Source: Dethiobacter sp.
Lineage (GTDB): Bacteria; Bacillota; Dethiobacteria; Dethiobacterales; Dethiobacteraceae
DNA length: 59,967 nt
Assembly: GCA_018333635.1 (NCBI GenBank)
Contig: JAGXTL010000084.1
Span: 1-59,967 of the forward strand
Direction: 5' to 3'
The notes under the pieces were generated by a model. It was not told where the DNA came from. It saw only the letters and a program-made list of their open reading frames with translations, and searched no databases. The position numbers were made by a program, and so were the translations under genes. Shown one piece after another: positions 1 through 59,967 of the stretch. Within the stretch, counting starts at the first letter, position 1; each line of letters starts with the position of its first letter.

Positions 1-39
1 CACGTTTTCGCAGCTACGAACTGTCATTTTCGCTAACAT
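1..39 (-). CDS. 5' end of a divergent gene, unidentified (partial)
   Basis: Reading leftwards, a GGAGG ribosome binding site (47-51) lies seven bases before an ATG at 39-37, followed by an open frame to the window edge (MLAKMTVRSCENV). Thirteen residues are too few to identify a family. The perfect spacing of the ribosome binding site is the only support. It would be transcribed divergently from murJ. Confidence 0.35.
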   Translation of the reverse strand, partial: MLAKMTVRSCENV

Positions 40-221
40 GCCAAAACCTCCGGGCTTACTGCATGTGAACCATTGGCATGTCTTTACGCTGCGAATTCCC
101 GTTCGCTAAACGCTGCTGACACTTAACGCTCGCTTCCGCATTCCGTGAAAGTCAACAATTCACTGAAGGAAAGGACGCAGTGGGACTAAAGTTTCGTTAC
201 GCCTCCTGAGACAAGAGGATA

Positions 222-378
222 ATTCCCCTCCTGTGGAGGGGTGGCGCAAAGCGCCGGGGTGGTTTTCTCCTGTGGAGTTCCTGCCTTTTAGAGGCTTTTG
301 TTCCGTGAGTTTGTTGAGGCGTTATGGGACCACCCCGCCCTTGCGGGCACCCCTCCAGGGGAGGGGAATTTTTGTAGC
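222..378. repeat. Family B palindromic repeat before murJ
   Basis: Starts with ATTCCCCTCC, runs through GGAGGGGTGGCGC and CGCCGGGGTGGT, and ends after about 70 unique bases with ACCACCCCGCCC, GGGCACCCCTCC and GGAGGGGAATT. The ends are inverted copies of each other. The same blocks recur at 16859-17230, 17325-17390 and 21143-21188. Apart from this repeat and the partial gene at the edge, I see nothing else supportable in 40-459. Confidence 0.75.
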
Positions 379-459
379 AGGAAAACGCGTCAACTGATAG
401 AAAACGCAAATCGTCTTTCTTAAGACAAGAAAACCAGTCGGGATTTGAGGGAATAGTCA

Positions 460-1986
460 ATGTCAAGCAGAGCCATTTTTAAATGGACAGGAATTGTGGC
501 CGTACTGCTGGTTTTTTCCAGGCTGCTCGGTTTTTTGCGGGAAGCTGCCATTGCCTACCGCTTCGGCGCTTCGGCGGAAACTGATGCTTATATGGCGGCA
601 GTCGTCTTGCCGCAGCTTTTGTTTTTATCCTTCAATGATTCGATAAAAACGGCTTTTATTCCGGTGTACGGCGAGTGCCATCGGGAACGCGCAGGACAGT
701 CTTTGGCGCTGACTTCATATGTTATCTTTACAGTTATCCTTACGCTCCTTAGCGTGGCGTTGGTCGTGGCTGCTCCCTTGGTTGTGCGCTTGGTGGCTCC
801 TGGTTTTAGCGGCGAAAAATATGAGAGCACTGTAGTGATGGCAAGGATTCTCCTGCCCGGCCTTTTATTTCTGGGCTTGTCCGGAATTTCCAGCGGCGTA
901 TTGCATACTAAGAGAAATTTTGTGGTTCCGGCTATTCCGGCGTATGCCAGTAATCTGATTATCATTGGCACAGCTCTTTTTTTAGGGATGCGTTACGGTA
1001 TTATCGGTTTAGCCTGGGGGACAACGGTGGGCTTTGCCAGCCAGTTTCTTATCCAGCTGCCGGCGGTGGCCAGGCATGGGATTTTTCAGGGGAAATTAGA
1101 CTTGCGGCATCCCGGGCTGAGAAAAATGGCGCTTGTGTTGCCGCCGATTTTGCTTGGCGGTGCGGCTATTGAAATAAAAACGTTGGTCGATCGAATGTTC
1201 GGATCTTTTTTGCCTGACGGCAGCCTGACAGCACTCAGTTTTGCCGGCCGGATTTATCTGCTGCCAAACGGGATAATTGTTTTGGCGCTTCTGACTGTAA
1301 TTTATCCCACGTTGGTGGAATTAAATGTGGAGCGTAAAATGGCGGAGTTTAAGACCATTTTACGCCAGGGGGCCGGTCTGATTATTCTGCTGATCCTGCC
1401 CATCATGGTGGGGATGCTGCTTTTGCGCGAGCCTGTGGTACGCTTAATCTTTGAGCGGGGCGAATTTGACGTGCTGGCCACCGCTAAGACTGCGAGTGCG
1501 CTGGCCTTTTACAGCATAGGGTTGTTGCCGCTCGGGATTATGCTGCTGAGCAAAAGGGCTTTTTTTGCTTTGCAAGACACGCGCACCCCCATGCTTGCCA
1601 TGGTCTTTACCGGGCTGCTCAATATTTTCTTTAATTGGTTGCTAATTAAGCCGTTGGGACTGGGCGGGATTGCTTTAGGTACTTCCTTAGCCGTCTATGC
1701 GGGGGCCGCAGGGCTGTTGCTACTGCTTCGCTTGAAGATCGGCGCTTTTGCTGGCCGACAACTATGGCTTACTTTGCAAAAGAGCAGTTTGGCGGCTCTT
1801 TTGATGGGGGTTGTGGTTCTGCTTGGCAGTAATTTACTGACTGACGGCGGTTTTGTCCGGCAGGCTCTGGAACTTGGTGTCCTGATTTCTCTTGGCGCGG
1901 CCGTCTACCTGCTGGCTGCTTACCTGCTGCGGGTTGAGGAGTTGGCTGTCTGTTTAAAAATTTTGCGAAGGAAAGTTAAAAAATAA
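460..1986 (+). CDS. murJ: Lipid II flippase MurJ (MviN family)
   Basis: A 508-residue polytopic membrane protein of the MVF/MOP flippase superfamily, expected to flip lipid II across the membrane for peptidoglycan synthesis. The start of the protein (SRLLGFLREAAIAYRFGAS, then ETDAYMAA) is the typical MurJ TM1-TM2 region, and about 14 hydrophobic segments follow. Length is normal. The start is ATG with GAGGG ten bases upstream. It is followed at once by a terminator and looks monocistronic. Bacteria of this group often have several MurJ/SpoVB paralogues, so the exact paralogue is not certain. Confidence 0.93.
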   Translation: MSSRAIFKWTGIVAVLLVFSRLLGFLREAAIAYRFGASAETDAYMAAVVLPQLLFLSFNDSIKTAFIPVYGECHRERAGQSLALTSYVIFTVILTLLSVALVVAAPLVVRLVAPGFSGEKYESTVVMARILLPGLLFLGLSGISSGVLHTKRNFVVPAIPAYASNLIIIGTALFLGMRYGIIGLAWGTTVGFASQFLIQLPAVARHGIFQGKLDLRHPGLRKMALVLPPILLGGAAIEIKTLVDRMFGSFLPDGSLTALSFAGRIYLLPNGIIVLALLTVIYPTLVELNVERKMAEFKTILRQGAGLIILLILPIMVGMLLLREPVVRLIFERGEFDVLATAKTASALAFYSIGLLPLGIMLLSKRAFFALQDTRTPMLAMVFTGLLNIFFNWLLIKPLGLGGIALGTSLAVYAGAAGLLLLLRLKIGAFAGRQLWLTLQKSSLAALLMGVVVLLGSNLLTDGGFVRQALELGVLISLGAAVYLLAAYLLRVEELAVCLKILRRKVKK

Positions 1987-2017
1987 CGACTGTCACTGCG
2001 GCAGTCGTTATTTTTTT
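1985..2017 (+). terminator. Rho-independent terminator after murJ
   Basis: AACGACTG (1985-1992) pairs with CAGTCGTT (2002-2009), followed by A and seven T. It overlaps the murJ stop codon. Confidence 0.9.
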
Positions 2018-2093
2018 AGAGTTTATACATAAACTGTCTTTCTTTGGCAAAGATAGCAGATAGTATAACTTGATTTTGGAAGGAGCTGTTTCC

Positions 2094-3089
2094 ATGAACA
2101 GGAGGAAATGGGTAATCTTTGTTGGGCTTGCCCTGATAAGCATGGTGGCCGCTACCGGCTGCCCCCCCAGGAATGAAGTCCCGCCGCCGCCAAACGGAGC
2201 AAGGGAGGAGATCGACATCAGCGCGCTGGTGGAGCAGTGGGTCGAGTCAGCCCATAGCAATATTTTGCTCCTGCCCGCGCAGAGGGATAATTGCGTTGCT
2301 TGTCATGATGGCGGAGCCTTTGCCGGAAAGCTTAATGAAGTGGCAGCCATTGAGCGCGATTTTTTCGTTTCCATTGATTGTCGGGCCTGCCATAGCGGCC
2401 AAGGGACGGAGCTGCTTGCGGCCGGCACTATTGATTTGCCAACGGCGGAAGGAGTGGGCGGCGGCAGCGGCGCTCAGTGTATGGCCTGCCATAATTCACG
2501 GCGGACGCCGGATATTAATAATCCTGAGCGGCCCGCACCGCATTACAGCAGCCAGGCGGATGTCTTTACCGCCAGCGGCGGACTACGGGCGGAAGGATTT
2601 GACTACGGCAGCACGACAGCACATTCGGAGCTGACCAACAGTTGCGTTGACTGCCATATGGTACGGGGAGAAGGCGGCTTCCGGGAGCATACTTTTCGGA
2701 TTGCAGATGTGCAGGCTGCTTGCGGCCAATGTCATCAGAATATCACAACTATTAACTTGCCCGCCCGAAGTGATTATGACGGCGACGGTGCACAAGAGGG
2801 TTTCCAGGATGAAGTGACGGGATTATTAAGCGTGTTGATGGAAGCCATTGGTACGGCGACAGACGGAGGCAGCTTTGCATCGGAAGGCGGCAGAATTCAG
2901 TTTACGGATGCAGCCGGTGCACCAATTGCAGAAGTGCCTAACGAAGTGTACCAAGCCGCCTTCAATCATCTGTTAGTTTCTCAAGACGGCAGTCTGGGTG
3001 TCCATAATCCCATTTATACTGTACAGCTTCTGCAGCAAGCTTACCGGGTGCTGACCGGCAATGATGTGCCAAACGCTACGATGATCTAA
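2094..3089 (+). CDS. Pentaheme c-type cytochrome lipoprotein
   Basis: A 331-residue predicted lipoprotein. A basic N-terminus (MNRRK) and hydrophobic stretch lead to a lipobox-like AATGC with Cys23, so the protein is probably anchored outside the membrane. Five CxxCH heme c motifs are visible: CVACH (67), CRACH (96), CMACH (129), CVDCH (184) and CGQCH (210). Extra histidines at 54, 177 and 199 could be distal ligands. The C-terminal 110 residues have no heme motif. I chose the ATG at 2094, 10 bases after GGAAGGAG; an upstream TTG-type start at 2070 would add eight residues before the signal peptide. It stands alone between two terminators. Electron transfer is a safe role; the donor and acceptor are unknown. 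Confidence 0.85.
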   Translation: MNRRKWVIFVGLALISMVAATGCPPRNEVPPPPNGAREEIDISALVEQWVESAHSNILLLPAQRDNCVACHDGGAFAGKLNEVAAIERDFFVSIDCRACHSGQGTELLAAGTIDLPTAEGVGGGSGAQCMACHNSRRTPDINNPERPAPHYSSQADVFTASGGLRAEGFDYGSTTAHSELTNSCVDCHMVRGEGGFREHTFRIADVQAACGQCHQNITTINLPARSDYDGDGAQEGFQDEVTGLLSVLMEAIGTATDGGSFASEGGRIQFTDAAGAPIAEVPNEVYQAAFNHLLVSQDGSLGVHNPIYTVQLLQQAYRVLTGNDVPNATMI

Positions 3090-3108
3090 ATAGTTTTCAG
3101 ACAAACGA

Positions 3109-3147
3109 AAGAATCTCCCGAATAGCCGACGGGAGATTCTTTTCTCT
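3109..3147 (+). terminator. Rho-independent terminator after the cytochrome gene
   Basis: AAGAATCTCCCG (3109-3120) and CGGGAGATTCTT (3130-3141) form a 12-bp stem followed by a T-rich tail. Confidence 0.9.
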
Positions 3148-3171
3148 TTTTAGGCACTTTTTCCGCTCCGC

Positions 3172-3443
3172 AAATCCCCCCTCACCCTAGTCCTCTCCCC
3201 CCAAAGGGTGGAGAGGAAATAAGCTAAATCCCCCCTCACCCTAGCCCTCTCCCCCCAAAGGGTGGAGAGGAAATAAGCTAAATCCCCTCTCCCATTACTA
3301 GAAATCTGAGGTCAGATGTCGGACTTATTGGAATTGGCAAAATAGGCGATTCCAATATACAAATCCCCTCTCCCTCTGGGAGAGGGTCAGGGTGAGGGCA
3401 ATGTGGTCATTGCTTTAGACTAGGGTTAGGGTGAGCAGCGAAA
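3172..3443. repeat. Family A repeats: 54-bp tandem pair plus an interrupted copy
   Basis: Two tandem 54-bp units (3172-3225 and 3226-3279) differ at one base. A third copy from 3280 is split after CTCTCCC by a roughly 70-bp insert (about 3293-3360) containing GAGGTCAGATGTCGGAC and an internal imperfect palindrome. A complete family A core follows (AAATCCCCTCTCCC to GGGTGAGGG, about 3361-3397), then a fragment with GGGTTAGGGTGAG near 3424. This fills the stretch between the cytochrome and the DUF3786 gene. Confidence 0.85.
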
Positions 3444-3457
3444 AGAGGAAGATAAAG

Positions 3458-4078
3458 TCAGCCCTTAAGCGCGGCCAGCATGGCGCCTACGGTCATGCCC
3501 GCCAGAATGGCATAGTCTTCCGTATGAAGATAGCTATCGGCGCAGCCATCAAAGAGAATGGTAGCATTAGGCGGGAATTCTTCGTCACCTTGCCAGAGAA
3601 TGTATAAAAGCGGCACACGGGGAAGGGCGGGGATAATATAAGAGAGATCGCCATGCTGCGCCTTTTCCCCGCCCAGTTTTTCTGCGGCTAGGATAAAATT
3701 ATCTGGGTAGCCACCGAATTTCTTGGCAAAGGGAATGACGGCACGTTTTTTAAATGGCTCAAGATAAAGACTGCCGCCCGGCAGATCTTTATAGGAAATC
3801 CAGTTTTGTGAAAGGGCAGTTCCGGTGGAGTGGCTCAGGTAGTGCAGAAGCAGGATAGCGGTAATTAGCGGCGCTTCCGACTGGTCGTTGTTTACTGTAA
3901 CATGCCCTGCGGGATAACTGATACCGTATTTTTGCCCCAAACAAGGCACAGTAAAGCGCTGTTTGTGCAAATCGTAAAGGCATCCGCTGTTAGTCGCCAT
4001 TTCCAGCGCCGGTCTTTTTGCAAACGCACTGCGCGCCACGCTGATGGTTTCATCTAAGTTATAGGGGTTCTTATTCAT
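3458..4078 (-). CDS. DUF3786 domain protein
   Basis: A 206-residue soluble protein that I recognise as DUF3786 from its overall pattern, including HYLSHSTGTAL, a central DLPGGSLYLEPFKKR block and the C-terminal PNATILFDGCADSYLHTEDYA. The family is found mainly in anaerobes, and no function is established. The start is ATG after GGGGAGGCG. It is convergent with the repeats after the cytochrome gene and divergent from the chemoreceptor gene at 4293. No membrane segment or signal peptide is seen. Confidence 0.75.
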   Translation of the reverse strand: MNKNPYNLDETISVARSAFAKRPALEMATNSGCLYDLHKQRFTVPCLGQKYGISYPAGHVTVNNDQSEAPLITAILLLHYLSHSTGTALSQNWISYKDLPGGSLYLEPFKKRAVIPFAKKFGGYPDNFILAAEKLGGEKAQHGDLSYIIPALPRVPLLYILWQGDEEFPPNATILFDGCADSYLHTEDYAILAGMTVGAMLAALKG

Positions 4079-4292
4079 TGTTTCGCCTCCCCAGCATTAA
4101 TCTTTTTGATTATATCATGGGAAAGGCAGGCGGTCAAAAGGACCCCTTTCTTTTATGAAAAGCGAGCAGATTCATTTAAACAAAAGCTAAAGCTAAATTC
4201 CGAATATTCTTATATTTTAAAAGCAGGAAAATGGCAAAACTTGCTGAATATAAGGGTGATATGTCATTTTATTATAAGGAGATGAAAATGCA

Positions 4293-5411
4293 ATGCAACA
4301 GGTTCGCTTCCGGATTATGATTTTAGCCGCTTTTCTTTGTCTGCTGACCACTATACTCACCACTGTTGGCTGGCATTTAGCCGGCTGGGCGGGTCTGTTG
4401 TCGGGTTTTGCTTTAGGTTTGTCGTTATCATTGGTGATTTGCTATATAATGCTTGGACCTGTCGATGCGGCAATCACCGTTTCCATAAACAATACTGCCA
4501 GGGCCATTAAAGGCGATCTTTCTGATGTCACGGAAAAGCAGGACTATGGGTGGGGGCAGATTAACGAAATGGCCGAAAATATTCGGCGGATGGTTAAAGG
4601 TACGCGCAAGTGGTTCGGGCTTGTTAAAGAGATCAACGCCAAGCTGACGGCCGTCGTCGGACAAATTATCGCCAGTACAGAACAGGTGCGGAGCGGCAGT
4701 CAGGACCAGGCGCTTCAAGTGAGGGAATTGCTTAAAAGTATTGAGCAAATGGCGGCATCATCAGAGAGTTCGGCTCGACAGGCGCATGAAGCAGTCCAGG
4801 TGGTCGATTCCACCAGTCGTACTGCCCGTCATGGGGGAGAAGCTGTGGAGAACGTCAGCCAGAGCATGAACCGTGTCGGCGACCAGATGGCCAGCTTAGA
4901 GCAGAGTTCCGTCAGAATCGGTGAATTTATGCAAGTGATTGAAGATATTGCCTCACAAACTAACTTGTTGGCCCTCAATGCTGCTATCGAAGCGGCACGG
5001 GCCGGCGAGCAGGGTCGAGGCTTTGCTGTGGTCGCCGAGGAGGTGCGACGTCTTGCGGAAAACTCCGGTCGCGCCACCCAGGAGGTAGCGGCAATTATCG
5101 CTGAAATTCAGCAGGCAATCAAGGGTACAGTGAACGCCATTCAAGCCAGCATAGGCCTCACTAAAGACACTGCTCATGCTTTTAGCTCCATTATCAGCCA
5201 AATGGATGTCACCGCCGCAACCATTAACCGCTTGGAGGAGAGTGCGCGTCAACAGGCAAACGGCACCGGAGGAATGCTGGGCAACGTCCAGTCTATTGCC
5301 GCGGTGGCACAAGGTTCCGCCGCCAGCTCTCATGAAACAAGCTCTGTGGCGCAAGAGTTGCTGAATGTTTCTGTCGATTTGAAACAAGTGGCTGACATCT
5401 GGAAGTTCTAG
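4293..5411 (+). CDS. Methyl-accepting chemotaxis protein without a sensory domain
   Basis: 372 residues. Two hydrophobic helices (about 8-28 and 32-54) are joined by a turn of only a few residues, so there is no room for an extracellular ligand domain. A HAMP-like linker (about 55-105) and a methyl-accepting signalling domain follow. The kinase-contact tip is canonical ([18 protein letters not shown] then [16 protein letters not shown]). The start is ATG at 4293, ten bases after AAGGAG; a nearer ATG at 4288 is out of frame. The protein ends in DIWKF, which is only loosely like a CheR-tethering pentapeptide. It probably senses membrane or cytoplasmic signals and works with CheA and CheW encoded at 52.9-55.4 kb. 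Confidence 0.92.
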
Positions 5412-5464
5412 CAGGGAACAGCAGGTGCTGGCGATGTAATTTTAGATAATAGCGATGGAAGAAT

Positions 5465-5524
5465 GAATCGGCGGTTGCTAATCAGTTCCCTTGGCAGCCA
5501 GCCGATTCTTTTCGTCGGCTAGCA
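5465..5524 (+). terminator. Probable terminator after the chemoreceptor gene
   Basis: GAATCGGC-GGTTGC (5465-5478) pairs with GCAGCC-A-GCCGATTC (5504-5518), followed by TTTTC. Long stem with one bulge. Confidence 0.65.
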
Positions 5525-5602
5525 GGAATCCAGCCAATTCTTCGCGAAATTGCTAACTTGAAAAGGTTTGTGATTTATCTGCTGAAATGGAGGAGCGCAA
5601 CT

Positions 5603-6784
5603 ATGTCAAGATTACCGGAATATATCGGACCAGCCGCTTTTGGCCTAAAAATGGGGGTGGTGCTGCCAGGCACAGATTTAAAGGAAATGGTAGTCTCAGC
5701 CCTGAAAAAAGTTTCCCAAGACGAATTGTTGGATGATAATGACGTTATTTGTGTGACTGAGTCGGTGGTGGCTCGCTCGCAGAATAACTTTGTCTCTGTC
5801 GACGATGTGGCCAAAGAGTTGCGGAAGAAGCTTAATCTTGCCGAGGACGGAAAAGTGGGGGTAGTTTTCCCGATTACCAGCAGGAACCGCTTTTCTTTAA
5901 TACTGGAAGGGATTGCCCGTGCTGTACCTCGGGGTGAGGTAATCGTCCAGCTCTCTTTACCCAACGATGAAGTAGGCAATAGGATTATCTCGCCGGAAGC
6001 GGCGGAAGATTTGGATTTAGCAAAGGGCTATGTTCATTTTTCTGAGTTGGCGAGCCATGATTGCCGCCATCCCATTACGCAAGTTGATTATCTTGCCATG
6101 TATGGTCAGGTAATCGAAGATCAGGGAGCTAAAGCAACAGTTATTCTTAGTAACGATCCAGCGCAAATAGGCCTCTTTGCTCCAGATGGAGTCATTGCGG
6201 CCGATATTCATACGCGTAACGCCACGCGTAAAAAAATCAGCAATGTTAACAGCAATGTGATTACTCTCCAGGATTTGTGCCGTGAAGGGGAGAGTTGGTG
6301 CGAGTGGGGTTTGCTGGGCAGCAATATGTCGGCCAATAAGAAATTGAAACTGGCTCCCAGAGAGGCGTCCCTCTTTGCCCGGGAGCTGCAGGAGGCAATC
6401 TATATTGCCACTGGCCGAAAAGTGGAGGTGTTGGTGTATGGCGACGGTGCCTATAAAGACCCAAGCACCGGAATTTATGAGTTGGCAGATCCCATGCCGG
6501 TTTTTGGCATGACTGAGGGAATCAACGGCCGTTATCGTGAGGGGATTAAATATAAGTATCTGGCGGATGTTTGCCATGCCGAAGGGAAAAGTACGCTGGA
6601 AATCGAAGCACATCTGGCGGATCAGGCGGAGCAGTTTTTTGCTCAGGACCATATTCTGACCGGAGGCACAACTCCGCGACGGGCGGAAGATGTAATTGCC
6701 AGCTTGGCTGATCTTGTGAGCGGTTCGGCCGATGCCGGCACTCCCGTAATTGTTGTCAAAAATATCTTATTTTCTCAAAGATAA
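5603..6784 (+). CDS. Coenzyme F420-0:L-glutamate ligase-like protein
   Basis: A 393-residue protein resembling the F420_ligase (CofE) family, whose characterised members add glutamate to F420-0 with GTP. The family signature I rely on is the N-terminal region with GDIL-like (DDNDVICVTESVVARSQ) and later YGDGAYKDP. I chose ATG 5603, which has TGGAGGAG six bases upstream, over the in-frame start at 5558. The thioesterase gene follows 13 bases later, so they are probably co-transcribed. Many bacteria carrying such proteins lack known F420 enzymes; the substrate here may be a different acid, and F420 biosynthesis should not be assumed. Confidence 0.72.
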   Translation: MSRLPEYIGPAAFGLKMGVVLPGTDLKEMVVSALKKVSQDELLDDNDVICVTESVVARSQNNFVSVDDVAKELRKKLNLAEDGKVGVVFPITSRNRFSLILEGIARAVPRGEVIVQLSLPNDEVGNRIISPEAAEDLDLAKGYVHFSELASHDCRHPITQVDYLAMYGQVIEDQGAKATVILSNDPAQIGLFAPDGVIAADIHTRNATRKKISNVNSNVITLQDLCREGESWCEWGLLGSNMSANKKLKLAPREASLFARELQEAIYIATGRKVEVLVYGDGAYKDPSTGIYELADPMPVFGMTEGINGRYREGIKYKYLADVCHAEGKSTLEIEAHLADQAEQFFAQDHILTGGTTPRRAEDVIASLADLVSGSADAGTPVIVVKNILFSQR

Positions 6785-6797
6785 AGGAGGGAATCGG

Positions 6798-7196
6798 ATG
6801 GAAACGGGTCTGAAGGGCGAAGCCACCGTTAAAGTATTCAGAGGTAATACGGCAGTCGCTGTGGGCTGCGGCAGTGTGCCGGTTTTTGCTACCCCTATGT
6901 TAATGGCGTTGATGGAGAACGCGGCGATTAACGCGCTGCGGGATGTACTGCCGCCTGAACAGACTACGGTGGGCACAAAATTAGACGTCGTGCATTTGGC
7001 AGCGACGCCTGTCGGCATGACTGTCACTGCGCGCGCCGAATTGGTACAGATTGACGGGCGGCGATTGTTGTTTGAAATTACGGCGGAAGATGAGGAAGAG
7101 CTGGTAGGGCGCTGCCGCCATGAACGGTTTGTGGTGGAAAGGGAAAGATTTCTGACTAGAGTCGGTCAGAAGCAGGCTCAGTGGGGAAACCAGTAA
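6798..7196 (+). CDS. Hot-dog thioesterase, FlK (fluoroacetyl-CoA thioesterase) type
   Basis: 132 residues. The candidate catalytic triad Thr32 (VFATPML), Glu40 (ALMENAA) and His66 (VVHLAATP) has the same 8- and 26-residue spacing as Thr42, Glu50 and His76 of FlK. Family members hydrolyse acyl-CoA thioesters; the natural substrate is unknown and fluoroacetyl-CoA is unlikely in this setting. The ATG at 6798 has AAAGGAGGG seven bases upstream. Its 3' end overlaps the convergent dpaB gene by 19 bases. Confidence 0.85.
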   Translation: METGLKGEATVKVFRGNTAVAVGCGSVPVFATPMLMALMENAAINALRDVLPPEQTTVGTKLDVVHLAATPVGMTVTARAELVQIDGRRLLFEITAEDEEELVGRCRHERFVVERERFLTRVGQKQAQWGNQ

Positions 7197-7780
7197 GTTT
7201 CCAGATAGACAGGTTCCAATTGCCGTTTTTCCATGGCCAGCGCCACCGTTTCGTAAAGCAGGTCCAGCCTGGCTAGGAAGACTTGTTTTCTGCCGTGCTG
7301 CTCCGGGCCGAAGGGGACGAGGAATAAATTTTGCAGGCTGATAATCTGCTGGGCGTTTTGTAAAACTTCTTCCGAGTCTCCGTTGCTAATCAGCGCCAGT
7401 ACCACCGGGAAACCGGCTTGCAGATGACGCACTGTTTTGGAGAGGGGAGCGGCGGTAGCGCTGGTGTTAACCAGTTTTGCCAGAAAATTCCCCGGGCAAG
7501 GGGCGATGACTATTAGGTCGAACAGTATCTCTTCATCACTTATCTCGTCTGCTTCTTCCGCCAGCAGTTTAGTCAATAGTTCCCGTCCCGTGATTTGCTC
7601 AAGCAGCCGTTTTGTTTCTAACAATTGCGTTGAAGGCTGCTGATCTTCGCCGGCAGCCAAGAAAAGGGGAAAAACGGTTGCTCCTGCCGCCACCATCTTT
7701 TTAATCTCAGTCAGAATGACAGGCAGTGTGAAGTGGCCTTCCGGCAAAGCAAAGCCGATTTGTTTTCCTTCCAGGCGCAT
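7178..7780 (-). CDS. dpaB: Dipicolinate synthase subunit B (DpaB/SpoVFB)
   Basis: A 200-residue flavoprotein-fold protein. MRLEGKQIGFALPEGHF at the N-terminus, the APCPGNFLAKL segment and the C-terminal VPFGPEQ...K pattern match SpoVFB. With DpaA it makes dipicolinic acid for spores from the DapA product of lysine synthesis. It lies 71 bases downstream of dapB, so substrate-branch genes are paired. The partner dpaA is not in the window, which differs from the usual dpaA-dpaB order. The ribosome binding site is inside an inverted repeat (7784-7832). The assignment is by sequence pattern; a related UbiX-type flavoprotein is a less likely alternative. Confidence 0.85.
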   Translation of the reverse strand: MRLEGKQIGFALPEGHFTLPVILTEIKKMVAAGATVFPLFLAAGEDQQPSTQLLETKRLLEQITGRELLTKLLAEEADEISDEEILFDLIVIAPCPGNFLAKLVNTSATAAPLSKTVRHLQAGFPVVLALISNGDSEEVLQNAQQIISLQNLFLVPFGPEQHGRKQVFLARLDLLYETVALAMEKRQLEPVYLETYWFPH

Positions 7781-7783
7781 AAA

Positions 7784-7832
7784 GAACCCCCTTCGCAGTC
7801 GCAGTTATATATATGCGCATTAAAGGGGGTTC
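7784..7832 (-). promoter_or_regulatory. Inverted repeat covering the dpaB ribosome binding site
   Basis: GAACCCCCTT and AAGGGGGTTC form perfect 10-bp arms (7784-7793 and 7823-7832) around a 29-base loop. On the minus-strand transcript the downstream arm contains the AAGGGGG Shine-Dalgarno sequence of dpaB, three to four bases before its ATG. It could reduce dpaB translation unless ribosomes or another factor open it. There is no clear U tract, so a terminator is less likely. Confidence 0.6.
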
Positions 7833-7851
7833 GTGCCTGTCCGGCTTCTAT

Positions 7852-8655
7852 TTAGAGCTTGAGAACATTTTCAAGTCCATAGCAGACGTCTTCTCTTTTC
7901 ATCACTTCCTTAATCGCCAGGACCACGCCGGGCATAAATGAGCTTCTGCTTAAACTGTCGTGACGGATGGTCAGCGTCTGCCCTACGCCGCCAAAAATTA
8001 CTTCCTGATGTGCCACCAGTCCCGGCAAGCGCACGCTGTGCAGCCGGACACCGTCCATATTTCCACCGCGGGCGCTTTTCAATTTTTCCAGCTCTGCCAC
8101 AGCCGCTCTGGTACTGTGACCTCTTGCTTGAAGAATCATCTCGGCAGTTTTGAGCGCCGTTCCCGAGGGCGCATCTATCTTTTCCGCATGATGCAGCTCG
8201 ATAATTTCAGCCTCCGGCAGATAGCGGGCTGCTTGGGCGGAAAAAAGCATCATCAGCACTGCGCCTAAAGCAAAATTAGGAGCGATAATTGCAGCTGTAG
8301 CGTATTCCTCTGACCAAGCCGTGATCTTTTCCAAGTCTGTTTCCGTGATGCCGGTGGTGCCCACCACCGGTCGTACTCCTGCGGAGAGCGCTGTGTAAAT
8401 GTTTTGCATAACGGTATACGGGGACGTAAAATCTACAAGTACATCAGGCTTTATTTGCTTTAAGACGGTCGCCAACTCAGTGGAAACCGGAATGCCCAGC
8501 CGTCCAATGCCGCTAATTTCGCCGATGTCGCCGCTAGTTTTGCCGCCCAGATCAATAGCAGCTACCAGTTCAAACTCCGCTTCAGCGTGTACAGTGCGAA
8601 CTACTTCCCGCCCCATGTTGCCGAGCGCACCGTTTACTGCCACAGTTATTTTCAC
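7852..8655 (-). CDS. dapB: 4-hydroxy-tetrahydrodipicolinate reductase
   Basis: 267 residues, normal for DapB, which reduces the DapA product with NAD(P)H in lysine and diaminopimelate synthesis. The N-terminal nucleotide-binding loop (VNGALGNMGREVVRTV) and the signature ELHHAEKIDAPSGTA with the catalytic histidine pair and lysine are both present. GTTGITE of the cofactor site is also seen. The start is ATG preceded by GGAGGGATAAG. It is first of a probable two-gene unit with dpaB. dapA is not in the window. Confidence 0.95.
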   Translation of the reverse strand: MKITVAVNGALGNMGREVVRTVHAEAEFELVAAIDLGGKTSGDIGEISGIGRLGIPVSTELATVLKQIKPDVLVDFTSPYTVMQNIYTALSAGVRPVVGTTGITETDLEKITAWSEEYATAAIIAPNFALGAVLMMLFSAQAARYLPEAEIIELHHAEKIDAPSGTALKTAEMILQARGHSTRAAVAELEKLKSARGGNMDGVRLHSVRLPGLVAHQEVIFGGVGQTLTIRHDSLSRSSFMPGVVLAIKEVMKREDVCYGLENVLKL

Positions 8656-8826
8656 TTCTTATCCCTCCAGTGCTGCACCCTGCCAATCTTATCTGCATTG
8701 TCTTACATTGACTGCGCAATGTCAAGCACACATTGAATTGCCCGTTCTGGCTGCGGGCAAGCTAAGCACGATAATTAGGACGCCTGTGCAAATAGGAAAT
8801 GATCAAAGACGAGAGGAGCAACGAAG

Positions 8827-9834
8827 ATGACTGTGAAAATAGGAATTAACGGCTTTGGGCGTATCGGACGCAATGTGTTTAGAGCATTGCTCGACAAAGA
8901 GGAATTGCAAGTGGTGGCAGTCAACGATCTGACAGACAATATTACTTTGGCCCACCTTTTAAAGTATGATTCCCTCTATGGTAAGTTTCCCGGCGAAATC
9001 GCTCTAAAAGATGCTAATCTTTTGGTCAATGGCCGGGAGATTAGCATTCTGGCGCAAGGTCAGCCGGAAAAATTGCCCTGGCGAGAGCTGGGTGTCGAGC
9101 TTGTGCTTGAAGCCACAGGCCGATTCCGTACTCATCGCGAAGCATCAAGGCATCTGCAGGGCGGAGCTAAAAAGGTGATTGTCGCCACGCCGGTAAATGA
9201 TGCAGATTTGATTGTGGTGATGGGAATAAATGAGAGGCAGTATGACCCGGGCAAACATCATATTCTTTCCAACGCATCTTGTACGACTAATGGGCTGGCT
9301 CCTGTAGTGAAAGTGCTGCATGAGCATTTTGGTTTGCTTAAAGGCTTGATGAATACGACTCATGCTTACACCAATGACCAGCAGCTCCTGGATTTGGCAC
9401 ATTCAGATTTGCGGCGGGCGAGAGCGGCGCAGCTTTCCATGATTCCCACTACCACGGGGGCGGCCAAAGTTATTGGTGAGATTATTCCCGAACTGAAAGG
9501 GAAAATTGACGGTTTTGCCATCCGTGTACCAACGCCTACCGTCTCAATGGTTGACTTTGTAGCTCAATTACAAAAGGAAACCAGCGATATTGAGGTTAAC
9601 AAGGCGCTCAAAGAAGCGGCGGAGGGCGAGTTGCGCGGGATTTTAGGTTATACAGCTGAACCGCTTGTTTCGGTAGACTATAAGGGATCTGCCTATTCCT
9701 GTGTTGTCGATAGTTTGCTGACGATGGTTATTGGCGGCAATCTGGTGCGTGTGGTTGCTTGGTATGATAATGAGTGGGGCTACTCGCAGCGCCTTGCAGA
9801 CTTGGCAGCTTATCTTGCGCATCAAGCGCTTTGA
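8827..9834 (+). CDS. gap: Glyceraldehyde-3-phosphate dehydrogenase, type I
   Basis: 335 residues. NAD-binding GINGFGRIGRNVFRALL at the N-terminus, catalytic Cys152 in SNASCTTNGLAP and His179 in THAYTNDQ are present. It catalyses the oxidative phosphorylation step of glycolysis, or the reverse in gluconeogenesis. Asp34 after VAVND fits NAD rather than NADP preference. The start is ATG with GAGAGGAG nine bases upstream. No CggR repressor or pgk follows; instead a phosphohexomutase and a phosphoglucose isomerase do, so the group looks like an upper gluconeogenic or cell-envelope sugar supply unit. Confidence 0.96.
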   Translation: MTVKIGINGFGRIGRNVFRALLDKEELQVVAVNDLTDNITLAHLLKYDSLYGKFPGEIALKDANLLVNGREISILAQGQPEKLPWRELGVELVLEATGRFRTHREASRHLQGGAKKVIVATPVNDADLIVVMGINERQYDPGKHHILSNASCTTNGLAPVVKVLHEHFGLLKGLMNTTHAYTNDQQLLDLAHSDLRRARAAQLSMIPTTTGAAKVIGEIIPELKGKIDGFAIRVPTPTVSMVDFVAQLQKETSDIEVNKALKEAAEGELRGILGYTAEPLVSVDYKGSAYSCVVDSLLTMVIGGNLVRVVAWYDNEWGYSQRLADLAAYLAHQAL

Positions 9835-9928
9835 GCAGTTTTGCTGATGAAGCGAGCAAGGCGGTGCTTGGCAAAAGTTGGCGGCCGGATGCTACGCTGC
9901 AAGCAATTAAAGGCAGGAGGAGCGTGTG

Positions 9929-11383
9929 ATGACAGGAATAAAATTTGGCACAGACGGTTGGCGGGCTGTGATTGCAGAAGATTTCACTTTTGCCAATGTC
10001 CGTTGCGTCTCCCAGGCGATCGCTCAGCATCTTATCGCTTTGGGCTTGATTGAGCGGGGGGTCGTGGTAGGTTTCGACACCCGCTTTCTGGCTGAAAAAT
10101 TTGCGTTGGTGGTAGCGGAAGTGCTGAGCGGAAGCGGAATTAAAGTTTTTTTGTGCAAGAAGTATTCTCCCACTCCTGCCGTTGCCCATGCGGTTACAGT
10201 ACATAAAGCAGGTGGTGCGGTCATGCTTACAGCCAGCCATAATCCGGCGGAGTATCTGGGCATAAAGTTTATTCCCGCATATGCGGGGCCTGCACTGCCT
10301 GCAGATATTGAGCCGATTGTCGCTTGTCTGGCAGATATTTTAAGTTCAGGGACGGTGAATCGCTATTCTCTGGCAAAGGCATGGGAAAAAGGGTTGGTGG
10401 AAGTGATCGAGCCCTTTGGCGATTATGCCAAACATCTGGAAACGATTATTGATTTTGCCGTAATTAAGGAGCGGGGCATCAGCGTGGTGGTCGACCCCAT
10501 GTTTGGAGCCGGGATCGGTTACTTGGAAGAATTGCTCGGGCGTCACGACTGTAAAGTAACAGCCATCCATAACTGGCGTGACCCGCTCTTTGGCGGCTCC
10601 CTGCCGGAGCCGAGCGCCAATCATCTGCACCAGCTTTGTCAGGCAGTGCGGGAGCGTAAGGCAGATTTGGGCGTGGCGCTCGACGGGGACGCCGACCGCT
10701 TGGGGGTGGTAGACCCGGAGGGGCGCTACTATAGCCCCAATGAAATTCTTGTGCTCTTTTTGTCTTACCTGGTTGAGAGCCGCGGCTGGCAGGGAACAGT
10801 GGCAAGAACGGTGGCAACCACCCATCTGCTTGACAAGATGGCCGCCTCCTACGGCTTGGACGTGGTGGAAACGCCGGTCGGTTTTAAATATATCGGTCAG
10901 GCCATGCGCGAACGACAGGCTTTTATCGGCGGTGAGGAAAGCGGCGGAGTCAGTATCCGCGGGCATATTCCGGAGAAGGACGGCATCTTGGCCTCTTTAC
11001 TCTTTATCGAAATGCTTGCTAAAACCGGCAAAACGGCTGCTCAATTACTGGCGCAAATCTCCGCCAGTTTTGGCAGACCTTTCAGTGAGCGCTTAGATCT
11101 CTCCAGCAGTGAAGCAGCAAAGCAGGAAATAATCGCTAAAATGGAGAATTGGCAGCCAACAACACTGGCAGGCGCAAGAGTGAAAACTATTTCCCGCCTG
11201 GATGGGCTGAAAATCATCTTGGAAAATGGCAGCTGGTGCCTGGTGCGTTCATCGGGCACTGAGCCGGTTTTTAGAATTTATACCGAGGCAGCCTCGCCGG
11301 AAGAGAAAAAAGCGTTGCAACAAGAGGTAAGACAAGCACTATCTTTAGAAACTGAGGAGGGGAAAGCAGGATGGATGAGCTGA
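9929..11383 (+). CDS. Phosphoglucomutase/phosphomannomutase family protein
   Basis: 484 residues of the alpha-D-phosphohexomutase superfamily. All four functional loops are visible: phosphoserine loop TASHNP (Ser103), metal loop DGDADR, sugar-specificity loop GGEESGG and phosphate-binding RSSGTEP. The ATG at 9929 has AGGAGG eight bases upstream. Sequence alone does not decide between glucose-1-P and mannose-1-P. It overlaps the next gene (glucose-6-phosphate isomerase) by 13 bases, which supports glucose-phosphate metabolism. Confidence 0.92.
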   Translation: MTGIKFGTDGWRAVIAEDFTFANVRCVSQAIAQHLIALGLIERGVVVGFDTRFLAEKFALVVAEVLSGSGIKVFLCKKYSPTPAVAHAVTVHKAGGAVMLTASHNPAEYLGIKFIPAYAGPALPADIEPIVACLADILSSGTVNRYSLAKAWEKGLVEVIEPFGDYAKHLETIIDFAVIKERGISVVVDPMFGAGIGYLEELLGRHDCKVTAIHNWRDPLFGGSLPEPSANHLHQLCQAVRERKADLGVALDGDADRLGVVDPEGRYYSPNEILVLFLSYLVESRGWQGTVARTVATTHLLDKMAASYGLDVVETPVGFKYIGQAMRERQAFIGGEESGGVSIRGHIPEKDGILASLLFIEMLAKTGKTAAQLLAQISASFGRPFSERLDLSSSEAAKQEIIAKMENWQPTTLAGARVKTISRLDGLKIILENGSWCLVRSSGTEPVFRIYTEAASPEEKKALQQEVRQALSLETEEGKAGWMS

Positions 11384-12132
11384 AAAAGACGAGTGGTTTG
11401 CCGCTCGCGGTAGACGGGGAAGGCAAATTGACCTTTGGGGAAGGAATAACTCCCGTAACTGCTGCCGTTCGCTTTAAACGGGATATGTTAGACGTGCTGT
11501 TTGCAGCCGCAGCAGACAGCGAGGATGAACTCTATTATATGTACCGTGATGTTTGCCGGGCAGAGGACCGGCCGCTGATTGCCAAGCACGGGTTGCGCTA
11601 CGATGTGACTGTTCTGCGGCCCGGACAGATTGGCGGCGAATACATTAAAACCGCCGGTCATTATCATCCGCTCAAACCGGGTACCGATTATACCTATCCT
11701 GAAGTGTATGAGGTGCTCTACGGTAGGGCGCATTATTTGCTGCAGACAGAACCGGATGAAGATGGGGTGGAGGCCATTTTAGTGGAAGCGCTGCCAGGCG
11801 ACAAAGTGCTTATCCCCCCCGGCTACGGTCATATTACCATCAATCCCGGCAATACGTTCCTGGTGATGAGCAATTGGGTGGCTGCCGGTTTTGATTCAAG
11901 CTATGGCGCCATCAAAGCCCTTGGTGGCGGCGCCTACTTTGAATTGGCAAGCAAAGAGGAAGATGAGCAGTTTATTGTTAACCCACGTTATCAGCCTGTG
12001 CCGCGCCTTTCCGGACGTGCGGTGGAAGACCGGCCGGAATTTGGCCTTGTGCGTGGTCTGCCGATGTATCAGGAGTTTTTAAGATCTCCGGAGAAATTTG
12101 AATTTCTGACTTCGCCGGAAAAATATTTTTAA
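11371..12132 (+). CDS. Cupin-type glucose-6-phosphate isomerase
   Basis: 253 residues resembling the metal-dependent archaeal-type phosphoglucose isomerase, unrelated to the common Pgi. The cupin metal site is readable as GHYHP (two His), the Glu in YPEVYEVL and the His of GYGHITINPG. It interconverts glucose-6-P and fructose-6-P. Its start lies inside the mutase gene with GAGGAGG upstream, so translation is probably coupled. The protein is longer than the core cupin enzyme (about 190 residues), with an N-terminal extension. Confidence 0.88.
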   Translation: MDELKKTSGLPLAVDGEGKLTFGEGITPVTAAVRFKRDMLDVLFAAAADSEDELYYMYRDVCRAEDRPLIAKHGLRYDVTVLRPGQIGGEYIKTAGHYHPLKPGTDYTYPEVYEVLYGRAHYLLQTEPDEDGVEAILVEALPGDKVLIPPGYGHITINPGNTFLVMSNWVAAGFDSSYGAIKALGGGAYFELASKEEDEQFIVNPRYQPVPRLSGRAVEDRPEFGLVRGLPMYQEFLRSPEKFEFLTSPEKYF

Positions 12133-12136
12133 ACTA

Positions 12137-12164
12137 TAAAGTTCCCTGGCGCTTGCGCCGATAC
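12137..12164 (+). promoter_or_regulatory. Sigma-28 (SigD) promoter for flgM
   Basis: TAAAGTTC (12137-12144) and GCCGATAC (12157-12164) match the SigD consensus TAAAGTTT and GCCGATAA, with the spacer one base longer than usual (16 after TAAA). It sits just upstream of flgM, an expected SigD target. Confidence 0.7.
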
Positions 12165-12195
12165 AGTAAGCAGGATGAACAGGGGTGTGATTTAG

Positions 12196-12486
12196 ATGAA
12201 AATTGATAACGGCAAAGGAATTCAGTTGTCCAACCTTTATCAGCGACAGCAACTGGAGGGAAAACAAGGCAGCGCCCAACAAGCGACGGCAGACAAGACT
12301 GCTGCCGATTCATTGACTATCTCCGGTGATGCGACAAGAATGCGCGAGCTGCTGCAAGGGGCTTCCCTGCCGGCAGAGGCTAGAACAGAGCGGGTAGAGG
12401 AACTCAAAGGCGCCATTGCCCGGGGAGAATATTTAGCAGACAGCAAAAAAATCAGCGCTGCTATGTTGACACAGACGCAAGCATAG
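12196..12486 (+). CDS. flgM: Anti-sigma-28 factor FlgM
   Basis: 96 residues. The C-terminal half (ARTERVEELKGAIARGEYLADSKKISAAML) is the SigD-binding region of FlgM; the N-terminal half is low in hydrophobics and probably disordered, as needed for export through the flagellum. It holds SigD (encoded at 44.1 kb) inactive until the hook is complete. The start is ATG about nine bases after GGGGTG. A SigD-type promoter lies directly upstream. Confidence 0.9.
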   Translation: MKIDNGKGIQLSNLYQRQQLEGKQGSAQQATADKTAADSLTISGDATRMRELLQGASLPAEARTERVEELKGAIARGEYLADSKKISAAMLTQTQA

Positions 12487-12784
12487 GCAAGCTTATCTTC
12501 ACTCTTGTCTCGGCTTGACTTTGTTCTTGTCTTCATTTTAGCATCGGGCTTGGCTTTTGCCCTCACCCTAACCCTCTCCCAGAGGGAGAGGGGATTTATA
12601 GGGTAAATGGTGAGAAAAAGTTGCTTGCTGTTTCGTCATTATCAACCGGAAGAACCGTCCCTTCGACTTACTACCCTCTCCACCCATTGGGGGGAGAGGG
12701 CTAGGGTGAGGGGGGAAATGAGTAAAATGCCGGAGTTTAGTTGCAACCGGAAGAACCGTCCCCATGGTTTAGGAGGTGAGTGTT
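12487..12784. repeat. Intergenic stretch with two family A repeats and two AACCGGAAGAACCGTCCC copies
   Basis: Between flgM and fliD. Family A cores lie at 12559-12597 (CCCTCACCCTAACC... to GGGAGAGGGG) and, in opposite orientation, 12673-12717. The short element CAACCGGAAGAACCGTCCC appears at about 12644-12662 and 12743-12761. A CTTGTCT/CTTGTTC-rich segment precedes them (12500-12535). No gene is seen. Confidence 0.75.
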
Positions 12785-14389
12785 TTGCGGATTGGCGGGA
12801 TTGCCTCAGGGTTTGATACTGATCAAATTGTCAGGGACTTGATGAGGATAGAGCGCAATAAGGTAGACAGGAAGCTGCAGCAGCGCCAGGTTTTGCAGTG
12901 GCAAAAAGAGCAATTCCGCGAAGTGATCAATCAGATTCGCTCTTTTCGCGATACATATTTTGACGTACTGCGTCCCCTGACAAATATGACAAGTTCTTCA
13001 ACTCTGCGCAGAATGACCGTTTCCTCTACAGACCCGGCAACAGTCACAGCGACTGCCGGTGCCGATGCTCCTGTAGGCAGCAGCGAAATCAGGGTGATTC
13101 AGAGCGCCGCCGCCGCCCGCGCCCAAACTGCGCCGGTTACCCTTGACAGTGCCTCGGGCGCGCGCCTGACCCTGAGCGATTCCCTGACGGCAGTCAGCGC
13201 CAAGCTGCAAAACGGGCCGCTCGTTTTCGATGCGGTGAGCAGTTCTTTTACCGTAAATATTAACGGCACCGAACTCAGTTTTCTGCAAAATGAGAGTCTC
13301 GGCACTGCCCTTGCCCGCATTAACAACAGTGCCGCCGGGATTCATGTCGGCTACAGCACTTTTAGCGATACTTTTACTTTTACCGCCAAGGCTACCGGCG
13401 CGCAGAGCATAACCGTCGATGACGGCGGCAATTTCTTTGCGGCATTAGGCTTAAAAAGCGGCACGGGGCAGGAGACTATCGGCACGGCCGGACGCAATGC
13501 CCAGTTTGAAATCAATGGTTTTGCAGGCAGTAACGCGTCAAACAGCTTTACCGTGGACGGAGTCAGCTACTCTATCTCGCGGAGGATTGAAGCCGCAGAT
13601 AATGCGCCGCCGGTGACTGTCAGCGTTTCCTTGGACGCGGAGGCTGTTTTTAAAAATATTCAAAGTTTTGTCGAGGACTATAATAAATTGATCACCACGA
13701 TCGGCGGCGAGCTTAACGAGGAGCGTTTCAGCACATTTCTGCCACTCACCGATGAGCAGAAAGAACAGATGAGTGAGAGCGAGATTGAAAAATGGCAAGA
13801 AAGAGCGCAGAGCGGTTTGCTGCGCCGGGAGCCGGCGCTTGGAAATATGCTGCGGGAGATGCGTACCGCTTTGAATCATGCGGTGGGAGAAGACCATTTA
13901 TCTGCGATTGGCATCGAGTTCAGCAGTAATTTTCGGGACCATGGCAGGCTGGTGCTGCGTGACGGCGGTCAGCAGTTACGCGCCGCCATCGCCGCTAGTC
14001 CGGAGCGGGTACAGGAGCTTTTTGCCCGCCGCAGCTCGATCGCTTACAGCCCTGACCTTACCGCGGCGGAGCGCAGCCAGCGTCGGCAGGAATCGGGACT
14101 GTCACATCGTTTAAACGATATTCTGCTTGATAATATCAGAACGACCGGCGGCAGGGGAATTCTTATAGAGCGCGCCGGCATTGCCGGAGATACGACTGAA
14201 GTAGCCAATTCTTTCAGTACACGGATCAACAGGCTCGATACGCGCATAAACCGCATGAATGAATTGCTGGCCCGGCGGGAGGAGCAGCTCTTTCGCCAGT
14301 TTACCGCGATGGAAACAGCGCTTGGGCAACTTTACGCACAGGGAGACTGGCTGGCGGCGCAAATCCAGAGCCTGCCAACAAGGCGCTGA
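12785..14389 (+). CDS. fliD: Flagellar hook-associated protein 2 (filament cap)
   Basis: 534 residues. The N-terminus RIGGIASGFDTDQIVRDLM is the FliD N-terminal signature, and the C-terminal coiled coil (about 480-534, rich in NRLDTRINRMNELL) matches FliD C. Caps the filament and helps flagellin fold. The start is probably TTG 12785, eight bases after AGGAGG; the in-frame GTG at 12776 lies within that ribosome binding site. The FliT-like gene follows 92 bases downstream, with a family A repeat in between. Confidence 0.93.
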   Translation: MRIGGIASGFDTDQIVRDLMRIERNKVDRKLQQRQVLQWQKEQFREVINQIRSFRDTYFDVLRPLTNMTSSSTLRRMTVSSTDPATVTATAGADAPVGSSEIRVIQSAAAARAQTAPVTLDSASGARLTLSDSLTAVSAKLQNGPLVFDAVSSSFTVNINGTELSFLQNESLGTALARINNSAAGIHVGYSTFSDTFTFTAKATGAQSITVDDGGNFFAALGLKSGTGQETIGTAGRNAQFEINGFAGSNASNSFTVDGVSYSISRRIEAADNAPPVTVSVSLDAEAVFKNIQSFVEDYNKLITTIGGELNEERFSTFLPLTDEQKEQMSESEIEKWQERAQSGLLRREPALGNMLREMRTALNHAVGEDHLSAIGIEFSSNFRDHGRLVLRDGGQQLRAAIAASPERVQELFARRSSIAYSPDLTAAERSQRRQESGLSHRLNDILLDNIRTTGGRGILIERAGIAGDTTEVANSFSTRINRLDTRINRMNELLARREEQLFRQFTAMETALGQLYAQGDWLAAQIQSLPTRR

Positions 14390-14401
14390 GTTGTTTGCTT
14401 T

Positions 14402-14442
14402 GCCCTCACCCTAACCCTCTCCCGGAGGGAGAGGGGATAAGT
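14402..14442. repeat. Family A repeat between fliD and the FliT-like gene
   Basis: CCCTCACCCTAACC followed by CTCTCCCGGAGGGAGAGGGG, then one copy of GACCGGAAGAACCGTCCCC (14449-14467) that runs up to the ribosome binding site of the next gene. Confidence 0.8.
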
Positions 14443-14481
14443 TATTGCGACCGGAAGAACCGTCCCCCTGGAGGTGTAAAG

Positions 14482-14892
14482 ATGAATAAACTTGCGGAGA
14501 TGATGCGCGACTTGCGGCAGCTTACCGTCGATTTGCATAGCGTCTGCAGATCTGAACAGCCGGATTCTCTGAGTCTGGCTGATTTGCTTCACAGGCGGCA
14601 GCAATTGATGACTGAAGCCGCAAAGATTGACATGGCAGGTACATTGCAGGCTGCCGCTTCCTTGAGAGGCGACGAGGAAGATTTGACAAATATTAATCAG
14701 CTTGGGGAAATACGCCGTTTGCTGGAGGAGACCGGCGTGCTTGATCAACAAATAAAGAAAGTTCTGGAGGAGAAACGAGACAAACTAAAAGCGGAGTTGG
14801 CCGGGCTGCGCGCTGGCAGGGCGGCAGGTAAGGCTTATAGCTCCAAAGCGCCGCAGGAGGAAGGGTTTTTTCTTGATCGGCGGGGAAATTGA
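14482..14892 (+). CDS. Small helical protein, probable FliT-like chaperone
   Basis: 136 residues, mostly helical and charged, without a signal or membrane segment. No decisive motif is visible. Its place directly after fliD is where fliT, the FliD chaperone, is found in other bacteria, so that is the best guess. The start ATG 14482 has GGAGGTG six bases upstream; an open frame to the left runs through the family A repeat and is not part of the gene. A flagellar-export chaperone role is inference from context. Confidence 0.6.
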   Translation: MNKLAEMMRDLRQLTVDLHSVCRSEQPDSLSLADLLHRRQQLMTEAAKIDMAGTLQAAASLRGDEEDLTNINQLGEIRRLLEETGVLDQQIKKVLEEKRDKLKAELAGLRAGRAAGKAYSSKAPQEEGFFLDRRGN

Positions 14893-14912
14893 TTATTCTG
14901 TTAAAAGATGGC

Positions 14913-14939
14913 TAAAGTTTTTTTGCCGGCTGCCGATTG
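14913..14939 (+). promoter_or_regulatory. Sigma-28 (SigD) promoter of flagellin
   Basis: TAAAGTTT (14913-14920), an 11-base gap, then GCCGATTG (14932-14939). This is a near-perfect SigD promoter; transcription should begin near 14946. Confidence 0.9.
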
Positions 14940-14952
14940 GTATTGAAGGAGA

Positions 14953-14986
14953 AGGATAATACAAGGCGGCCGACTTGTATTATCCT
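14953..14986 (+). promoter_or_regulatory. 5'-proximal hairpin in the flagellin leader
   Basis: AGGATAATACAAG (14953-14965) and CTTGTATTATCCT (14974-14986) are perfect 13-bp arms with an 8-base loop (GCGGCCGA). It starts a few bases after the predicted transcript start. A role as an mRNA-stabilising 5' hairpin or a regulator site is likely. Confidence 0.75.
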
Positions 14987-14996
14987 GATTGCTCCG

Positions 14997-15016
14997 GCTT
15001 TCAAAGGAATGAAAGC
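14997..15016 (+). promoter_or_regulatory. Candidate CsrA site 1 in the flagellin leader
   Basis: GCTTTC and GAAAGC (14997-15002 and 15011-15016) present the loop AAAGGAAT, with the GGA that CsrA recognises exposed in the loop. It is analogous to the upstream CsrA site in the Bacillus hag leader. Confidence 0.6.
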
Positions 15017-15022
15017 AAAAAA

Positions 15023-15039
15023 TTTCAAGGAGGAAGAAA
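15023..15039 (+). promoter_or_regulatory. Candidate CsrA site 2 on the flagellin Shine-Dalgarno
   Basis: TTTC (15023-15026) can pair with GAAA (15036-15039), leaving AAGGAGGAA in the loop. The GGA lies within the flagellin Shine-Dalgarno AAGGAGG, so CsrA bound here would block translation. Confidence 0.6.
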
Positions 15040-15040
15040 A

Positions 15041-16705
15041 ATGAGAATTAATACCAACATTAGTGCGATGAATGCCCACCGTCAGTTGGGTATCGCAAAC
15101 ACGAGAGGCGCCAGTTCGATGGAGCGGCTCTCGTCCGGTTTGCGCATCAACCGCGCCGGCGACGACGCGGCAGGCCTCTCGATCAGTGAAAAAATGCGCG
15201 CTCAGGTTCGCGGCTTAAACCAGGGCGCACGCAACGCGCAGGACGGTATATCCCTGATTCAGACTGCCGAATCGGCGCTCAATGAAACGCATGACATTCT
15301 GCAGCGCGTCAGGGAACTGGCTGCCCAGTCGGCAAGCGGCACTAACACTCCCGAAGACCGCGCGGCGATGCAGGGCGAAGTCGCCCAATTAAAGAGCGAG
15401 ATTGACCGCATCGGTAATACGACCGAATTCAATACCAAGACGCTCCTAAACGGCAGCCTGCAGGCAGCCGGAGCAGCAGTAGGACAGGATACGACGACAG
15501 GCGCGATTGTCGGCAGGCAAGCGGCTGCCGTGTTGACCGGAACGGGTCCCATGGCGGGCACCGGAGTGGTAGCCGGTGACTTTACCGCAGAGACGCTGAC
15601 TGTGGACGGCGTGTCAATCACTGTTAACTGGCAGAACCTGACTACCGCTGAGCGTGATACTATTCAGGTGGGCACTGCAGTCGGCGCATCTGCGGGTCAG
15701 ATGAACGCGGCGAAAGATTTGATCGTTAGTACGCTTAATCGGGCGATCAATGAATCGGGGCAGAATGTGGCGCCGATTAGCGGACATGTTGACAGTATGG
15801 ATCCAGATGGCGCGGGTCCTTTAGCCCCCCCAAACAACCTAGTCTTAACGAGTGGCAGTGAGGGTGTTAATTCAGCTATCAGAACTGCGGCTACTACTCA
15901 GGTATTAGGGAAGGTAATGGGTGCTGCCGGCACAACGGGAGCGACCGGTACCAGCGTTTATAACGGCTTGACCGTTGCAGGCGGCACTTCGTTCTTTGCT
16001 AATATCGGAGATATTCAGTTTAACGTAACTACCCCGGCTTTGAGTCCGATTACCGGCGGCACGACTCCCATGAGCGACGCAGCAGCAACATTGCAGGGTT
16101 CTATCAATACCGCGATTGCTGCTTATAACACCTCCGCCGGTGCTACCGCCGGCACTCCCGGTTTTATTGAAAATGTGCGGGTTAACGCTTTGGCGGATGG
16201 CCGCTTTGAAGTGATCAGTGAAAGCGGGCCCATTTCCTTCTCCGACAGGCTCGGCGGCTCTGCCGTACGGGATTTAGGTTTGACACAGGCACAGTCTGAA
16301 GCTGCCGGCAGCGGGGGAATGACGCTGCAAATCGGTGCCAACAGAGGGCAGAGCATGACTTTCGGCATTAAAGATATGCGCACCGCCGCCCTAGGTATCG
16401 CCAATGTCGATGTGAGCAGCCAGGCAGGCGCTTCCAACTCAATCAGCTCTTTAGACGGTGCGATCAGAAGCGTGTCTGAGCAGAGAAGTTCCCTTGGCGC
16501 CGCGCAAAACAGGTTGGAGCATACGATCAGAAACTTGGATACATCGAAAGAAAACCTGCAAGCCTCGGAAGCAAGGATCAGAGATGTTGATATGGCTGCG
16601 GAAATGATGGAATTCACCAAGAATAACATCTTGCAGCAAGCGGCCACTGCGATGCTCGCTCAAGCCAATATGGCACCGCAAGCAGTATTGCAGCTGCTCG
16701 GTTAA
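15041..16705 (+). CDS. fliC: Flagellin
   Basis: 554 residues. The N-terminal D0/D1 region (MRINTNISAMNAHRQLG... with LSSGLRINRAGDDAAGLSIS) and C-terminal D1/D0 region (SSLGAAQNRLEHTIRNLD... ending AMLAQANMAPQAVLQLLG) are canonical. A central region of about 300 residues, rich in Gly, Ala and Thr, is surface exposed and longer than in minimal flagellins. The start is ATG 15041 with AAGGAGG; an open frame extends 22 codons upstream through the leader. It has its own SigD promoter, a structured leader with CsrA-like sites and a strong terminator, so it is monocistronic. Confidence 0.97.
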   Translation: MRINTNISAMNAHRQLGIANTRGASSMERLSSGLRINRAGDDAAGLSISEKMRAQVRGLNQGARNAQDGISLIQTAESALNETHDILQRVRELAAQSASGTNTPEDRAAMQGEVAQLKSEIDRIGNTTEFNTKTLLNGSLQAAGAAVGQDTTTGAIVGRQAAAVLTGTGPMAGTGVVAGDFTAETLTVDGVSITVNWQNLTTAERDTIQVGTAVGASAGQMNAAKDLIVSTLNRAINESGQNVAPISGHVDSMDPDGAGPLAPPNNLVLTSGSEGVNSAIRTAATTQVLGKVMGAAGTTGATGTSVYNGLTVAGGTSFFANIGDIQFNVTTPALSPITGGTTPMSDAAATLQGSINTAIAAYNTSAGATAGTPGFIENVRVNALADGRFEVISESGPISFSDRLGGSAVRDLGLTQAQSEAAGSGGMTLQIGANRGQSMTFGIKDMRTAALGIANVDVSSQAGASNSISSLDGAIRSVSEQRSSLGAAQNRLEHTIRNLDTSKENLQASEARIRDVDMAAEMMEFTKNNILQQAATAMLAQANMAPQAVLQLLG

Positions 16706-16796
16706 GGCAAAAAGGCAAAGCAAAGCTCGGAGCAAAAAGCAAATCTCGTGTCAAAGCAAGAAAAGCTCTGGGCAAAGCTCGAGGCAAAACAAAGCA

Positions 16797-16830
16797 AGAG
16801 GTTCGGGAGATTTCTCCCGAACCTCTTTTT
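16797..16830 (+). terminator. Strong terminator after flagellin
   Basis: AGAGGTTCGGGAGA and TCTCCCGAACCTCT form a 14-bp stem with a very short loop, followed by TTTTT. The 90 bases between stop codon and stem hold degenerate GCAAAGCTCG-type units. Confidence 0.92.
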
Positions 16831-16858
16831 GTCATCGTCATCGGCTCATTCAGCGTTA

Positions 16859-17230
16859 CCATTCCCCTCCCTTGGAGGGGTGGTGCGCAGCGCCGGGGTG
16901 GTCTCCTTTGCGCAAGGGAGATGAGAGAACCACCCCGCCCTAACGGGCACCCCTCCACAGGAGGGGAATTATGGGAGGCAAATTAGTTGAGTGGAGCTTA
17001 AGGAGGGGGACCTCATACAGCCCTCACCCTAGCCCTCTCCCGGGGGGAGAGGGGATAAGTTGACGGGCACCCCTCCACAGGAGGGGAATTATGGGAGGCA
17101 AATTAGTTGAGTGGAGCTCAAGGAGGGGGATCTCATACGCCCTCACCCTAGCCCTCTCCCGGGGGGAGAGGGGATAAGTTGACGGGCACCCCTCCAAAGG
17201 AGGGGAATTTGCCGGTAGCTTCTGTTGGGA
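16859..17230. repeat. Family A and B repeat cluster with a 120-bp tandem duplication
   Basis: A family B element (16859-16972) is followed by two successive units that begin ACGGGCACCCCTCC (16943 and 17063) and a partial third (17182). Each unit is 119-120 bp and contains a family B end, a unique stretch (AAATTAGTTGAGTGGAGCT) and a family A core ending GGGGATAAGTTG. The units differ at a handful of positions. No gene is seen here. Confidence 0.85.
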
Positions 17231-17324
17231 GGGGAATTAGGTGCCGGTAGTTACTATAGTGCTCAGCACTGGGATGGTCTCCCTTGGAGTAGTGGTGCTC
17301 TTATGTTTTGCGATAGTTACGTGC

Positions 17325-17390
17325 CATTCCCCTCCCTTGGAGGGGTGGTGCGCAGCACCGGGGTGGTCTCCTGAGGAGGGGTGGTTCTTA
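17325..17390. repeat. Family B repeat after csrA
   Basis: ATTCCCCTCCCTTGGAGGGG, then GTGGTGCGCAGCACCGGGGTGG and a further GAGGAGGGGTGG. It is the reverse complement of the copy at 21143-21188. Together with the cluster above it fills the long gene-free stretch between flagellin and csrA. Confidence 0.8.
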
Positions 17391-17396
17391 TTACTC

Positions 17397-17426
17397 AAAA
17401 AAAAAGAGCCGCGTTTTAAGTCGGCT
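17397..17426 (-). terminator. Terminator of the flgN-csrA unit
   Basis: On the minus strand AGCCG (17426-17422) pairs with CGGCT (17411-17407), followed by a run of U encoded by A at 17397-17405. Confidence 0.75.
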
Positions 17427-17440
17427 ACGCAAGCAGAATG

Positions 17441-17662
17441 CTATTTTTTGGGCACAGGCAAGCGCGGCAGCTCGTCGTGGCTTAGCGCCGCCGCTCGGTT
17501 TGCCTGGCGGATGGCCTCGTAAACCTCCTCACGGTTCACAGCCACCTCTTTCGGCGCTGCGATGCCTATTTTTACGGCGTCGCCTTTGATTTCCAGAATT
17601 TTAACAGTAATACTATCGCCGATGACCAAATTTTGGCCGGCTTTGCGGGTCAGAATAAGCAA
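17441..17662 (-). CDS. csrA: Translational regulator CsrA
   Basis: 73 residues. MLILTRKAGQNLVIGDSI and KIGIAAPKEVAVNREEVY are the two RNA-binding strands of CsrA, including the conserved Arg of VNREE. It binds GGA motifs in mRNA leaders and represses flagellin translation in Bacillus. Located just downstream of fliW, its protein antagonist, in a flgN-flgK-flgL-fliW-csrA unit. The flagellin leader in this window has two fitting GGA sites. Confidence 0.95.
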   Translation of the reverse strand: MLILTRKAGQNLVIGDSITVKILEIKGDAVKIGIAAPKEVAVNREEVYEAIRQANRAAALSHDELPRLPVPKK

Positions 17663-17673
17663 GGTGACTCCTC

Positions 17674-18078
17674 CTAGCCGCAGCTTCTTTGTTGCTCGGG
17701 CGGAAAAAGGAAATGTTTCGTTGTGTAGCCGGATTGGTGCAGCACAAGCTGCGAGGCTAAGCCTTGCGCCGTATTGACGATTAAGGGAGCAAGCAGGTTG
17801 GCTGTCGCTTCCGCAGTTTTTGCCGGCACGGTCACAAGCAAGTAGACTTCCGCTTCTTTTTCCTCTAATGCAATATTCGCCAATTCATCCCGTTTAACCT
17901 GCACAAGGTAGTCGGGAAAAAAGAAGGCAGGCTTAGTCAGAATAAAGGCGGGTCCAGCCGGCGCGGACATGGAAAAAAAGCAGGGGTTATCGGCGATGGG
18001 TTCGAGGAGATATTCGGAAATTTCCTCAAAGCCCAAAAGCCCGGGAATCATTTTTAATGTTACGCTTTTTCTTGTCAT
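17674..18078 (-). CDS. fliW: Flagellar assembly factor FliW
   Basis: 134 residues. The IPGLLGFEEISEYLL segment, a conserved P-x-L/F-FFPDYLVQV stretch and ELANIALEEKEAEVYLLVTVP match FliW. It binds flagellin or CsrA in a partner switch, so that flagellin building up in the cell releases CsrA to shut off more translation. I place the start at MTRKS (18078), about ten bases after AAAAGGA; an alternative ATG at 18090 lies too close to that site. It sits 11 bases upstream of csrA. Confidence 0.92.
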   Translation of the reverse strand: MTRKSVTLKMIPGLLGFEEISEYLLEPIADNPCFFSMSAPAGPAFILTKPAFFFPDYLVQVKRDELANIALEEKEAEVYLLVTVPAKTAEATANLLAPLIVNTAQGLASQLVLHQSGYTTKHFLFPPEQQRSCG

Positions 18079-18111
18079 AGCTTGCACCATCCTTTTTCAC
18101 TAAAAAAATAT

Positions 18112-19011
18112 TTAACGCAAAAAGTCGAGCAAACTCGGCTGCATTATTCTTGCGCTCGAGGTAAGGGAGGCTTTGTAAATAGTCTCCATCACCGAAAAAT
18201 TCATCATCGTTTCAGCAAAGTCAATATCCTCCAGCTGGGAGCGCAGGCTGGTAAAATTTATTTTCTGGGTGGCAAAGCTTTCTGAGGAAAGCTCTAAGCC
18301 GTTGTAAATGGCGCCGAGTGCGGCGCGCCTGTTTAGCACATTGTCGGCTGCTTGCTGCAGGCTCTCGATGGAGTTGCCAGCTGCGGTAGTATCATTGTTA
18401 AACATCGCCTGCGCCAATTCATCCATGCCGGCTAAAAGGCCGGAGGAAAAGAAGAGCTCGTGAGCGGTAAGGTTGCTGCGGATAGTCACATGCGGCGCGA
18501 CTTCCCAGTTAATGCTGCCATGGTCGCCGGCATAGCTGACGCCGGCAGCGCCTGCGCCTGCGCCAAAATCGCGCTCCAGTGGTTTGGTGGTCGTCAAGTG
18601 GCCGGAAAATATATAGCGTCCCGCATAATTGGTATTGCCAAACTGCACGAGGACGTTAATCAGTTCGTCTACTTCCAGGCCGATTGCTTCGCGCGCTTGC
18701 GGTGAGAGCGTCTCGCTTGCGCCGCGCACGGCTAACTCCTGAGCGCGTTGCAATATTTCCGTGATGTGGTGCAGGGCGTCTTCTGTAGTATTCAGCCAGG
18801 AGCGGGAGGCATCAATATTGCGTTCGTGCTGTTCCACCTGCTGCAGTGCGGAATTATAGCCCATGATCCGGGCAACCTTTAGCGGCTCGTCAGAGGGCTT
18901 GGAGACGCTTTTGCCTGATGAGAGCATGTCTTGAAAGCGGCTCATATTTTGCAGATTGTTTTGAATGTTGCTGATCACTCTGTTTTTCACCATTTGGTGA
19001 GTAACACGCAA
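18112..19011 (-). CDS. flgL: Flagellar hook-associated protein 3
   Basis: 299 residues. A flagellin-like N-terminus (MRVTHQMVKNRVISNIQNNL, then SSGKSVSKPSDEP) and C-terminus (FAETMMNFSVMETIYKASL) define FlgL, the second hook-filament junction protein. The start is TTG, eight bases after AGGAGGTG. It follows flgK by 25 bases. Confidence 0.94.
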   Translation of the reverse strand: MRVTHQMVKNRVISNIQNNLQNMSRFQDMLSSGKSVSKPSDEPLKVARIMGYNSALQQVEQHERNIDASRSWLNTTEDALHHITEILQRAQELAVRGASETLSPQAREAIGLEVDELINVLVQFGNTNYAGRYIFSGHLTTTKPLERDFGAGAGAAGVSYAGDHGSINWEVAPHVTIRSNLTAHELFFSSGLLAGMDELAQAMFNNDTTAAGNSIESLQQAADNVLNRRAALGAIYNGLELSSESFATQKINFTSLRSQLEDIDFAETMMNFSVMETIYKASLTSSARIMQPSLLDFLR

Positions 19012-19036
19012 GAGAATTCACCTCCTAATAAAAATA

Positions 19037-20491
19037 TTACCTTAGCATTCTGTTGATTAGCGTATCATAAATCTCATCAAAGGCGGTAATCATCCGGGCG
19101 GAAGCTTGGTATGCCAATTGGAACTGGATCATATTAGCCATTTCCTCATCAAGCGAGACTCCGGCAATGGAGTCCTGCCTTTGTCTTAACATCCCAATCA
19201 GGGACGTTTGGTTTTCCGCCAGCCGTTCGCTCTCGCGGGTGTCCACTCCCAGGCGGGCGATATTATCCCGATGGAAGTTAGTAAAAGTAGTCAGCCCGGC
19301 CGGGTCCAGCGTTGCCCGCAGGCGCACGTCCGGCTGCAGGGGGTCGATGCTGATTGCCGCACTTCTCAGGCGGGCAATCAGCAAGGCGTTTCCGCCGTCG
19401 CCGGGAGCCGGTTGACTGTGCCCAGGCAAAGCCGCCATGGAGGCTGCCACCAGTCCGGAATCATTTCTAAGCAGATCATTTACCTGCAGTGTCTCGATTT
19501 CGCTGCCGGTAAAGAAAGCATTGCCGCTTGTTCCGTAGAGGTCCATGCCTGTGGAGTGCAGATCGTTAACCGAATTTATCACGCCCCAGACCATGCTCGA
19601 GAAGTCTTCCATATAGCTCCGCAGCAGAACGTCACGAGTTTCCATTAAGCCGGCCAACTGTCCGTTACTCATGTTTAGCGGTTGATTATCGCGTTCCCAG
19701 ACGGGCTGCGGCGAGAGCGTCCAGTCGCCGTCAAGCGCCCCGGCAGTCGTTGTAATGCGGAAATTGAGATTATTGTCGACTAACGCCCTGCCGGCGATAA
19801 AGATGCTGATTGAGGAGTTGTCATTGAGGACTGTGTCGAACTCAATAATTTTGGTCAACTCTTTTAAGAGATTGTCACGGCGATCGAGCAAATCCGCGGG
19901 GCTGTTGCGCTGGGCTGTCAGGCTGACAATTTGCCGATTAAGGTCGGCCAGCTGCTCAGCCAGCGTATTGACTTCTTCCGTTTTTGCCGTGATCTGCTCG
20001 GCCATGTGGCTGCGCACAGCTTTTAGTTGTTCGTTTGTATGCCTGGCAGCGTTTGTAAAAGCGTTGCCGTTTTCCAGCAGCGCGGCTCGCACAGAGGAGC
20101 TTTCCGGATTGAGGCTCAGCTCCTGCCAGCTATTATAAAAAGCGTTTAGCACACTGCTAAAACCTGTTTTTGATGGTTCCATGAAAACGCCTTCAACCTG
20201 ACTGAGAAAAGAATGGCGGGTTTCCCACTTGGCCAGGGTTTGTGCCTCCTGACGGAGCTGTGTGTCAAGAAAGCGGTCTCTGATGCGGCCGATTTCAGCG
20301 ACGACTACGCCACTGCCGAGCATGCCTTCACCGTTTAAATAGGGCAGAGGGTTAGTGGTTGTCAGCTGGGCGCGCTGACGGCTATAACCCGGAGTGTTGG
20401 CATTAGCGATATTATGAGCAGTGACTGCCAGGGATTTCTGCTGTGCCTGTAACCCGAGGCGGGAAATATTTAAACCGAAGAAAGTTGACAC
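19037..20491 (-). CDS. flgK: Flagellar hook-associated protein 1
   Basis: 484 residues. The N-terminus LNISRLGLQAQQKSLAVTAH then NIANANTPGYSRQR is the axial-protein signature, and the C-terminus (VSLDEEMANMIQFQLAYQAS) is typical FlgK. It forms the first hook-filament junction. GTG start with AAAGGAGG upstream. It lies 21 bases after flgN, which encodes its chaperone. Confidence 0.95.
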   Translation of the reverse strand: MSTFFGLNISRLGLQAQQKSLAVTAHNIANANTPGYSRQRAQLTTTNPLPYLNGEGMLGSGVVVAEIGRIRDRFLDTQLRQEAQTLAKWETRHSFLSQVEGVFMEPSKTGFSSVLNAFYNSWQELSLNPESSSVRAALLENGNAFTNAARHTNEQLKAVRSHMAEQITAKTEEVNTLAEQLADLNRQIVSLTAQRNSPADLLDRRDNLLKELTKIIEFDTVLNDNSSISIFIAGRALVDNNLNFRITTTAGALDGDWTLSPQPVWERDNQPLNMSNGQLAGLMETRDVLLRSYMEDFSSMVWGVINSVNDLHSTGMDLYGTSGNAFFTGSEIETLQVNDLLRNDSGLVAASMAALPGHSQPAPGDGGNALLIARLRSAAISIDPLQPDVRLRATLDPAGLTTFTNFHRDNIARLGVDTRESERLAENQTSLIGMLRQRQDSIAGVSLDEEMANMIQFQLAYQASARMITAFDEIYDTLINRMLR

Positions 20492-20512
20492 TGCGCTAGC
20501 CTCCTTTGCGAG

Positions 20513-20965
20513 TTAGGCCAAGATGCTGACCATGGCGTAAGACAAGGTTTGCTGTGAGCTGACTTTGCCCGTTTTCGTATAACCGTCCGCGTGCTGCTCT
20601 TTTCCCGCAGCTTGGCGGAAACAATTGATATAAGCCAATTGGTGCTTGAGATAAAGGGCATTCGTCTCGTTTTCAATTTTTAGCTCCCGCAGGGCAAGCT
20701 GCAAATTTTGACGTAATGTGAGCAGCTTTTCCGCCGGAGCGCCGGGAGCAGCCGCAAGTTCTCTTAGTGATTTGCCGTGGGCAGAGAGCTCGCGCCTTTC
20801 CTCCAGCCGCCGCAAGCGGTGCTGAAGTTGCGTCTTTTCCTGCTGGCAGCGTTGCAGTAAGGCCAGCTCGTTATTGGCAATGGCGTTTCTTTCACGCCGG
20901 ATGATTTCTGTCAGTGCAGTGACTGTTGCTAGTTGTGCTTGCAAGGTTGTGAGTAGCTCTTCCAC
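20513..20965 (-). CDS. flgN: Flagellar export chaperone FlgN
   Basis: About 150 residues, helical and rich in Leu, Gln and Glu. It fits FlgN in size, composition and position directly before flgK and flgL, whose products FlgN escorts to export. I use the GTG at 20965 because GGAGGG precedes it by six bases. The C-terminus (QQTLSYAMVSILA) is typical of FlgN in this group. Confidence 0.82.
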   Translation of the reverse strand: MEELLTTLQAQLATVTALTEIIRRERNAIANNELALLQRCQQEKTQLQHRLRRLEERRELSAHGKSLRELAAAPGAPAEKLLTLRQNLQLALRELKIENETNALYLKHQLAYINCFRQAAGKEQHADGYTKTGKVSSQQTLSYAMVSILA

Positions 20966-20998
20966 GGGGAACCCTCCGCTTATTGATTTCTGCATAGT

Positions 20999-21025
20999 TT
21001 ATCGGCAGCTTCCGTGAAAGCTTAA
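20999..21025 (-). promoter_or_regulatory. Sigma-28 (SigD) promoter of flgN-flgK-flgL-fliW-csrA
   Basis: On the minus strand TTAAGCTT (21025-21018), an 11-base gap, then a perfect GCCGATAA (21006-20999). It is 34 bases upstream of the flgN start and just downstream of a bidirectional terminator, which isolates the unit. Confidence 0.82.
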
Positions 21026-21068
21026 GGGCTAATGCAAAAGAAGTTCAGGCGGTTTGTCTTTAGGCAGG

Positions 21069-21106
21069 CACACAAAAAAGACGGCGTCGCCGTCTTTTTT
21101 GTGTGT
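21069..21106. terminator. Bidirectional terminator between fliS and flgN
   Basis: A near-perfect palindrome: CACACAAAAAAGACGGCG facing CGCCGTCTTTTTTGTGTG. Runs of A and T flank the GC stem on both sides, so it can stop transcription from either direction. Confidence 0.9.
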
Positions 21107-21112
21107 TTAACC

Positions 21113-21281
21113 GAGGGGACGGTTCTTGTGGTTGGGTAAGAATCGGACCACCCCGGTGCTGCGCACCACCCCTCCAAGGGAGGGGAATCTTGAGGGAGAG
21201 GGGATTTTGTATGGAGGAGCAAGCGTATCCCCTCTCCACCCTTTGGGGGGAGAGGGTAAGGGTGAGGGGGGTGAGTAGAGT
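21113..21281. repeat. Family B and family A repeats downstream of fliS
   Basis: GGGGACGGTTCTTGTGGTT (21117-21135) is followed by a family B copy (21143-21188) and then family A blocks (21190-21281), including CCCTCTCCACC facing GGGGGGAGAGGG. No gene is seen. Confidence 0.8.
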
Positions 21282-21292
21282 TTCTGGCTTGA

Positions 21293-21664
21293 TTACTGTG
21301 TGAGATTAAAGGCTTGCAGCCATGTGTCGCGCAAATCAACAAGCAAACTTTCAACTTCAGCCAAAGGCGCCGCTTCTTTTTTGAGGTTGGCAGTAACGAG
21401 GCGCTGCTGCATGTAGTCGTAGAGCAGGTAAAGGCTGTCAGCCATCTCTCCCTGGTTTGGATCGAGGGCATTCATCAGCTCAAAAAGAATATCCTGCGTT
21501 TTGACGTTATTAATGTGGCTTTGTTCAAGTTTGTTTTCTGCCAGGCCCATTTGTGCCAGTTTGGTAAATTTAATGGCGGCGTTGTAGAGCATGATGATTA
21601 GCTTCAGGCCGGACGCAGTTTCTATTTGAGTGTGTAAATATGTGCGGTAAGGGTTTGCCAGCAT
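21293..21664 (-). CDS. fliS: Flagellin export chaperone FliS
   Basis: 123 residues. PYRTYLHTQIETASGLKLIIMLYNAAIKF is the classic FliS N-terminus, and the LYDYMQQRLVTANLKK helix is also conserved. It binds the flagellin C-terminus before export. The ATG at 21664 has AGGAGG nine bases upstream. It follows flaG, sharing its transcript. Confidence 0.94.
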   Translation of the reverse strand: MLANPYRTYLHTQIETASGLKLIIMLYNAAIKFTKLAQMGLAENKLEQSHINNVKTQDILFELMNALDPNQGEMADSLYLLYDYMQQRLVTANLKKEAAPLAEVESLLVDLRDTWLQAFNLTQ

Positions 21665-21680
21665 CTTTGAGCCTCCTTTC

Positions 21681-22061
21681 CTAACGCCTTGTGTCCAGCA
21701 GCAGGCCAATCATTTCTTGGATTTGCGCCGCCAGCCTCAGTAAACGCTCCGGCGGTATTTCCCTAATCAGCTCATCAGTTTCTTTGTCGATAACCTGCAC
21801 CATTACCCTGTTGGACTCGTCATGGATTTTGAAGCGCAGGCTGAAACTAAAGGCGTCTAAAGCGCTGTTTACTTTGTTGACGGCAGCATCTATTTCCGTC
21901 GTCGCATGAGCCGGAGGATGAACTTCCGCAACAGGGTTGGGGGCTCCTTTAATGCTTTCCTCTTTTTCTCGTGCTTTGGCCGGGTGGCTGATTTCGTTGG
22001 TAATGTTTCTAAGCCCGTCCGCTGTAATTGCAGGCTGAGAATTTGCCGCTCCGATTTTCAC
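21681..22061 (-). CDS. flaG: FlaG-domain flagellar protein
   Basis: 126 residues. The C-terminal half (VNKVNSALDAFSFSLRFKIHDESN... then DKETDELIREIPPERLLRL) is the FlaG domain; the N-terminal half is variable and probably disordered. FlaG affects filament length in other bacteria. A second, shorter relative is encoded divergently at 22401. I do not see a convincing sigma-28 promoter for this gene. Confidence 0.85.
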   Translation of the reverse strand: MKIGAANSQPAITADGLRNITNEISHPAKAREKEESIKGAPNPVAEVHPPAHATTEIDAAVNKVNSALDAFSFSLRFKIHDESNRVMVQVIDKETDELIREIPPERLLRLAAQIQEMIGLLLDTRR

Positions 22062-22162
22062 CTTTTCACCTCCTCGTCTTCGCCCCGGCGAAAAATGCTT
22101 TGCTCTTGCCTTTTGTTAGTTGAACAACATTGTCTGTGGCAAGATCGGTTGGATGAAAACAC

Positions 22163-22245
22163 CCCTCACCCTAACCCTCTCCCAGAGGGAGAGGGGATTT
22201 TCAGTTCACCCTAACCCTCTCCCAGAGGGAGAGGGGATTTTCAGA
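22163..22245. repeat. Two direct family A repeats, 40-bp period
   Basis: CACCCTAACCCTCTCCC followed by AGAGGGAGAGGGGATTTTCAG appears twice, at 22167 and 22207. They lie between the divergent flaG and FlaG-like genes. Confidence 0.85.
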
Positions 22246-22323
22246 GTAAGGCCGCACGCGCGTTAGTTTGTCTAATATTTTCGGTAAAAGCTGAAAAAAC
22301 TTAATACTTCTGCTAAAATAAAG

Positions 22324-22350
22324 TAAAGTTTTTTTATTTGCGACCGATAA
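22324..22350 (+). promoter_or_regulatory. Sigma-28 (SigD) promoter of the second FlaG-like gene
   Basis: TAAAGTTT (22324-22331), an 11-base gap, then ACCGATAA (22343-22350). One mismatch to the consensus. Confidence 0.82.
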
Positions 22351-22400
22351 TAAGCTAACGAAAAGAAAGTGTAGCTGTCTCGTGAAGCGGGGGATGGGCT

Positions 22401-22760
22401 GTGAAAGTGCAAGGGGTGGATCCTGTGATTATGAGCAGGATTCAGGAAAAAGTAAAAAAACAGTTGGTGCAAGAGAGCCGACAGGTTGAGTTTGCCGAAG
22501 ACCGTCAAAACAGCCATGAGCAAGAACGGGAAACTCCAAACCGAGATGAATTGGCTGCGGCGGTGCAAAAACTGAACAAGACGGCAGACTCCTTGGGTAT
22601 TAACCTGCTTTTTGTCTTGCTCGAGGATGATGCCCCGCGGATCTTTGCGCTCAATAGAACAACGCAGGAGCTGATTCATCAGCTGTCTCCCGCAAAAGTG
22701 CAGGAAATGTTGACTGAAATGAAAAGCTTTGTTGGTATGATGGTAGATCAACTCTCATGA
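22401..22760 (+). CDS. Second FlaG-like protein
   Basis: 119 residues. VQKLNKTADSLGINLLFVLL, then RIFALNRTTQELIHQLSPAKVQEML lines up with the FlaG domain of the protein at 21681 (VNKVNSALDAF..., DKETDELIREIPPERLL). The N-terminal 50 residues are charged. GTG start after GGGGGATGG. It has its own SigD-type promoter and is followed 12 bases later by a small helical protein, so it is a late flagellar gene. Precise role unknown. Confidence 0.75.
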   Translation: MKVQGVDPVIMSRIQEKVKKQLVQESRQVEFAEDRQNSHEQERETPNRDELAAAVQKLNKTADSLGINLLFVLLEDDAPRIFALNRTTQELIHQLSPAKVQEMLTEMKSFVGMMVDQLS

Positions 22761-22772
22761 GGAGGATGAAGC

Positions 22773-23171
22773 GTGGCAGCTACGGTGACGGAATTGCTTG
22801 AGCAATTGAGCGCGAATTATCAACAGCAGTACATGCTCTACCAGAAGGTACATCAAATTGCCCAAGAGGAAGGCTCGCTGATTGAAACCCGGGAAATGCT
22901 GCAGTTAGTTGAGCTGCTCCATTGTGCGGAGGAAATTATGCGGCGTATTCAGCAGCTGGAGGAGCCGCAAAAAAAGAACAGGCAGTTGCTCCGTGAGGCT
23001 TTGCCCGGCAACAATCTTTCCCTTGATCTGCTTGCCTGTTTGACGGAGACGCGAGTTTTCCTGCGTTACAAAAAAGTGTTGGCGCAGCTGGCAGAAATTC
23101 TGGCAGAGATAGAACAACTAAAAAATAAAAATATTGTTCGGCTAGCCCAAATGAGGCTGGCAAAAAATTAG
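22773..23171 (+). CDS. Small helical protein, possible flagellar chaperone
   Basis: 132 residues, almost entirely helical and rich in Leu, Gln and Glu, like FlgN and FliT chaperones. No diagnostic motif is seen. GTG start with GGAGGATG upstream; 12 bases after the FlaG-like gene in a SigD-controlled pair. A chaperone role for an exported late flagellar protein is a guess from context. Confidence 0.65.
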   Translation: MAATVTELLEQLSANYQQQYMLYQKVHQIAQEEGSLIETREMLQLVELLHCAEEIMRRIQQLEEPQKKNRQLLREALPGNNLSLDLLACLTETRVFLRYKKVLAQLAEILAEIEQLKNKNIVRLAQMRLAKN

Positions 23172-23208
23172 CTATAGACAGAGGAGCTGAAATTTAGTAC
23201 TGCCGCAA

Positions 23209-23244
23209 AGCGTCTCAAAGTAACATTTGAGGCTGTTTTTTTTT
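23209..23244 (+). terminator. Terminator after the FlaG-like pair
   Basis: AGCGTCTCAAA (23209-23219) faces TTTGAGGCT (23226-23234), followed by ten T. Confidence 0.8.
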
Positions 23245-23254
23245 GGGGAAGGCA

Positions 23255-23482
23255 GCCTCTCCCAACGAGTCCGATCTCAAAATAATGTGAGAGGGTTAGG
23301 GTGAGGGAAGCCATGTCCTTTCTTGTTGAAAAAATTACATATTATGTTAAGTATTTCTACTTTTATTGCCATTTTTTTTAATCTTTGCAGGATTTTTTCC
23401 ATATTTAGCGAAAAGTAAGAGAAGACGGTAACTAAACGGTCAGGCTTGTCGAAAGTTGAGCCTGCCGAAAGGCAAGGAGGGG
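23255..23482 (+). promoter_or_regulatory. Leader region of the flgB operon
   Basis: A degraded family A copy (about 23257-23309) is followed by an AT-rich stretch (23320-23430) where I cannot pick a promoter with confidence. A hairpin then forms just before the ribosome binding site: CGG-T-CAGGCT (23437-23446) with AGCCTGCCG (23459-23467) around UGUCGAAAGUUG. It may influence operon translation. No known riboswitch consensus is recognisable. Confidence 0.4.
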
Positions 23483-23485
23483 ATG

Positions 23486-23902
23486 ATGATTAACGGCTTA
23501 TCGACTGATAAAGTTTCTCTCGTCTTGCAGAAAGGCCTTGACGCAGCGGGAGAGCGGCAGCGAGTCATGGCGCATAATATTGCCAATCTTAATACACCGC
23601 TTTACAAAAGAAAAGAAGTTCACTTCGAAGAAGAGTTGCGCCAGGCGTTGCTCGCTCCTTCCCGCCTCCCTCTTGCCGCCACCCACCCCCGTCACATGGG
23701 CAGAGGTCCCAGCTTGCAGGATGTGGGCCATGATGTTAAAACTGACTTGCAGTCAAGTATGCGGCCTGATGGCAACAATGTCGATATAGAGCGTGAAATG
23801 GCGATGCTTGCCGCAAACCAGTTGAACTATAATGCGCTCGTTCAGGTATTAAGCGGCCGGCAGGCACTATTGCGTTATGTGATCCATGAAGGGAGAAGGT
23901 AA
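23486..23902 (+). CDS. flgB: Flagellar basal-body rod protein FlgB
   Basis: 138 residues. The rod-protein signature is present as QRVMAHNIANLNTPLYKRKEV, and the C-terminal VDIEREMAMLAANQLNYNALVQVL is typical of FlgB. First gene of the long fla/che operon. Adjacent ATG codons at 23483 and 23486 follow AAGGAGGGG; the second has better spacing. Confidence 0.94.
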   Translation: MINGLSTDKVSLVLQKGLDAAGERQRVMAHNIANLNTPLYKRKEVHFEEELRQALLAPSRLPLAATHPRHMGRGPSLQDVGHDVKTDLQSSMRPDGNNVDIEREMAMLAANQLNYNALVQVLSGRQALLRYVIHEGRR

Positions 23903-23904
23903 GT

Positions 23905-24315
23905 ATGCAGATCTTTAAGGCGATGCAGATTTCCTCATCCGGCTTGACGGCTGAACGTTTTCGCTTGGATTTGATTGCTAATAACATTGCCAACGCACAT
24001 AGTACGCGCACTGAAGATGGTGGCCCTTACCGGCGCAGGTCCGCCGTTTTCGCAGAACAAATGGACGCCGCCCGCCGCAACCGACAGGGAGTGCGGGTGG
24101 TGTCAGTAAGCGAAGACCAGACGCCGCCCAGGTTAGTTTACGAACCGGGACATCCTGATGCAGACGCGGCTGGCTATGTAGCTTACCCAAATGTAAATGT
24201 GATTCAGGAAATGGTAGATATGATTACGGCTACCCGCGCTTACGAGGCTAACGTGACATCTTTAAATGCAGCGAAAAGCATGTTTTTGAAGGCGCTGGAA
24301 ATTGGCAGAGGATAG
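23905..24315 (+). CDS. flgC: Flagellar basal-body rod protein FlgC
   Basis: 136 residues. SSSGLTAERFRLDLIANNIANAHS at the N-terminus and the FlgC signature VIQEMVDMITATRAYEANV at the C-terminus. Proximal rod component. Starts two bases after flgB. Confidence 0.95.
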   Translation: MQIFKAMQISSSGLTAERFRLDLIANNIANAHSTRTEDGGPYRRRSAVFAEQMDAARRNRQGVRVVSVSEDQTPPRLVYEPGHPDADAAGYVAYPNVNVIQEMVDMITATRAYEANVTSLNAAKSMFLKALEIGRG

Positions 24316-24319
24316 GTGA

Positions 24320-24622
24320 GTGAAAGTGAAAATTCAAGGTAACAACCCTTTTATCCCGCTGCAATGGCAAAAAATTCAGCCGGAAGCGCAAGCTAGGCAG
24401 ACGGATGGCTTTGCGGCTGCCTTAACAAGTGCCCTAAACGATGTAAACAAGCTGCAGCTTCAGGCAGATGACGCTGCTAAAAAATTGGCTATGGGTCAGG
24501 CAGAAGATATCCACCAAGTGATGATTGCTGTTGAACAAGCTAAGCTGGCCATGCAGCTGACGGTGCAGGTGCGCAATAAGGTTGTGGAGGCTTATCAGGA
24601 AATTTCACGGATGCAGATTTAG
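24320..24622 (+). CDS. fliE: Flagellar hook-basal body protein FliE
   Basis: 100 residues. The C-terminal EDIHQVMIAVEQAKLAMQLTVQVRNKVVEAYQEI is diagnostic; it joins the MS ring to the rod. GTG start four bases after flgC. The following 276-base gap before fliF is filled by short repeats, unusual inside this operon. Confidence 0.94.
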   Translation: MKVKIQGNNPFIPLQWQKIQPEAQARQTDGFAAALTSALNDVNKLQLQADDAAKKLAMGQAEDIHQVMIAVEQAKLAMQLTVQVRNKVVEAYQEISRMQI

Positions 24623-24629
24623 TTAACTG

Positions 24630-24830
24630 CAGAAGCCTAGCCCTCAAACCCTGGCCCTCAAACCCCGGCCCTCAAACCCTGGCCCTCACCCTGGCCCTCA
24701 AACCCTGGCCCTCACCCTAGCCCTCTCCCGCAGGGAGAGGGGAATAGCCGGGCAGGGAGCTTTAGGGGAATAGCCGGGCACGGAGAGGGGAATAGCCGAG
24801 CAGGGAGCTGTAGGGGTGAACCTGCGTGTT
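24630..24830. repeat. Short tandem repeats between fliE and fliF
   Basis: Five or six iterations of a CCCTGGCCCTCAAA / CCCTGGCCCTCACC unit (about 24640-24710) run into a family A core (24711-24743), then three imperfect copies of GGGGAATAGCCGGGCAGGGAGCT (24741-24815). They look like amplified fragments of a family A element. Confidence 0.8.
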
Positions 24831-24898
24831 CGCCCGGTTGCGGTGTGTACATAATTTTTTCGCGTTTACCCGGGTTGGGCAGAAAGGGGCAATGAGTT

Positions 24899-26452
24899 TT
24901 GGCGGAGGAAAGCCGGGCCGCGATTTCGATTCGGACGCTGTCGGAACGCTGGCAGCAAATCAGTAAGCAAAAGCAATTAGCGGTGATCATTTTGCTGACA
25001 GCCGTTCTTGTTTCTCTTTTCTATTTGGCACAGGCGCTTTCGCGCCCAAGGATGGCTCCACTGTTTTCGGGGCTGGAGCCGGCTGACGCCGGGCGGATTG
25101 CCGCCCGCTTGCAGGAGCTGAATGTGCCCTATCAGTTGGCGGATGAAGGCAGAACGATTCTGGTTGGGCAGAATCAGGTTTATGAGATGAGAATCCAGTT
25201 GGCCAGCGCCGGAGCGCTGGTTGGCGGCAGTGCAGGCTTTGAACTTTTTGACAGGACGCAGCTTGGCGCTACCGATTTTAATCGGCGCTTGGACTATCTG
25301 CGGGCGCTCCAAGAAGAACTCCGCCGGACTATTGTTCAGTTGGAAGAGGTGGAACAAGCGCGGGTGCACTTGGCCCTTCCTGAACCAAGCGTCTTTATTC
25401 AGGACACGGCAGCGCCGACCGCATCGATTATCTTGCGCCTCAGGCCTCTTTCCCGCCTGCAGCCTGAGCAAATCCGCGGGATTGTTTTTCTGGTGGTAGG
25501 CAGTGTGGAGAACTTGACGGCGGAAAATGTGACAGTGATTGATACCCAGGGAAACATTCTTAGCGATTTAACTGCGGAGCTGTCTTCCTCCGGCCAGTTA
25601 GCCGAAGCTACTTTGCGGCAGTTGGAGGTAAGGCGTTCCTTTGAAAAAGAAATGGAGCAACGGGTGCAGCGGGTGCTGGAGCGTGTTTTAGGCCCGGGGC
25701 AGGCGGTCGCGATGTTAACGGCTGAATTGGATTTTGATTCCCGTGAATCAAGCGTCATCACTTTTGCTCCGGAGGGAGTGCCTCGGAGCAGAGCCGTTAC
25801 GCGGGAGGTCTTTGAGGGGACAGGAACTATCCCCGGGGAAGCAGGGACGGACAGCAATATCCCCGGTTATCCATTTGCCGCCGCCGGCGGCGACTCTCGC
25901 TATGAGCGGGATGAGGAAACTATTAACTACGAAATCAGCGAAACAACGGAGCGGCAGATTCAGGCACCCGGGCGCTTGATCCGTTTGCATGCCGCCGTTG
26001 TTGTGAACGATAACGGCGGCGTGCTGACCGAAGAGCAGTTGGCGCAGATAAATGAGCTGGTCGGCGCCGCCATTGGTTATCAGGTGGCGCGCGGGGACAG
26101 CATCAGTGTTCAGGGAATGAATTTTGATACTTCACAGCTAGATGAAGCCAAACGAGAGATGGACGAGGCTTTGCGCAGGGAGCAAAGGGGACAGCTGATC
26201 TATCTGGGCGTTGCCGCCTTACTGCTGCTCTTGCTTTTCGTGCTCGTATTAAGGACAAGAGGAGCACGCCGTGAACGGGAGTTAGAAGCCCAGCTTGCCA
26301 CAGTACCGCATATGCCCATCCTGGCAGGAACTCCGGCAGTTGAGGAACTGCAAAGTGAAGAGGAGCTTTTGCATAGACGTGCCCGTCAGCTGGCGGAGAA
26401 GGAGCCTGATGCGGCAGCTTATTTGATCAGGGCGTGGCTGGCTGAAGAATAG
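24899..26452 (+). CDS. fliF: Flagellar MS-ring protein FliF
   Basis: 517 residues with a TM segment near 30-47, a periplasmic-side YscJ/FliF region (MAPLFSGLEPADAGRIAARL), a central domain and a second TM near 425-445, followed by a FliG-binding tail. Scaffold of the basal body. The start appears to be TTG 24899, nine bases after GAAAGGGG; an ATG at 24892 is out of frame. Confidence 0.94.
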   Translation: MAEESRAAISIRTLSERWQQISKQKQLAVIILLTAVLVSLFYLAQALSRPRMAPLFSGLEPADAGRIAARLQELNVPYQLADEGRTILVGQNQVYEMRIQLASAGALVGGSAGFELFDRTQLGATDFNRRLDYLRALQEELRRTIVQLEEVEQARVHLALPEPSVFIQDTAAPTASIILRLRPLSRLQPEQIRGIVFLVVGSVENLTAENVTVIDTQGNILSDLTAELSSSGQLAEATLRQLEVRRSFEKEMEQRVQRVLERVLGPGQAVAMLTAELDFDSRESSVITFAPEGVPRSRAVTREVFEGTGTIPGEAGTDSNIPGYPFAAAGGDSRYERDEETINYEISETTERQIQAPGRLIRLHAAVVVNDNGGVLTEEQLAQINELVGAAIGYQVARGDSISVQGMNFDTSQLDEAKREMDEALRREQRGQLIYLGVAALLLLLLFVLVLRTRGARRERELEAQLATVPHMPILAGTPAVEELQSEEELLHRRARQLAEKEPDAAAYLIRAWLAEE

Positions 26453-26464
26453 GAGAGATAGTTT

Positions 26465-27472
26465 TTGGCGCGCAATAAATCCACTGGTCTAAAAAAATCG
26501 GCTATTTTATTGATGGCACTCGGCCCGTCGGTCTCGGCAAAAATTCTCAGGCACTTCAGCGAGACTGATATCGAGCGTATCTCTCTGGAAATTGCTAATA
26601 CCACCAAAGTGGAAGTGACTACCATTGAGGAAGTGCTGGAAGAATTCTTATTGCTTAGCCAAGCGCAGCGCTATATGTTGGACGGCGGGCTGGATTATGC
26701 GCGCAACCTTTTGGAGCAGACATTAGGCACTCAAAAAGCGACTGAAATCATTAAGAAATTGAAAGAAGCTTCGCAAATTAAACCGTTTATGTTCGTCAGG
26801 AAGGCAGATCCCAAACAGCTGACAAATCTAATCGGCCAAGAACATCCGCAAACGATCGCCTTAATACTGTCCTATCTCGACCCGCTGCAGGCATCTCAGG
26901 TGTTGGGCAGTCTGCCTGATGAACAGCAGCCTGAGATCGCTCGGCGAATTGCGCTGATGGATCGGACTTCACCTGATGTGTTAAAAGAAGTGGAGGGAGT
27001 GCTGCAAGAGCGTCTTTCTTCCGTAGTGCAGCAGGATTTTGCTGCCGCAGGCGGGATCCAGGCGCTGGTGGACATTTTAAATAATGTAGACCGCGGTACA
27101 GAGAAACTAATCTTGGAAGAACTTGAGAAAGATGATCCGAAGCTTGTTGATGAAATACGTAAGTTGATGTTTATCTTCGAAGATGTAACCGCCTTGGACA
27201 ACGCTTCCATTCAGCGGATTATTCGTGAGGTTGACCAGAAAGATTTGGCTTTGGCGCTTAAAGGCTCCAGCGAAGAAGTTAAGGAACGCATTTTCCGTAA
27301 TGTTTCCAAGCGGGCAGCAGAAATGCTGAAGGAAGATGTCGAGTTTATGGGTCCTGTTCGCTTGCGTGAGGTGGAAGAAGCACAGCAGCGGATTGTCAGC
27401 GTTGTTCGTAAGCTTGATGAGACCGGTGAGATAATTATTTCTCGGGGTGGTGAAGATGCCATTATTATCTAG
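26465..27472 (+). CDS. fliG: Flagellar motor switch protein FliG
   Basis: 335 residues with N (FliF-binding), middle (EHPQTIALILSYLDP) and C (torque-generating, charged helix with REVDQKDLALALKG) domains all present. It carries torque between stator and rotor and contacts FliM. TTG start, GGAGAGATAG upstream, 12 bases after fliF. Confidence 0.95.
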   Translation: MARNKSTGLKKSAILLMALGPSVSAKILRHFSETDIERISLEIANTTKVEVTTIEEVLEEFLLLSQAQRYMLDGGLDYARNLLEQTLGTQKATEIIKKLKEASQIKPFMFVRKADPKQLTNLIGQEHPQTIALILSYLDPLQASQVLGSLPDEQQPEIARRIALMDRTSPDVLKEVEGVLQERLSSVVQQDFAAAGGIQALVDILNNVDRGTEKLILEELEKDDPKLVDEIRKLMFIFEDVTALDNASIQRIIREVDQKDLALALKGSSEEVKERIFRNVSKRAAEMLKEDVEFMGPVRLREVEEAQQRIVSVVRKLDETGEIIISRGGEDAIII

Positions 27473-28232
27473 GCTGCTTAAAGCAGAGCAAGTAGCAATC
27501 ACTGAGAAGATCTGCCGCCTTCCTGCTTGTGAAGCAATTTTACCTAGCGGCGCGGAAGGGATTGAGGCAGCACATGGAGAGAATTCTCTCCCTTGTGTCA
27601 TCGCCCAGGCAGAGGAGCAGGTGTCAGAAATGCTGGCGGCTGCAGCCAGACAGAGTGCGGAAATTTTGGCAACCGCCGGCAGCGAGTGTGAAAATCTTTT
27701 TCTTCAGACGGAAATGAAGATTGCTATTTTAGAAGAGGAAGCACGTAAGCGTGGCTATGACAACGGTTATCTGGAAGGCTTGGGTGCAGGGCAAACTGTG
27801 GGGATCGGATTGCGCCGTGAAGCTGAAGCTATGCTCCGGGCAGCCGTCGAGTTCCGGGAGAAGACTTTAGGGCGGATGGAGCCGCAAGTGGTGGAATTGG
27901 CTGTGTCTGTGGCGGAGAAACTGGTCGGCAGACAGCTGACTATTGAACCGGAAAGCGTTGTCGCCATTGTGCGAGAGGCATTGCGTCTGCTTAATGAGTC
28001 CGGCGAAATTCTGATCCGCCTCCACCCCGGTGATCTGCTGCTCTGCCAGGCAAGGCTGGCTGAGTTGCAGGCGGAAGTGCGGGAGAACAGTACGCTTAAT
28101 CTCTTTGCCGACCCCGAGATGCCGGCAGGCAGTTGCCGCGTGGAAACAAACGGTGCCTTGATTGAATGTCTGCTGGATGAGCGCTTTGCTGCGCTGCGTG
28201 CGGTATTGGCGGACGTGACTAATCATGGATAA
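27456..28232 (+). CDS. fliH: Flagellar assembly protein FliH
   Basis: 258 residues. A charged and coiled middle, then the FliH/YscL domain with VVELAVSVAEKLVGRQL and the C-terminal RVETNGALIECLLDERFAAL. It regulates the FliI ATPase during export. I use ATG 27456; GTG at 27447 is an alternative. It overlaps fliG by 17 bases and fliI by 8. Confidence 0.9.
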   Translation: MPLLSRLLKAEQVAITEKICRLPACEAILPSGAEGIEAAHGENSLPCVIAQAEEQVSEMLAAAARQSAEILATAGSECENLFLQTEMKIAILEEEARKRGYDNGYLEGLGAGQTVGIGLRREAEAMLRAAVEFREKTLGRMEPQVVELAVSVAEKLVGRQLTIEPESVVAIVREALRLLNESGEILIRLHPGDLLLCQARLAELQAEVRENSTLNLFADPEMPAGSCRVETNGALIECLLDERFAALRAVLADVTNHG

Positions 28233-29538
28233 CTTAGACTTATATCTGAATGCGGTAAAAGCCTTTCCCCGGGCCAAAGTTATCGGCCGCGTGACCCAGG
28301 TGGTCGGGCTAACAATCGAAGTGCGAGGTCTGCAGGTTTTTGTCGGGGAAGTTTGTCAGATTTTCGTCAACCCCAAAGCTGCGCCTGTCGCGGCCGAGGT
28401 GGTAGGCTTTAAGAACGGTCATGTCTTGATGATGCCTTTGGGTGATTTGCGCGGCATTGCGCCCGGTTGTCAGGTTTTGCCTACCGGCAGTGCCTTTACG
28501 GTGCGTGTGGGTCCGGCTCTTTTGGGGCAAGTGCTCGACGGGATGGGCCTTCCTCTGGATGGGAGCGGGTTGAGTGGTTTGGGGTGCAGTTACCCGGTGG
28601 ATAATGATCCTCCCAATCCGCTGACGCGGCAACGGATTAGAGAAATATTGCCTACCGGCATCCGCGCCATTGATATGTTTCTGACCTGCGGCCAGGGTCA
28701 AAGGATAGGCATTTTTGCCGGCAGCGGCGTTGGCAAATCGACCATGCTGGGGATGATCGCCAAGCAGAGCGAGGCAGATGTTAATGTAATCGCCCTGGTA
28801 GGTGAGCGGGGCAGAGAAGTGGTGGATTTTATCGAGCGGGATTTAGGTCAGCAGGGGCTTGCGCGCTCAGTGGTGGTGGCCGTTACGTCAGATCGACCTT
28901 CATTGTTGCGCATAAAAGGAGCGCTGGTGGCCACGACTATCGCGGAATATTTCCGTGACCAAGGCAAGAAAGTGATGCTGATGATGGATTCGGTTACAAG
29001 GCTGGCGATGGCTCAGCGGGAAGTCGGACTGGCCATCGGCGAGCCGCCTACTACCAAGGGTTATACGCCGTCGGTATTTGCTCTCTTACCAAGACTGCTG
29101 GAGCGAGCGGGCACCTCAGCCCAGGGTTCTATTACCGGCCTTTATACTGTGCTGGTTGACGGCGACGACTTTAATGAGCCGGTGGCTGACGCAGTACGGG
29201 GTATCTTGGATGGACATATTATTCTTTCACGTGATTTGGCGGCAAAAAATCATTTTCCTGCCATCGATGTTTTACGGAGTATCAGCCGCTTGATGCCCGA
29301 CCTTGTAGATAAAGAACATCAAAGCCTGGCAGGCCGCTTCCGTGATTACCTCTCCGCCTACCACGAAGCTGAAGATTTGATTAATATCGGTGCTTATGTG
29401 CAAGGCAGCAATTCCAGGGTTGATCAGGCTCGTCAATATATTAGCCAGATGCAGGCCTTTTTGCGCCAGGATGCGGCCGAATGCGAACCGTTTGCGCTTG
29501 CCCGGGATAATCTGGAAATTCTTCTGGGGAAGGAGTAA
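28225..29538 (+). CDS. fliI: Flagellar export ATPase FliI
   Basis: 437 residues related to the F1 beta subunit. Walker A GIFAGSGVGKSTML, GERGREVVDFIE and a Walker B segment (VMLMMDSVTRLA) are visible. It energises the type III export of rod, hook and filament proteins. Starts inside the fliH end. Confidence 0.97.
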   Translation: MDNLDLYLNAVKAFPRAKVIGRVTQVVGLTIEVRGLQVFVGEVCQIFVNPKAAPVAAEVVGFKNGHVLMMPLGDLRGIAPGCQVLPTGSAFTVRVGPALLGQVLDGMGLPLDGSGLSGLGCSYPVDNDPPNPLTRQRIREILPTGIRAIDMFLTCGQGQRIGIFAGSGVGKSTMLGMIAKQSEADVNVIALVGERGREVVDFIERDLGQQGLARSVVVAVTSDRPSLLRIKGALVATTIAEYFRDQGKKVMLMMDSVTRLAMAQREVGLAIGEPPTTKGYTPSVFALLPRLLERAGTSAQGSITGLYTVLVDGDDFNEPVADAVRGILDGHIILSRDLAAKNHFPAIDVLRSISRLMPDLVDKEHQSLAGRFRDYLSAYHEAEDLINIGAYVQGSNSRVDQARQYISQMQAFLRQDAAECEPFALARDNLEILLGKE

Positions 29539-29543
29539 TCTCA

Positions 29544-29990
29544 GTGTATAGCTTTCCTTTACAGAAAGTGTTGGATTATAGGAAGAACAGGGAAGATGAG
29601 GAGCAGCGCCGCTTGAGCCAAGCAGCCAGGGAGGCGGAAGATGCCAGAGCAGCTCTGGTTAGTTTGCGGGATGATTTGTTCAAGCTGCAGGAAGATGTCC
29701 TTCTTTGTCAGTCCGGGCAGATTGATGTGCAGCGTGCTCTGCTCACCTGTGATTATACCGTGCTGCTCGCGGGCCGCATTAAAGAAGGGGAACAGACGGC
29801 AGCCCGCTCGGAAGATCGTCTGCGCGAACAGTTGCTCCTGACGGAAAAGAGCTGGCAAGAACGCAAAGTGATGGATACTTTACGTGAAAAAGGAGAAGCA
29901 CGCTTTTTGTACCGGTTGAACCAAGCTGAACAACGTGAGAATGACGAAATGGCGCGTTTTATCTGCCAGCAGCGCAAGCGGCAGGATTGA
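29544..29990 (+). CDS. fliJ: Flagellar export protein FliJ
   Basis: 148 residues, one long coiled coil; the start YSFPLQKVLDYRKNREDEEQRRL is typical of FliJ, the stalk-like partner of the FliI hexamer. GTG start, five bases after fliI. Confidence 0.9.
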   Translation: MYSFPLQKVLDYRKNREDEEQRRLSQAAREAEDARAALVSLRDDLFKLQEDVLLCQSGQIDVQRALLTCDYTVLLAGRIKEGEQTAARSEDRLREQLLLTEKSWQERKVMDTLREKGEARFLYRLNQAEQRENDEMARFICQQRKRQD

Positions 29991-30021
29991 GAAGGATGTT
30001 TTATGAAAGGAGGTGATAATC

Positions 30022-31245
30022 ATGGAAATGAATACTCTTTCCCTGCTTGTACCGGCGATGCAGAGCAAACTTATGTCGCCGCAGCCTGGGGGCGGGCGTC
30101 AGACGGCCGCTTTTGCGGGGCTTCTTGCCATGCTGCAGCAACTGCCCGGCTTGGGTCCGCAAGTCGCCGTTGCGGCTGCGCAAGCGGCCGGCTCAGAGGA
30201 AGAGGCGGGCGCGCTGCCAAAATTGCTTGCCGCCTTATTACCGCAAATGATGCCGCAGGCGACCTCAGACGGCGGCGGATCGCCCCTGTTTCAAGAGAAT
30301 GGCGCGACCGGCAGTGCGGCACTCTGGTTGCCGGCGGTTTTGCGCGGATTGCCGCTTCAACTCGGGGAGCTTGCTGAAGGCGGCGCGAGCGGCAGCTCCA
30401 GTGCCGGCGGATCGACTGTCCTCTCCGGTAAGGCGCTCCCGCTTGACGCGGCGGCTGCGCTCCAAGATGCCGTAGTTGCTAACCTCGGGGCGGAAAAGTT
30501 GCTGCCGGAGCCGGTGACGGCTGTCTTCCAGGCAGTCGCGGCGGCCGAAGCGGGGGCGGAAAAGCTGCCGCCTGAAACTTTGCTTGCGGAACAAAATAGA
30601 GAGACGGCTGACAAAACTGCCGCCTCCGCAAAACCTGCTTCTGTAGAAAAACCGCTCCTTCATTTGCATACGGCAGACAAAGTAGTCGTCGATTTGCCTG
30701 TTTCCCACGCAAATAGAGCGGAGCCGCTATCAACCATTCAAGCGCCGTCGTCCTTGGGCTATCAAGCTTTCTCAGAGAGACAGGCGCTTTCGGCAACGGC
30801 AGTTCGCTTTGCCGAGTCGCCGCTTGGCCGGGCAGCCGTTGCGGAGCAGGCATTGGAAAAGATGGTCTTTAGGAGAGAGGCAGAGGGAGATTCCACTTTG
30901 TCTGTCCGACTTAGGCCTGCTGCGCTTGGGGAAGTGCAAATCAGCCTGCGCCTGGAAGATGGCCGCTTAATGGCAAGGATTATGACGGAGAACCTGTATG
31001 TGAAGGAAGCGCTTGATGCCGCGCTTGGACAGGTAAAACAGCGCTTGGAGGCGCAGCAGATTCAAGTGGCGGAGTTGACTGTGACTGTAGGCAGTCAGCA
31101 AGACTTCCGGCAGGAGAGATCGTTTAGTCCCTTCTGGCAGCAAACGGAAGTCAAGGGCAAACGCTCTGCCATGGCAGCAGCCGCTGCGGAAAGGGGAGGA
31201 CAGCCTGTCAGTCTGCGTCAAGCTTTGGTCGATGTCCGTGTCTGA
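30022..31245 (+). CDS. fliK: Flagellar hook-length control protein FliK
   Basis: 407 residues. The long Ala/Gly-rich N-terminal part is low complexity (ruler), while the C-terminal domain (SVRLRPAALGEVQISLRLEDGRL to QQIQVAELTVTVGS, about 290-360) is the conserved FliK/Flg_hook fold that contacts FlhB to switch export specificity. ATG 30022 follows AAAGGAGGTGATAATC. Confidence 0.9.
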   Translation: MEMNTLSLLVPAMQSKLMSPQPGGGRQTAAFAGLLAMLQQLPGLGPQVAVAAAQAAGSEEEAGALPKLLAALLPQMMPQATSDGGGSPLFQENGATGSAALWLPAVLRGLPLQLGELAEGGASGSSSAGGSTVLSGKALPLDAAAALQDAVVANLGAEKLLPEPVTAVFQAVAAAEAGAEKLPPETLLAEQNRETADKTAASAKPASVEKPLLHLHTADKVVVDLPVSHANRAEPLSTIQAPSSLGYQAFSERQALSATAVRFAESPLGRAAVAEQALEKMVFRREAEGDSTLSVRLRPAALGEVQISLRLEDGRLMARIMTENLYVKEALDAALGQVKQRLEAQQIQVAELTVTVGSQQDFRQERSFSPFWQQTEVKGKRSAMAAAAAERGGQPVSLRQALVDVRV

Positions 31246-31268
31246 AAAATAATGGAGGTGATGAGCAG

Positions 31269-31709
31269 ATGACTATGATAGCGGCCGCAGGGGGCGCTCC
31301 GACAAACTCGACTGCAGCACAGGGTTCTACCGGTGCTATGCAAACCCTCGGCAAGGATGTATTTTTAAAGCTGTTGGTGACACAATTGCGCTACCAGGAT
31401 CCGTTGAAGCCGCAGGACAATAGTGCCTTTGTCGCGCAGATGGCACAGTTTACATCGCTCGAACAACTGCAGAATGTTAATGCCACACTGACAGAGCTGG
31501 TGACAATGCAGTCTAAAGATGCAAACGATTTTATCGGTAATGCGCCGGCCTACTTGGGTTTAAACGTCACTGTAGCGAGTGAGGACGGTAAACCTGTTAC
31601 CGGTACGGTCAGTGCGGTGGAATACGAACAAGGCAAACCAATGCTGGTAATTGATGGTATCCGCCATGGGCTTGAAAAGTTGTTATCAGTCAGGGCTGAG
31701 AGTCTTTGA
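31269..31709 (+). CDS. flgD: Flagellar hook capping protein FlgD
   Basis: 146 residues. LGKDVFLKLLVTQLRYQDPLKPQDN then FVAQMAQFTSLEQLQN is the FlgD signature. It is shorter than the enterobacterial protein but normal for this group. It caps the growing hook. GGAGGTGATG precedes the start. Confidence 0.95.
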   Translation: MTMIAAAGGAPTNSTAAQGSTGAMQTLGKDVFLKLLVTQLRYQDPLKPQDNSAFVAQMAQFTSLEQLQNVNATLTELVTMQSKDANDFIGNAPAYLGLNVTVASEDGKPVTGTVSAVEYEQGKPMLVIDGIRHGLEKLLSVRAESL

Positions 31710-31804
31710 TGGGTGAATTTGCCTGCGCTGACACAGTCCAGAATCAGCTTCACAGCTGTTAAGGAAGGTCAGTGAAGCGCTTTTGAAACAGGTGGTGAAA
31801 AGTA

Positions 31805-32203
31805 ATGAATTCTGGCAACATCCGTTTCCCGGGACAAGTCGTGACACCTGCTGCGGGTCAGGTTCCAACCAAAGCGCCGCAGAGGCAAAATGGGACAGAG
31901 GTGACAGCTTTTGGTCAGCTTTGGCAGGAAACACTGCAAAAACAGGAAGCAGTGAAATTTTCCGCCCATGCGTTGCAACGCTTGCAGGAGAGACGGATTA
32001 CACTGGGAGAAAATGAACTGACTAAAATCAATCAGGCTGTCAGCGCAGCCGAAAAAAAGGGGGCACGTTCTTCTTTATTGTTGTATGATGAGTTAGCCTT
32101 GGTGGCAAGCGTTAAAAACAGAACAATTATTACCGCCTTGGGTGGCGAAGATATGCGCGCACATGTTTTTACCAATATTGACAGCGCAGTAATTATTAAA
32201 TAA
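31805..32203 (+). CDS. TIGR02530 flagellar operon protein
   Basis: 132 residues. The core VKFSAHALQRLQERRITLGENEL, then KGARSSLLLYDELALVASVKNRTIITAL matches a family found only between flgD and flgE in Bacillota flagellar operons. Function is not established. Context implies a part in hook assembly. The start is ATG after GGTGGTGAAAAGT. Confidence 0.85.
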   Translation: MNSGNIRFPGQVVTPAAGQVPTKAPQRQNGTEVTAFGQLWQETLQKQEAVKFSAHALQRLQERRITLGENELTKINQAVSAAEKKGARSSLLLYDELALVASVKNRTIITALGGEDMRAHVFTNIDSAVIIK

Positions 32204-32284
32204 GTGGCCGGACCTCTTTTCGAGGAAGCCACAGCCGTGGAGTGAGAGAAGCGGCCAAACCCTCAAACTAAGGAGGTTATCTTT

Positions 32285-33517
32285 ATGCAAAGATCATTGT
32301 TTACGGCGGTAAGCGGTCTGCGTAACCATCAGGTTAAGATGGATGTGATCGGTAACAATATCGCCAACGTTAATACGACCGCTTTTAAAGGCGGGCGGGT
32401 GCGTTTCCAGGATATTTTGAGTCAAAATATCCGCGGCGCCAGTGCGCCCCAATTAGGCAGGGGAGGAATCAATCCTGCCCAGGTGGGCTTAGGGATGAGT
32501 ATCGGGGCGATTGACACGATTCACACCCAAGGCAGCCTGCAAAACACCGGACGGTCAACAGATTTGGCTATCCAGGGCAACGGCTTCTTTGTGATGAGTG
32601 ATGGCACAAGCCAGTTTTACACGCGGGACGGCGCATTTTCAGTCGGCGCCGACGGAGAGCTGGTAAACGCCGCCAACGGCTTTAAGCCGCTTGGCTGGGC
32701 AGCCGACGCCGCAGGCAACATTGACACCAATTTGCCGTTGCGCGCGCTTAATATCCCTATCGGTAACCGGGTTAATACAAGGGCTACTGAAAACTTAGTT
32801 CTAGGCGGCAACTTAGACGCGTTAGCTGCCATCCCGGTTCCGCCGGCTGTCTCGCATACAGCTGAAGTGATAGCCTATGACTCGCAAGGCGGGATGCATA
32901 CTATCGCTATCGCGCTGACCAAGACGGCAAGCAATGCTTGGAGCTGGGCTGCCACGAGCGGCACTCATGCCATGACTGCCGGCAGCAGCGGCACGCTGAC
33001 TTTCGATGCCTCCGGCAATCTTACCGCTTCTACCGGCGGACCGATTGGTTTTTCCCCGCCGGGTGTAGCGCCGCTTAGCGTTGCCCCCGATTTCTCCGGA
33101 CTTACCCAGGTGGTGGGACGTAGCAGCGCAATGGTTCGTTCCCAAGACGGCTTCCCGGTGGGCGAGTTGGAGAGCTTTATGATTGGCAACACCGGGGTGA
33201 TTAACGGCGTTTACACCAACGGTCTAGTAGTTGCTTTAGGACAGGTGGCGCTTGCCGGCTTCCCCAATCCGGAAGGATTGCAGAAAGCGGCAGCCAATAT
33301 GTTTCAGATTTCCTCTAACTCAGGGCTGCCCCGCATCGGTGGTGCCGGCCTGGAGGGACGGGGCATGATTGAAACTGCTACGCTGGAAATGTCCAATGTG
33401 GATCTGTCTGTGGAGTTTACGGAAATGATTACCACTTCCCGGGCGTTTCAGGCTAATTCCCGGATGATTTCCGCCTCAGACGATCTGTTGCAGGAAGTGG
33501 TTAACCTGAAGCGTTAA
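32285..33517 (+). CDS. flgE: Flagellar hook protein FlgE
   Basis: 410 residues. QRSLFTAVSGLRNHQVKMDV, then NNIANVNTTAFKGGRVRF at the N-terminus and SNVDLSVEFTEMITTSRAFQ at the C-terminus are axial-protein signatures; the length and position between flgD and motA fit the hook subunit. A Thr/Gly-rich outer domain lies at about 150-290. RBS AGGAGG, 9-10 bases before ATG. Confidence 0.94.
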   Translation: MQRSLFTAVSGLRNHQVKMDVIGNNIANVNTTAFKGGRVRFQDILSQNIRGASAPQLGRGGINPAQVGLGMSIGAIDTIHTQGSLQNTGRSTDLAIQGNGFFVMSDGTSQFYTRDGAFSVGADGELVNAANGFKPLGWAADAAGNIDTNLPLRALNIPIGNRVNTRATENLVLGGNLDALAAIPVPPAVSHTAEVIAYDSQGGMHTIAIALTKTASNAWSWAATSGTHAMTAGSSGTLTFDASGNLTASTGGPIGFSPPGVAPLSVAPDFSGLTQVVGRSSAMVRSQDGFPVGELESFMIGNTGVINGVYTNGLVVALGQVALAGFPNPEGLQKAAANMFQISSNSGLPRIGGAGLEGRGMIETATLEMSNVDLSVEFTEMITTSRAFQANSRMISASDDLLQEVVNLKR

Positions 33518-33537
33518 GCATACGAGGTGAGCTGATT

Positions 33538-34368
33538 ATGGGACAACGCATGGATTCTATGACTATCTTGGGGATAGGCTTAGGCCTATTTCTGGTGCTG
33601 GGTTCCATCGCCATTGGAGGAAGCATCCTGCTTTTTTGGAATCTTCCCTCGCTGATGATTACGGTGGGAGGGTCCTTTGCCGCGCTCTTAATCAGTTTTC
33701 AGATGCAGCAGATCAGTATGGTTGTGCGGGTAACAAAAAATGCTTTCTTCAGCGAAGTCGGAGATATCGGTGAGTTGATTCAACTTTTTGTTCGTCTCGG
33801 GCAAAAGGCGCGGCGCGAGGGACTGCTGGCGTTAGAAGACGATCTGACCGCTTTGGATGACTCCTTTCTTGTCAACGGACTGCAAATGGTGATTGACGGG
33901 TTGGATCCCGCCATAGTGAGGGATATAATGGATACGGAAATCGCCTCCACCGCTACACGGCACCGCCTCGGTCAAGATGTCTTTCGGACATGGGGCTCAC
34001 TCGCGCCGGCTTTCGGGATGATCGGCACGCTGATCGGCTTGATTCAAATGTTGACCAATTTACAAGATCCTGCCGCAATTGGCCCCGGGATGGCGGTGGC
34101 TCTCTTGACCACCTTCTATGGCGCATTGATGGCCAACCTGATTTTTATTCCCATTGCCGGCAAGCTGGCCATCCGCTCTGATGCCGAAATCGCCTTGAAG
34201 GAGGCGGTGGTGGAGGGAATCCTTGCCATCCAGGCCGGAACAAACCCGCGCATTTTACAGGAGAAAATGAAGGCTTTCGCTTCGCCCAGCCAGCGGGAAA
34301 AGATGGAGCGCAAAAACTCTGAGCAGACAACGGAGAGCGGCGAAGAAGTGGTCTACGACAATGCCTAA
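33538..34368 (+). CDS. motA: Flagellar motor stator protein MotA
   Basis: 276 residues with four TM helices and the large cytoplasmic loop containing the FliG-interacting charged residues. APAFGMIGTLIGLIQML and GMAVALLTTFYGALMANLIF are the TM3-TM4 signature. It forms the ion channel with MotB. The 3' end overlaps motB by 8 bases. Confidence 0.95.
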   Translation: MGQRMDSMTILGIGLGLFLVLGSIAIGGSILLFWNLPSLMITVGGSFAALLISFQMQQISMVVRVTKNAFFSEVGDIGELIQLFVRLGQKARREGLLALEDDLTALDDSFLVNGLQMVIDGLDPAIVRDIMDTEIASTATRHRLGQDVFRTWGSLAPAFGMIGTLIGLIQMLTNLQDPAAIGPGMAVALLTTFYGALMANLIFIPIAGKLAIRSDAEIALKEAVVEGILAIQAGTNPRILQEKMKAFASPSQREKMERKNSEQTTESGEEVVYDNA

Positions 34369-35098
34369 AAAAAAGAGGGAGCGGCATCAGGCAACCGGTG
34401 CTCCGGAGTGGATGACTATTTACGGCGACATGGTGACTTTGTTGCTGGCTTTCTTTGTGCTGCTTTATTCTTTTTCCGTACTCGATGTCCAGAAATTTCA
34501 GCAGATCATGTCATCTATTCAAATTTCTTTTTTGGGAGAACAAGGGATTATGGAGTTGTCGCCTGACCCGTCCAGCGGCGAGATGATTGAACTGACTGTC
34601 GATCATAATTTTCAGGATGTGCTAGTGACGTATCAGGAGGTCAAGGAGCAGCTGCGGCAAGAAGGTCTGGAAGGGATGATCAAAACGCGTATCGAGGAGC
34701 GCGGAGTAGTGCTGGAAATTCAGGACCAGATTTTGTTTGATTCCGGCAGGGCGGAAATCAGGCAGGAAGCGCAAGTATTGTTGCAGAAGGTGGCAAGGAT
34801 TATTGCGGAAATGCCTAATCAGATTATTGTCGAGGGCCATACCGACAATGTGCCGATAAATACGGCGCAATTCCCATCCAACTGGGAGCTTTCCGTGACC
34901 AGAGCCGTCCGGGTCGTGCGTTTTTTCAGCGAGGAACAAAAGCTGCCTGCCAGGCGTTTTATTGCCAGCGGCTACGGTGAATATCAGCCGCTGGCAACAA
35001 ATCTGACGGTTGCCGGGCGCGCGCAAAACCGCCGTGTCAATATAATTATTTCAGACCTTAATTTACTTGACGGGGAGGCGACGCAAAATGAGCAGTGA
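34361..35098 (+). CDS. motB: Flagellar motor stator protein MotB
   Basis: 245 residues. One TM helix with the essential ion-binding Asp23 (WMTIYGDMVTLLLAFFVLLY) and a C-terminal OmpA-like peptidoglycan-binding domain (VEGHTDNVPI..NWELSVTRA). Whether the ion is H+ or Na+ cannot be settled from this alone. Overlaps fliL by 11 bases. Confidence 0.95.
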   Translation: MPKKKRERHQATGAPEWMTIYGDMVTLLLAFFVLLYSFSVLDVQKFQQIMSSIQISFLGEQGIMELSPDPSSGEMIELTVDHNFQDVLVTYQEVKEQLRQEGLEGMIKTRIEERGVVLEIQDQILFDSGRAEIRQEAQVLLQKVARIIAEMPNQIIVEGHTDNVPINTAQFPSNWELSVTRAVRVVRFFSEEQKLPARRFIASGYGEYQPLATNLTVAGRAQNRRVNIIISDLNLLDGEATQNEQ

Positions 35099-35552
35099 AA
35101 AAAAAGATAAACAACCCGGCAAAAGCAAAACAAAACTGCTGTTAATCGCGGTAATTGTTTTGGCGCTGCTCGCTGGTGGGTTGGGTTTCTATACTTTTTT
35201 TGTACAGGCTAATCAAGACGAGGGTGTTAATCAGCCTGTGAAGGAAGAACCGTTGCTGATTCACGGGCCGGAGGATTTTACGGTCAACCTCTCTGACAGA
35301 GAGCAGCGTCGTTACCTGAGAGCAACTATTGCCCTGGGCTATGCAGACGAGAAAATGTCGAGAGAGTTGGAACAGCGCAGTGTGCAGATCCGCGACATGG
35401 TAATCAAGGTGCTGCGCAGTTTTTCCACGGAAGATATGGCTACGGCTGAGGGAGTTGCCAGACTGCGGGCGGAACTGATCAAAAATTTAAATGCCCTTTT
35501 GACCAGCGGAGAAATTAAGGAAATTTATTTTACTGAGTTGCTCGTTCAGTAA
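35088..35552 (+). CDS. fliL: Flagellar basal body-associated protein FliL
   Basis: 154 residues. A short basic cytoplasmic end, one TM helix (about 15-38), and an external FliL domain with the conserved LRATIALGY segment and EVYFTE-like end (IKEIYFTELLVQ). It supports stator function. The ATG at 35088 lies within the motB end. Confidence 0.93.
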   Translation: MSSEKKDKQPGKSKTKLLLIAVIVLALLAGGLGFYTFFVQANQDEGVNQPVKEEPLLIHGPEDFTVNLSDREQRRYLRATIALGYADEKMSRELEQRSVQIRDMVIKVLRSFSTEDMATAEGVARLRAELIKNLNALLTSGEIKEIYFTELLVQ

Positions 35553-35573
35553 GCGCATGCGGAGGGTGGACTT

Positions 35574-36035
35574 GTGTCTTCTTTTTTATCGGCTAAGGAA
35601 ATAGAGGAACTGGTCAAGCGGCTAAATCCTGAGGAGGAACTAAAGAAAAGTCAGGGTGTAGGGGTACCGCCGGCACAAGCACCGCTAGCGGAACTCAATA
35701 ACTTGCCGCTGCAGGAAATCGAGCGGGTAGAGTTTCCAGAGCTGCGAAAGAATAGCGGCGGTGAAAAATGCAGGGAAGTAGGTTTCTTTAGTGTCGTGCC
35801 GGTTACTTTGGCGCTTGAATTGGGCGGTGTCACGCTGACAGTGCGGGAAATACTTTCGCTGCAGAAGAATTCGCTAATTAAACTAGATAAGTTGGCGGGA
35901 GAAAATATTTCTCTCTGTGTCAACGGCAAGCCGCTGGCCAGCGGCGAAGTTGTGGTTATCAACGATAATTTTGCTTTTCGGGTAGCCCATTTGGGTGAAA
36001 GGCCTGCAGATGCTGAGGAGAAGGAGCAAGCGTGA
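35574..36035 (+). CDS. FliN-like SpoA-domain protein (FliN')
   Basis: 153 residues. The C-terminal half is a SpoA/FliN domain (VTLALELGGVTLTVREIL..., LCVNGKPLASGEVVVINDNFAFRV). The N-terminus MSSFLSAKEIEELVKRL resembles the CheY-P docking peptide of FliM (LSQxEIDxL). It lies between fliL and fliO, where fliM/fliY sit in Bacillus. Two more SpoA proteins are encoded at 50.7 and 51.3 kb, so this is a third, probably part of the C ring. GTG start after GGAGGGTGG. Confidence 0.85.
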   Translation: MSSFLSAKEIEELVKRLNPEEELKKSQGVGVPPAQAPLAELNNLPLQEIERVEFPELRKNSGGEKCREVGFFSVVPVTLALELGGVTLTVREILSLQKNSLIKLDKLAGENISLCVNGKPLASGEVVVINDNFAFRVAHLGERPADAEEKEQA

Positions 36036-36466
36036 TGGATAGTTTTCTGGATTTTCTGCGTGTGCTGTTCTCTCTGTTGTTCGTCTTGGCATTAGCTTGG
36101 TGGTCTACCCGTTATGGCTTGCCCTTGCTGCAAGGGACTCAAGCAAGGCGGAAGAGTAACATAACAGTGGTGGAACGGATTCCGCTTGGAATGCGCGGAG
36201 CACTCTGTCTGGTAAAGGTGGGCGATCGTTTTCTGTTAATCGGCTTGACACCGGCAAAGATAGAACGCCTGGCAGAGATTCCTGCCAGTGAACTGCATGT
36301 GCCGGATGGAGAGCCTCACCTTCCCCCGGATTTTGCGGCAATTTTAGCAAAGAGCAAGGCAAAAACAAGCGGCTTGAGCAGGCAAATTTTACGCCGCGCT
36401 CGACGAGTAAAAGAGAGGAAAGATCAGGAAGATGATCATCCGCAAGAAAAAGATTGTCATTCTTAG
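36035..36466 (+). CDS. fliO: Flagellar biosynthetic protein FliO
   Basis: 143 residues with one TM helix near the N-terminus and the FliO/FliZ core (ITVVERIPLGMRGALCLVKVGDRFLLIG). The C-terminus is highly charged. It stabilises assembly of the FliP export gate. ATG at 36035 follows AAGGAG; it overlaps fliP by 35 bases. Confidence 0.88.
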   Translation: MDSFLDFLRVLFSLLFVLALAWWSTRYGLPLLQGTQARRKSNITVVERIPLGMRGALCLVKVGDRFLLIGLTPAKIERLAEIPASELHVPDGEPHLPPDFAAILAKSKAKTSGLSRQILRRARRVKERKDQEDDHPQEKDCHS

Positions 36467-37205
36467 TCTGGGCATGTTTCTTCTGCTGGCATTGCTGCAG
36501 GCGTCCCCCGTTTTTGCTCAGCCTGCCATTCCTATTCCGAATCTCAATCTTGAGCTAGGCACAGCCACTGAGCCGGAGCAGGTGGTGGGTTCGCTCCAAC
36601 TGCTGCTGTTGCTTACTGTCCTGACACTTGTACCCGCCATTTTAGCACTGATGACATCGTTTACCAGGACAGTTATCGTGCTCTCTTTTGTGCGCAGCGC
36701 TTTAGGCACCCAACAGATCCCGCCAAACCAAGTGTTGATTGGTCTCGCATTATTTCTGACATTTTTTATTATGGCTCCGGTCTACCAAGAGGTGAATACG
36801 ACGGCGATTCAGCCCTACCTTGCAGAGGAAGTTGAATTCAATGAGGCGCTGACTGCGGCGATGCTGCCTCTGCGCGAATTTATGTTCCGTCATACGCGCG
36901 AAAAGGATCTGGCCCTTTTTGTCAACATTGCCAACGCCGAAAAACCTCGCTCACGAGCTGATGTGGCGTTGCACGTCCTGATTCCCGCTTTTGTCATTTC
37001 TGAACTGAAAACAGCATTTCAGATGGGGTTTATGATTTTTATTCCCTTTCTGGTGATAGATATGGTCGTGGCAAGCGCATTGATGTCGATGGGGATGTTT
37101 ATGCTGCCGCCGGTAATGGTTTCCCTGCCCTTTAAATTATTGTTGTTTGTCATGGTAGACGGCTGGCATTTGGTCGTTCAGTCTTTGGTTGAGAGTTTCG
37201 CATAG
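36432..37205 (+). CDS. fliP: Flagellar export gate protein FliP
   Basis: 257 residues. A cleavable signal-like segment ending near VFAQP, then FliP helices with TSFTRTVIVLSFVRSALGTQQ and the FMIFIPFLVIDMVVAS signature. It forms the core of the type III export gate with FliQ and FliR. Confidence 0.96.
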   Translation: MIIRKKKIVILSLGMFLLLALLQASPVFAQPAIPIPNLNLELGTATEPEQVVGSLQLLLLLTVLTLVPAILALMTSFTRTVIVLSFVRSALGTQQIPPNQVLIGLALFLTFFIMAPVYQEVNTTAIQPYLAEEVEFNEALTAAMLPLREFMFRHTREKDLALFVNIANAEKPRSRADVALHVLIPAFVISELKTAFQMGFMIFIPFLVIDMVVASALMSMGMFMLPPVMVSLPFKLLLFVMVDGWHLVVQSLVESFA

Positions 37206-37220
37206 GACGGGGATGATAAC

Positions 37221-37490
37221 ATGTCTCAAGAGCTTGTCCTGACAGTTGCCCGGGAGGCGGTCTTGGCCACTTTGTATATTTCCGCCCCGGTGCTCATCGT
37301 CAGCCTGATTGTCGGTCTTAGTGTCAGCGTGTTTCAGGCTACCACACAGATTCAGGAGCCTACGTTAACGTTTGTACCGAAAATTGTCGCCGTGTTCATC
37401 AGCATGCTCTTTTTTGGCGGCTGGATGCTTAACATGCTGATCCAGCTCACAGTCAGCATTTTTGCTCATCTAGGCTCCTTTGGGTCGTAG
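37221..37490 (+). CDS. fliQ: Flagellar export gate protein FliQ
   Basis: 89 residues with two TM helices and the SVFQATTQIQEPTLTFVPKI signature. Export gate component. 15 bases after fliP. Confidence 0.96.
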   Translation: MSQELVLTVAREAVLATLYISAPVLIVSLIVGLSVSVFQATTQIQEPTLTFVPKIVAVFISMLFFGGWMLNMLIQLTVSIFAHLGSFGS

Positions 37491-37496
37491 CGGCAG

Positions 37497-38258
37497 ATGA
37501 CACTCGAGCAATGGTCCGTCTTCTTTCTGCTTTTCACCCGCTTCACCGCCCTGATTGCCGTACTCCCTTTCTTTTCCTGGCAAGGCATCCCGGCACTGGC
37601 AAAAGTGGGCTTTGCCGGCCTGCTGGCGTTACTGATTTTTCTCGCAACCCCTCCCGGCTCAACTGAATTGCCGGCACACTATCTTACTTATCTTTTGGCT
37701 GTCGGTTCGGAAGTCCTCTTTGGTTTGACTTTGGGCTTTTTGGTTTTGCTGATTTTTAGCGCAGTCAGGCTGGCGGGACAGTTGGTCGATATGCAGTCAG
37801 GCTTAATGATGGCTTCCATTTTTGATCCGCAGTTTGGCGGCCAGGTAACAATTTTTGAACAATTTTACTATCTCTTTGCCTTAGTTTTTTATCTTTCGCT
37901 TAGCGGGCATCATCAGTTATTTTTGGCCTTGTCCCGTTCTGTTGAAATAATTCCGCCGGGCAGCGCAGTTTTTTCTCCGCATTTAATCCCGCAATTTTTG
38001 CAATTTATTTTTGAGATGTTTCTGGTAGCGTTTCAACTGGCGGCGCCTGTCGTTGCAGTTTTAATCTTTTCTGACCTGGCGCTCGGTCTGCTATCTAAAA
38101 CGGTTCCCCAAATACATGTCTTTATGGAGGGAATGCCTTTAAAGGTGGGGGTTGCGCTATTTATCGTTTATCTGATTTTCCCGTATATGGCAAGTCTGCT
38201 GATAACTGTATTTGCCCGCATGCAGAGCCAGATTGCCACGCTCTTTGGCCTCTTTTAA
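37497..38258 (+). CDS. fliR: Flagellar export gate protein FliR
   Basis: 253 residues, six hydrophobic segments with LFTRFTALIAVLPFFSWQGIP and the middle AGQLVDMQSGLMMASIFDP signature. Caps the FliP/FliQ gate. Six bases after fliQ. Confidence 0.95.
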   Translation: MTLEQWSVFFLLFTRFTALIAVLPFFSWQGIPALAKVGFAGLLALLIFLATPPGSTELPAHYLTYLLAVGSEVLFGLTLGFLVLLIFSAVRLAGQLVDMQSGLMMASIFDPQFGGQVTIFEQFYYLFALVFYLSLSGHHQLFLALSRSVEIIPPGSAVFSPHLIPQFLQFIFEMFLVAFQLAAPVVAVLIFSDLALGLLSKTVPQIHVFMEGMPLKVGVALFIVYLIFPYMASLLITVFARMQSQIATLFGLF

Positions 38259-38272
38259 TTGCTTTTGGGCAA

Positions 38273-39331
38273 ATGGACCTGCAGCTTTTTGCTGAAGGGG
38301 ATAAGACGGAAGACGCCACACCGCGGCGCCGGGAGGAAGCGCGCAAAAAGGGCCAGGTAGTTAAATCGGCAGAATTAAATTCTGCGGTTAACCTGCTGGC
38401 GGTAACAGCTTTTTTTATAGCCGCCGGTGAATTACTGTTTGCCTATTTTGCCCAGATGACAACCCGCTATTTGCTCATGGACGGCAGCTTGCTGACGCCC
38501 GGCAACATCGGCAGCCTGTCTTTGGCCGTATTCGGAGATTACTTTCTGCTGACGCTGCCACTGTTTCTCACTGCTCTGCTGACCGGTTTGCTAGTCAATT
38601 ATCTGCAGGTAGGCTTTCTGTTTACAACCGAACCGCTTAATCCCCAGCTAAGCCGGCTGAATCCGGTGGAAGGCTTCAAGAAGAATTTTTCTAAGCGGTC
38701 GCTCTTTGAGCTGGTTAAGTTGCTGCTGAAAATATTTCTGGTCGGAATTGTAGTCTTTCTCTTTATCCGCAATAATCTGGAAACACTGCTCCTCACGCTT
38801 TACCAAGACGCAGGCGGTCTGTGGGAAACGATCCGCTCGCTTACCTTGGACATGTCGCTAAGAATCGCCGTAGTTTTTCTCGCCCTTTCGCTGCTGGATT
38901 ATCTTTTTCAGCGCTATGAGCATAACCAGAATCTGAAAATGACTAAGCAGGAAGTTAAAGAAGAATTCAAGCAGGCTGAAGGAGACCCGCAGCTGCGGAG
39001 CCGTCTGCGAGAGCAACAGCGTAAGATTGCCATGCAACGCATGATGCAGGATGTGCCTAGTGCCACAGTAGTCATCACTAATCCTACTGCCTTGGCGGTT
39101 GCAGTCCGTTACCGGGAGGCGGAGGACGAAGCGCCGGTGGTGGTAGCAAAAGGAGCTGCCCTGATGGCAAAGAGGATCCGCGACGTAGCAACGGAGCACG
39201 GTGTTTCGCTGGTGGAAAACAAGCAGGTGGCAAGAACACTTTATGACCAGGTGGAGATCGGGCAGGAAATCCCGGTGGAACTTTACCAAGCGGTGGCAGA
39301 AATCCTGGCGCTCGTTTATAAGCTGCGCTGA
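38273..39331 (+). CDS. flhB: Flagellar export switch protein FlhB, with NPTA in place of NPTH
   Basis: 352 residues: an N-terminal EDATPRRREEARKKGQV segment, four TM helices and a cytoplasmic domain. The autocleavage site that sets export specificity normally reads NPTH; here codons at 39080-39091 encode N270-P271-T272-A273. The scissile Asn-Pro is kept and the histidine is replaced. Residue number agrees with N269 of Salmonella. The C-terminal ...REAEDEAPVVVAKGAALMA is otherwise normal. Confidence 0.94.
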   Translation: MDLQLFAEGDKTEDATPRRREEARKKGQVVKSAELNSAVNLLAVTAFFIAAGELLFAYFAQMTTRYLLMDGSLLTPGNIGSLSLAVFGDYFLLTLPLFLTALLTGLLVNYLQVGFLFTTEPLNPQLSRLNPVEGFKKNFSKRSLFELVKLLLKIFLVGIVVFLFIRNNLETLLLTLYQDAGGLWETIRSLTLDMSLRIAVVFLALSLLDYLFQRYEHNQNLKMTKQEVKEEFKQAEGDPQLRSRLREQQRKIAMQRMMQDVPSATVVITNPTALAVAVRYREAEDEAPVVVAKGAALMAKRIRDVATEHGVSLVENKQVARTLYDQVEIGQEIPVELYQAVAEILALVYKLR

Positions 39332-39366
39332 GACTGGGCTGCTAGCTTTGAGAGGATGGCATAATC

Positions 39367-41445
39367 TTGGCTAAAACTTTTGCCCGCCGCGGATGGCTGG
39401 GTATGCTGCAAAATGCAGATATGCTGGTGGCCGCTGCGGTGGTGGCGGTGGTGATGATTATTATCATCCCCATTCCCCCTTTACTTTTAGATTTGCTCTT
39501 AACGCTCTCTATTGCTTTGTCGTTGATAATCATGCTCTTAACATTATTTACTACGCAAACTTTGCAGTTTTCCGTCTTCCCCTCCCTGCTGCTTGTGATA
39601 ACCCTTTTCCGCCTCTCTTTGAATGTTTCGTCCACCAGGTTGATTCTTAGCCGCGGTGAGGCGGGCGCCATGATTGCCGCTTTCGGTGATTTTGTGGCAG
39701 GTAACAATTATGTGGTGGGCCTAATTATTTTTATAATTATCACAGTGATTCAATTTGTGGTCATAACAAGCGGCGCAGGACGTGTGGCAGAAGTGTCGGC
39801 CCGCTTTACGCTCGATGCTATGCCCGGCAAACAAATGAGCATTGACGCTGACTTTAATGCCGGTTTAATTGACGAACATACGGCTAGAAACAGACGACAA
39901 ACGTTGCAAGCGGAAGCTGATTTTTACGGGGCCATGGACGGCGCCAGCAAGTTTGTGCGGGGTGATGCCATTGCCGGGATTGTGATTGTGATCGTAAACA
40001 TCCTGGGCGGGTTTGCCATCGGGATGATCCAGCTGGGCTTTTCTTTTGAGGAAGCGCTGCAAAAATATATTCTGCTTACGGTCGGGGACGGTTTGGTGAC
40101 GCAAATTCCGGCGCTGCTGGTGGCTACAGCCGCTGGTTTGCTGGTAACTCGCAACGCTTCGGAAGGAAGTTTCGGCCGGGACTTGTCCAGGCAATTACTT
40201 AGTTTCCCCCGCGTTATGATGCTCAGCAGCGGAATCCTCCTGGCGCTGGCCTTGGTTCCGCAGATTCCTTTTTTCCCGTTTTTCTTACTCTCAGCCGCTA
40301 CCGCTTTTGCGGCATACTCCTTGCTGGACGAACAAAAGCAGGATGAAAAGCGTACTCTTTCCCAAGCGGCGGCAAAGAAAGAAGCAACGCCGGCCCCGCC
40401 TGAAAATGTCATGAATCTGCTGGCGGTGGAGCCGATGGAAATTGAAATCGGTTACAGTCTGATTTCGCTCACAGACCAAAACCAAGGCGGAGACCTTTTA
40501 GAACGGATCACCGCCAGCCGCAGGCAATGTGCTCTGGAACTGGGGATTGTCGTACAGCCCATTCGTATTCGCGATAACTTGCAGCTGCCTCCGGGAACCT
40601 ATGTTTTTAAATTGAAAGGCAATGAGATCGCCCGCGGTGAGTTGCGTCCCGGCTATTACCTCGCAATGAATCCGTTGGATTTTGATAGTCATAATCAACT
40701 TGACGGGTATCCAACAAGGGAACCAACTTTTGGTCTGCCGGCCACTTGGATTCCGGCCGAGAAGAGAGAAGCGGTTGAGATGTCAGGCTATACGGTGGTG
40801 GATGTAACCACTGTGCTGATCACTCATCTTACCGAAACGATTAAAACTTACGCGCACGAACTTTTAGGGCGTCAGGAAGTAAAGTCGCTGATTGATCTTG
40901 TAAAAGAAAAACAGCCTGCTGTGATAGATGAATTGTTGCCTGAACTGCTGACGGTGGGGGAAGTTCAGAAAGTGCTGCAAAACTTATTAAAGGAACGCGT
41001 CTCAATTCGGGATTTGGTGACAATTTTTGAAACAATGGCTGACTACGCTCGGACAAGCCGAGAGATTGATTTTTTGACAGATAATGTGCGTCAGGCTTTG
41101 GGGCGGACAATCTGCGGCCAATATGCCCACGACGGCAAATTACAAGTTATTTCTCTTGATCCACGGCTTGAGCAGAAGTTGGCAGATTCTTTGCAGTCGA
41201 CGTCAGCCGGCACCTACCCGGTGATGGATCCGCAGACTATCCAGAAGATCATGGCGGAACTTTCGGTGCGGGCAGAGCAGGTGATGTCCCAGGGACGTAA
41301 TCCGGTGGTGCTGACATCGGCGAGAATCCGCTTACCTTTTAAGCGGTTAACAGAAAGGTTTCTGCCAAGTCTGGTCGTCCTTTCTTTCAATGAAATTGTT
41401 CCCGGAGTGGAAGTAGAATCGGTAGGGATGGTGAGCCAAGGGTGA
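39367..41445 (+). CDS. flhA: Flagellar export protein FlhA
   Basis: 692 residues. Eight N-terminal TM helices, the FHIPEP-type loop (IDADFNAGLIDEHTARNRR) and a C-terminal cytoplasmic docking domain (RIRDNLQLPPGTYVFKLKGNEIA, ATWIP). It forms the nonameric export platform. The start is TTG about eight bases after GAGAGGATGG. Overlaps flhF by four bases (GTGA). Confidence 0.97.
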   Translation: MAKTFARRGWLGMLQNADMLVAAAVVAVVMIIIIPIPPLLLDLLLTLSIALSLIIMLLTLFTTQTLQFSVFPSLLLVITLFRLSLNVSSTRLILSRGEAGAMIAAFGDFVAGNNYVVGLIIFIIITVIQFVVITSGAGRVAEVSARFTLDAMPGKQMSIDADFNAGLIDEHTARNRRQTLQAEADFYGAMDGASKFVRGDAIAGIVIVIVNILGGFAIGMIQLGFSFEEALQKYILLTVGDGLVTQIPALLVATAAGLLVTRNASEGSFGRDLSRQLLSFPRVMMLSSGILLALALVPQIPFFPFFLLSAATAFAAYSLLDEQKQDEKRTLSQAAAKKEATPAPPENVMNLLAVEPMEIEIGYSLISLTDQNQGGDLLERITASRRQCALELGIVVQPIRIRDNLQLPPGTYVFKLKGNEIARGELRPGYYLAMNPLDFDSHNQLDGYPTREPTFGLPATWIPAEKREAVEMSGYTVVDVTTVLITHLTETIKTYAHELLGRQEVKSLIDLVKEKQPAVIDELLPELLTVGEVQKVLQNLLKERVSIRDLVTIFETMADYARTSREIDFLTDNVRQALGRTICGQYAHDGKLQVISLDPRLEQKLADSLQSTSAGTYPVMDPQTIQKIMAELSVRAEQVMSQGRNPVVLTSARIRLPFKRLTERFLPSLVVLSFNEIVPGVEVESVGMVSQG

Positions 41446-42527
41446 AGATAAAAAAATATTGTGTGGAAAATGTGCAGGAAGGCATGCTGCAGATCAAGAA
41501 GGAACTGGGACCTGAAGCTGTAATTATCGATAGCCGTAAGGTGCGTGAAAAAGGATTGCGCGGCTTTTTCGCACCTGTGAAGGTTGAAATTACTGCTGCC
41601 GTTGATTCCCCCCCTTCACCTTGGCAGGCTACTGCGACCAGAGAAAGAGATTTTCAGGAACAAAAAATGCAAGGAGAGCTTAGCGAACTGAAACAGCTGG
41701 TTAATCAGCTCGTGAATCGTCAGCAGAAACAAAACATTGAGGAGAAGGGGCCATTTTTTCGTTGGATGCAGCGTCTTATCGAAAATGATGTGGAGCCGGC
41801 ACTGGCACAGCAAATTTTAACGGAAATTCACGAAGACTTTGCGGTGGAAAATGCCCTCTCTGACGAAGTGATTGAACTGATTCTGCTGAAAAAAGTGCGA
41901 GAAAGGCTGCGTGTCGCCGACTTGCCGGATGCCGCCCGTATCTTAGCTTTCGTCGGACCGACAGGCGTAGGAAAAACTACTACGCTTGCCAAGCTGGCGG
42001 CGCGCTTTGCGCTGTATCACAATAAGCAGGTAGGAATGATCACAATTGATACCTACCGCATCGGGGCGGTTGAACAGCTCCGCACCTATGCGGACATTAC
42101 CGGTATGCCGATAGAAGTAGTTATGACACCAAAAGATATGCCGCGTGCGCTGGAGCGCTTGGCAGACCGTGAGCTTATTCTGGTGGATACGGCTGGGCGC
42201 AATTCAAAAAATTCGATGCAGGTTTCTGAGCTTTCCTCATTCATGGCGGGACTCCCCACACCGGAAATATTCCTGGTTTTGAGTGCCACAACCAAAACAA
42301 AAGATTTGTATCGGATTATGGCTAATTTCGCCAAGGTTAATTTTAAAAGGCTGATTTTTACAAAGTTGGATGAGACGGATACTTTTGGTGTGTTGCTAAA
42401 TGTGGCTTCTTCCACCAGCTTGCCATTGACATACATTACTACCGGCCAGAATGTGCCTGATGATCTGGAAGGAGCTAACGCGGAAAGGCTGGCAAAACTG
42501 GTCCTAGGGGTTGAGCAGCATGTCTGA
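41442..42527 (+). CDS. flhF: Flagellar biosynthesis GTPase FlhF
   Basis: 361 residues. An N-terminal B region followed by the SRP-type NG domain with Walker A GPTGVGKTTTLAKLAARF, TIDTYRIGAVEQLRTYA and the TKLDETDTFG loop. It positions or times flagellar assembly and works with FlhG. Starts inside the end of flhA. Confidence 0.95.
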   Translation: MKIKKYCVENVQEGMLQIKKELGPEAVIIDSRKVREKGLRGFFAPVKVEITAAVDSPPSPWQATATRERDFQEQKMQGELSELKQLVNQLVNRQQKQNIEEKGPFFRWMQRLIENDVEPALAQQILTEIHEDFAVENALSDEVIELILLKKVRERLRVADLPDAARILAFVGPTGVGKTTTLAKLAARFALYHNKQVGMITIDTYRIGAVEQLRTYADITGMPIEVVMTPKDMPRALERLADRELILVDTAGRNSKNSMQVSELSSFMAGLPTPEIFLVLSATTKTKDLYRIMANFAKVNFKRLIFTKLDETDTFGVLLNVASSTSLPLTYITTGQNVPDDLEGANAERLAKLVLGVEQHV

Positions 42528-43398
42528 TCAAGCGGAGCGTTTTCGTCAACTTGCCTTGGCGGCAGACTCAAGGCGGATTATTATTAAACAGAAAAGAATT
42601 CCCAGGGTGATTACCGTCACCAGCGGTAAAGGCGGAGTTGGCAAAACAAACTTGGTTGTTAACTTAGCCATTGCCCTTTCACGGTTGGGCAAACGGGTGG
42701 CGATTATGGATGCCGACTTGGGTCTGGCAAATGTAGATATTATTTTGGGGCTTTTGCCGCTGCATAACTTGTATGATGTGGTGCAGGGGACTAAATCGCT
42801 GGAAGATATAATTATCAGCGGGCCGGACGGGCTTAAAATTGTCCCGGGCGGTTCCGGTCTGACGGAAATGGCAAATTTGTCGTCGCAGCAACGAGAACGC
42901 CTGATGGACAGCCTAATCGGACTGGAGAATATGGCCGATATTCTTTTGATTGATACGGGTGCCGGACTCTCTCGTGCCGTTTTCTCTTTTGTTTCCGCCG
43001 CGGATGAACTGATAGTCATCACCACTCCCGAACCTACTGCCATTACCGATGCCTACGGACTGATTAAAGTGGTAGCAAAGCATAAACTTCACCCGCAGGT
43101 GAAACTGGTAGTGAACCAGGTGAGCGGGCACCGCGAGGCTGTTAATATCGCGGAGCGCTTTGCGGAAGTAAGCCGGAAATTTCTGCAGCTGGATGTCCGT
43201 TTCTTAGGGGAAATCTGCAGTGACCAGCAAGTCGTTCATGCGGTCAAGCAGCAACAGCCTTTTCTAACGCTTTTCCCCCGCACCAGGGCAACCCAGGATG
43301 TGCATAATATTGCCGGCAAGTTATTGGAAATTGCTCCTGAGAAACCACGGGGGATTAGCGGTTTTCTGAGCCGGCTGACAAAGCTGCTGGAAAACTGA
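42520..43398 (+). CDS. flhG: Flagellar number ATPase FlhG (FleN/YlxH)
   Basis: 292 residues, MinD/ParA type. Deviant Walker A TSGKGGVGKTNLVVNLA, MDADLGLANVDIILGL and DTGAGLSRAVFSFVSAADELI are present. It stimulates the FlhF GTPase and limits flagellar number. ATG 42520 overlaps flhF by eight bases. Confidence 0.94.
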   Translation: MSDQAERFRQLALAADSRRIIIKQKRIPRVITVTSGKGGVGKTNLVVNLAIALSRLGKRVAIMDADLGLANVDIILGLLPLHNLYDVVQGTKSLEDIIISGPDGLKIVPGGSGLTEMANLSSQQRERLMDSLIGLENMADILLIDTGAGLSRAVFSFVSAADELIVITTPEPTAITDAYGLIKVVAKHKLHPQVKLVVNQVSGHREAVNIAERFAEVSRKFLQLDVRFLGEICSDQQVVHAVKQQQPFLTLFPRTRATQDVHNIAGKLLEIAPEKPRGISGFLSRLTKLLEN

Positions 43399-43419
43399 AG
43401 CCGGAAGGGGGGGTGGGCA

Positions 43420-44079
43420 ATGACAAAGAAGAAGTGGTTGCACGTTCAGCAAAAAATTGAGATTATGCAACTGCCGGACGGCGAACGCTTTAAGAGTTTA
43501 ATTCAGGAACTCGACGGAGAAACAGTTTCTGTTACAGTCCCCTACAGACAGGGGAAATATCTGTTTCTGCACAGCGGCGAAATGGTCAGAGTGGAATTTG
43601 CGGATAACGATGCTATCTACGGGTTTCAAGCTAAAGTCCTTGGCCGGAGAAAGTCAAATCATGTGCCGCTTGTCTTGCTTTCCCGCCCGGCTTTTTTTAC
43701 CCGCAAGCAGCGCCGCAGCTTTGTTCGCTTTCCTATCACCCTGCCGGTGCGCTTTTATCTTAACCCTCAGTCGGGCGGTCAGTTAATACCGGAAAGCTGT
43801 GAGGAAAAGACAGGCAAGACGATTGATATTTCCGGCGGCGGACTGCAGATATATACTAGCTCCGCCGTGCAGGCGGGAACGCAGGTTTTGCTGCGCCTCA
43901 AGCTAAATGACGGCCATCCCCAGGAACTGATTTTGGGCGGCAATATAAGTTGGGTTACGGAAGATCAGTGGCATCGTTCCGTTCGCTTTGGTGTCTGTTT
44001 CCAGGGAATAAGTGAAGCAGCGCAGGAACGAATTATTTCTTATGTTTTTAGTATGATGCGCCAAAGAACCCTAACTTGA
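43420..44079 (+). CDS. YcgR-type PilZ c-di-GMP receptor
   Basis: 219 residues. An N-terminal YcgR-like barrel (residues 1-95), then PilZ with the c-di-GMP binding motifs RRSFVR (RxxxR, about 99-104) and DISGGGLQI (DxSxxG, about 139-144). Relatives bind c-di-GMP and slow the motor at MotA or FliG. Its place between flhG and sigD matches YpfA/YcgR relatives in Clostridia operons. No cyclase or phosphodiesterase gene is in the window. Confidence 0.9.
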   Translation: MTKKKWLHVQQKIEIMQLPDGERFKSLIQELDGETVSVTVPYRQGKYLFLHSGEMVRVEFADNDAIYGFQAKVLGRRKSNHVPLVLLSRPAFFTRKQRRSFVRFPITLPVRFYLNPQSGGQLIPESCEEKTGKTIDISGGGLQIYTSSAVQAGTQVLLRLKLNDGHPQELILGGNISWVTEDQWHRSVRFGVCFQGISEAAQERIISYVFSMMRQRTLT

Positions 44080-44093
44080 CGGGGGCGAAACGG

Positions 44094-44813
44094 ATGAGTG
44101 GAACTAACCTCTGGTTGAAATACCAGGAGACAAAAGCAGAAGGAATGCACAGCGAACTGGTGAGTCAATACCTGCCGCTTGTGCGTTTGCAAGCGGGGCG
44201 TCTGGCGTTAGGCTTGCCGGCTCATGTTAATCGTGACGACCTGGTGCAAGCCGGCGTACTGGGACTGCTGGAGGCTATGCAACGCTTTGACCCTAACCGA
44301 GGCGTTCGTTTTGAATCTTTTGCCACACTGAGGATTCGTGGCGCGATGCTGGATGAGCTGCGGCGTTTGTGTTGGCTGCCACGCTCTCTGCTGCGTCAGA
44401 TGCGGGAGATGGATCGTGCTTCTCAGGTTTTGGCGGCTAAATTAGGCCGTGAGCCAGAGCTGGAGGAAGTGGCAGATTATTTGCAGATAGCGGCGGAGCA
44501 ATTGCGCAAAACAGTAATGATGGTTAACTGTGGGACGGTATTGTCTATGGAGGACACTTTGTTTGCCGCACCGGAGACGGAGGGCCCGGAAAGAGCGACA
44601 CTGGATCGCCTGATAGCCGTTGAGGAAAAAGAACGTTTGGCGGCGGCCATTAAGGAGTTGCCCGAACGTCAGCAACAACTGCTGTCCCTCTATTATCAGG
44701 AGGAACTGACGCTGAAGGAAGTAGGGTTGGTGCTTGGCGTATCGGAATCGCGGGTTTGCCAGCTGCATGCGCGTATTGTAGCGCGCCTGCGCACCGTCCT
44801 GACAGATGAGTAA
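44094..44813 (+). CDS. sigD: Flagellar sigma factor SigD (sigma-28/FliA)
   Basis: 239 residues. Sigma region 2 (LVQAGVLGLLEAMQRFDPNRGVRFESFA), region 3 and region 4 (LPERQQQLLSLYYQEELTLKEVGLVLGVSESRVCQLHARI) are all present. Directs late flagellar and chemotaxis transcription; antagonised by FlgM. The ATG at 44094 follows GGGGGCGAAACGG; an alternative start at 44076 overlaps the PilZ gene. SigD-type promoters occur at four places in this window. Confidence 0.95.
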   Translation: MSGTNLWLKYQETKAEGMHSELVSQYLPLVRLQAGRLALGLPAHVNRDDLVQAGVLGLLEAMQRFDPNRGVRFESFATLRIRGAMLDELRRLCWLPRSLLRQMREMDRASQVLAAKLGREPELEEVADYLQIAAEQLRKTVMMVNCGTVLSMEDTLFAAPETEGPERATLDRLIAVEEKERLAAAIKELPERQQQLLSLYYQEELTLKEVGLVLGVSESRVCQLHARIVARLRTVLTDE

Positions 44814-45272
44814 TAACGATCAAGAAAAACGCCTCGCGTTTTATCCTTTGGCGAGGGCGGGTTTGAAACCCGCCCCTACTCTCTTCGGCGGAACTGCTTT
44901 CCTGAAAGTCTATTTGTGAGGTAAGGGTTGAAGCCCGCCTCTACGCCCTCCAATGTGTAGGAAATCATGCCGCCTGCGGCACCATCAGAAGGATGAAAAT
45001 GCGCCTCAGCTAGCCCTCACCCTAGCCATCTCCCATTGCTAGAGGTCGGAGGTCAGATGTCGGACTCGTTTGAATCGGCGAAATAGCCGATTCAAAGACA
45101 TCAACGGGAGAGGGGAGTTGTTGAGATGGGAGCGGGTAACGCTTATGCCTTCGCACGTACCATGTAGGGGCGGGTTTCAAACCCGCCCAAGCGGATGGAA
45201 GATGCTATTTTCAGGGTAAGCAATCAGCTGATTTTCTGCACGACAAAAACGCTATGTCACGGGAGTGAAGCT
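44814..45272. repeat. Composite repeat element flanked by 25-bp inverted repeats
   Basis: Between sigD and the SwrB-like gene. A 25-bp sequence starting GGGCGGGTTTGAAACCCGCC at 44855-44879 recurs exactly inverted at 45164-45188; each end is itself palindromic. A truncated third copy sits near 44927-44946. Inside lies a family A element (45013-45118) interrupted after CATCTCCC by a roughly 70-bp insert with GAGGTCAGATGTCGGACT and the stem TTTGAATCGGC/GCCGATTCAAA. No gene is seen. Confidence 0.85.
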
Positions 45273-45728
45273 ATGGTATACTTTCTTTTGTTAATCGGCT
45301 TAGCGCTTGCTTTGCTGGCTTCCGCTAAACTGGTGCAAAAAAATAGGGAGCCGTTTGACGACGCTCTGCGTGCGGAGGTAGGCAAACCACTAAATCGCGA
45401 ACTGGTGATTCTCTTTGAGTTGCAGGAATCGGTGGAAGCTGCTCTGGCCGAGTTGGACGAAAAAAATCAGGTTTTTCAACATTTAGTGTCACGCTTGGAA
45501 AAGCAGCGTGCGGCAGTAGAGCACAGGTTGCAGCAACTGGAGCGACTTATCAGCCGGGCGGAAGCTGTATTGAATAACCCGGTAGCGCGGGTCGCGCCGG
45601 AAGGAGATCGCTATCGCCGTGAGCAAATCTACCGTTTGGCAGACCAGGGCAAAGATGTGGCGGATATGGCTGTCGAGCTTGAAATAGGACGGGGTGAGGT
45701 GGAATTAATACTCGGCTTGCGAAAATAG
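45273..45728 (+). CDS. SwrB-like membrane-anchored coiled-coil protein
   Basis: 151 residues. One N-terminal TM helix (about 2-20), a coiled coil (40-100) and a C-terminal motif EQIYRLADQGKDVADMAVEL, then EIGRGEVELILGL. The end has the SwrB pattern (a helix, then a GKTEIELLL-like stretch). Its place right after sigD is also where swrB sits in Bacillus. SwrB activates flagellar export and swarming in Bacillus; the same role here is inference. ATG 45273 follows GGGAGTGAAG. Composition of the coil is typical of this loosely conserved family (DUF6115-like). Confidence 0.7.
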   Translation: MVYFLLLIGLALALLASAKLVQKNREPFDDALRAEVGKPLNRELVILFELQESVEAALAELDEKNQVFQHLVSRLEKQRAAVEHRLQQLERLISRAEAVLNNPVARVAPEGDRYRREQIYRLADQGKDVADMAVELEIGRGEVELILGLRK

Positions 45729-45733
45729 GAGAA

Positions 45734-45913
45734 CTGAATTGGCACTTCTTATTGGGCTTTGCGTTGGGTCTTTTGTTGGCTGCTTTGCTTATCTTGCTGC
45801 AGGGCACAAGGCCTGTCCCTGCGGCTGAGGTGGAAAGGATGGCGCGGGAACAGGGAATGGTCTATCCGCACGAAGTTGTTCCTTTCACAGAGGGAGAGAC
45901 GGTTACGGAGTAG
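45734..45913 (+). CDS. Small single-pass membrane protein with a non-standard start
   Basis: About 59 residues ending at TAG 45911-45913. The frame reads WHFLLGFALGLLLAALLILL (a clear TM helix), then EVERMAREQGMVYPHEVVPF. No ATG, GTG or TTG lies in frame at the right distance from AGGAG (45727-45731); the choices are CTG 45734, two bases away, or TTG 45752, twenty bases away. A TTG at 45739 is well spaced but out of frame. The strong TM pattern and 17-charged tail argue the gene is real. A sequencing error or true frameshift cannot be ruled out. It resembles the membrane-end half of MltG-like short proteins only in outline, so I name no family. Confidence 0.5.
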   Translation: MNWHFLLGFALGLLLAALLILLQGTRPVPAAEVERMAREQGMVYPHEVVPFTEGETVTE

Positions 45914-45944
45914 CAAATTTTGCGCAAAGAAAGGTGTGTTGGTT

Positions 45945-46697
45945 TTGATTAGAGGTCTTTACACAGCAGCAAGCGGGATGATGGTTGAAGCTGCCCGTCA
46001 GGAAACAATCACCAACAATCTGGCAAACAGCGAGACTATAGGTTTTAAGAGGGATTTGGCTCTGCAGCGTGCCCAAGCGGAATTGCCGGTGCTGCGAGTG
46101 GGGGATAGTAGTCCCTTGCCGGTGCAGCCGGTCATCGGAACTTTGGGTACAGGTTCGCTGGTGGCCGGCATCCACACCGTCCATGAGCAAGGGGTGCTGC
46201 GGGAGACAGGCAGGGAACTGGATCTGGCCATGGCAGGTCCGGGGTTTTTCACTGTAGAAACGGCTCAGGGGTTACGGTTTACACGCAGCGGTGCTTTCAC
46301 ACTCGATGCCGATGGTTTTCTGCTTACAGACGCAGGACACCGGGTGATGGGAACGGAAGGATATCTGCAGATTCCGGCGGGTGAATTGACTGTGGATAAT
46401 GACGGCGGGCTTTTTGTAGACGGAGCGCCGGTTGGCCAGTTGCGGCTGGTTGCTTTTGCGGAACAGGAACTGTTAAGCAAGCAGGGGGAATCATTGTTTG
46501 ACGCCGGCGGACAGGCTGCACTGCCGGTTGCCGCTCAGGTGCAACAGGGATTTCTTGAGTCGGCCAATGTCCAGATTATCCAGGAAATGGTGAAAATGAT
46601 CGCTACACAGCGTGCTTATGAAACAAACCAGCGCGCACTGCAAGCTCAGGATGAGTTATTAGGCAAAGCCGTTAATGAAATCGGCTCGCTTCGCTAA
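45945..46697 (+). CDS. flgF: Distal rod protein FlgF (FlhO type)
   Basis: 250 residues. RGLYTAASGMMVEAARQETI, then NNLANSETIGFKRD at the N-terminus and ANVQIIQEMVKMIATQRAYE at the C-terminus. Paralogous to flgG directly downstream; by order the first is FlgF-like (FlhO in Bacillus). The TTG at 45945 has AAAGGTG eight bases upstream; an open frame from 45759 runs through the small gene and is not part of this one. Confidence 0.88.
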   Translation: MIRGLYTAASGMMVEAARQETITNNLANSETIGFKRDLALQRAQAELPVLRVGDSSPLPVQPVIGTLGTGSLVAGIHTVHEQGVLRETGRELDLAMAGPGFFTVETAQGLRFTRSGAFTLDADGFLLTDAGHRVMGTEGYLQIPAGELTVDNDGGLFVDGAPVGQLRLVAFAEQELLSKQGESLFDAGGQAALPVAAQVQQGFLESANVQIIQEMVKMIATQRAYETNQRALQAQDELLGKAVNEIGSLR

Positions 46698-46710
46698 GGG
46701 GGAATAGCTG

Positions 46711-47487
46711 GTGTTACGCAGCCTTTGGAATGCGGCCTCAGGCATGAGGGCGCAACAGGAAAAAATTGATGTGACTGCCAATAATATCGCCAATGTGAAC
46801 ACGACCGGCTTCAAGAAGAAAACGACAATTTTCCATGACTTGCTTTACCAGTCTTTAGAGCGGCGGGGCAATGCTGTGGCGCCTGCCGCGGCGGGAGAGC
46901 GGCCGAGCACGGTTGGTGTAGGCAGCGCGGTGGGCGCAGTTCGTGCCGATATGCGGGCCGGTACATATCGGCAGACCGGCAGGCCGTTGGACTTGGCTGT
47001 GGTGGGGGAGGGTTTTTTTCGGGTGGAGCTGCCGGATGGCAGAACAGCTTATACCCGTGACGGTTCCTTTTCCCTGGATGCGGCGGGAAACTTGGTGACT
47101 GCACAGGGGAAGCGGGTGATCTTTCCCGGCCTGCCCTTGGGACAACAGGAAATAAACATCTCGCCCCAAGGGCAGGTATCTGCGCTTGAGCCCGATGGAG
47201 ATCAGGTGGCGGTAGGGATGGTGACGCTTGCCTATTTTAATAATCCTCAGGGGCTGGAACAGCTTGGGGGGAATCTGCTGCTTGCCACGGAAGCATCCGG
47301 CGAAGCAGAAAACAGAGCCCCGGGAGACGCGACAAAGCTTATGCAGGGCTATTTGGAAAGTTCGAATGTCGATTTAAGTGAGGAATTAGTGAATCTTTTG
47401 GCCAGCCAGCGCGCTTTTGAGCTTAATTCCAGAGCGTTGCGGACATCAGATGAAATGTGGAGTATTGCAAATCAAATTAGGCGCTAA
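46711..47487 (+). CDS. flgG: Distal rod protein FlgG
   Basis: 258 residues. RSLWNAASGMRAQQEKIDVTAN then NIANVNTTGFKKK and the C-terminal ESSNVDLSEELVNLLASQRAFELNSRAL are axial-protein signatures. GTG start after AAGGGGGAATAG, 13 bases after flgF. Confidence 0.93.
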   Translation: MLRSLWNAASGMRAQQEKIDVTANNIANVNTTGFKKKTTIFHDLLYQSLERRGNAVAPAAAGERPSTVGVGSAVGAVRADMRAGTYRQTGRPLDLAVVGEGFFRVELPDGRTAYTRDGSFSLDAAGNLVTAQGKRVIFPGLPLGQQEINISPQGQVSALEPDGDQVAVGMVTLAYFNNPQGLEQLGGNLLLATEASGEAENRAPGDATKLMQGYLESSNVDLSEELVNLLASQRAFELNSRALRTSDEMWSIANQIRR

Positions 47488-47500
47488 GAAAGGTTTTTCT

Positions 47501-47574
47501 GCATAAATAATCCCCCCGGTGATTATACTTTCCTGTAAGGAAAAATTTACCGGGGGGATTATTTATGCGTTTTT
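47501..47574 (+). promoter_or_regulatory. 20-bp inverted repeat covering the TPR gene start
   Basis: GCATAAATAATCCCCCCGGT (47501-47520) and its exact complement (47549-47568) enclose a 28-base loop containing the smaller stem TTTCC/GGAAA. The downstream arm holds the GGGGGG ribosome binding site and the ATG (47565) of the TPR gene. GTTTTT follows immediately, so it also resembles a terminator for the flgF-flgG end of the operon. Either way translation of the TPR gene should be strongly limited unless the structure opens. Confidence 0.75.
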
Positions 47575-48083
47575 CTCTGCAGCAAAACGAAAAGCAGCAA
47601 AGGGGAAGGCTCAAAGAGTCGGCAGCCGACTATAACAGGCAAGGTGTATCAGCCATACTGCGCGGCGCGGACCATGAGGCAATTTACTATCTGCTCTCAG
47701 CCGCAGTTTGTGAGCCCGATTATTGGCCCGCCTTTTATAATTTAGGGAACTGTTGGGCTAAGCTCAGAGAAAACCAGGCGGCACTGTGGGCCTATGAACA
47801 AGCTGTCCGGAACTGCGACCATCATGCGCCGCTTTTTTTAAATCTGGGGATTGTTTGCTGTCGGGAAGGACAGGCCAAGCGGGCACTGCCGTATTTGGAA
47901 CAGGCTTTGCGCTTAAATCCTACAGAGGCAAAGTGCTCAGCCGCGCTGGGGTTTGCCTATTATGGACTTGGTGAGTGGGGGCTTGCCTGGCACTGGTATC
48001 ACAAAGCTTACCGCTTGGCGCCCCACAACGCAGACTTCAAAACAAGCATGAAAATCGCGGAAAAAAGAATCAGTGACGGCTAA
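47565..48083 (+). CDS. Tetratricopeptide repeat protein
   Basis: 172 residues with about three TPR units between 35 and 160 (for example PAFYNLGNCWAKLRENQAALWAYEQA and LFLNLGIVCCREGQAKRALPYLEQAL). No signal peptide. The only sensible start is ATG 47565, whose ribosome binding site lies in a hairpin. It overlaps the opposite-strand FapA gene by 14 bases at the 3' end. Partner proteins are unknown; the location suggests a flagellar or signalling link. Confidence 0.85.
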   Translation: MRFSLQQNEKQQRGRLKESAADYNRQGVSAILRGADHEAIYYLLSAAVCEPDYWPAFYNLGNCWAKLRENQAALWAYEQAVRNCDHHAPLFLNLGIVCCREGQAKRALPYLEQALRLNPTEAKCSAALGFAYYGLGEWGLAWHWYHKAYRLAPHNADFKTSMKIAEKRISDG

Positions 48084-49551
48084 ACATGACTGTATGCCCT
48101 TCCTCGCCGATCGCAAAACGACTTCTGCCCACAGTGCCGCCGATTTTCAGGATGCTTTTGCCAACTATAAAAATAGTATTTTCGAAGGCCTTGTCCACGT
48201 CAATCCAGCCTTTGCTGCTCACCTGGAGAGTGGTGACTGCACCGGCCTCCGAGCCGGCTTCCCTGACATAAATCGTCTCGCCCCGTACCGTGCCGCCGCG
48301 CAGTCTTCCTTGGATTTGCACTCCTTGCCCTGCTGCCAAGTTGGAATGGATGCAACCTTGTCCGCGAATGACAATTTTGCCGGTAGCCGAGAGGTTGCTG
48401 TTTAGCGCATATGATAGGAAAATATCACCCCGTTGCTTAGCAGCCTTATCAAGTTTATTACGCATCTCCAAGGCGCGGGAAACCGCGTCTTGGAGATGTT
48501 GGCGGTCTGCCCACGATTGAGGTTGAAGGCTTTCTGCCAGAATGAGCGCTTCTGTTAGGGCAGTATTTTTTTCCGCTGTCCTTTCGTGTCCCCGTAGCAG
48601 TTCGCTCAGCTGCTGGTGCAGTTCGCCGTAGCGGGGAAACTTTATTGACAGCAACTGAGCAGCAATTGTTGGAAACGGCAAGGCGGACAGTTGTCCGCGG
48701 TTATCCAACTGTTCTAAAACTGCAGAGAAGGAGGCCAGTTCCAAGATGATTTCAGTGACAATGGGACAAATCTCCGTCAAGACAGGCAGGGTAGCGCCGG
48801 CTGAGAGGTGGCAGGCGATAGCGTTGCCCCTGATCAGCAGTGTCTGAGCAGCGTTAATGCGGGCTTCGATCACATTGCCCAGTATGTCTACGCTGCCGCT
48901 CGCCAGAACAGAGACGTTCTCCAAGACACAGCCGGTAATAGTAATGTCTCCCTGGAAAGAGAGATGTCCCGCTTCGATAGTAAGGTCGCCTCTATGGATA
49001 AAGGTCGGCATTACTTGTAAGCGAAAGACGTTCCTTTCCTGGCGCAGATGAGGCCGTCCGCTGATTGCGGCCAGTACAGTATGGCCGTCTTCGCTTAGGA
49101 CTGTGCCGTTCATCGCGCGCAGCTGAATCTGGGGCAGGGCCGGCGGTTTCAGTAGTTTGCCGAAAATGTCTTTTCCGGCAACGCCCGGATTGCCGGGAAT
49201 CCGGGTAACAAGTTTATCCCCCGCCTTTACCGAGGGAATTTCCGAAGAGCGGTGCATATCTTCGCGGATGGTAAAGGCGATTTCCTCTGAAAGGAGGCTT
49301 TCCGGCACATGAAATGTCAGGCTGTCAGCTATGCCCGGGATCATAGGCGTTCCTTTCGCCACAGTGAGCGGCTTATTGCGCTGCGCTAAAGCTTGCTCTA
49401 TTGCTGTCTCCCTGATGCCATAACAGATGCCGGCTTTAGTCAGGGCATCAAGAATATGACCAGCCTCAACTACAGCCTCATGATTTACTGAAAGCGCCGC
49501 CAACATAGCGTTCTGGCTGATGGTAAGCGTCCACTGGTTATCCTGAGCCAT
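48070..49551 (-). CDS. FapA/DUF342 family protein
   Basis: 493 residues. The middle (PSVKAGDKLVTRIPGNPGVAGKDIFGK) and the beta-helical part (FQGDITITGCVLENVSVLASGSVDILGNVIEA) define DUF342, called FapA in databases. Relatives form polymer-like beta solenoids near the cell surface; no role is settled. It is the only minus-strand gene between flgB and cheR and points against the neighbouring operons. There is a helical section (about 300-380) between the two solenoid parts. Confidence 0.88.
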   Translation of the reverse strand: MAQDNQWTLTISQNAMLAALSVNHEAVVEAGHILDALTKAGICYGIRETAIEQALAQRNKPLTVAKGTPMIPGIADSLTFHVPESLLSEEIAFTIREDMHRSSEIPSVKAGDKLVTRIPGNPGVAGKDIFGKLLKPPALPQIQLRAMNGTVLSEDGHTVLAAISGRPHLRQERNVFRLQVMPTFIHRGDLTIEAGHLSFQGDITITGCVLENVSVLASGSVDILGNVIEARINAAQTLLIRGNAIACHLSAGATLPVLTEICPIVTEIILELASFSAVLEQLDNRGQLSALPFPTIAAQLLSIKFPRYGELHQQLSELLRGHERTAEKNTALTEALILAESLQPQSWADRQHLQDAVSRALEMRNKLDKAAKQRGDIFLSYALNSNLSATGKIVIRGQGCIHSNLAAGQGVQIQGRLRGGTVRGETIYVREAGSEAGAVTTLQVSSKGWIDVDKAFENTIFIVGKSILKIGGTVGRSRFAIGEEGHTVMFSRH

Positions 49552-49768
49552 AGATAGACCTCTCTCTCTTGCTCTGCAGCGGCATTTCGTTTAGGGATTA
49601 CGCGAGCACAAGGGATCGCCTGATAGCGTCGTAATAGGTTATAATTCGTCTGAAAATTTCATAATCCTGCATAATTTTTGTAGTTTGTCCAAAAAGTGAA
49701 AAATCTGGCGCCTAAACAGGAAATCGGCCGGCGCCGGCGAAATAAACTAGACCAAAGGTGGTGAGGTA
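49552..49768 (+). promoter_or_regulatory. Upstream region of the fliM-che operon
   Basis: The region between the divergent FapA gene and fliM must carry promoters for both. TATAAT occurs around 49642-49647 but without a good -35. A GC-rich palindromic segment (GGCGCC at 49708, CCGGCGCCGG near 49731) precedes the ribosome binding site. I cannot name a promoter with confidence. Confidence 0.3.
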
Positions 49769-50752
49769 ATGAAAGAGGTGTTGTCTCAGTCGGAAATCGA
49801 CTCTTTGATTCAGGCGCTTTCAAAGGGACAGATTGCCGAGGAAGCGGAAAGCGGTAGTTTTGCGGACAGTTCTGTCAAGCTATACGATTTTCGGAGGCCT
49901 AATAAATTTTCAAAAGAACAGATGCGTACGCTGCAAATCGTCCACGAAAATTTTGCGCGTGTGCTTTCTAATTTCCTGACTGCTTATCTGCGTACGCCTG
50001 TGCAGGTCAAGCTTGAATCAGTTTCGCAGGTGACATTTGAGGAGTTTATTTTTTCATTGCCTACGCCAACGTTGATGACTATTTTTAACGCAGCGGAAGA
50101 AATGGGCAGTGCCATGCTGGAGACTAACCCTCAATTTGTTTTTCCGATTATTGACCTGCTCTTTGGCGGAGAAGGAGAAACGCCAAAGAAAATCCGCGAA
50201 CTTACAGAGATCGAATTGACGGTGATGCGTAGAGTCATGACAAAAACACTGGAAAACTTGCGTTATGCCTGGGAAGACATTGTGACTTTGCTGCCACGCA
50301 TTGAGAATATGGACACAAATCCGCAGTTTAACCAGATGATAGCCTCCAATGAAATAGTAGCCTTAATGACGCTGAGCACCAAAATTCGCAAATCAGTAGG
50401 CTTAATCAACGTCTGCTTTCCGTTTATTACGTTAGAGCCGGTGATAGCCAATCTTACTGCGCAACATTGGTTCTCTGCCTCGCAGCGGGTAGGCAGCGTT
50501 GACAGCCGGCTTGTGCAAGCCGGGTTGGAAACGGTAGAAGTGTCATTAGCTGCAGTGCTTGGGGAAACAACTGTTAAAATGGAAGACTTTCTCCAGTTTG
50601 AAATAGGCGATGTCATTCTCTTGGATCAACAGGTGGACAGCCCTATGTCTCTGCTGGTGGAGAATAAGCCAATGTTCCAGATTCAGGCCGGTGTTTCCAT
50701 GGGACGGCGGGCGGTACGTTTTCTTGCGGCGAAAGGGGCAGAGGCCAAATGA
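49769..50752 (+). CDS. fliM: Flagellar motor switch protein FliM
   Basis: 327 residues. The N-terminal CheY-P docking peptide (VLSQSEIDSLIQAL), the CheC-like middle domain, and the C-terminal SpoA domain (ETTVKMEDFLQFEIGDVILLDQ) are all there. It receives CheY-P and reverses the motor. Overlaps fliN by four bases (ATGA). Confidence 0.95.
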   Translation: MKEVLSQSEIDSLIQALSKGQIAEEAESGSFADSSVKLYDFRRPNKFSKEQMRTLQIVHENFARVLSNFLTAYLRTPVQVKLESVSQVTFEEFIFSLPTPTLMTIFNAAEEMGSAMLETNPQFVFPIIDLLFGGEGETPKKIRELTEIELTVMRRVMTKTLENLRYAWEDIVTLLPRIENMDTNPQFNQMIASNEIVALMTLSTKIRKSVGLINVCFPFITLEPVIANLTAQHWFSASQRVGSVDSRLVQAGLETVEVSLAAVLGETTVKMEDFLQFEIGDVILLDQQVDSPMSLLVENKPMFQIQAGVSMGRRAVRFLAAKGAEAK

Positions 50753-51156
50753 GTGGTTCAATGCTTTCCCAAGCAGAAATAGACGCGCTTTTGGCCCAGA
50801 TTCCAGCGTCAGTTGACGAGGAAAATCAGGACGGCAGGAGTAAGTTGATTCAGCCGCAACAGACGGCAAGTGAAAAAATAGTGCCGCCCGGCAGTCATCC
50901 CAATTTAGAGCGGATTCTAGATATTCCGTTGCAGGTTAAGGTGACCTTGGGGCAGGGAGCTCGCTCGGTTAAAGATGTGCTGAACCTGATGCCGGGTGCC
51001 ATAGTGGAATTTGAGCGGAATGTCTCTGAACCGGTAGATATAATGCTGAACGGGAAGCTAATCGCCCGCGGTGAAGTGGTGGTAGTGGAGGAGCATTTTG
51101 GCGTACGCGTCACACAGATTATTAGCCCTCTCGAAAGAGTCAGAAAAATGGTTTAA
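50749..51156 (+). CDS. fliN: Flagellar motor switch protein FliN, with a FliM-like docking peptide
   Basis: 135 residues. The C-terminal SpoA domain (LDIPLQVKVTLGQGARSVKDVLNL, VNIMLNGKLIARGEVVVVEEHFGVRV-like) is FliN. The N-terminus reads MLSQAEIDALLAQI, the docking peptide normally found on FliM or FliY. ATG 50749 overlaps fliM; ATG 50761 is an alternative start directly before the docking peptide. Confidence 0.92.
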   Translation: MSGSMLSQAEIDALLAQIPASVDEENQDGRSKLIQPQQTASEKIVPPGSHPNLERILDIPLQVKVTLGQGARSVKDVLNLMPGAIVEFERNVSEPVDIMLNGKLIARGEVVVVEEHFGVRVTQIISPLERVRKMV

Positions 51157-51267
51157 CGCCTGAGGATGAGCAGCAGCCTATTAATCACCAATTAAGGCAG
51201 GAATTTGTAAATTACCGTCGAAATAAGCTGTAAATGATTTGCTCTGCAGCAAGAAAGGCGGTTTGCC

Positions 51268-52869
51268 GTGCATAAACTCACAGCCATGCAGCTGGACGCG
51301 CTGGCGGAAAGCGGCAATATCTCTATGGGGTCTGCCGCTACGGCGCTTTCTCATCTTTTGGGCCATAAAGTGGAAATAACAACGCCCCGTTTAACATACA
51401 CCACGCTCGAAAAAGTCCGGGCGTCTTATCCGTTGCCTTGTATCCTGATACGTGTCCGTTATCATAAGGGGCTGGAAGGCAGCAATCTGTTTATCCTTTC
51501 AGACCGCGATGCTGGGATGGTTGCCAACATGATGATGGGTGATCCGGATTTGCCTTTGCCGGACGAGCTGGATGATTTGTATCTCAGCGCTGTGAGCGAG
51601 GCAATGAATCAGATGATGGGCTCTTCCGCCACGGCAATGTCGGAGATGTTCAGCCGGGTGGTCGATATTACGCCACCGGAAATCGAATATGTAAATCTTG
51701 CCGCCGACACCCCGATTGGAGAATTAGCCGATAATGTCGAGGTCATTCAGATAGCTTTTGACTTGAAGGTGGGAGACTATATTTCGAGCCAGATGCTGCA
51801 AATATTGACGCTTGATTTTGCCAAGCAGCTGGTGGATGAACTTTTGTGTGTTGTCAGCGGGGAAAGCTTGCCGGAGGAACCGGCTCTTTCCGCCGATGAA
51901 GCTGATACATTGGCTGAGATCGGCAATATTTTCATGGGTTCGGCTGCAACGGCACTTTCACAGCTATTGACTAAGCAGGTCAATATCACTACCCCCCGGG
52001 TCTCTATAAGTACGCTGCGTCAAATACGGGACCAGTTTCCGGAGCCTTGTGTAGTAGTAACGGTGGAGTATTTGCAGGGGTTGACGGGAGACAATTTGTT
52101 GATAATCAGTCAGCGGGATGCGACTGTCATTGCCGCGCTGATGATGGGGGAGGAAGCAGACAGCCCGGCCGACCTGGATGAAATAAGAATTAGCGCCGTG
52201 AGTGAAGCCATGAATCAGATGGCTGGTGCGGCTTGTACTTCTTTAGCCGAAATCTTCTATCGGAATATTGAGATTTCGCCGCCGCAGACGGAATACCGTA
52301 CGCTGGGCGAGGACGGCGCTGCGGAAAAAAAATTAGACGAATTGCTGGTAAAACTTTCATTCCGTCTGCGCGTAAACGGCCTGATTGATAGTGAAATTGT
52401 GCAACTGATCCCTTTTATTTTTGCCCGGGAGATGGTGAGGGTCTTGCTGGAGGCAATGGGTGGCACGCCTCAGCAGTCGCCTCAGTTTGCTTTTGAACCG
52501 TTCCCGGAACCGGCGCCGGCGCCAGAACCGATACTTGCTCCGCTGGATTTTGAACCGGTTCTGGCTGCAAATGTGCCGCACTGGCGGCAGGAAGTTGTCG
52601 GAGCGTCTTATCAGGAAGGGACGGTGCAGTTAGATCTGATCCGGGATATTCCTGTACAGGTTACCGGCTTACTGGGACGCCGAACTGTGAAATTAAAAGA
52701 GTTAATGGCTGTTAGCGCCGGGACTGTGCTGGAGCTTGAGAGTACTGCGGAGGTTCCCGTGGACATTCTGGCGAACGGAAAGCTGGTTGCCAGAGGCGAG
52801 GTTGTGGTTTATAATAATCGCTTTGGCATTAAGATCACCGATATAATTGAGCCATGGCAGCGCAATTAA
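51268..52869 (+). CDS. fliY: FliY-type switch phosphatase with two tandem CheC domains
   Basis: 533 residues, longer than Bacillus FliY (about 380). Two CheC domains (about 1-200 and 208-390), then a Pro/Glu linker (410-435) and a C-terminal SpoA/FliN domain (450-533). Each CheC domain has two D/S-xxx-E-xx-N-x22-P phosphatase signatures: DALAESGN, SAVSEAMN, DTLAEIGN and SAVSEAMN. No N-terminal CheY-P docking peptide is present, unlike Bacillus FliY. It should dephosphorylate CheY-P at the switch. GTG start after AAGAAAGGCGG. Confidence 0.9.
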   Translation: MHKLTAMQLDALAESGNISMGSAATALSHLLGHKVEITTPRLTYTTLEKVRASYPLPCILIRVRYHKGLEGSNLFILSDRDAGMVANMMMGDPDLPLPDELDDLYLSAVSEAMNQMMGSSATAMSEMFSRVVDITPPEIEYVNLAADTPIGELADNVEVIQIAFDLKVGDYISSQMLQILTLDFAKQLVDELLCVVSGESLPEEPALSADEADTLAEIGNIFMGSAATALSQLLTKQVNITTPRVSISTLRQIRDQFPEPCVVVTVEYLQGLTGDNLLIISQRDATVIAALMMGEEADSPADLDEIRISAVSEAMNQMAGAACTSLAEIFYRNIEISPPQTEYRTLGEDGAAEKKLDELLVKLSFRLRVNGLIDSEIVQLIPFIFAREMVRVLLEAMGGTPQQSPQFAFEPFPEPAPAPEPILAPLDFEPVLAANVPHWRQEVVGASYQEGTVQLDLIRDIPVQVTGLLGRRTVKLKELMAVSAGTVLELESTAEVPVDILANGKLVARGEVVVYNNRFGIKITDIIEPWQRN

Positions 52870-52890
52870 ACAAAAAGGAGGGTGTCGGCA

Positions 52891-53412
52891 TTGAATAACC
52901 TGATCGTAAAAACGGAGGAACAGCCCCAGGATGAACTGCAATTAGTAGCTTTTTTTCTGCAGGGTGAGGAGTTTGCCGTGGATATCCAAAGAGTACGGGA
53001 AGTATTGAAGTTGCCTCCGATTACGCCGCTGCCGCAATCGCTGGATTTTATTGAGGGTGTCATTAATTTGCGGGGTGAGGTTATCCCTGTAGTCGATTTG
53101 CGTAAGCGCTTCCGCCTGGCGGATGCGTCGAAAAGTGATAAAGCACGGATCATTATTGTGGAGATTGAAGAAGGCTTGGTGGGCCTGATTGTAGATTCAG
53201 TTACTGAGGTGCTCCATCTTATCCCCTCTGCAATCGAGCCGCCGCCGCGCCGGCTTGCCGGCACGAGGTCTGAGTTTATTTCCGGTGTGGGCAAACTGGG
53301 AGATCGCCTGATTATTATTTTGCACTTAGAAAAAATCCTTTCTACCGAGGAACAGCTGGAGCTGGAACACTTGCAACTGGCCCAACCTGAGAGAATGGCC
53401 CTAAACAGATAG
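52891..53412 (+). CDS. cheW: Chemotaxis coupling protein CheW
   Basis: 173 residues. VAFFLQGEEFAVDIQRVREVL and GVINLRGEVIPVVDLRKRF are the CheW core; it couples receptors to CheA. TTG 52891 is about eight bases after AAAAGGAGGG; GTG 52882 lies inside that site. It runs into cheA after 14 bases. Confidence 0.93.
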   Translation: MNNLIVKTEEQPQDELQLVAFFLQGEEFAVDIQRVREVLKLPPITPLPQSLDFIEGVINLRGEVIPVVDLRKRFRLADASKSDKARIIIVEIEEGLVGLIVDSVTEVLHLIPSAIEPPPRRLAGTRSEFISGVGKLGDRLIIILHLEKILSTEEQLELEHLQLAQPERMALNR

Positions 53413-53426
53413 ACTGAGGTGAAAAG

Positions 53427-55424
53427 ATGGACACCAGCGAATACAGAGACCTCTTCCTGGCGGAAGCCAGGGAATACTTGCAGGGCTTAAACATTGCTCT
53501 CTTGCAATTGGAGAGTGACCCTGCGAACAGGGAAGTTTTGCAGGAAATGTTTCGCGCAGCCCACAGCCTTAAAGGCATGTCTGCTACAATGGGTTACCAA
53601 CAGCTCGCCAATTTGACGCATCAGATGGAGAATGTGTTGGATTTCTTGCGGCAGGGGACATTGCGAGCCAATAGGGAAGTGGCAAATGTACTGTTTGAGT
53701 CGCTCGATTTGCTCGAGCTTTTACTTGGGCGCCTTGATGAACCGGCGGCTTGTCTGGAGCAGCTGGATAGAGTGGTGGGTAAGCTCCGTGCTGCTTGCGA
53801 TGGTAGTATGGAGGAGGCAGGGTCGCTCGGAAATGCGGCTGACGGAGATGCTCTGTTGCTGGACGAATTTGAAAAAGAAATGCTTAGGGCGGGCTGCGCC
53901 GGCGGCGAGCGCGCCAGGCATTTACAAGTGATTTTGGATGCGTCCTGCCTGCTTAAATCTGTACGCGCCTATATGGTCTTTAAATTGTTGGAAAATTTCG
54001 GGCATATTGTAAAAGCTGTGCCGGGTGCACAGGAATTGGAAGAGGAACAGTTTGAAGACCGCTTTCAACTGGTTATCCTCACGCAGGCTGCCGATGAAAC
54101 CATCCGGTCGGAGCTGTTGCAGATAGCGGAAGTGGCCGATGTATTCGTGCGCGATGTGCCGGAAATGGGTGTGCCTTCAGCCGGTTTGGAACCGGCGGTA
54201 GTGCGGCAGGTTGAAGTGGTATCAGAGACGGCTGTCAGCCAGGAGGAAGCAGACGGGGAGCGCAGAAATATCCGCCGCGCGGCAGAAAAAACTATTCGCG
54301 TGGAAACAGACAAGTTGGACAAGCTGATCAACCTGGTAGGGGAATTGGTGGTAAACCGTACGCGGGTGGTGGAGCTTGGCAGGACTGATGTGGCGGCCGA
54401 ATTAGTCAGTGCGGTGGAACAGTTGGACAGAATTACTACCGATTTACAGAGTGCGGTAATGAAGCTGCGCATGGTGCCGATTAAACAGGTGTTTGACCGT
54501 TTTCCGCGGATGGTTCGGGATTTAAGCCAGGAAAAAGGGAAAAAAGTTAACTTGGAGATTCGCGGCGAGGAAACGGAGCTGGATCGCTCTATTGTTAATC
54601 AGATTGGCGACCCTTTGGTTCATTTGTTGCGCAACTCTGTCGACCACGGGATTGAACCGCCCGGGGTGCGGGTGCAAAACGGCAAGCCGGAGGAAGGAAC
54701 TATCATTTTGGAAGCGCGGCACGAAGGCTCTTATGTGCTAATCCGTGTCAGCGACGACGGGCGCGGGATTGCCACTGAAGAAATGCTGCAAAAGGCAGTA
54801 CAGAAGGGCTTGCTTAGCAGTGCGGAAGCACAAAGGATTAGTGATGAAGAAGTGCTGCGGCTGATCTTTAGGAACGGTTTTTCTACTGCGGAGCAAGTAA
54901 CCGATATTTCAGGTCGGGGCGTGGGGATGGATGCCGTAAAAACGGTGATCGAAAGTATGAACGGCAGCGTTGAAATTAAGACCAGCCCGGGAGAAGGAAC
55001 TCGTTTTTACGTGCGGCTGCCCCTTACCTTAGCGATTATAAAAGCTTTGCTTGTGGAAGTTGCAGGTGAGATTTATGCCATACCTATCGAGGCAATCCGC
55101 GAGAATTTGTATGTGGCTCCCCAAGATATTAAGACTATCCAGGGAGAAAAAGTTATTAATGTGCGCAGTGAAGTGCTGCCGCTGATCTATCTGGGTGAAA
55201 TGCTCGGCATGAAATCCGGCAGCAGTGAGGAAATTCTTTCGGTGGTAGTCGTAGAAGCCGCGGAACGCAAAACCGGTCTGGTAGTAGATGTCTTGCTGGG
55301 TCAACAGGAAATTGTCATTAAGTCGCTGAGCAGGGCAGTGGAAGGAATCCGTGGAGTAGCAGGAGCTACGGTGCTTGGCAACGGGCGTGTGGCGCTGATT
55401 TTGGACGTATCAAGCCTTATCTGA
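53427..55424 (+). CDS. cheA: Chemotaxis histidine kinase CheA
   Basis: 665 residues in normal domain order: P1 Hpt with phospho-accepting His46 (RAAHSLKGM), P2 CheY-binding (about 160-250), P3 dimerisation (LDKLINLVGELVVNR), P4 kinase with HLLRNSVDHGIE, DDGRGI and GRGVGMDAV, and P5 CheW-like. It phosphorylates CheY and CheB. Confidence 0.97.
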   Translation: MDTSEYRDLFLAEAREYLQGLNIALLQLESDPANREVLQEMFRAAHSLKGMSATMGYQQLANLTHQMENVLDFLRQGTLRANREVANVLFESLDLLELLLGRLDEPAACLEQLDRVVGKLRAACDGSMEEAGSLGNAADGDALLLDEFEKEMLRAGCAGGERARHLQVILDASCLLKSVRAYMVFKLLENFGHIVKAVPGAQELEEEQFEDRFQLVILTQAADETIRSELLQIAEVADVFVRDVPEMGVPSAGLEPAVVRQVEVVSETAVSQEEADGERRNIRRAAEKTIRVETDKLDKLINLVGELVVNRTRVVELGRTDVAAELVSAVEQLDRITTDLQSAVMKLRMVPIKQVFDRFPRMVRDLSQEKGKKVNLEIRGEETELDRSIVNQIGDPLVHLLRNSVDHGIEPPGVRVQNGKPEEGTIILEARHEGSYVLIRVSDDGRGIATEEMLQKAVQKGLLSSAEAQRISDEEVLRLIFRNGFSTAEQVTDISGRGVGMDAVKTVIESMNGSVEIKTSPGEGTRFYVRLPLTLAIIKALLVEVAGEIYAIPIEAIRENLYVAPQDIKTIQGEKVINVRSEVLPLIYLGEMLGMKSGSSEEILSVVVVEAAERKTGLVVDVLLGQQEIVIKSLSRAVEGIRGVAGATVLGNGRVALILDVSSLI

Positions 55425-55436
55425 AGTGTTAAGCCG

Positions 55437-55604
55437 ACAAGCCTGCCCTGAAAATAGCCAACAAATCCCCTCTCCCTTTGGGAGAGGGTTAGGGTGAGGG
55501 CAGAGTGAAGGAGTATTTTCACAAGCCTGCCCTGAAAATAGCCAACAAATCCCCTCTCCCTCTGGGAGAGGGTTAGGGTGAGGGCAGAGTGAAGGAGTAT
55601 TTTT
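55437..55604. repeat. 84-bp tandem duplication with family A cores, cheA-cheY
   Basis: Two 84-bp units (55437-55520 and 55521-55604) differ at about two bases. Each starts ACAAGCCTGCCC, holds a family A core (CCCCTCTCCC to GGGTGAGGGC) and ends GAAGGAGTATTTT. The rest of the gap up to 55701 holds TTCCGC/GCGGAA arms near 55610-55635 but no clear promoter or gene. Confidence 0.9.
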
Positions 55605-55701
55605 ATTCTTCCGCTGGGGCCGCAGGCGGAATAAAACACGGCTTTGTCTGTAGGCAGCGGTCAGGTTATTATCAGGATAATAGAGCGAAGGAGGGAACTC
55701 A

Positions 55702-56064
55702 GTGGGTAGACAGGTATTGATTACAGATGATACGGCGTTTATGCGGATGACATTGAAAAACATCTTGGAGAAAAACGGTTATCAGGTTGTGGGTGAGGCT
55801 GAGGACGGTCAGGTTGCGGTCGATAAATATCTGGAGCTTCGTCCGGATTTGGTAACAATGGATATTACCATGCCCCGCATGGACGGCATCACCGCCATAA
55901 AGAAAATCATCGAGGCAGATCCAGAGGCTAAAATTGTGGTTTGCAGCGCAATGGGGCAAAAGGCGCTGGTGATCGAAGCGCTAAGCGCAGGGGCAAAGGA
56001 TTTTATTGTTAAACCTTTTCAGGCAGAACGGATTATCAATGCAGTTCAGAAAGTTATCGGTTAA
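55702..56064 (+). CDS. cheY: Chemotaxis response regulator CheY
   Basis: 120 residues, single receiver domain. Acidic pocket (ITDD), phospho-acceptor Asp54 (TMDITMPRMDG), VCSAM and KPF are present. CheY-P binds FliM. GTG start after AAGGAGGG. Confidence 0.96.
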   Translation: MGRQVLITDDTAFMRMTLKNILEKNGYQVVGEAEDGQVAVDKYLELRPDLVTMDITMPRMDGITAIKKIIEADPEAKIVVCSAMGQKALVIEALSAGAKDFIVKPFQAERIINAVQKVIG

Positions 56065-56093
56065 AGGTGGTAAAAAGAATAGAGGTGAACAGG

Positions 56094-56711
56094 GTGCCTG
56101 AGTTGCCGATTAGTGAGGAGTTTAAGCTGGATGTCTTAAAGGAAATGGGCAATATTGGGGCTGGCAATGCTACAACCGCGTTGTCCACTCTTTTAAATTA
56201 TGAGCGGGTGAATATGCATGTTCCGGAAGTGGATCTTTGTCCTCTGGTCGATATTCCTGATTTGATGGGCGGCGCAGAAAAGTCTGTGATCGGGATCTAT
56301 ATCAGAGTGTTTAGTGAAGTATCTTTTTATGCTGTTTTTTTAATTGACTTTGAAAGCGCTCAAACTCTTGTGGCAAGCCTCACCGGACAAGATCATCCCG
56401 TTATGGAAGAAATGGGTCGCTCAGTTTTGTTGGAAGTTGCTAATATTGTGACAGCATCATATTTGAACGCCCTTTCTCATTTGACTAATTTAACATTTCT
56501 GCCGGAGCCGCCTTTGTTAGTGGTGGATATGGCTGGGGCAATTCTTGGCACGGTGTTGGCGGAAACAAGCGTGGCGGAAGACTATATCTTGGTGCTGAAG
56601 ACAGCCTTTATTACCGCAACCGGGAATATTGAAGGCAATTTTCTCATCATTCCCGACCAGAATACTTTAGACATTATTGTCAGAATGCTTGTAGACGGAG
56701 CGTGCCAATGA
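56094..56711 (+). CDS. cheC: CheY-P phosphatase CheC
   Basis: 205 residues. Two phosphatase signatures are visible: LDVLKEMGNIGAGNATTAL near the N-terminus and SVLLEVANIVTASYLNALS later. It dephosphorylates CheY-P and binds CheD. The start is uncertain: GTG 56094 has AGAGGTG seven bases before it, while an outer GTG at 56067 would add nine residues. Overlaps cheD by four bases. Confidence 0.92.
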   Translation: MPELPISEEFKLDVLKEMGNIGAGNATTALSTLLNYERVNMHVPEVDLCPLVDIPDLMGGAEKSVIGIYIRVFSEVSFYAVFLIDFESAQTLVASLTGQDHPVMEEMGRSVLLEVANIVTASYLNALSHLTNLTFLPEPPLLVVDMAGAILGTVLAETSVAEDYILVLKTAFITATGNIEGNFLIIPDQNTLDIIVRMLVDGACQ

Positions 56712-57187
56712 GTGAACAAATCCGGGTAAAAATTGCGGATTATGCCGTAAAAAAAGAAGAGGGAATGTTAATTACAGTAGGATTAGGCTCATGCGTGGGC
56801 GTGGCACTATACGACTCTTTTGCCAAGGTTGCAGGCTTGGCACATATCTTGCTTTCAGACAGCGCTCTGTTTAAAACACCTTCTAATCCTGCCAAGTTTG
56901 CAGACACGGCAATTCCCTTGCTTTTGGAGCAGATGATCAGCATCGGAGCAAAACCCACTCGGCTGAAGGCGAAAATTGCCGGCGGAAGCCAGCTTTTTTC
57001 TTTTGAGAGAAGTATGACTTCCGTTGGTGAAAAAAATATCTGTGCTGTGCGTAATGTGCTTGCTATTCTGCGTATTCCGATCACAGGGGAAGAGGTGGGC
57101 GGCAGTGTGGGTCGAACTATGAAACTGTTTGTTCAACACGGAAAAGTAATTATTTCTACCGTAGGTTCAGAAGAGAGGGAAATCTGA
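56708..57187 (+). CDS. cheD: Chemoreceptor glutamine deamidase CheD
   Basis: 159 residues. The catalytic Cys of GLGSCVGVALYD, its neighbour Thr (LITVG) and the His of AHILL fit the CheD C-H-T triad. It deamidates receptor glutamines and is held by CheC. ATG 56708 overlaps the cheC stop. Confidence 0.95.
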   Translation: MSEQIRVKIADYAVKKEEGMLITVGLGSCVGVALYDSFAKVAGLAHILLSDSALFKTPSNPAKFADTAIPLLLEQMISIGAKPTRLKAKIAGGSQLFSFERSMTSVGEKNICAVRNVLAILRIPITGEEVGGSVGRTMKLFVQHGKVIISTVGSEEREI

Positions 57188-57201
57188 GGCAGGAGAATCT
57201 C

Positions 57202-58263
57202 ATGGAGCAGATAAAGGTATTAGTGGTGGACGACTCGGCGTTGATGAGAAAAATTGTTAGTGATATCTTTTCCGCCGACGCTCGCTTTACCGTGGTAGAC
57301 ACAGCCCGAGACGGGATTGACGCACTGGAAAAAATGATTAAATTGAGCCCTGATTTGATTACTCTGGACGTGGAAATGCCTCGCCTAGACGGGTTGCAGA
57401 CATTAAAAGAAATTGTTCGCCGCCATAAAGTTCCCGTGATTATGCTCTCAAGCCTGACCAAAAGAGGAAGCCATGTTACCTTGGAAGCGCTCTCCATTGG
57501 GGCAGTTGATTTTATTGCCAAGCCAGACAAGCTTTCCACTGAGGGCAGGGCTGAACTGCAAAGGGAGCTTTTACTAAAAGCCGCTGTGGCCGCCAGTTTG
57601 CGTGTGCAGGTTGCACCATTGCTGCTAGAGCGGCCTGCCATGGCAGTAAAGCCGGCATCAGGCAGGCAGCCGGGGACGAAAGCAGTCGCCATCGGCGCAT
57701 CTACGGGCGGCCCGCGCGCTTTGGAAGCCATTCTTCTCTCATTGCCCGGCAATTTGCCGGCTGCCGTCTTTGTGACGCAGCACATGCCGCCTAAGTTTAC
57801 TCATGCTTTAGCGGAGAGGTTGAACAAGTCATCTGCCATCCGCATCAAAGAAGCTGAGCATGGTGAGCCGGTGCAGACGGGAGTCGTTTATCTCGCGCCA
57901 GGCAATTATCATCTGGAGATAGACGCAGATAAAAAAATTCGTTTGACCCAGGATCCGCCGGTTGAGCATGTCCGGCCATCAGTAACGGTGATGATGTTAT
58001 CTGTAGCCTCTGTTTACGGTAAGGAAAGCGTGGGCGTTATTTTAACGGGAATGGGTAAAGACGGCGCGGTGGGGATGGCGGAGATTAAAAAACGCGGTGG
58101 ACATACTCTGGCTCAGGATGAAGCCTCGGCAGTGATTTTTAGCATGCCTAGGGCAGCAATCCAAGCAGGGACGGTGGAGCGGGTTCTGTCACTGGAGGAG
58201 ATAGCCGGAGCTATAACGGCTTTGTGCGGGGGGAAGGCAGATGGTCAAGGCCATGGATTATGA
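57202..58263 (+). CDS. cheB: Chemotaxis methylesterase/deamidase CheB
   Basis: 353 residues: a receiver domain with Asp56 (TLDVEMPRLDG) and a methylesterase domain with Ser in GASTGGP, His in TQHMPP and Asp in GMGKDGAVGM. Removes receptor methyl groups. Overlaps cheR by 23 bases. Confidence 0.96.
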   Translation: MEQIKVLVVDDSALMRKIVSDIFSADARFTVVDTARDGIDALEKMIKLSPDLITLDVEMPRLDGLQTLKEIVRRHKVPVIMLSSLTKRGSHVTLEALSIGAVDFIAKPDKLSTEGRAELQRELLLKAAVAASLRVQVAPLLLERPAMAVKPASGRQPGTKAVAIGASTGGPRALEAILLSLPGNLPAAVFVTQHMPPKFTHALAERLNKSSAIRIKEAEHGEPVQTGVVYLAPGNYHLEIDADKKIRLTQDPPVEHVRPSVTVMMLSVASVYGKESVGVILTGMGKDGAVGMAEIKKRGGHTLAQDEASAVIFSMPRAAIQAGTVERVLSLEEIAGAITALCGGKADGQGHGL

Positions 58264-59023
58264 GCAATTTAAAGAAAAGGTGAAAGTTCGGATTGGCCTC
58301 GATTTGAGCAGCTACAAAGAGCAGCAGATGAAACGCCGGATTCACCAATTGATGCAGCGCCATCACGCAGAAGATTATCCTGCTTTTCTCGCCCTCCTTG
58401 ATTGTGACCGTTCAATTCTCGCGCACTTTACAGACTACCTGACAATCAACACGTCGCAATTTTTTCGGGACTTAGCTGTATATAAGGCACTGGAAACACA
58501 GGTATTGCCGGAATTGCTGCGTAAAGGAGATTTGCTGAAGATTTGGAGTGCCGGCTGTTCTATTGGTGCTGAACCTTATTCTTTAGCTATGCTGCTGAAA
58601 GAGTTAGATCCATCCGGCAGGTGGAGGATCTTGGCGACAGATTTTGATGCCAATATCCTGGCTAAAGCGCAAGAGGGAAAGTATGCCGATAATATTTTAG
58701 CTACCTTGCCTGCGCGTTTTCGCCAACGCTACTTTAGTGAGCAGGATGGCAACTTTTATCTGGATAGTCAGCTTAAATCACTGGTTCAATTTAGACGGCA
58801 AAATCTTTTAACGGATCGTTTTGAAACTGCTTGTGACCTAATTCTCTGCCGCAATGTTTTTATCTATTTTACGGTAGAAACGCAGGAAGAACTGATCCAG
58901 CGCTTTTCCCAATCGCTGAAAGCTGACGGCTGGTTTGTGATTGGCTGTGCTGAAATGATTACCAGTCCTGCCCGTTTTGGTTTGGAGAAAATACAGCCGG
59001 CTATTTATCGTAAAATGAAATAA
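58241..59023 (+). CDS. cheR: Chemotaxis methyltransferase CheR
   Basis: 260 residues. N-terminal helical domain, NTSQFFRD, the SAM-binding WSAGCSIGAEPYSLA and CDLILCRNVFIYF are present. It methylates receptor glutamates. Last gene of the che unit. ATG 58241 after GGGGGAAGG; ATG 58253 is an alternative. Confidence 0.95.
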   Translation: MVKAMDYEQFKEKVKVRIGLDLSSYKEQQMKRRIHQLMQRHHAEDYPAFLALLDCDRSILAHFTDYLTINTSQFFRDLAVYKALETQVLPELLRKGDLLKIWSAGCSIGAEPYSLAMLLKELDPSGRWRILATDFDANILAKAQEGKYADNILATLPARFRQRYFSEQDGNFYLDSQLKSLVQFRRQNLLTDRFETACDLILCRNVFIYFTVETQEELIQRFSQSLKADGWFVIGCAEMITSPARFGLEKIQPAIYRKMK

Positions 59024-59092
59024 GAACCGGCAGCCTGGTTTGATGCCGATTGGTGAATTTATGCAAACAACGCACAAAAGGAGGAGTCTTCC

Positions 59093-59506
59093 GTGAAGGT
59101 CAAACAAATTTCTGTGTTTCTGGAGAATAAATCGGGACGCCTTGCCCAGGTAACGAGAGCTCTAGGAGATAATCAGATAAACATCCGTGCTCTTTCCATT
59201 GCTGATACTACTGATTTTGGTATCTTGCGTTTAATTGTTGACAAGCCGGAGGAGGCAAACAGCATTCTGCGGGCTGAGGGTTTCATGGTGAGTGAAACGG
59301 CGGTTATTGCGGTGGAAGTCCCGGATCGTCCGGGCGGTCTTGCTGATATTTTGGCAACTTTGGGGCAGGCGGGAATCAATATTGAGTACCTTTATGCGTT
59401 TATCGGTCAAAGTTCAGACAAAGCACAAGTTATCTTTCGTGTTGATGACAGCGACAAAGCGATTAACGTTTTAAAGGATCAGGCAAAGACAATAACTTCC
59501 GAGTGA
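59093..59506 (+). CDS. Tandem ACT-domain protein
   Basis: 137 residues with two ACT domains (about 3-65 and 69-132): KQISVFLENKSGRLAQVTRALGD, then AVEVPDRPGGLADILATLGQAGINIEYLYA. Stand-alone pairs of this type often lie beside phenylacetate-CoA ligase genes and probably bind amino acids; no ligase is in the window. GTG start after AAGGAGGAG. It may belong to its own transcript after cheR. Confidence 0.88.
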   Translation: MKVKQISVFLENKSGRLAQVTRALGDNQINIRALSIADTTDFGILRLIVDKPEEANSILRAEGFMVSETAVIAVEVPDRPGGLADILATLGQAGINIEYLYAFIGQSSDKAQVIFRVDDSDKAINVLKDQAKTITSE

Positions 59507-59561
59507 AATGGGATGAGCAAATTTAACCTTAGCAGGTATTTTTGCTGTCACAACCACTCAT

Positions 59562-59706
59562 AAATCCCCTCTCCCCGCGACAATCCCCATCCCCTAAAAA
59601 TCCCCTCTCCCTCTGGGAGAGGGTTAGGGTGAGGGCAGGGCGAGGCTGACGTGGGAGTAATACTCTTAAATCCCCTCTCCCTCTGGGAGAGGGTTAGGGT
59701 GAGGGC
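59562..59706. repeat. Family A repeats after the ACT gene
   Basis: Two full cores (AAATCCCCTCTCCCTCTGGG to GGGTGAGGGC-type) at 59597-59637 and 59667-59706, plus a half copy at 59562-59578. No gene lies in 59507-59967. Confidence 0.85.
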
Positions 59707-59752
59707 GGCACTTTGAATAATCTATACGGAAATTTTGTCGAAAAAATGCAGC

Positions 59753-59781
59753 TTGCTTTTGAGTGTAATCTTTGCTATAAT
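59753..59781 (+). promoter_or_regulatory. Sigma-A type promoter
   Basis: TTGCTT (59753-59758), 17-base spacer, TATAAT (59776-59781). Transcription would start near 59788. Confidence 0.7.
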
Positions 59782-59806
59782 CCCCCGTTTGACACTTGTT
59801 GCAAGT

Positions 59807-59856
59807 AAAAGAGCTTGAGAATCCTTTATTTATAAGGATCTTCAAGCTCTTTTTTG
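59807..59856 (+). terminator. Terminator just downstream of the promoter
   Basis: AAGAGCTTGAGAATCCTT (59809-59826) faces AAGGATCTTCAAGCTCTT (59834-59851), followed by T; mismatch only at the central GA/AG. With the promoter at 59753 it would give a transcript of about 65-70 bases. Confidence 0.85.
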
Positions 59857-59967
59857 TATCTGATAAAATGAGTAATGCTTTTACTTTTTTGTCTCTTTAA
59901 AAATTTTTTTCATCTGTTTTGTTTTTATAATCTCGTAATCTGTGCGGAAATTGAATGCTCCATGTAA

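Follow-up and report, generated by a model that had tools for sequence, protein, structure and literature searches.

A FliY-type flagellar switch protein with two tandem CheC domains in Dethiobacter, and the recurrence of CheC doubling in its class

The fliY gene in a 59,967-nucleotide stretch of Dethiobacter sp. DNA (the window) very probably encodes a FliY-type C-ring CheY-P phosphatase in which two competent CheC domains are attached to a single SpoA anchor. Comparison with related genomes demonstrates that this is a known phosphatase in a form that has evolved repeatedly: doubling of CheC is common in the class to which the window belongs, and tripling occurs occasionally. The gene and its surroundings are laid out as follows.

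49769-50752, plus strand: fliM, with an N-terminal SEIDSLI peptide
50749-51156, plus strand: short fliN, with an N-terminal EIDALL-type CheY-P peptide and SpoA, without CheC
51268-52869, plus strand: fliY, CheC-CheC-SpoA, 533 aa, GTG start; uninterrupted translation, match to NF005995
51277-51846, plus strand: CheC domain 1 (D1), aa 4-193; sequence match to 4hyn, fold Z 26.4 to 4hyn
51295-51387, plus strand: signature 1, D10 E14 N17 P40, DALAESGN from aa 10
51586-51678, plus strand: signature 2, S107 E111 N114 P137, SAVSEAMN from aa 107
51886-52449, plus strand: CheC domain 2 (D2), aa 207-394; sequence match to 4hyn, fold Z 16.9 to 1xkr
51904-51996, plus strand: signature 3, D213 E217 N220 P243, DTLAEIGN from aa 213
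52192-52284, plus strand: signature 4, S309 E313 N316 P339, SAVSEAMN from aa 309
52606-52857, plus strand: SpoA (FliN C-terminal) domain, C-ring anchor, aa 447-530; FliMN_C match
56067-56711, plus strand: separate cheC, two sites, in the cheW-cheA-cheY-cheC-cheD-cheB-cheR run

The protein scores 550 bits against the NCBIfam model of the FliY phosphatase, NF005995 (cut-off 218), contains four stretches of PF04509 (CheC; Pfam, hmmscan, whole-protein E 1.2e-55) and ends in the SpoA/FliMN_C domain expected of a FliY (PF01052, E 7.1e-21); the CheC domain with two ExxN signatures, likewise expected, is present twice. Free-standing CheC and CheX have the same phosphatase fold and signature but are not fused to SpoA, and by virtue of this fusion the window protein is not a free-standing CheC. 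Each of the four signatures has the form [DS]xxxExxN-x22-P, so that the initial claim, made by a sequence-only reading of the window, of four intact sites with the proline at the exact offset stands. The same reading had counted six CheC-type sites in the cell, and the whole genome indeed yields six PF04509 matches, four in FliY and two in the separate CheC; site 1 of the latter has N-x23-P, one residue extra, with the D, E, N and P residues still aligning. The GTG start of fliY is preceded by a plausible Shine-Dalgarno-like AAAGGCGG at 51254-51261, and the start residue is the same in the relatives from the genus.

The gene order in the window is fliM-fliN-fliY-cheW-cheA-cheY-cheC-cheD-cheB-cheR, with cheY at 55702-56064. 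Between cheA and cheY (55450-55603), a palindromic repeat (CCCTCTCCC...GGGAGAGGGTTAGGGTGAGGGC) occurs twice in tandem; it has 57 matches genome-wide and is a dispersed REP-like element; the minus-strand open reading frames at this location are artefacts of the repeat. A second FliN-like protein, a short SpoA protein of 153 aa (FliMN_C, E 1.6e-20), is encoded at 35574-36035, apart from the fliM-fliN-fliY group.

Both halves of the N-terminal region proved to be CheC domains, in agreement with the duplication that had been read from the sequence. Searched separately, both D1 and D2 match the crystallised catalytic core of Thermotoga maritima FliY (4hyn) over essentially the whole domain, with E-values of 6.6e-35 and 3.6e-34, respectively; these full-length matches rule out that one half lies outside the CheC family or lacks its core. 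The sequence matches of both domains are FliY and CheC proteins, with FliM absent among them. In an AlphaFold2 model with eight double-CheC homologues as input, the order of helices and strands is identical in D1 and D2, and pLDDT within the domains is mostly 75-90, whereas the pTM of 0.40 signifies low confidence for the linker, the SpoA part and the arrangement of the domains relative to each other. Structure comparison matched residues 1-199 of the model to 4hyn (Z 26.4) and residues 203-397 to CheC 1xkr (Z 16.9); the comparison table gives each chain once, and the relationship of D2 to 4hyn is therefore covered by the sequence search. The two domains are 45% identical to each other, and the arrangement is common to the genus mates, which together rule out an assembly artefact or a recent misassembly.

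The sequence-only reading implied that the doubling is rare and itself named commonness in the clade as grounds for giving up this view; common is what it turned out to be. We searched 98 genomes of the class, compared the regions around the FliY genes of the class relatives and counted CheC domains per FliY with an iterated CheC profile. Among the 48 full-length FliYs, a count that omits L060 (truncated at a contig end) and a gene of genome G019 apparently split between contigs (L059 and L185), two CheC domains are present in 26, three in 3 and one in 19. The triple-CheC proteins are 804-818 aa long (L046:4268-6682, L050:4964-7387, L051:4895-7351). All four genomes sampled from the genus encode a double-CheC FliY, and doubles also occur in several further genera of the family and in three further families; within the family, four genera keep the double with all sites intact at protein identities down to 53%. 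One genome, G006, has two switch loci (L031 and L032), one with a double-CheC and the other with a single-CheC FliY, the double being 88% identical to the window FliY. Farther afield, among 398 genomes sampled evenly across the phylum, all the matches listed that span the whole double architecture come from the class of the window except one, G125, where site 1 of the second CheC domain is lost. Two doubles, L201 and L202, were found among 249 genomes sampled from the order to which a Bacillus genome belongs, and neither scores above the cut-off of NF005275. A duplication unique to the window genome is ruled out by these doubles across the class, the phylum and the Bacillus order.

Phylogenetic analysis shows that the second CheC domain of the window FliY apparently arose by internal tandem duplication and that such events recurred independently in related lineages. 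In the IQ-TREE phylogeny of 49 CheC domains, D1 and D2 of L029 are sisters (100/96; mutual identity 82%), the two domains of the Bacillales doubles group together (100/98) and those of family f3 fall in one clade (96/95); a FastTree phylogeny of 134 domains recovers the same groups. A single ancestral duplication for all doubles was rejected, the constraint placing the last domains in one clade giving a p-AU of 0.0067 on a set that includes two long branches, L050 D1 and L042 D1. Because D1 and D2 pair separately in these groups and the single clade is rejected, the architecture arose at least three times, with the pair in the window's family as a further case; the placement of the window D2 in the tree is less certain. 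The single-CheC proteins L034, L035 and L037 nest within the D1 clade of the window-family doubles (100/100), a position that fits a putative loss of D2.

The lineages with independent doubling include a Bacillales lineage close to the existing NCBIfam model NF005275 (PRK06782, flagellar motor switch protein). The window FliY aligns with this model end to end, from the first CheC domain through the second to SpoA (aa 3-527 on positions 6-516 of 516), but its score of 457 bits is below the curated cut-off of 681. Like the window FliY, the Bacillales doubles L201 and L202 have four intact sites and no N-terminal peptide; they differ in being encoded directly after cheA and not after fliM and fliN, and in their duplication being an independent event. 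Their position fits that of B. cereus bc1629, recorded in proteome data as 'CheC/FliN' beside cheY and cheA (PMC12848376). In the open-access full-text literature, we found no paper on a double-CheC FliY, the nearest being these B. cereus data and those on an archaeal CheC3. The latter, from Halobacterium salinarum, has tandem CheC domains in one protein, as does the window FliY, but is presented as a CheC protein that interacts with CheD, with SpoA not mentioned in the passages that describe it (PMC3579733).

The FliYs of the class share another feature, overlooked in the sequence-only reading. The EIDALL-type N-terminal peptide that binds CheY-P is absent from all 51 class FliYs but present in 43 of the 50 short FliNs of the class, encoded next to FliY, and is borne by FliM as well. 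Outside the class, 81 of 88 FliYs have the EIDALL pattern, and at least one of the misses (L100) still reads EIDAL; the peptide is typical of many FliYs and was not treated as defining the family. In the window, the peptide is found in FliM (SEIDSLI) and FliN (EIDALL), whereas the N-terminus of FliY, MHKLTAMQLDALAESGN, is devoid of it, which places this protein outside the tethered, B. subtilis-type subgroup. Compared to the CheC-SpoA FliY of Bacillus subtilis and T. maritima, the window protein shares the CheC fold with two ExxN sites, the SpoA C-terminus and the gene context of the switch complex but has two CheC domains and leaves EIDALL to a separate FliN. The Bacillales doubles and G125 are also without the peptide, so that every multi-CheC FliY found is tether-less. 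Because the single-CheC FliYs of the class also lack the tether, this association is a correlation by lineage and does not prove a link.

In pairwise comparisons of five close genomes, excluding the very close pair L028/L031 with its few synonymous changes, dN/dS is 0.05-0.10 for D1, 0.06-0.13 for D2, 0.07-0.22 for SpoA and 0.21-0.71 for the linker. Thus, unlike the linker, both CheC domains are under strong purifying selection in the genus, and the low values for D2 imply that it is constrained like a working domain. Such constraint on both copies suggests that both may be catalytic, which would place more phosphatase sites around each SpoA anchor. The sequence-only reading had suggested strong CheY-P clearance at the switch or a division of labour between the domains; both are hypothetical. 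Under the mechanism we propose, SpoA would anchor FliY in the FliM/FliN part of the switch, as its domain and family indicate; CheY-P would probably be captured by FliM and FliN and then dephosphorylated by the CheC domains of the neighbouring FliY; and the two tandem domains, with two ExxN sites each, would, from the known chemistry of FliY and CheC, hydrolyse CheY-P near its place of action.

The behaviour of the extra domain in relatives opens other interpretations. The family can do without it, since some relatives have a single CheC. In one genus of the family, D2 has lost the catalytic residues at both sites while remaining in frame (L036:1604-3154, L040:3832-5430 and L185:1-942, the last being the C-terminal portion of the G019 gene that seems to be divided between contigs), and in L178-180 and the triples it is site 2 of the first CheC domain that has been lost; a single N is altered in L054 and likewise in L051. 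Such asymmetric loss indicates that tandem copies do come to divide their labour or become redundant, and the retention of an extra domain that has lost all sites or one means that one copy may have a structural role. One CheC domain of the window FliY could, then, be the effective phosphatase while the other, its motifs retained, serves chiefly to bind CheY or CheD or to pack against FliM and FliN, a specialisation with which the mere 45% identity between D1 and D2 is compatible. We regard this as possible but somewhat doubtful, given that the window genus and most doubles retain all four signatures and that dN/dS is low in both domains; the window genus itself shows no sign of such a division.

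A near-neutral tandem duplication, that is, an extra CheC that makes little difference, is tolerated and comes and goes in the course of evolution, would accommodate the range of one to three copies within a single class, the degeneration of some copies and the position of the singles L034, L035 and L037 within the D1 group of the doubles, which fits D2 loss. Nevertheless, purifying selection on D2 is as strong as that on SpoA in the genus, and the retention of the double in four genera, down to 53% identity and with all sites intact, makes such neutrality unlikely. Even less probable is that the second domain serves as a spacer or structural element resembling the CheC-like middle domain of FliM: FliM middle domains share the fold, as the structure matches attest, and are not known to be phosphatases, but both halves of the window protein match FliY and CheC by sequence, show no FliM match and keep the ExxN...P residues.

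The lifetime of CheY-P at the motor sets the switching response. As a tentative generalisation, which we hold to be somewhat less than an even prospect, FliY function would be split throughout the class, with capture of CheY-P on the short FliN and phosphatase activity on the tether-less FliY. The CheC copy number (1, 2 or 3), altered time and again as domains were duplicated internally, decayed or were lost, would then act as an evolutionary dial on that lifetime. The known mechanism is unchanged by the finding of a doubled CheC. Its value lies in the class itself, which, with FliYs containing one, two or three CheC domains, convergent origins and natural losses of active sites, represents a ready-made comparative series that bears on the number of catalytic sites required by the switch and on whether tandem copies specialise.
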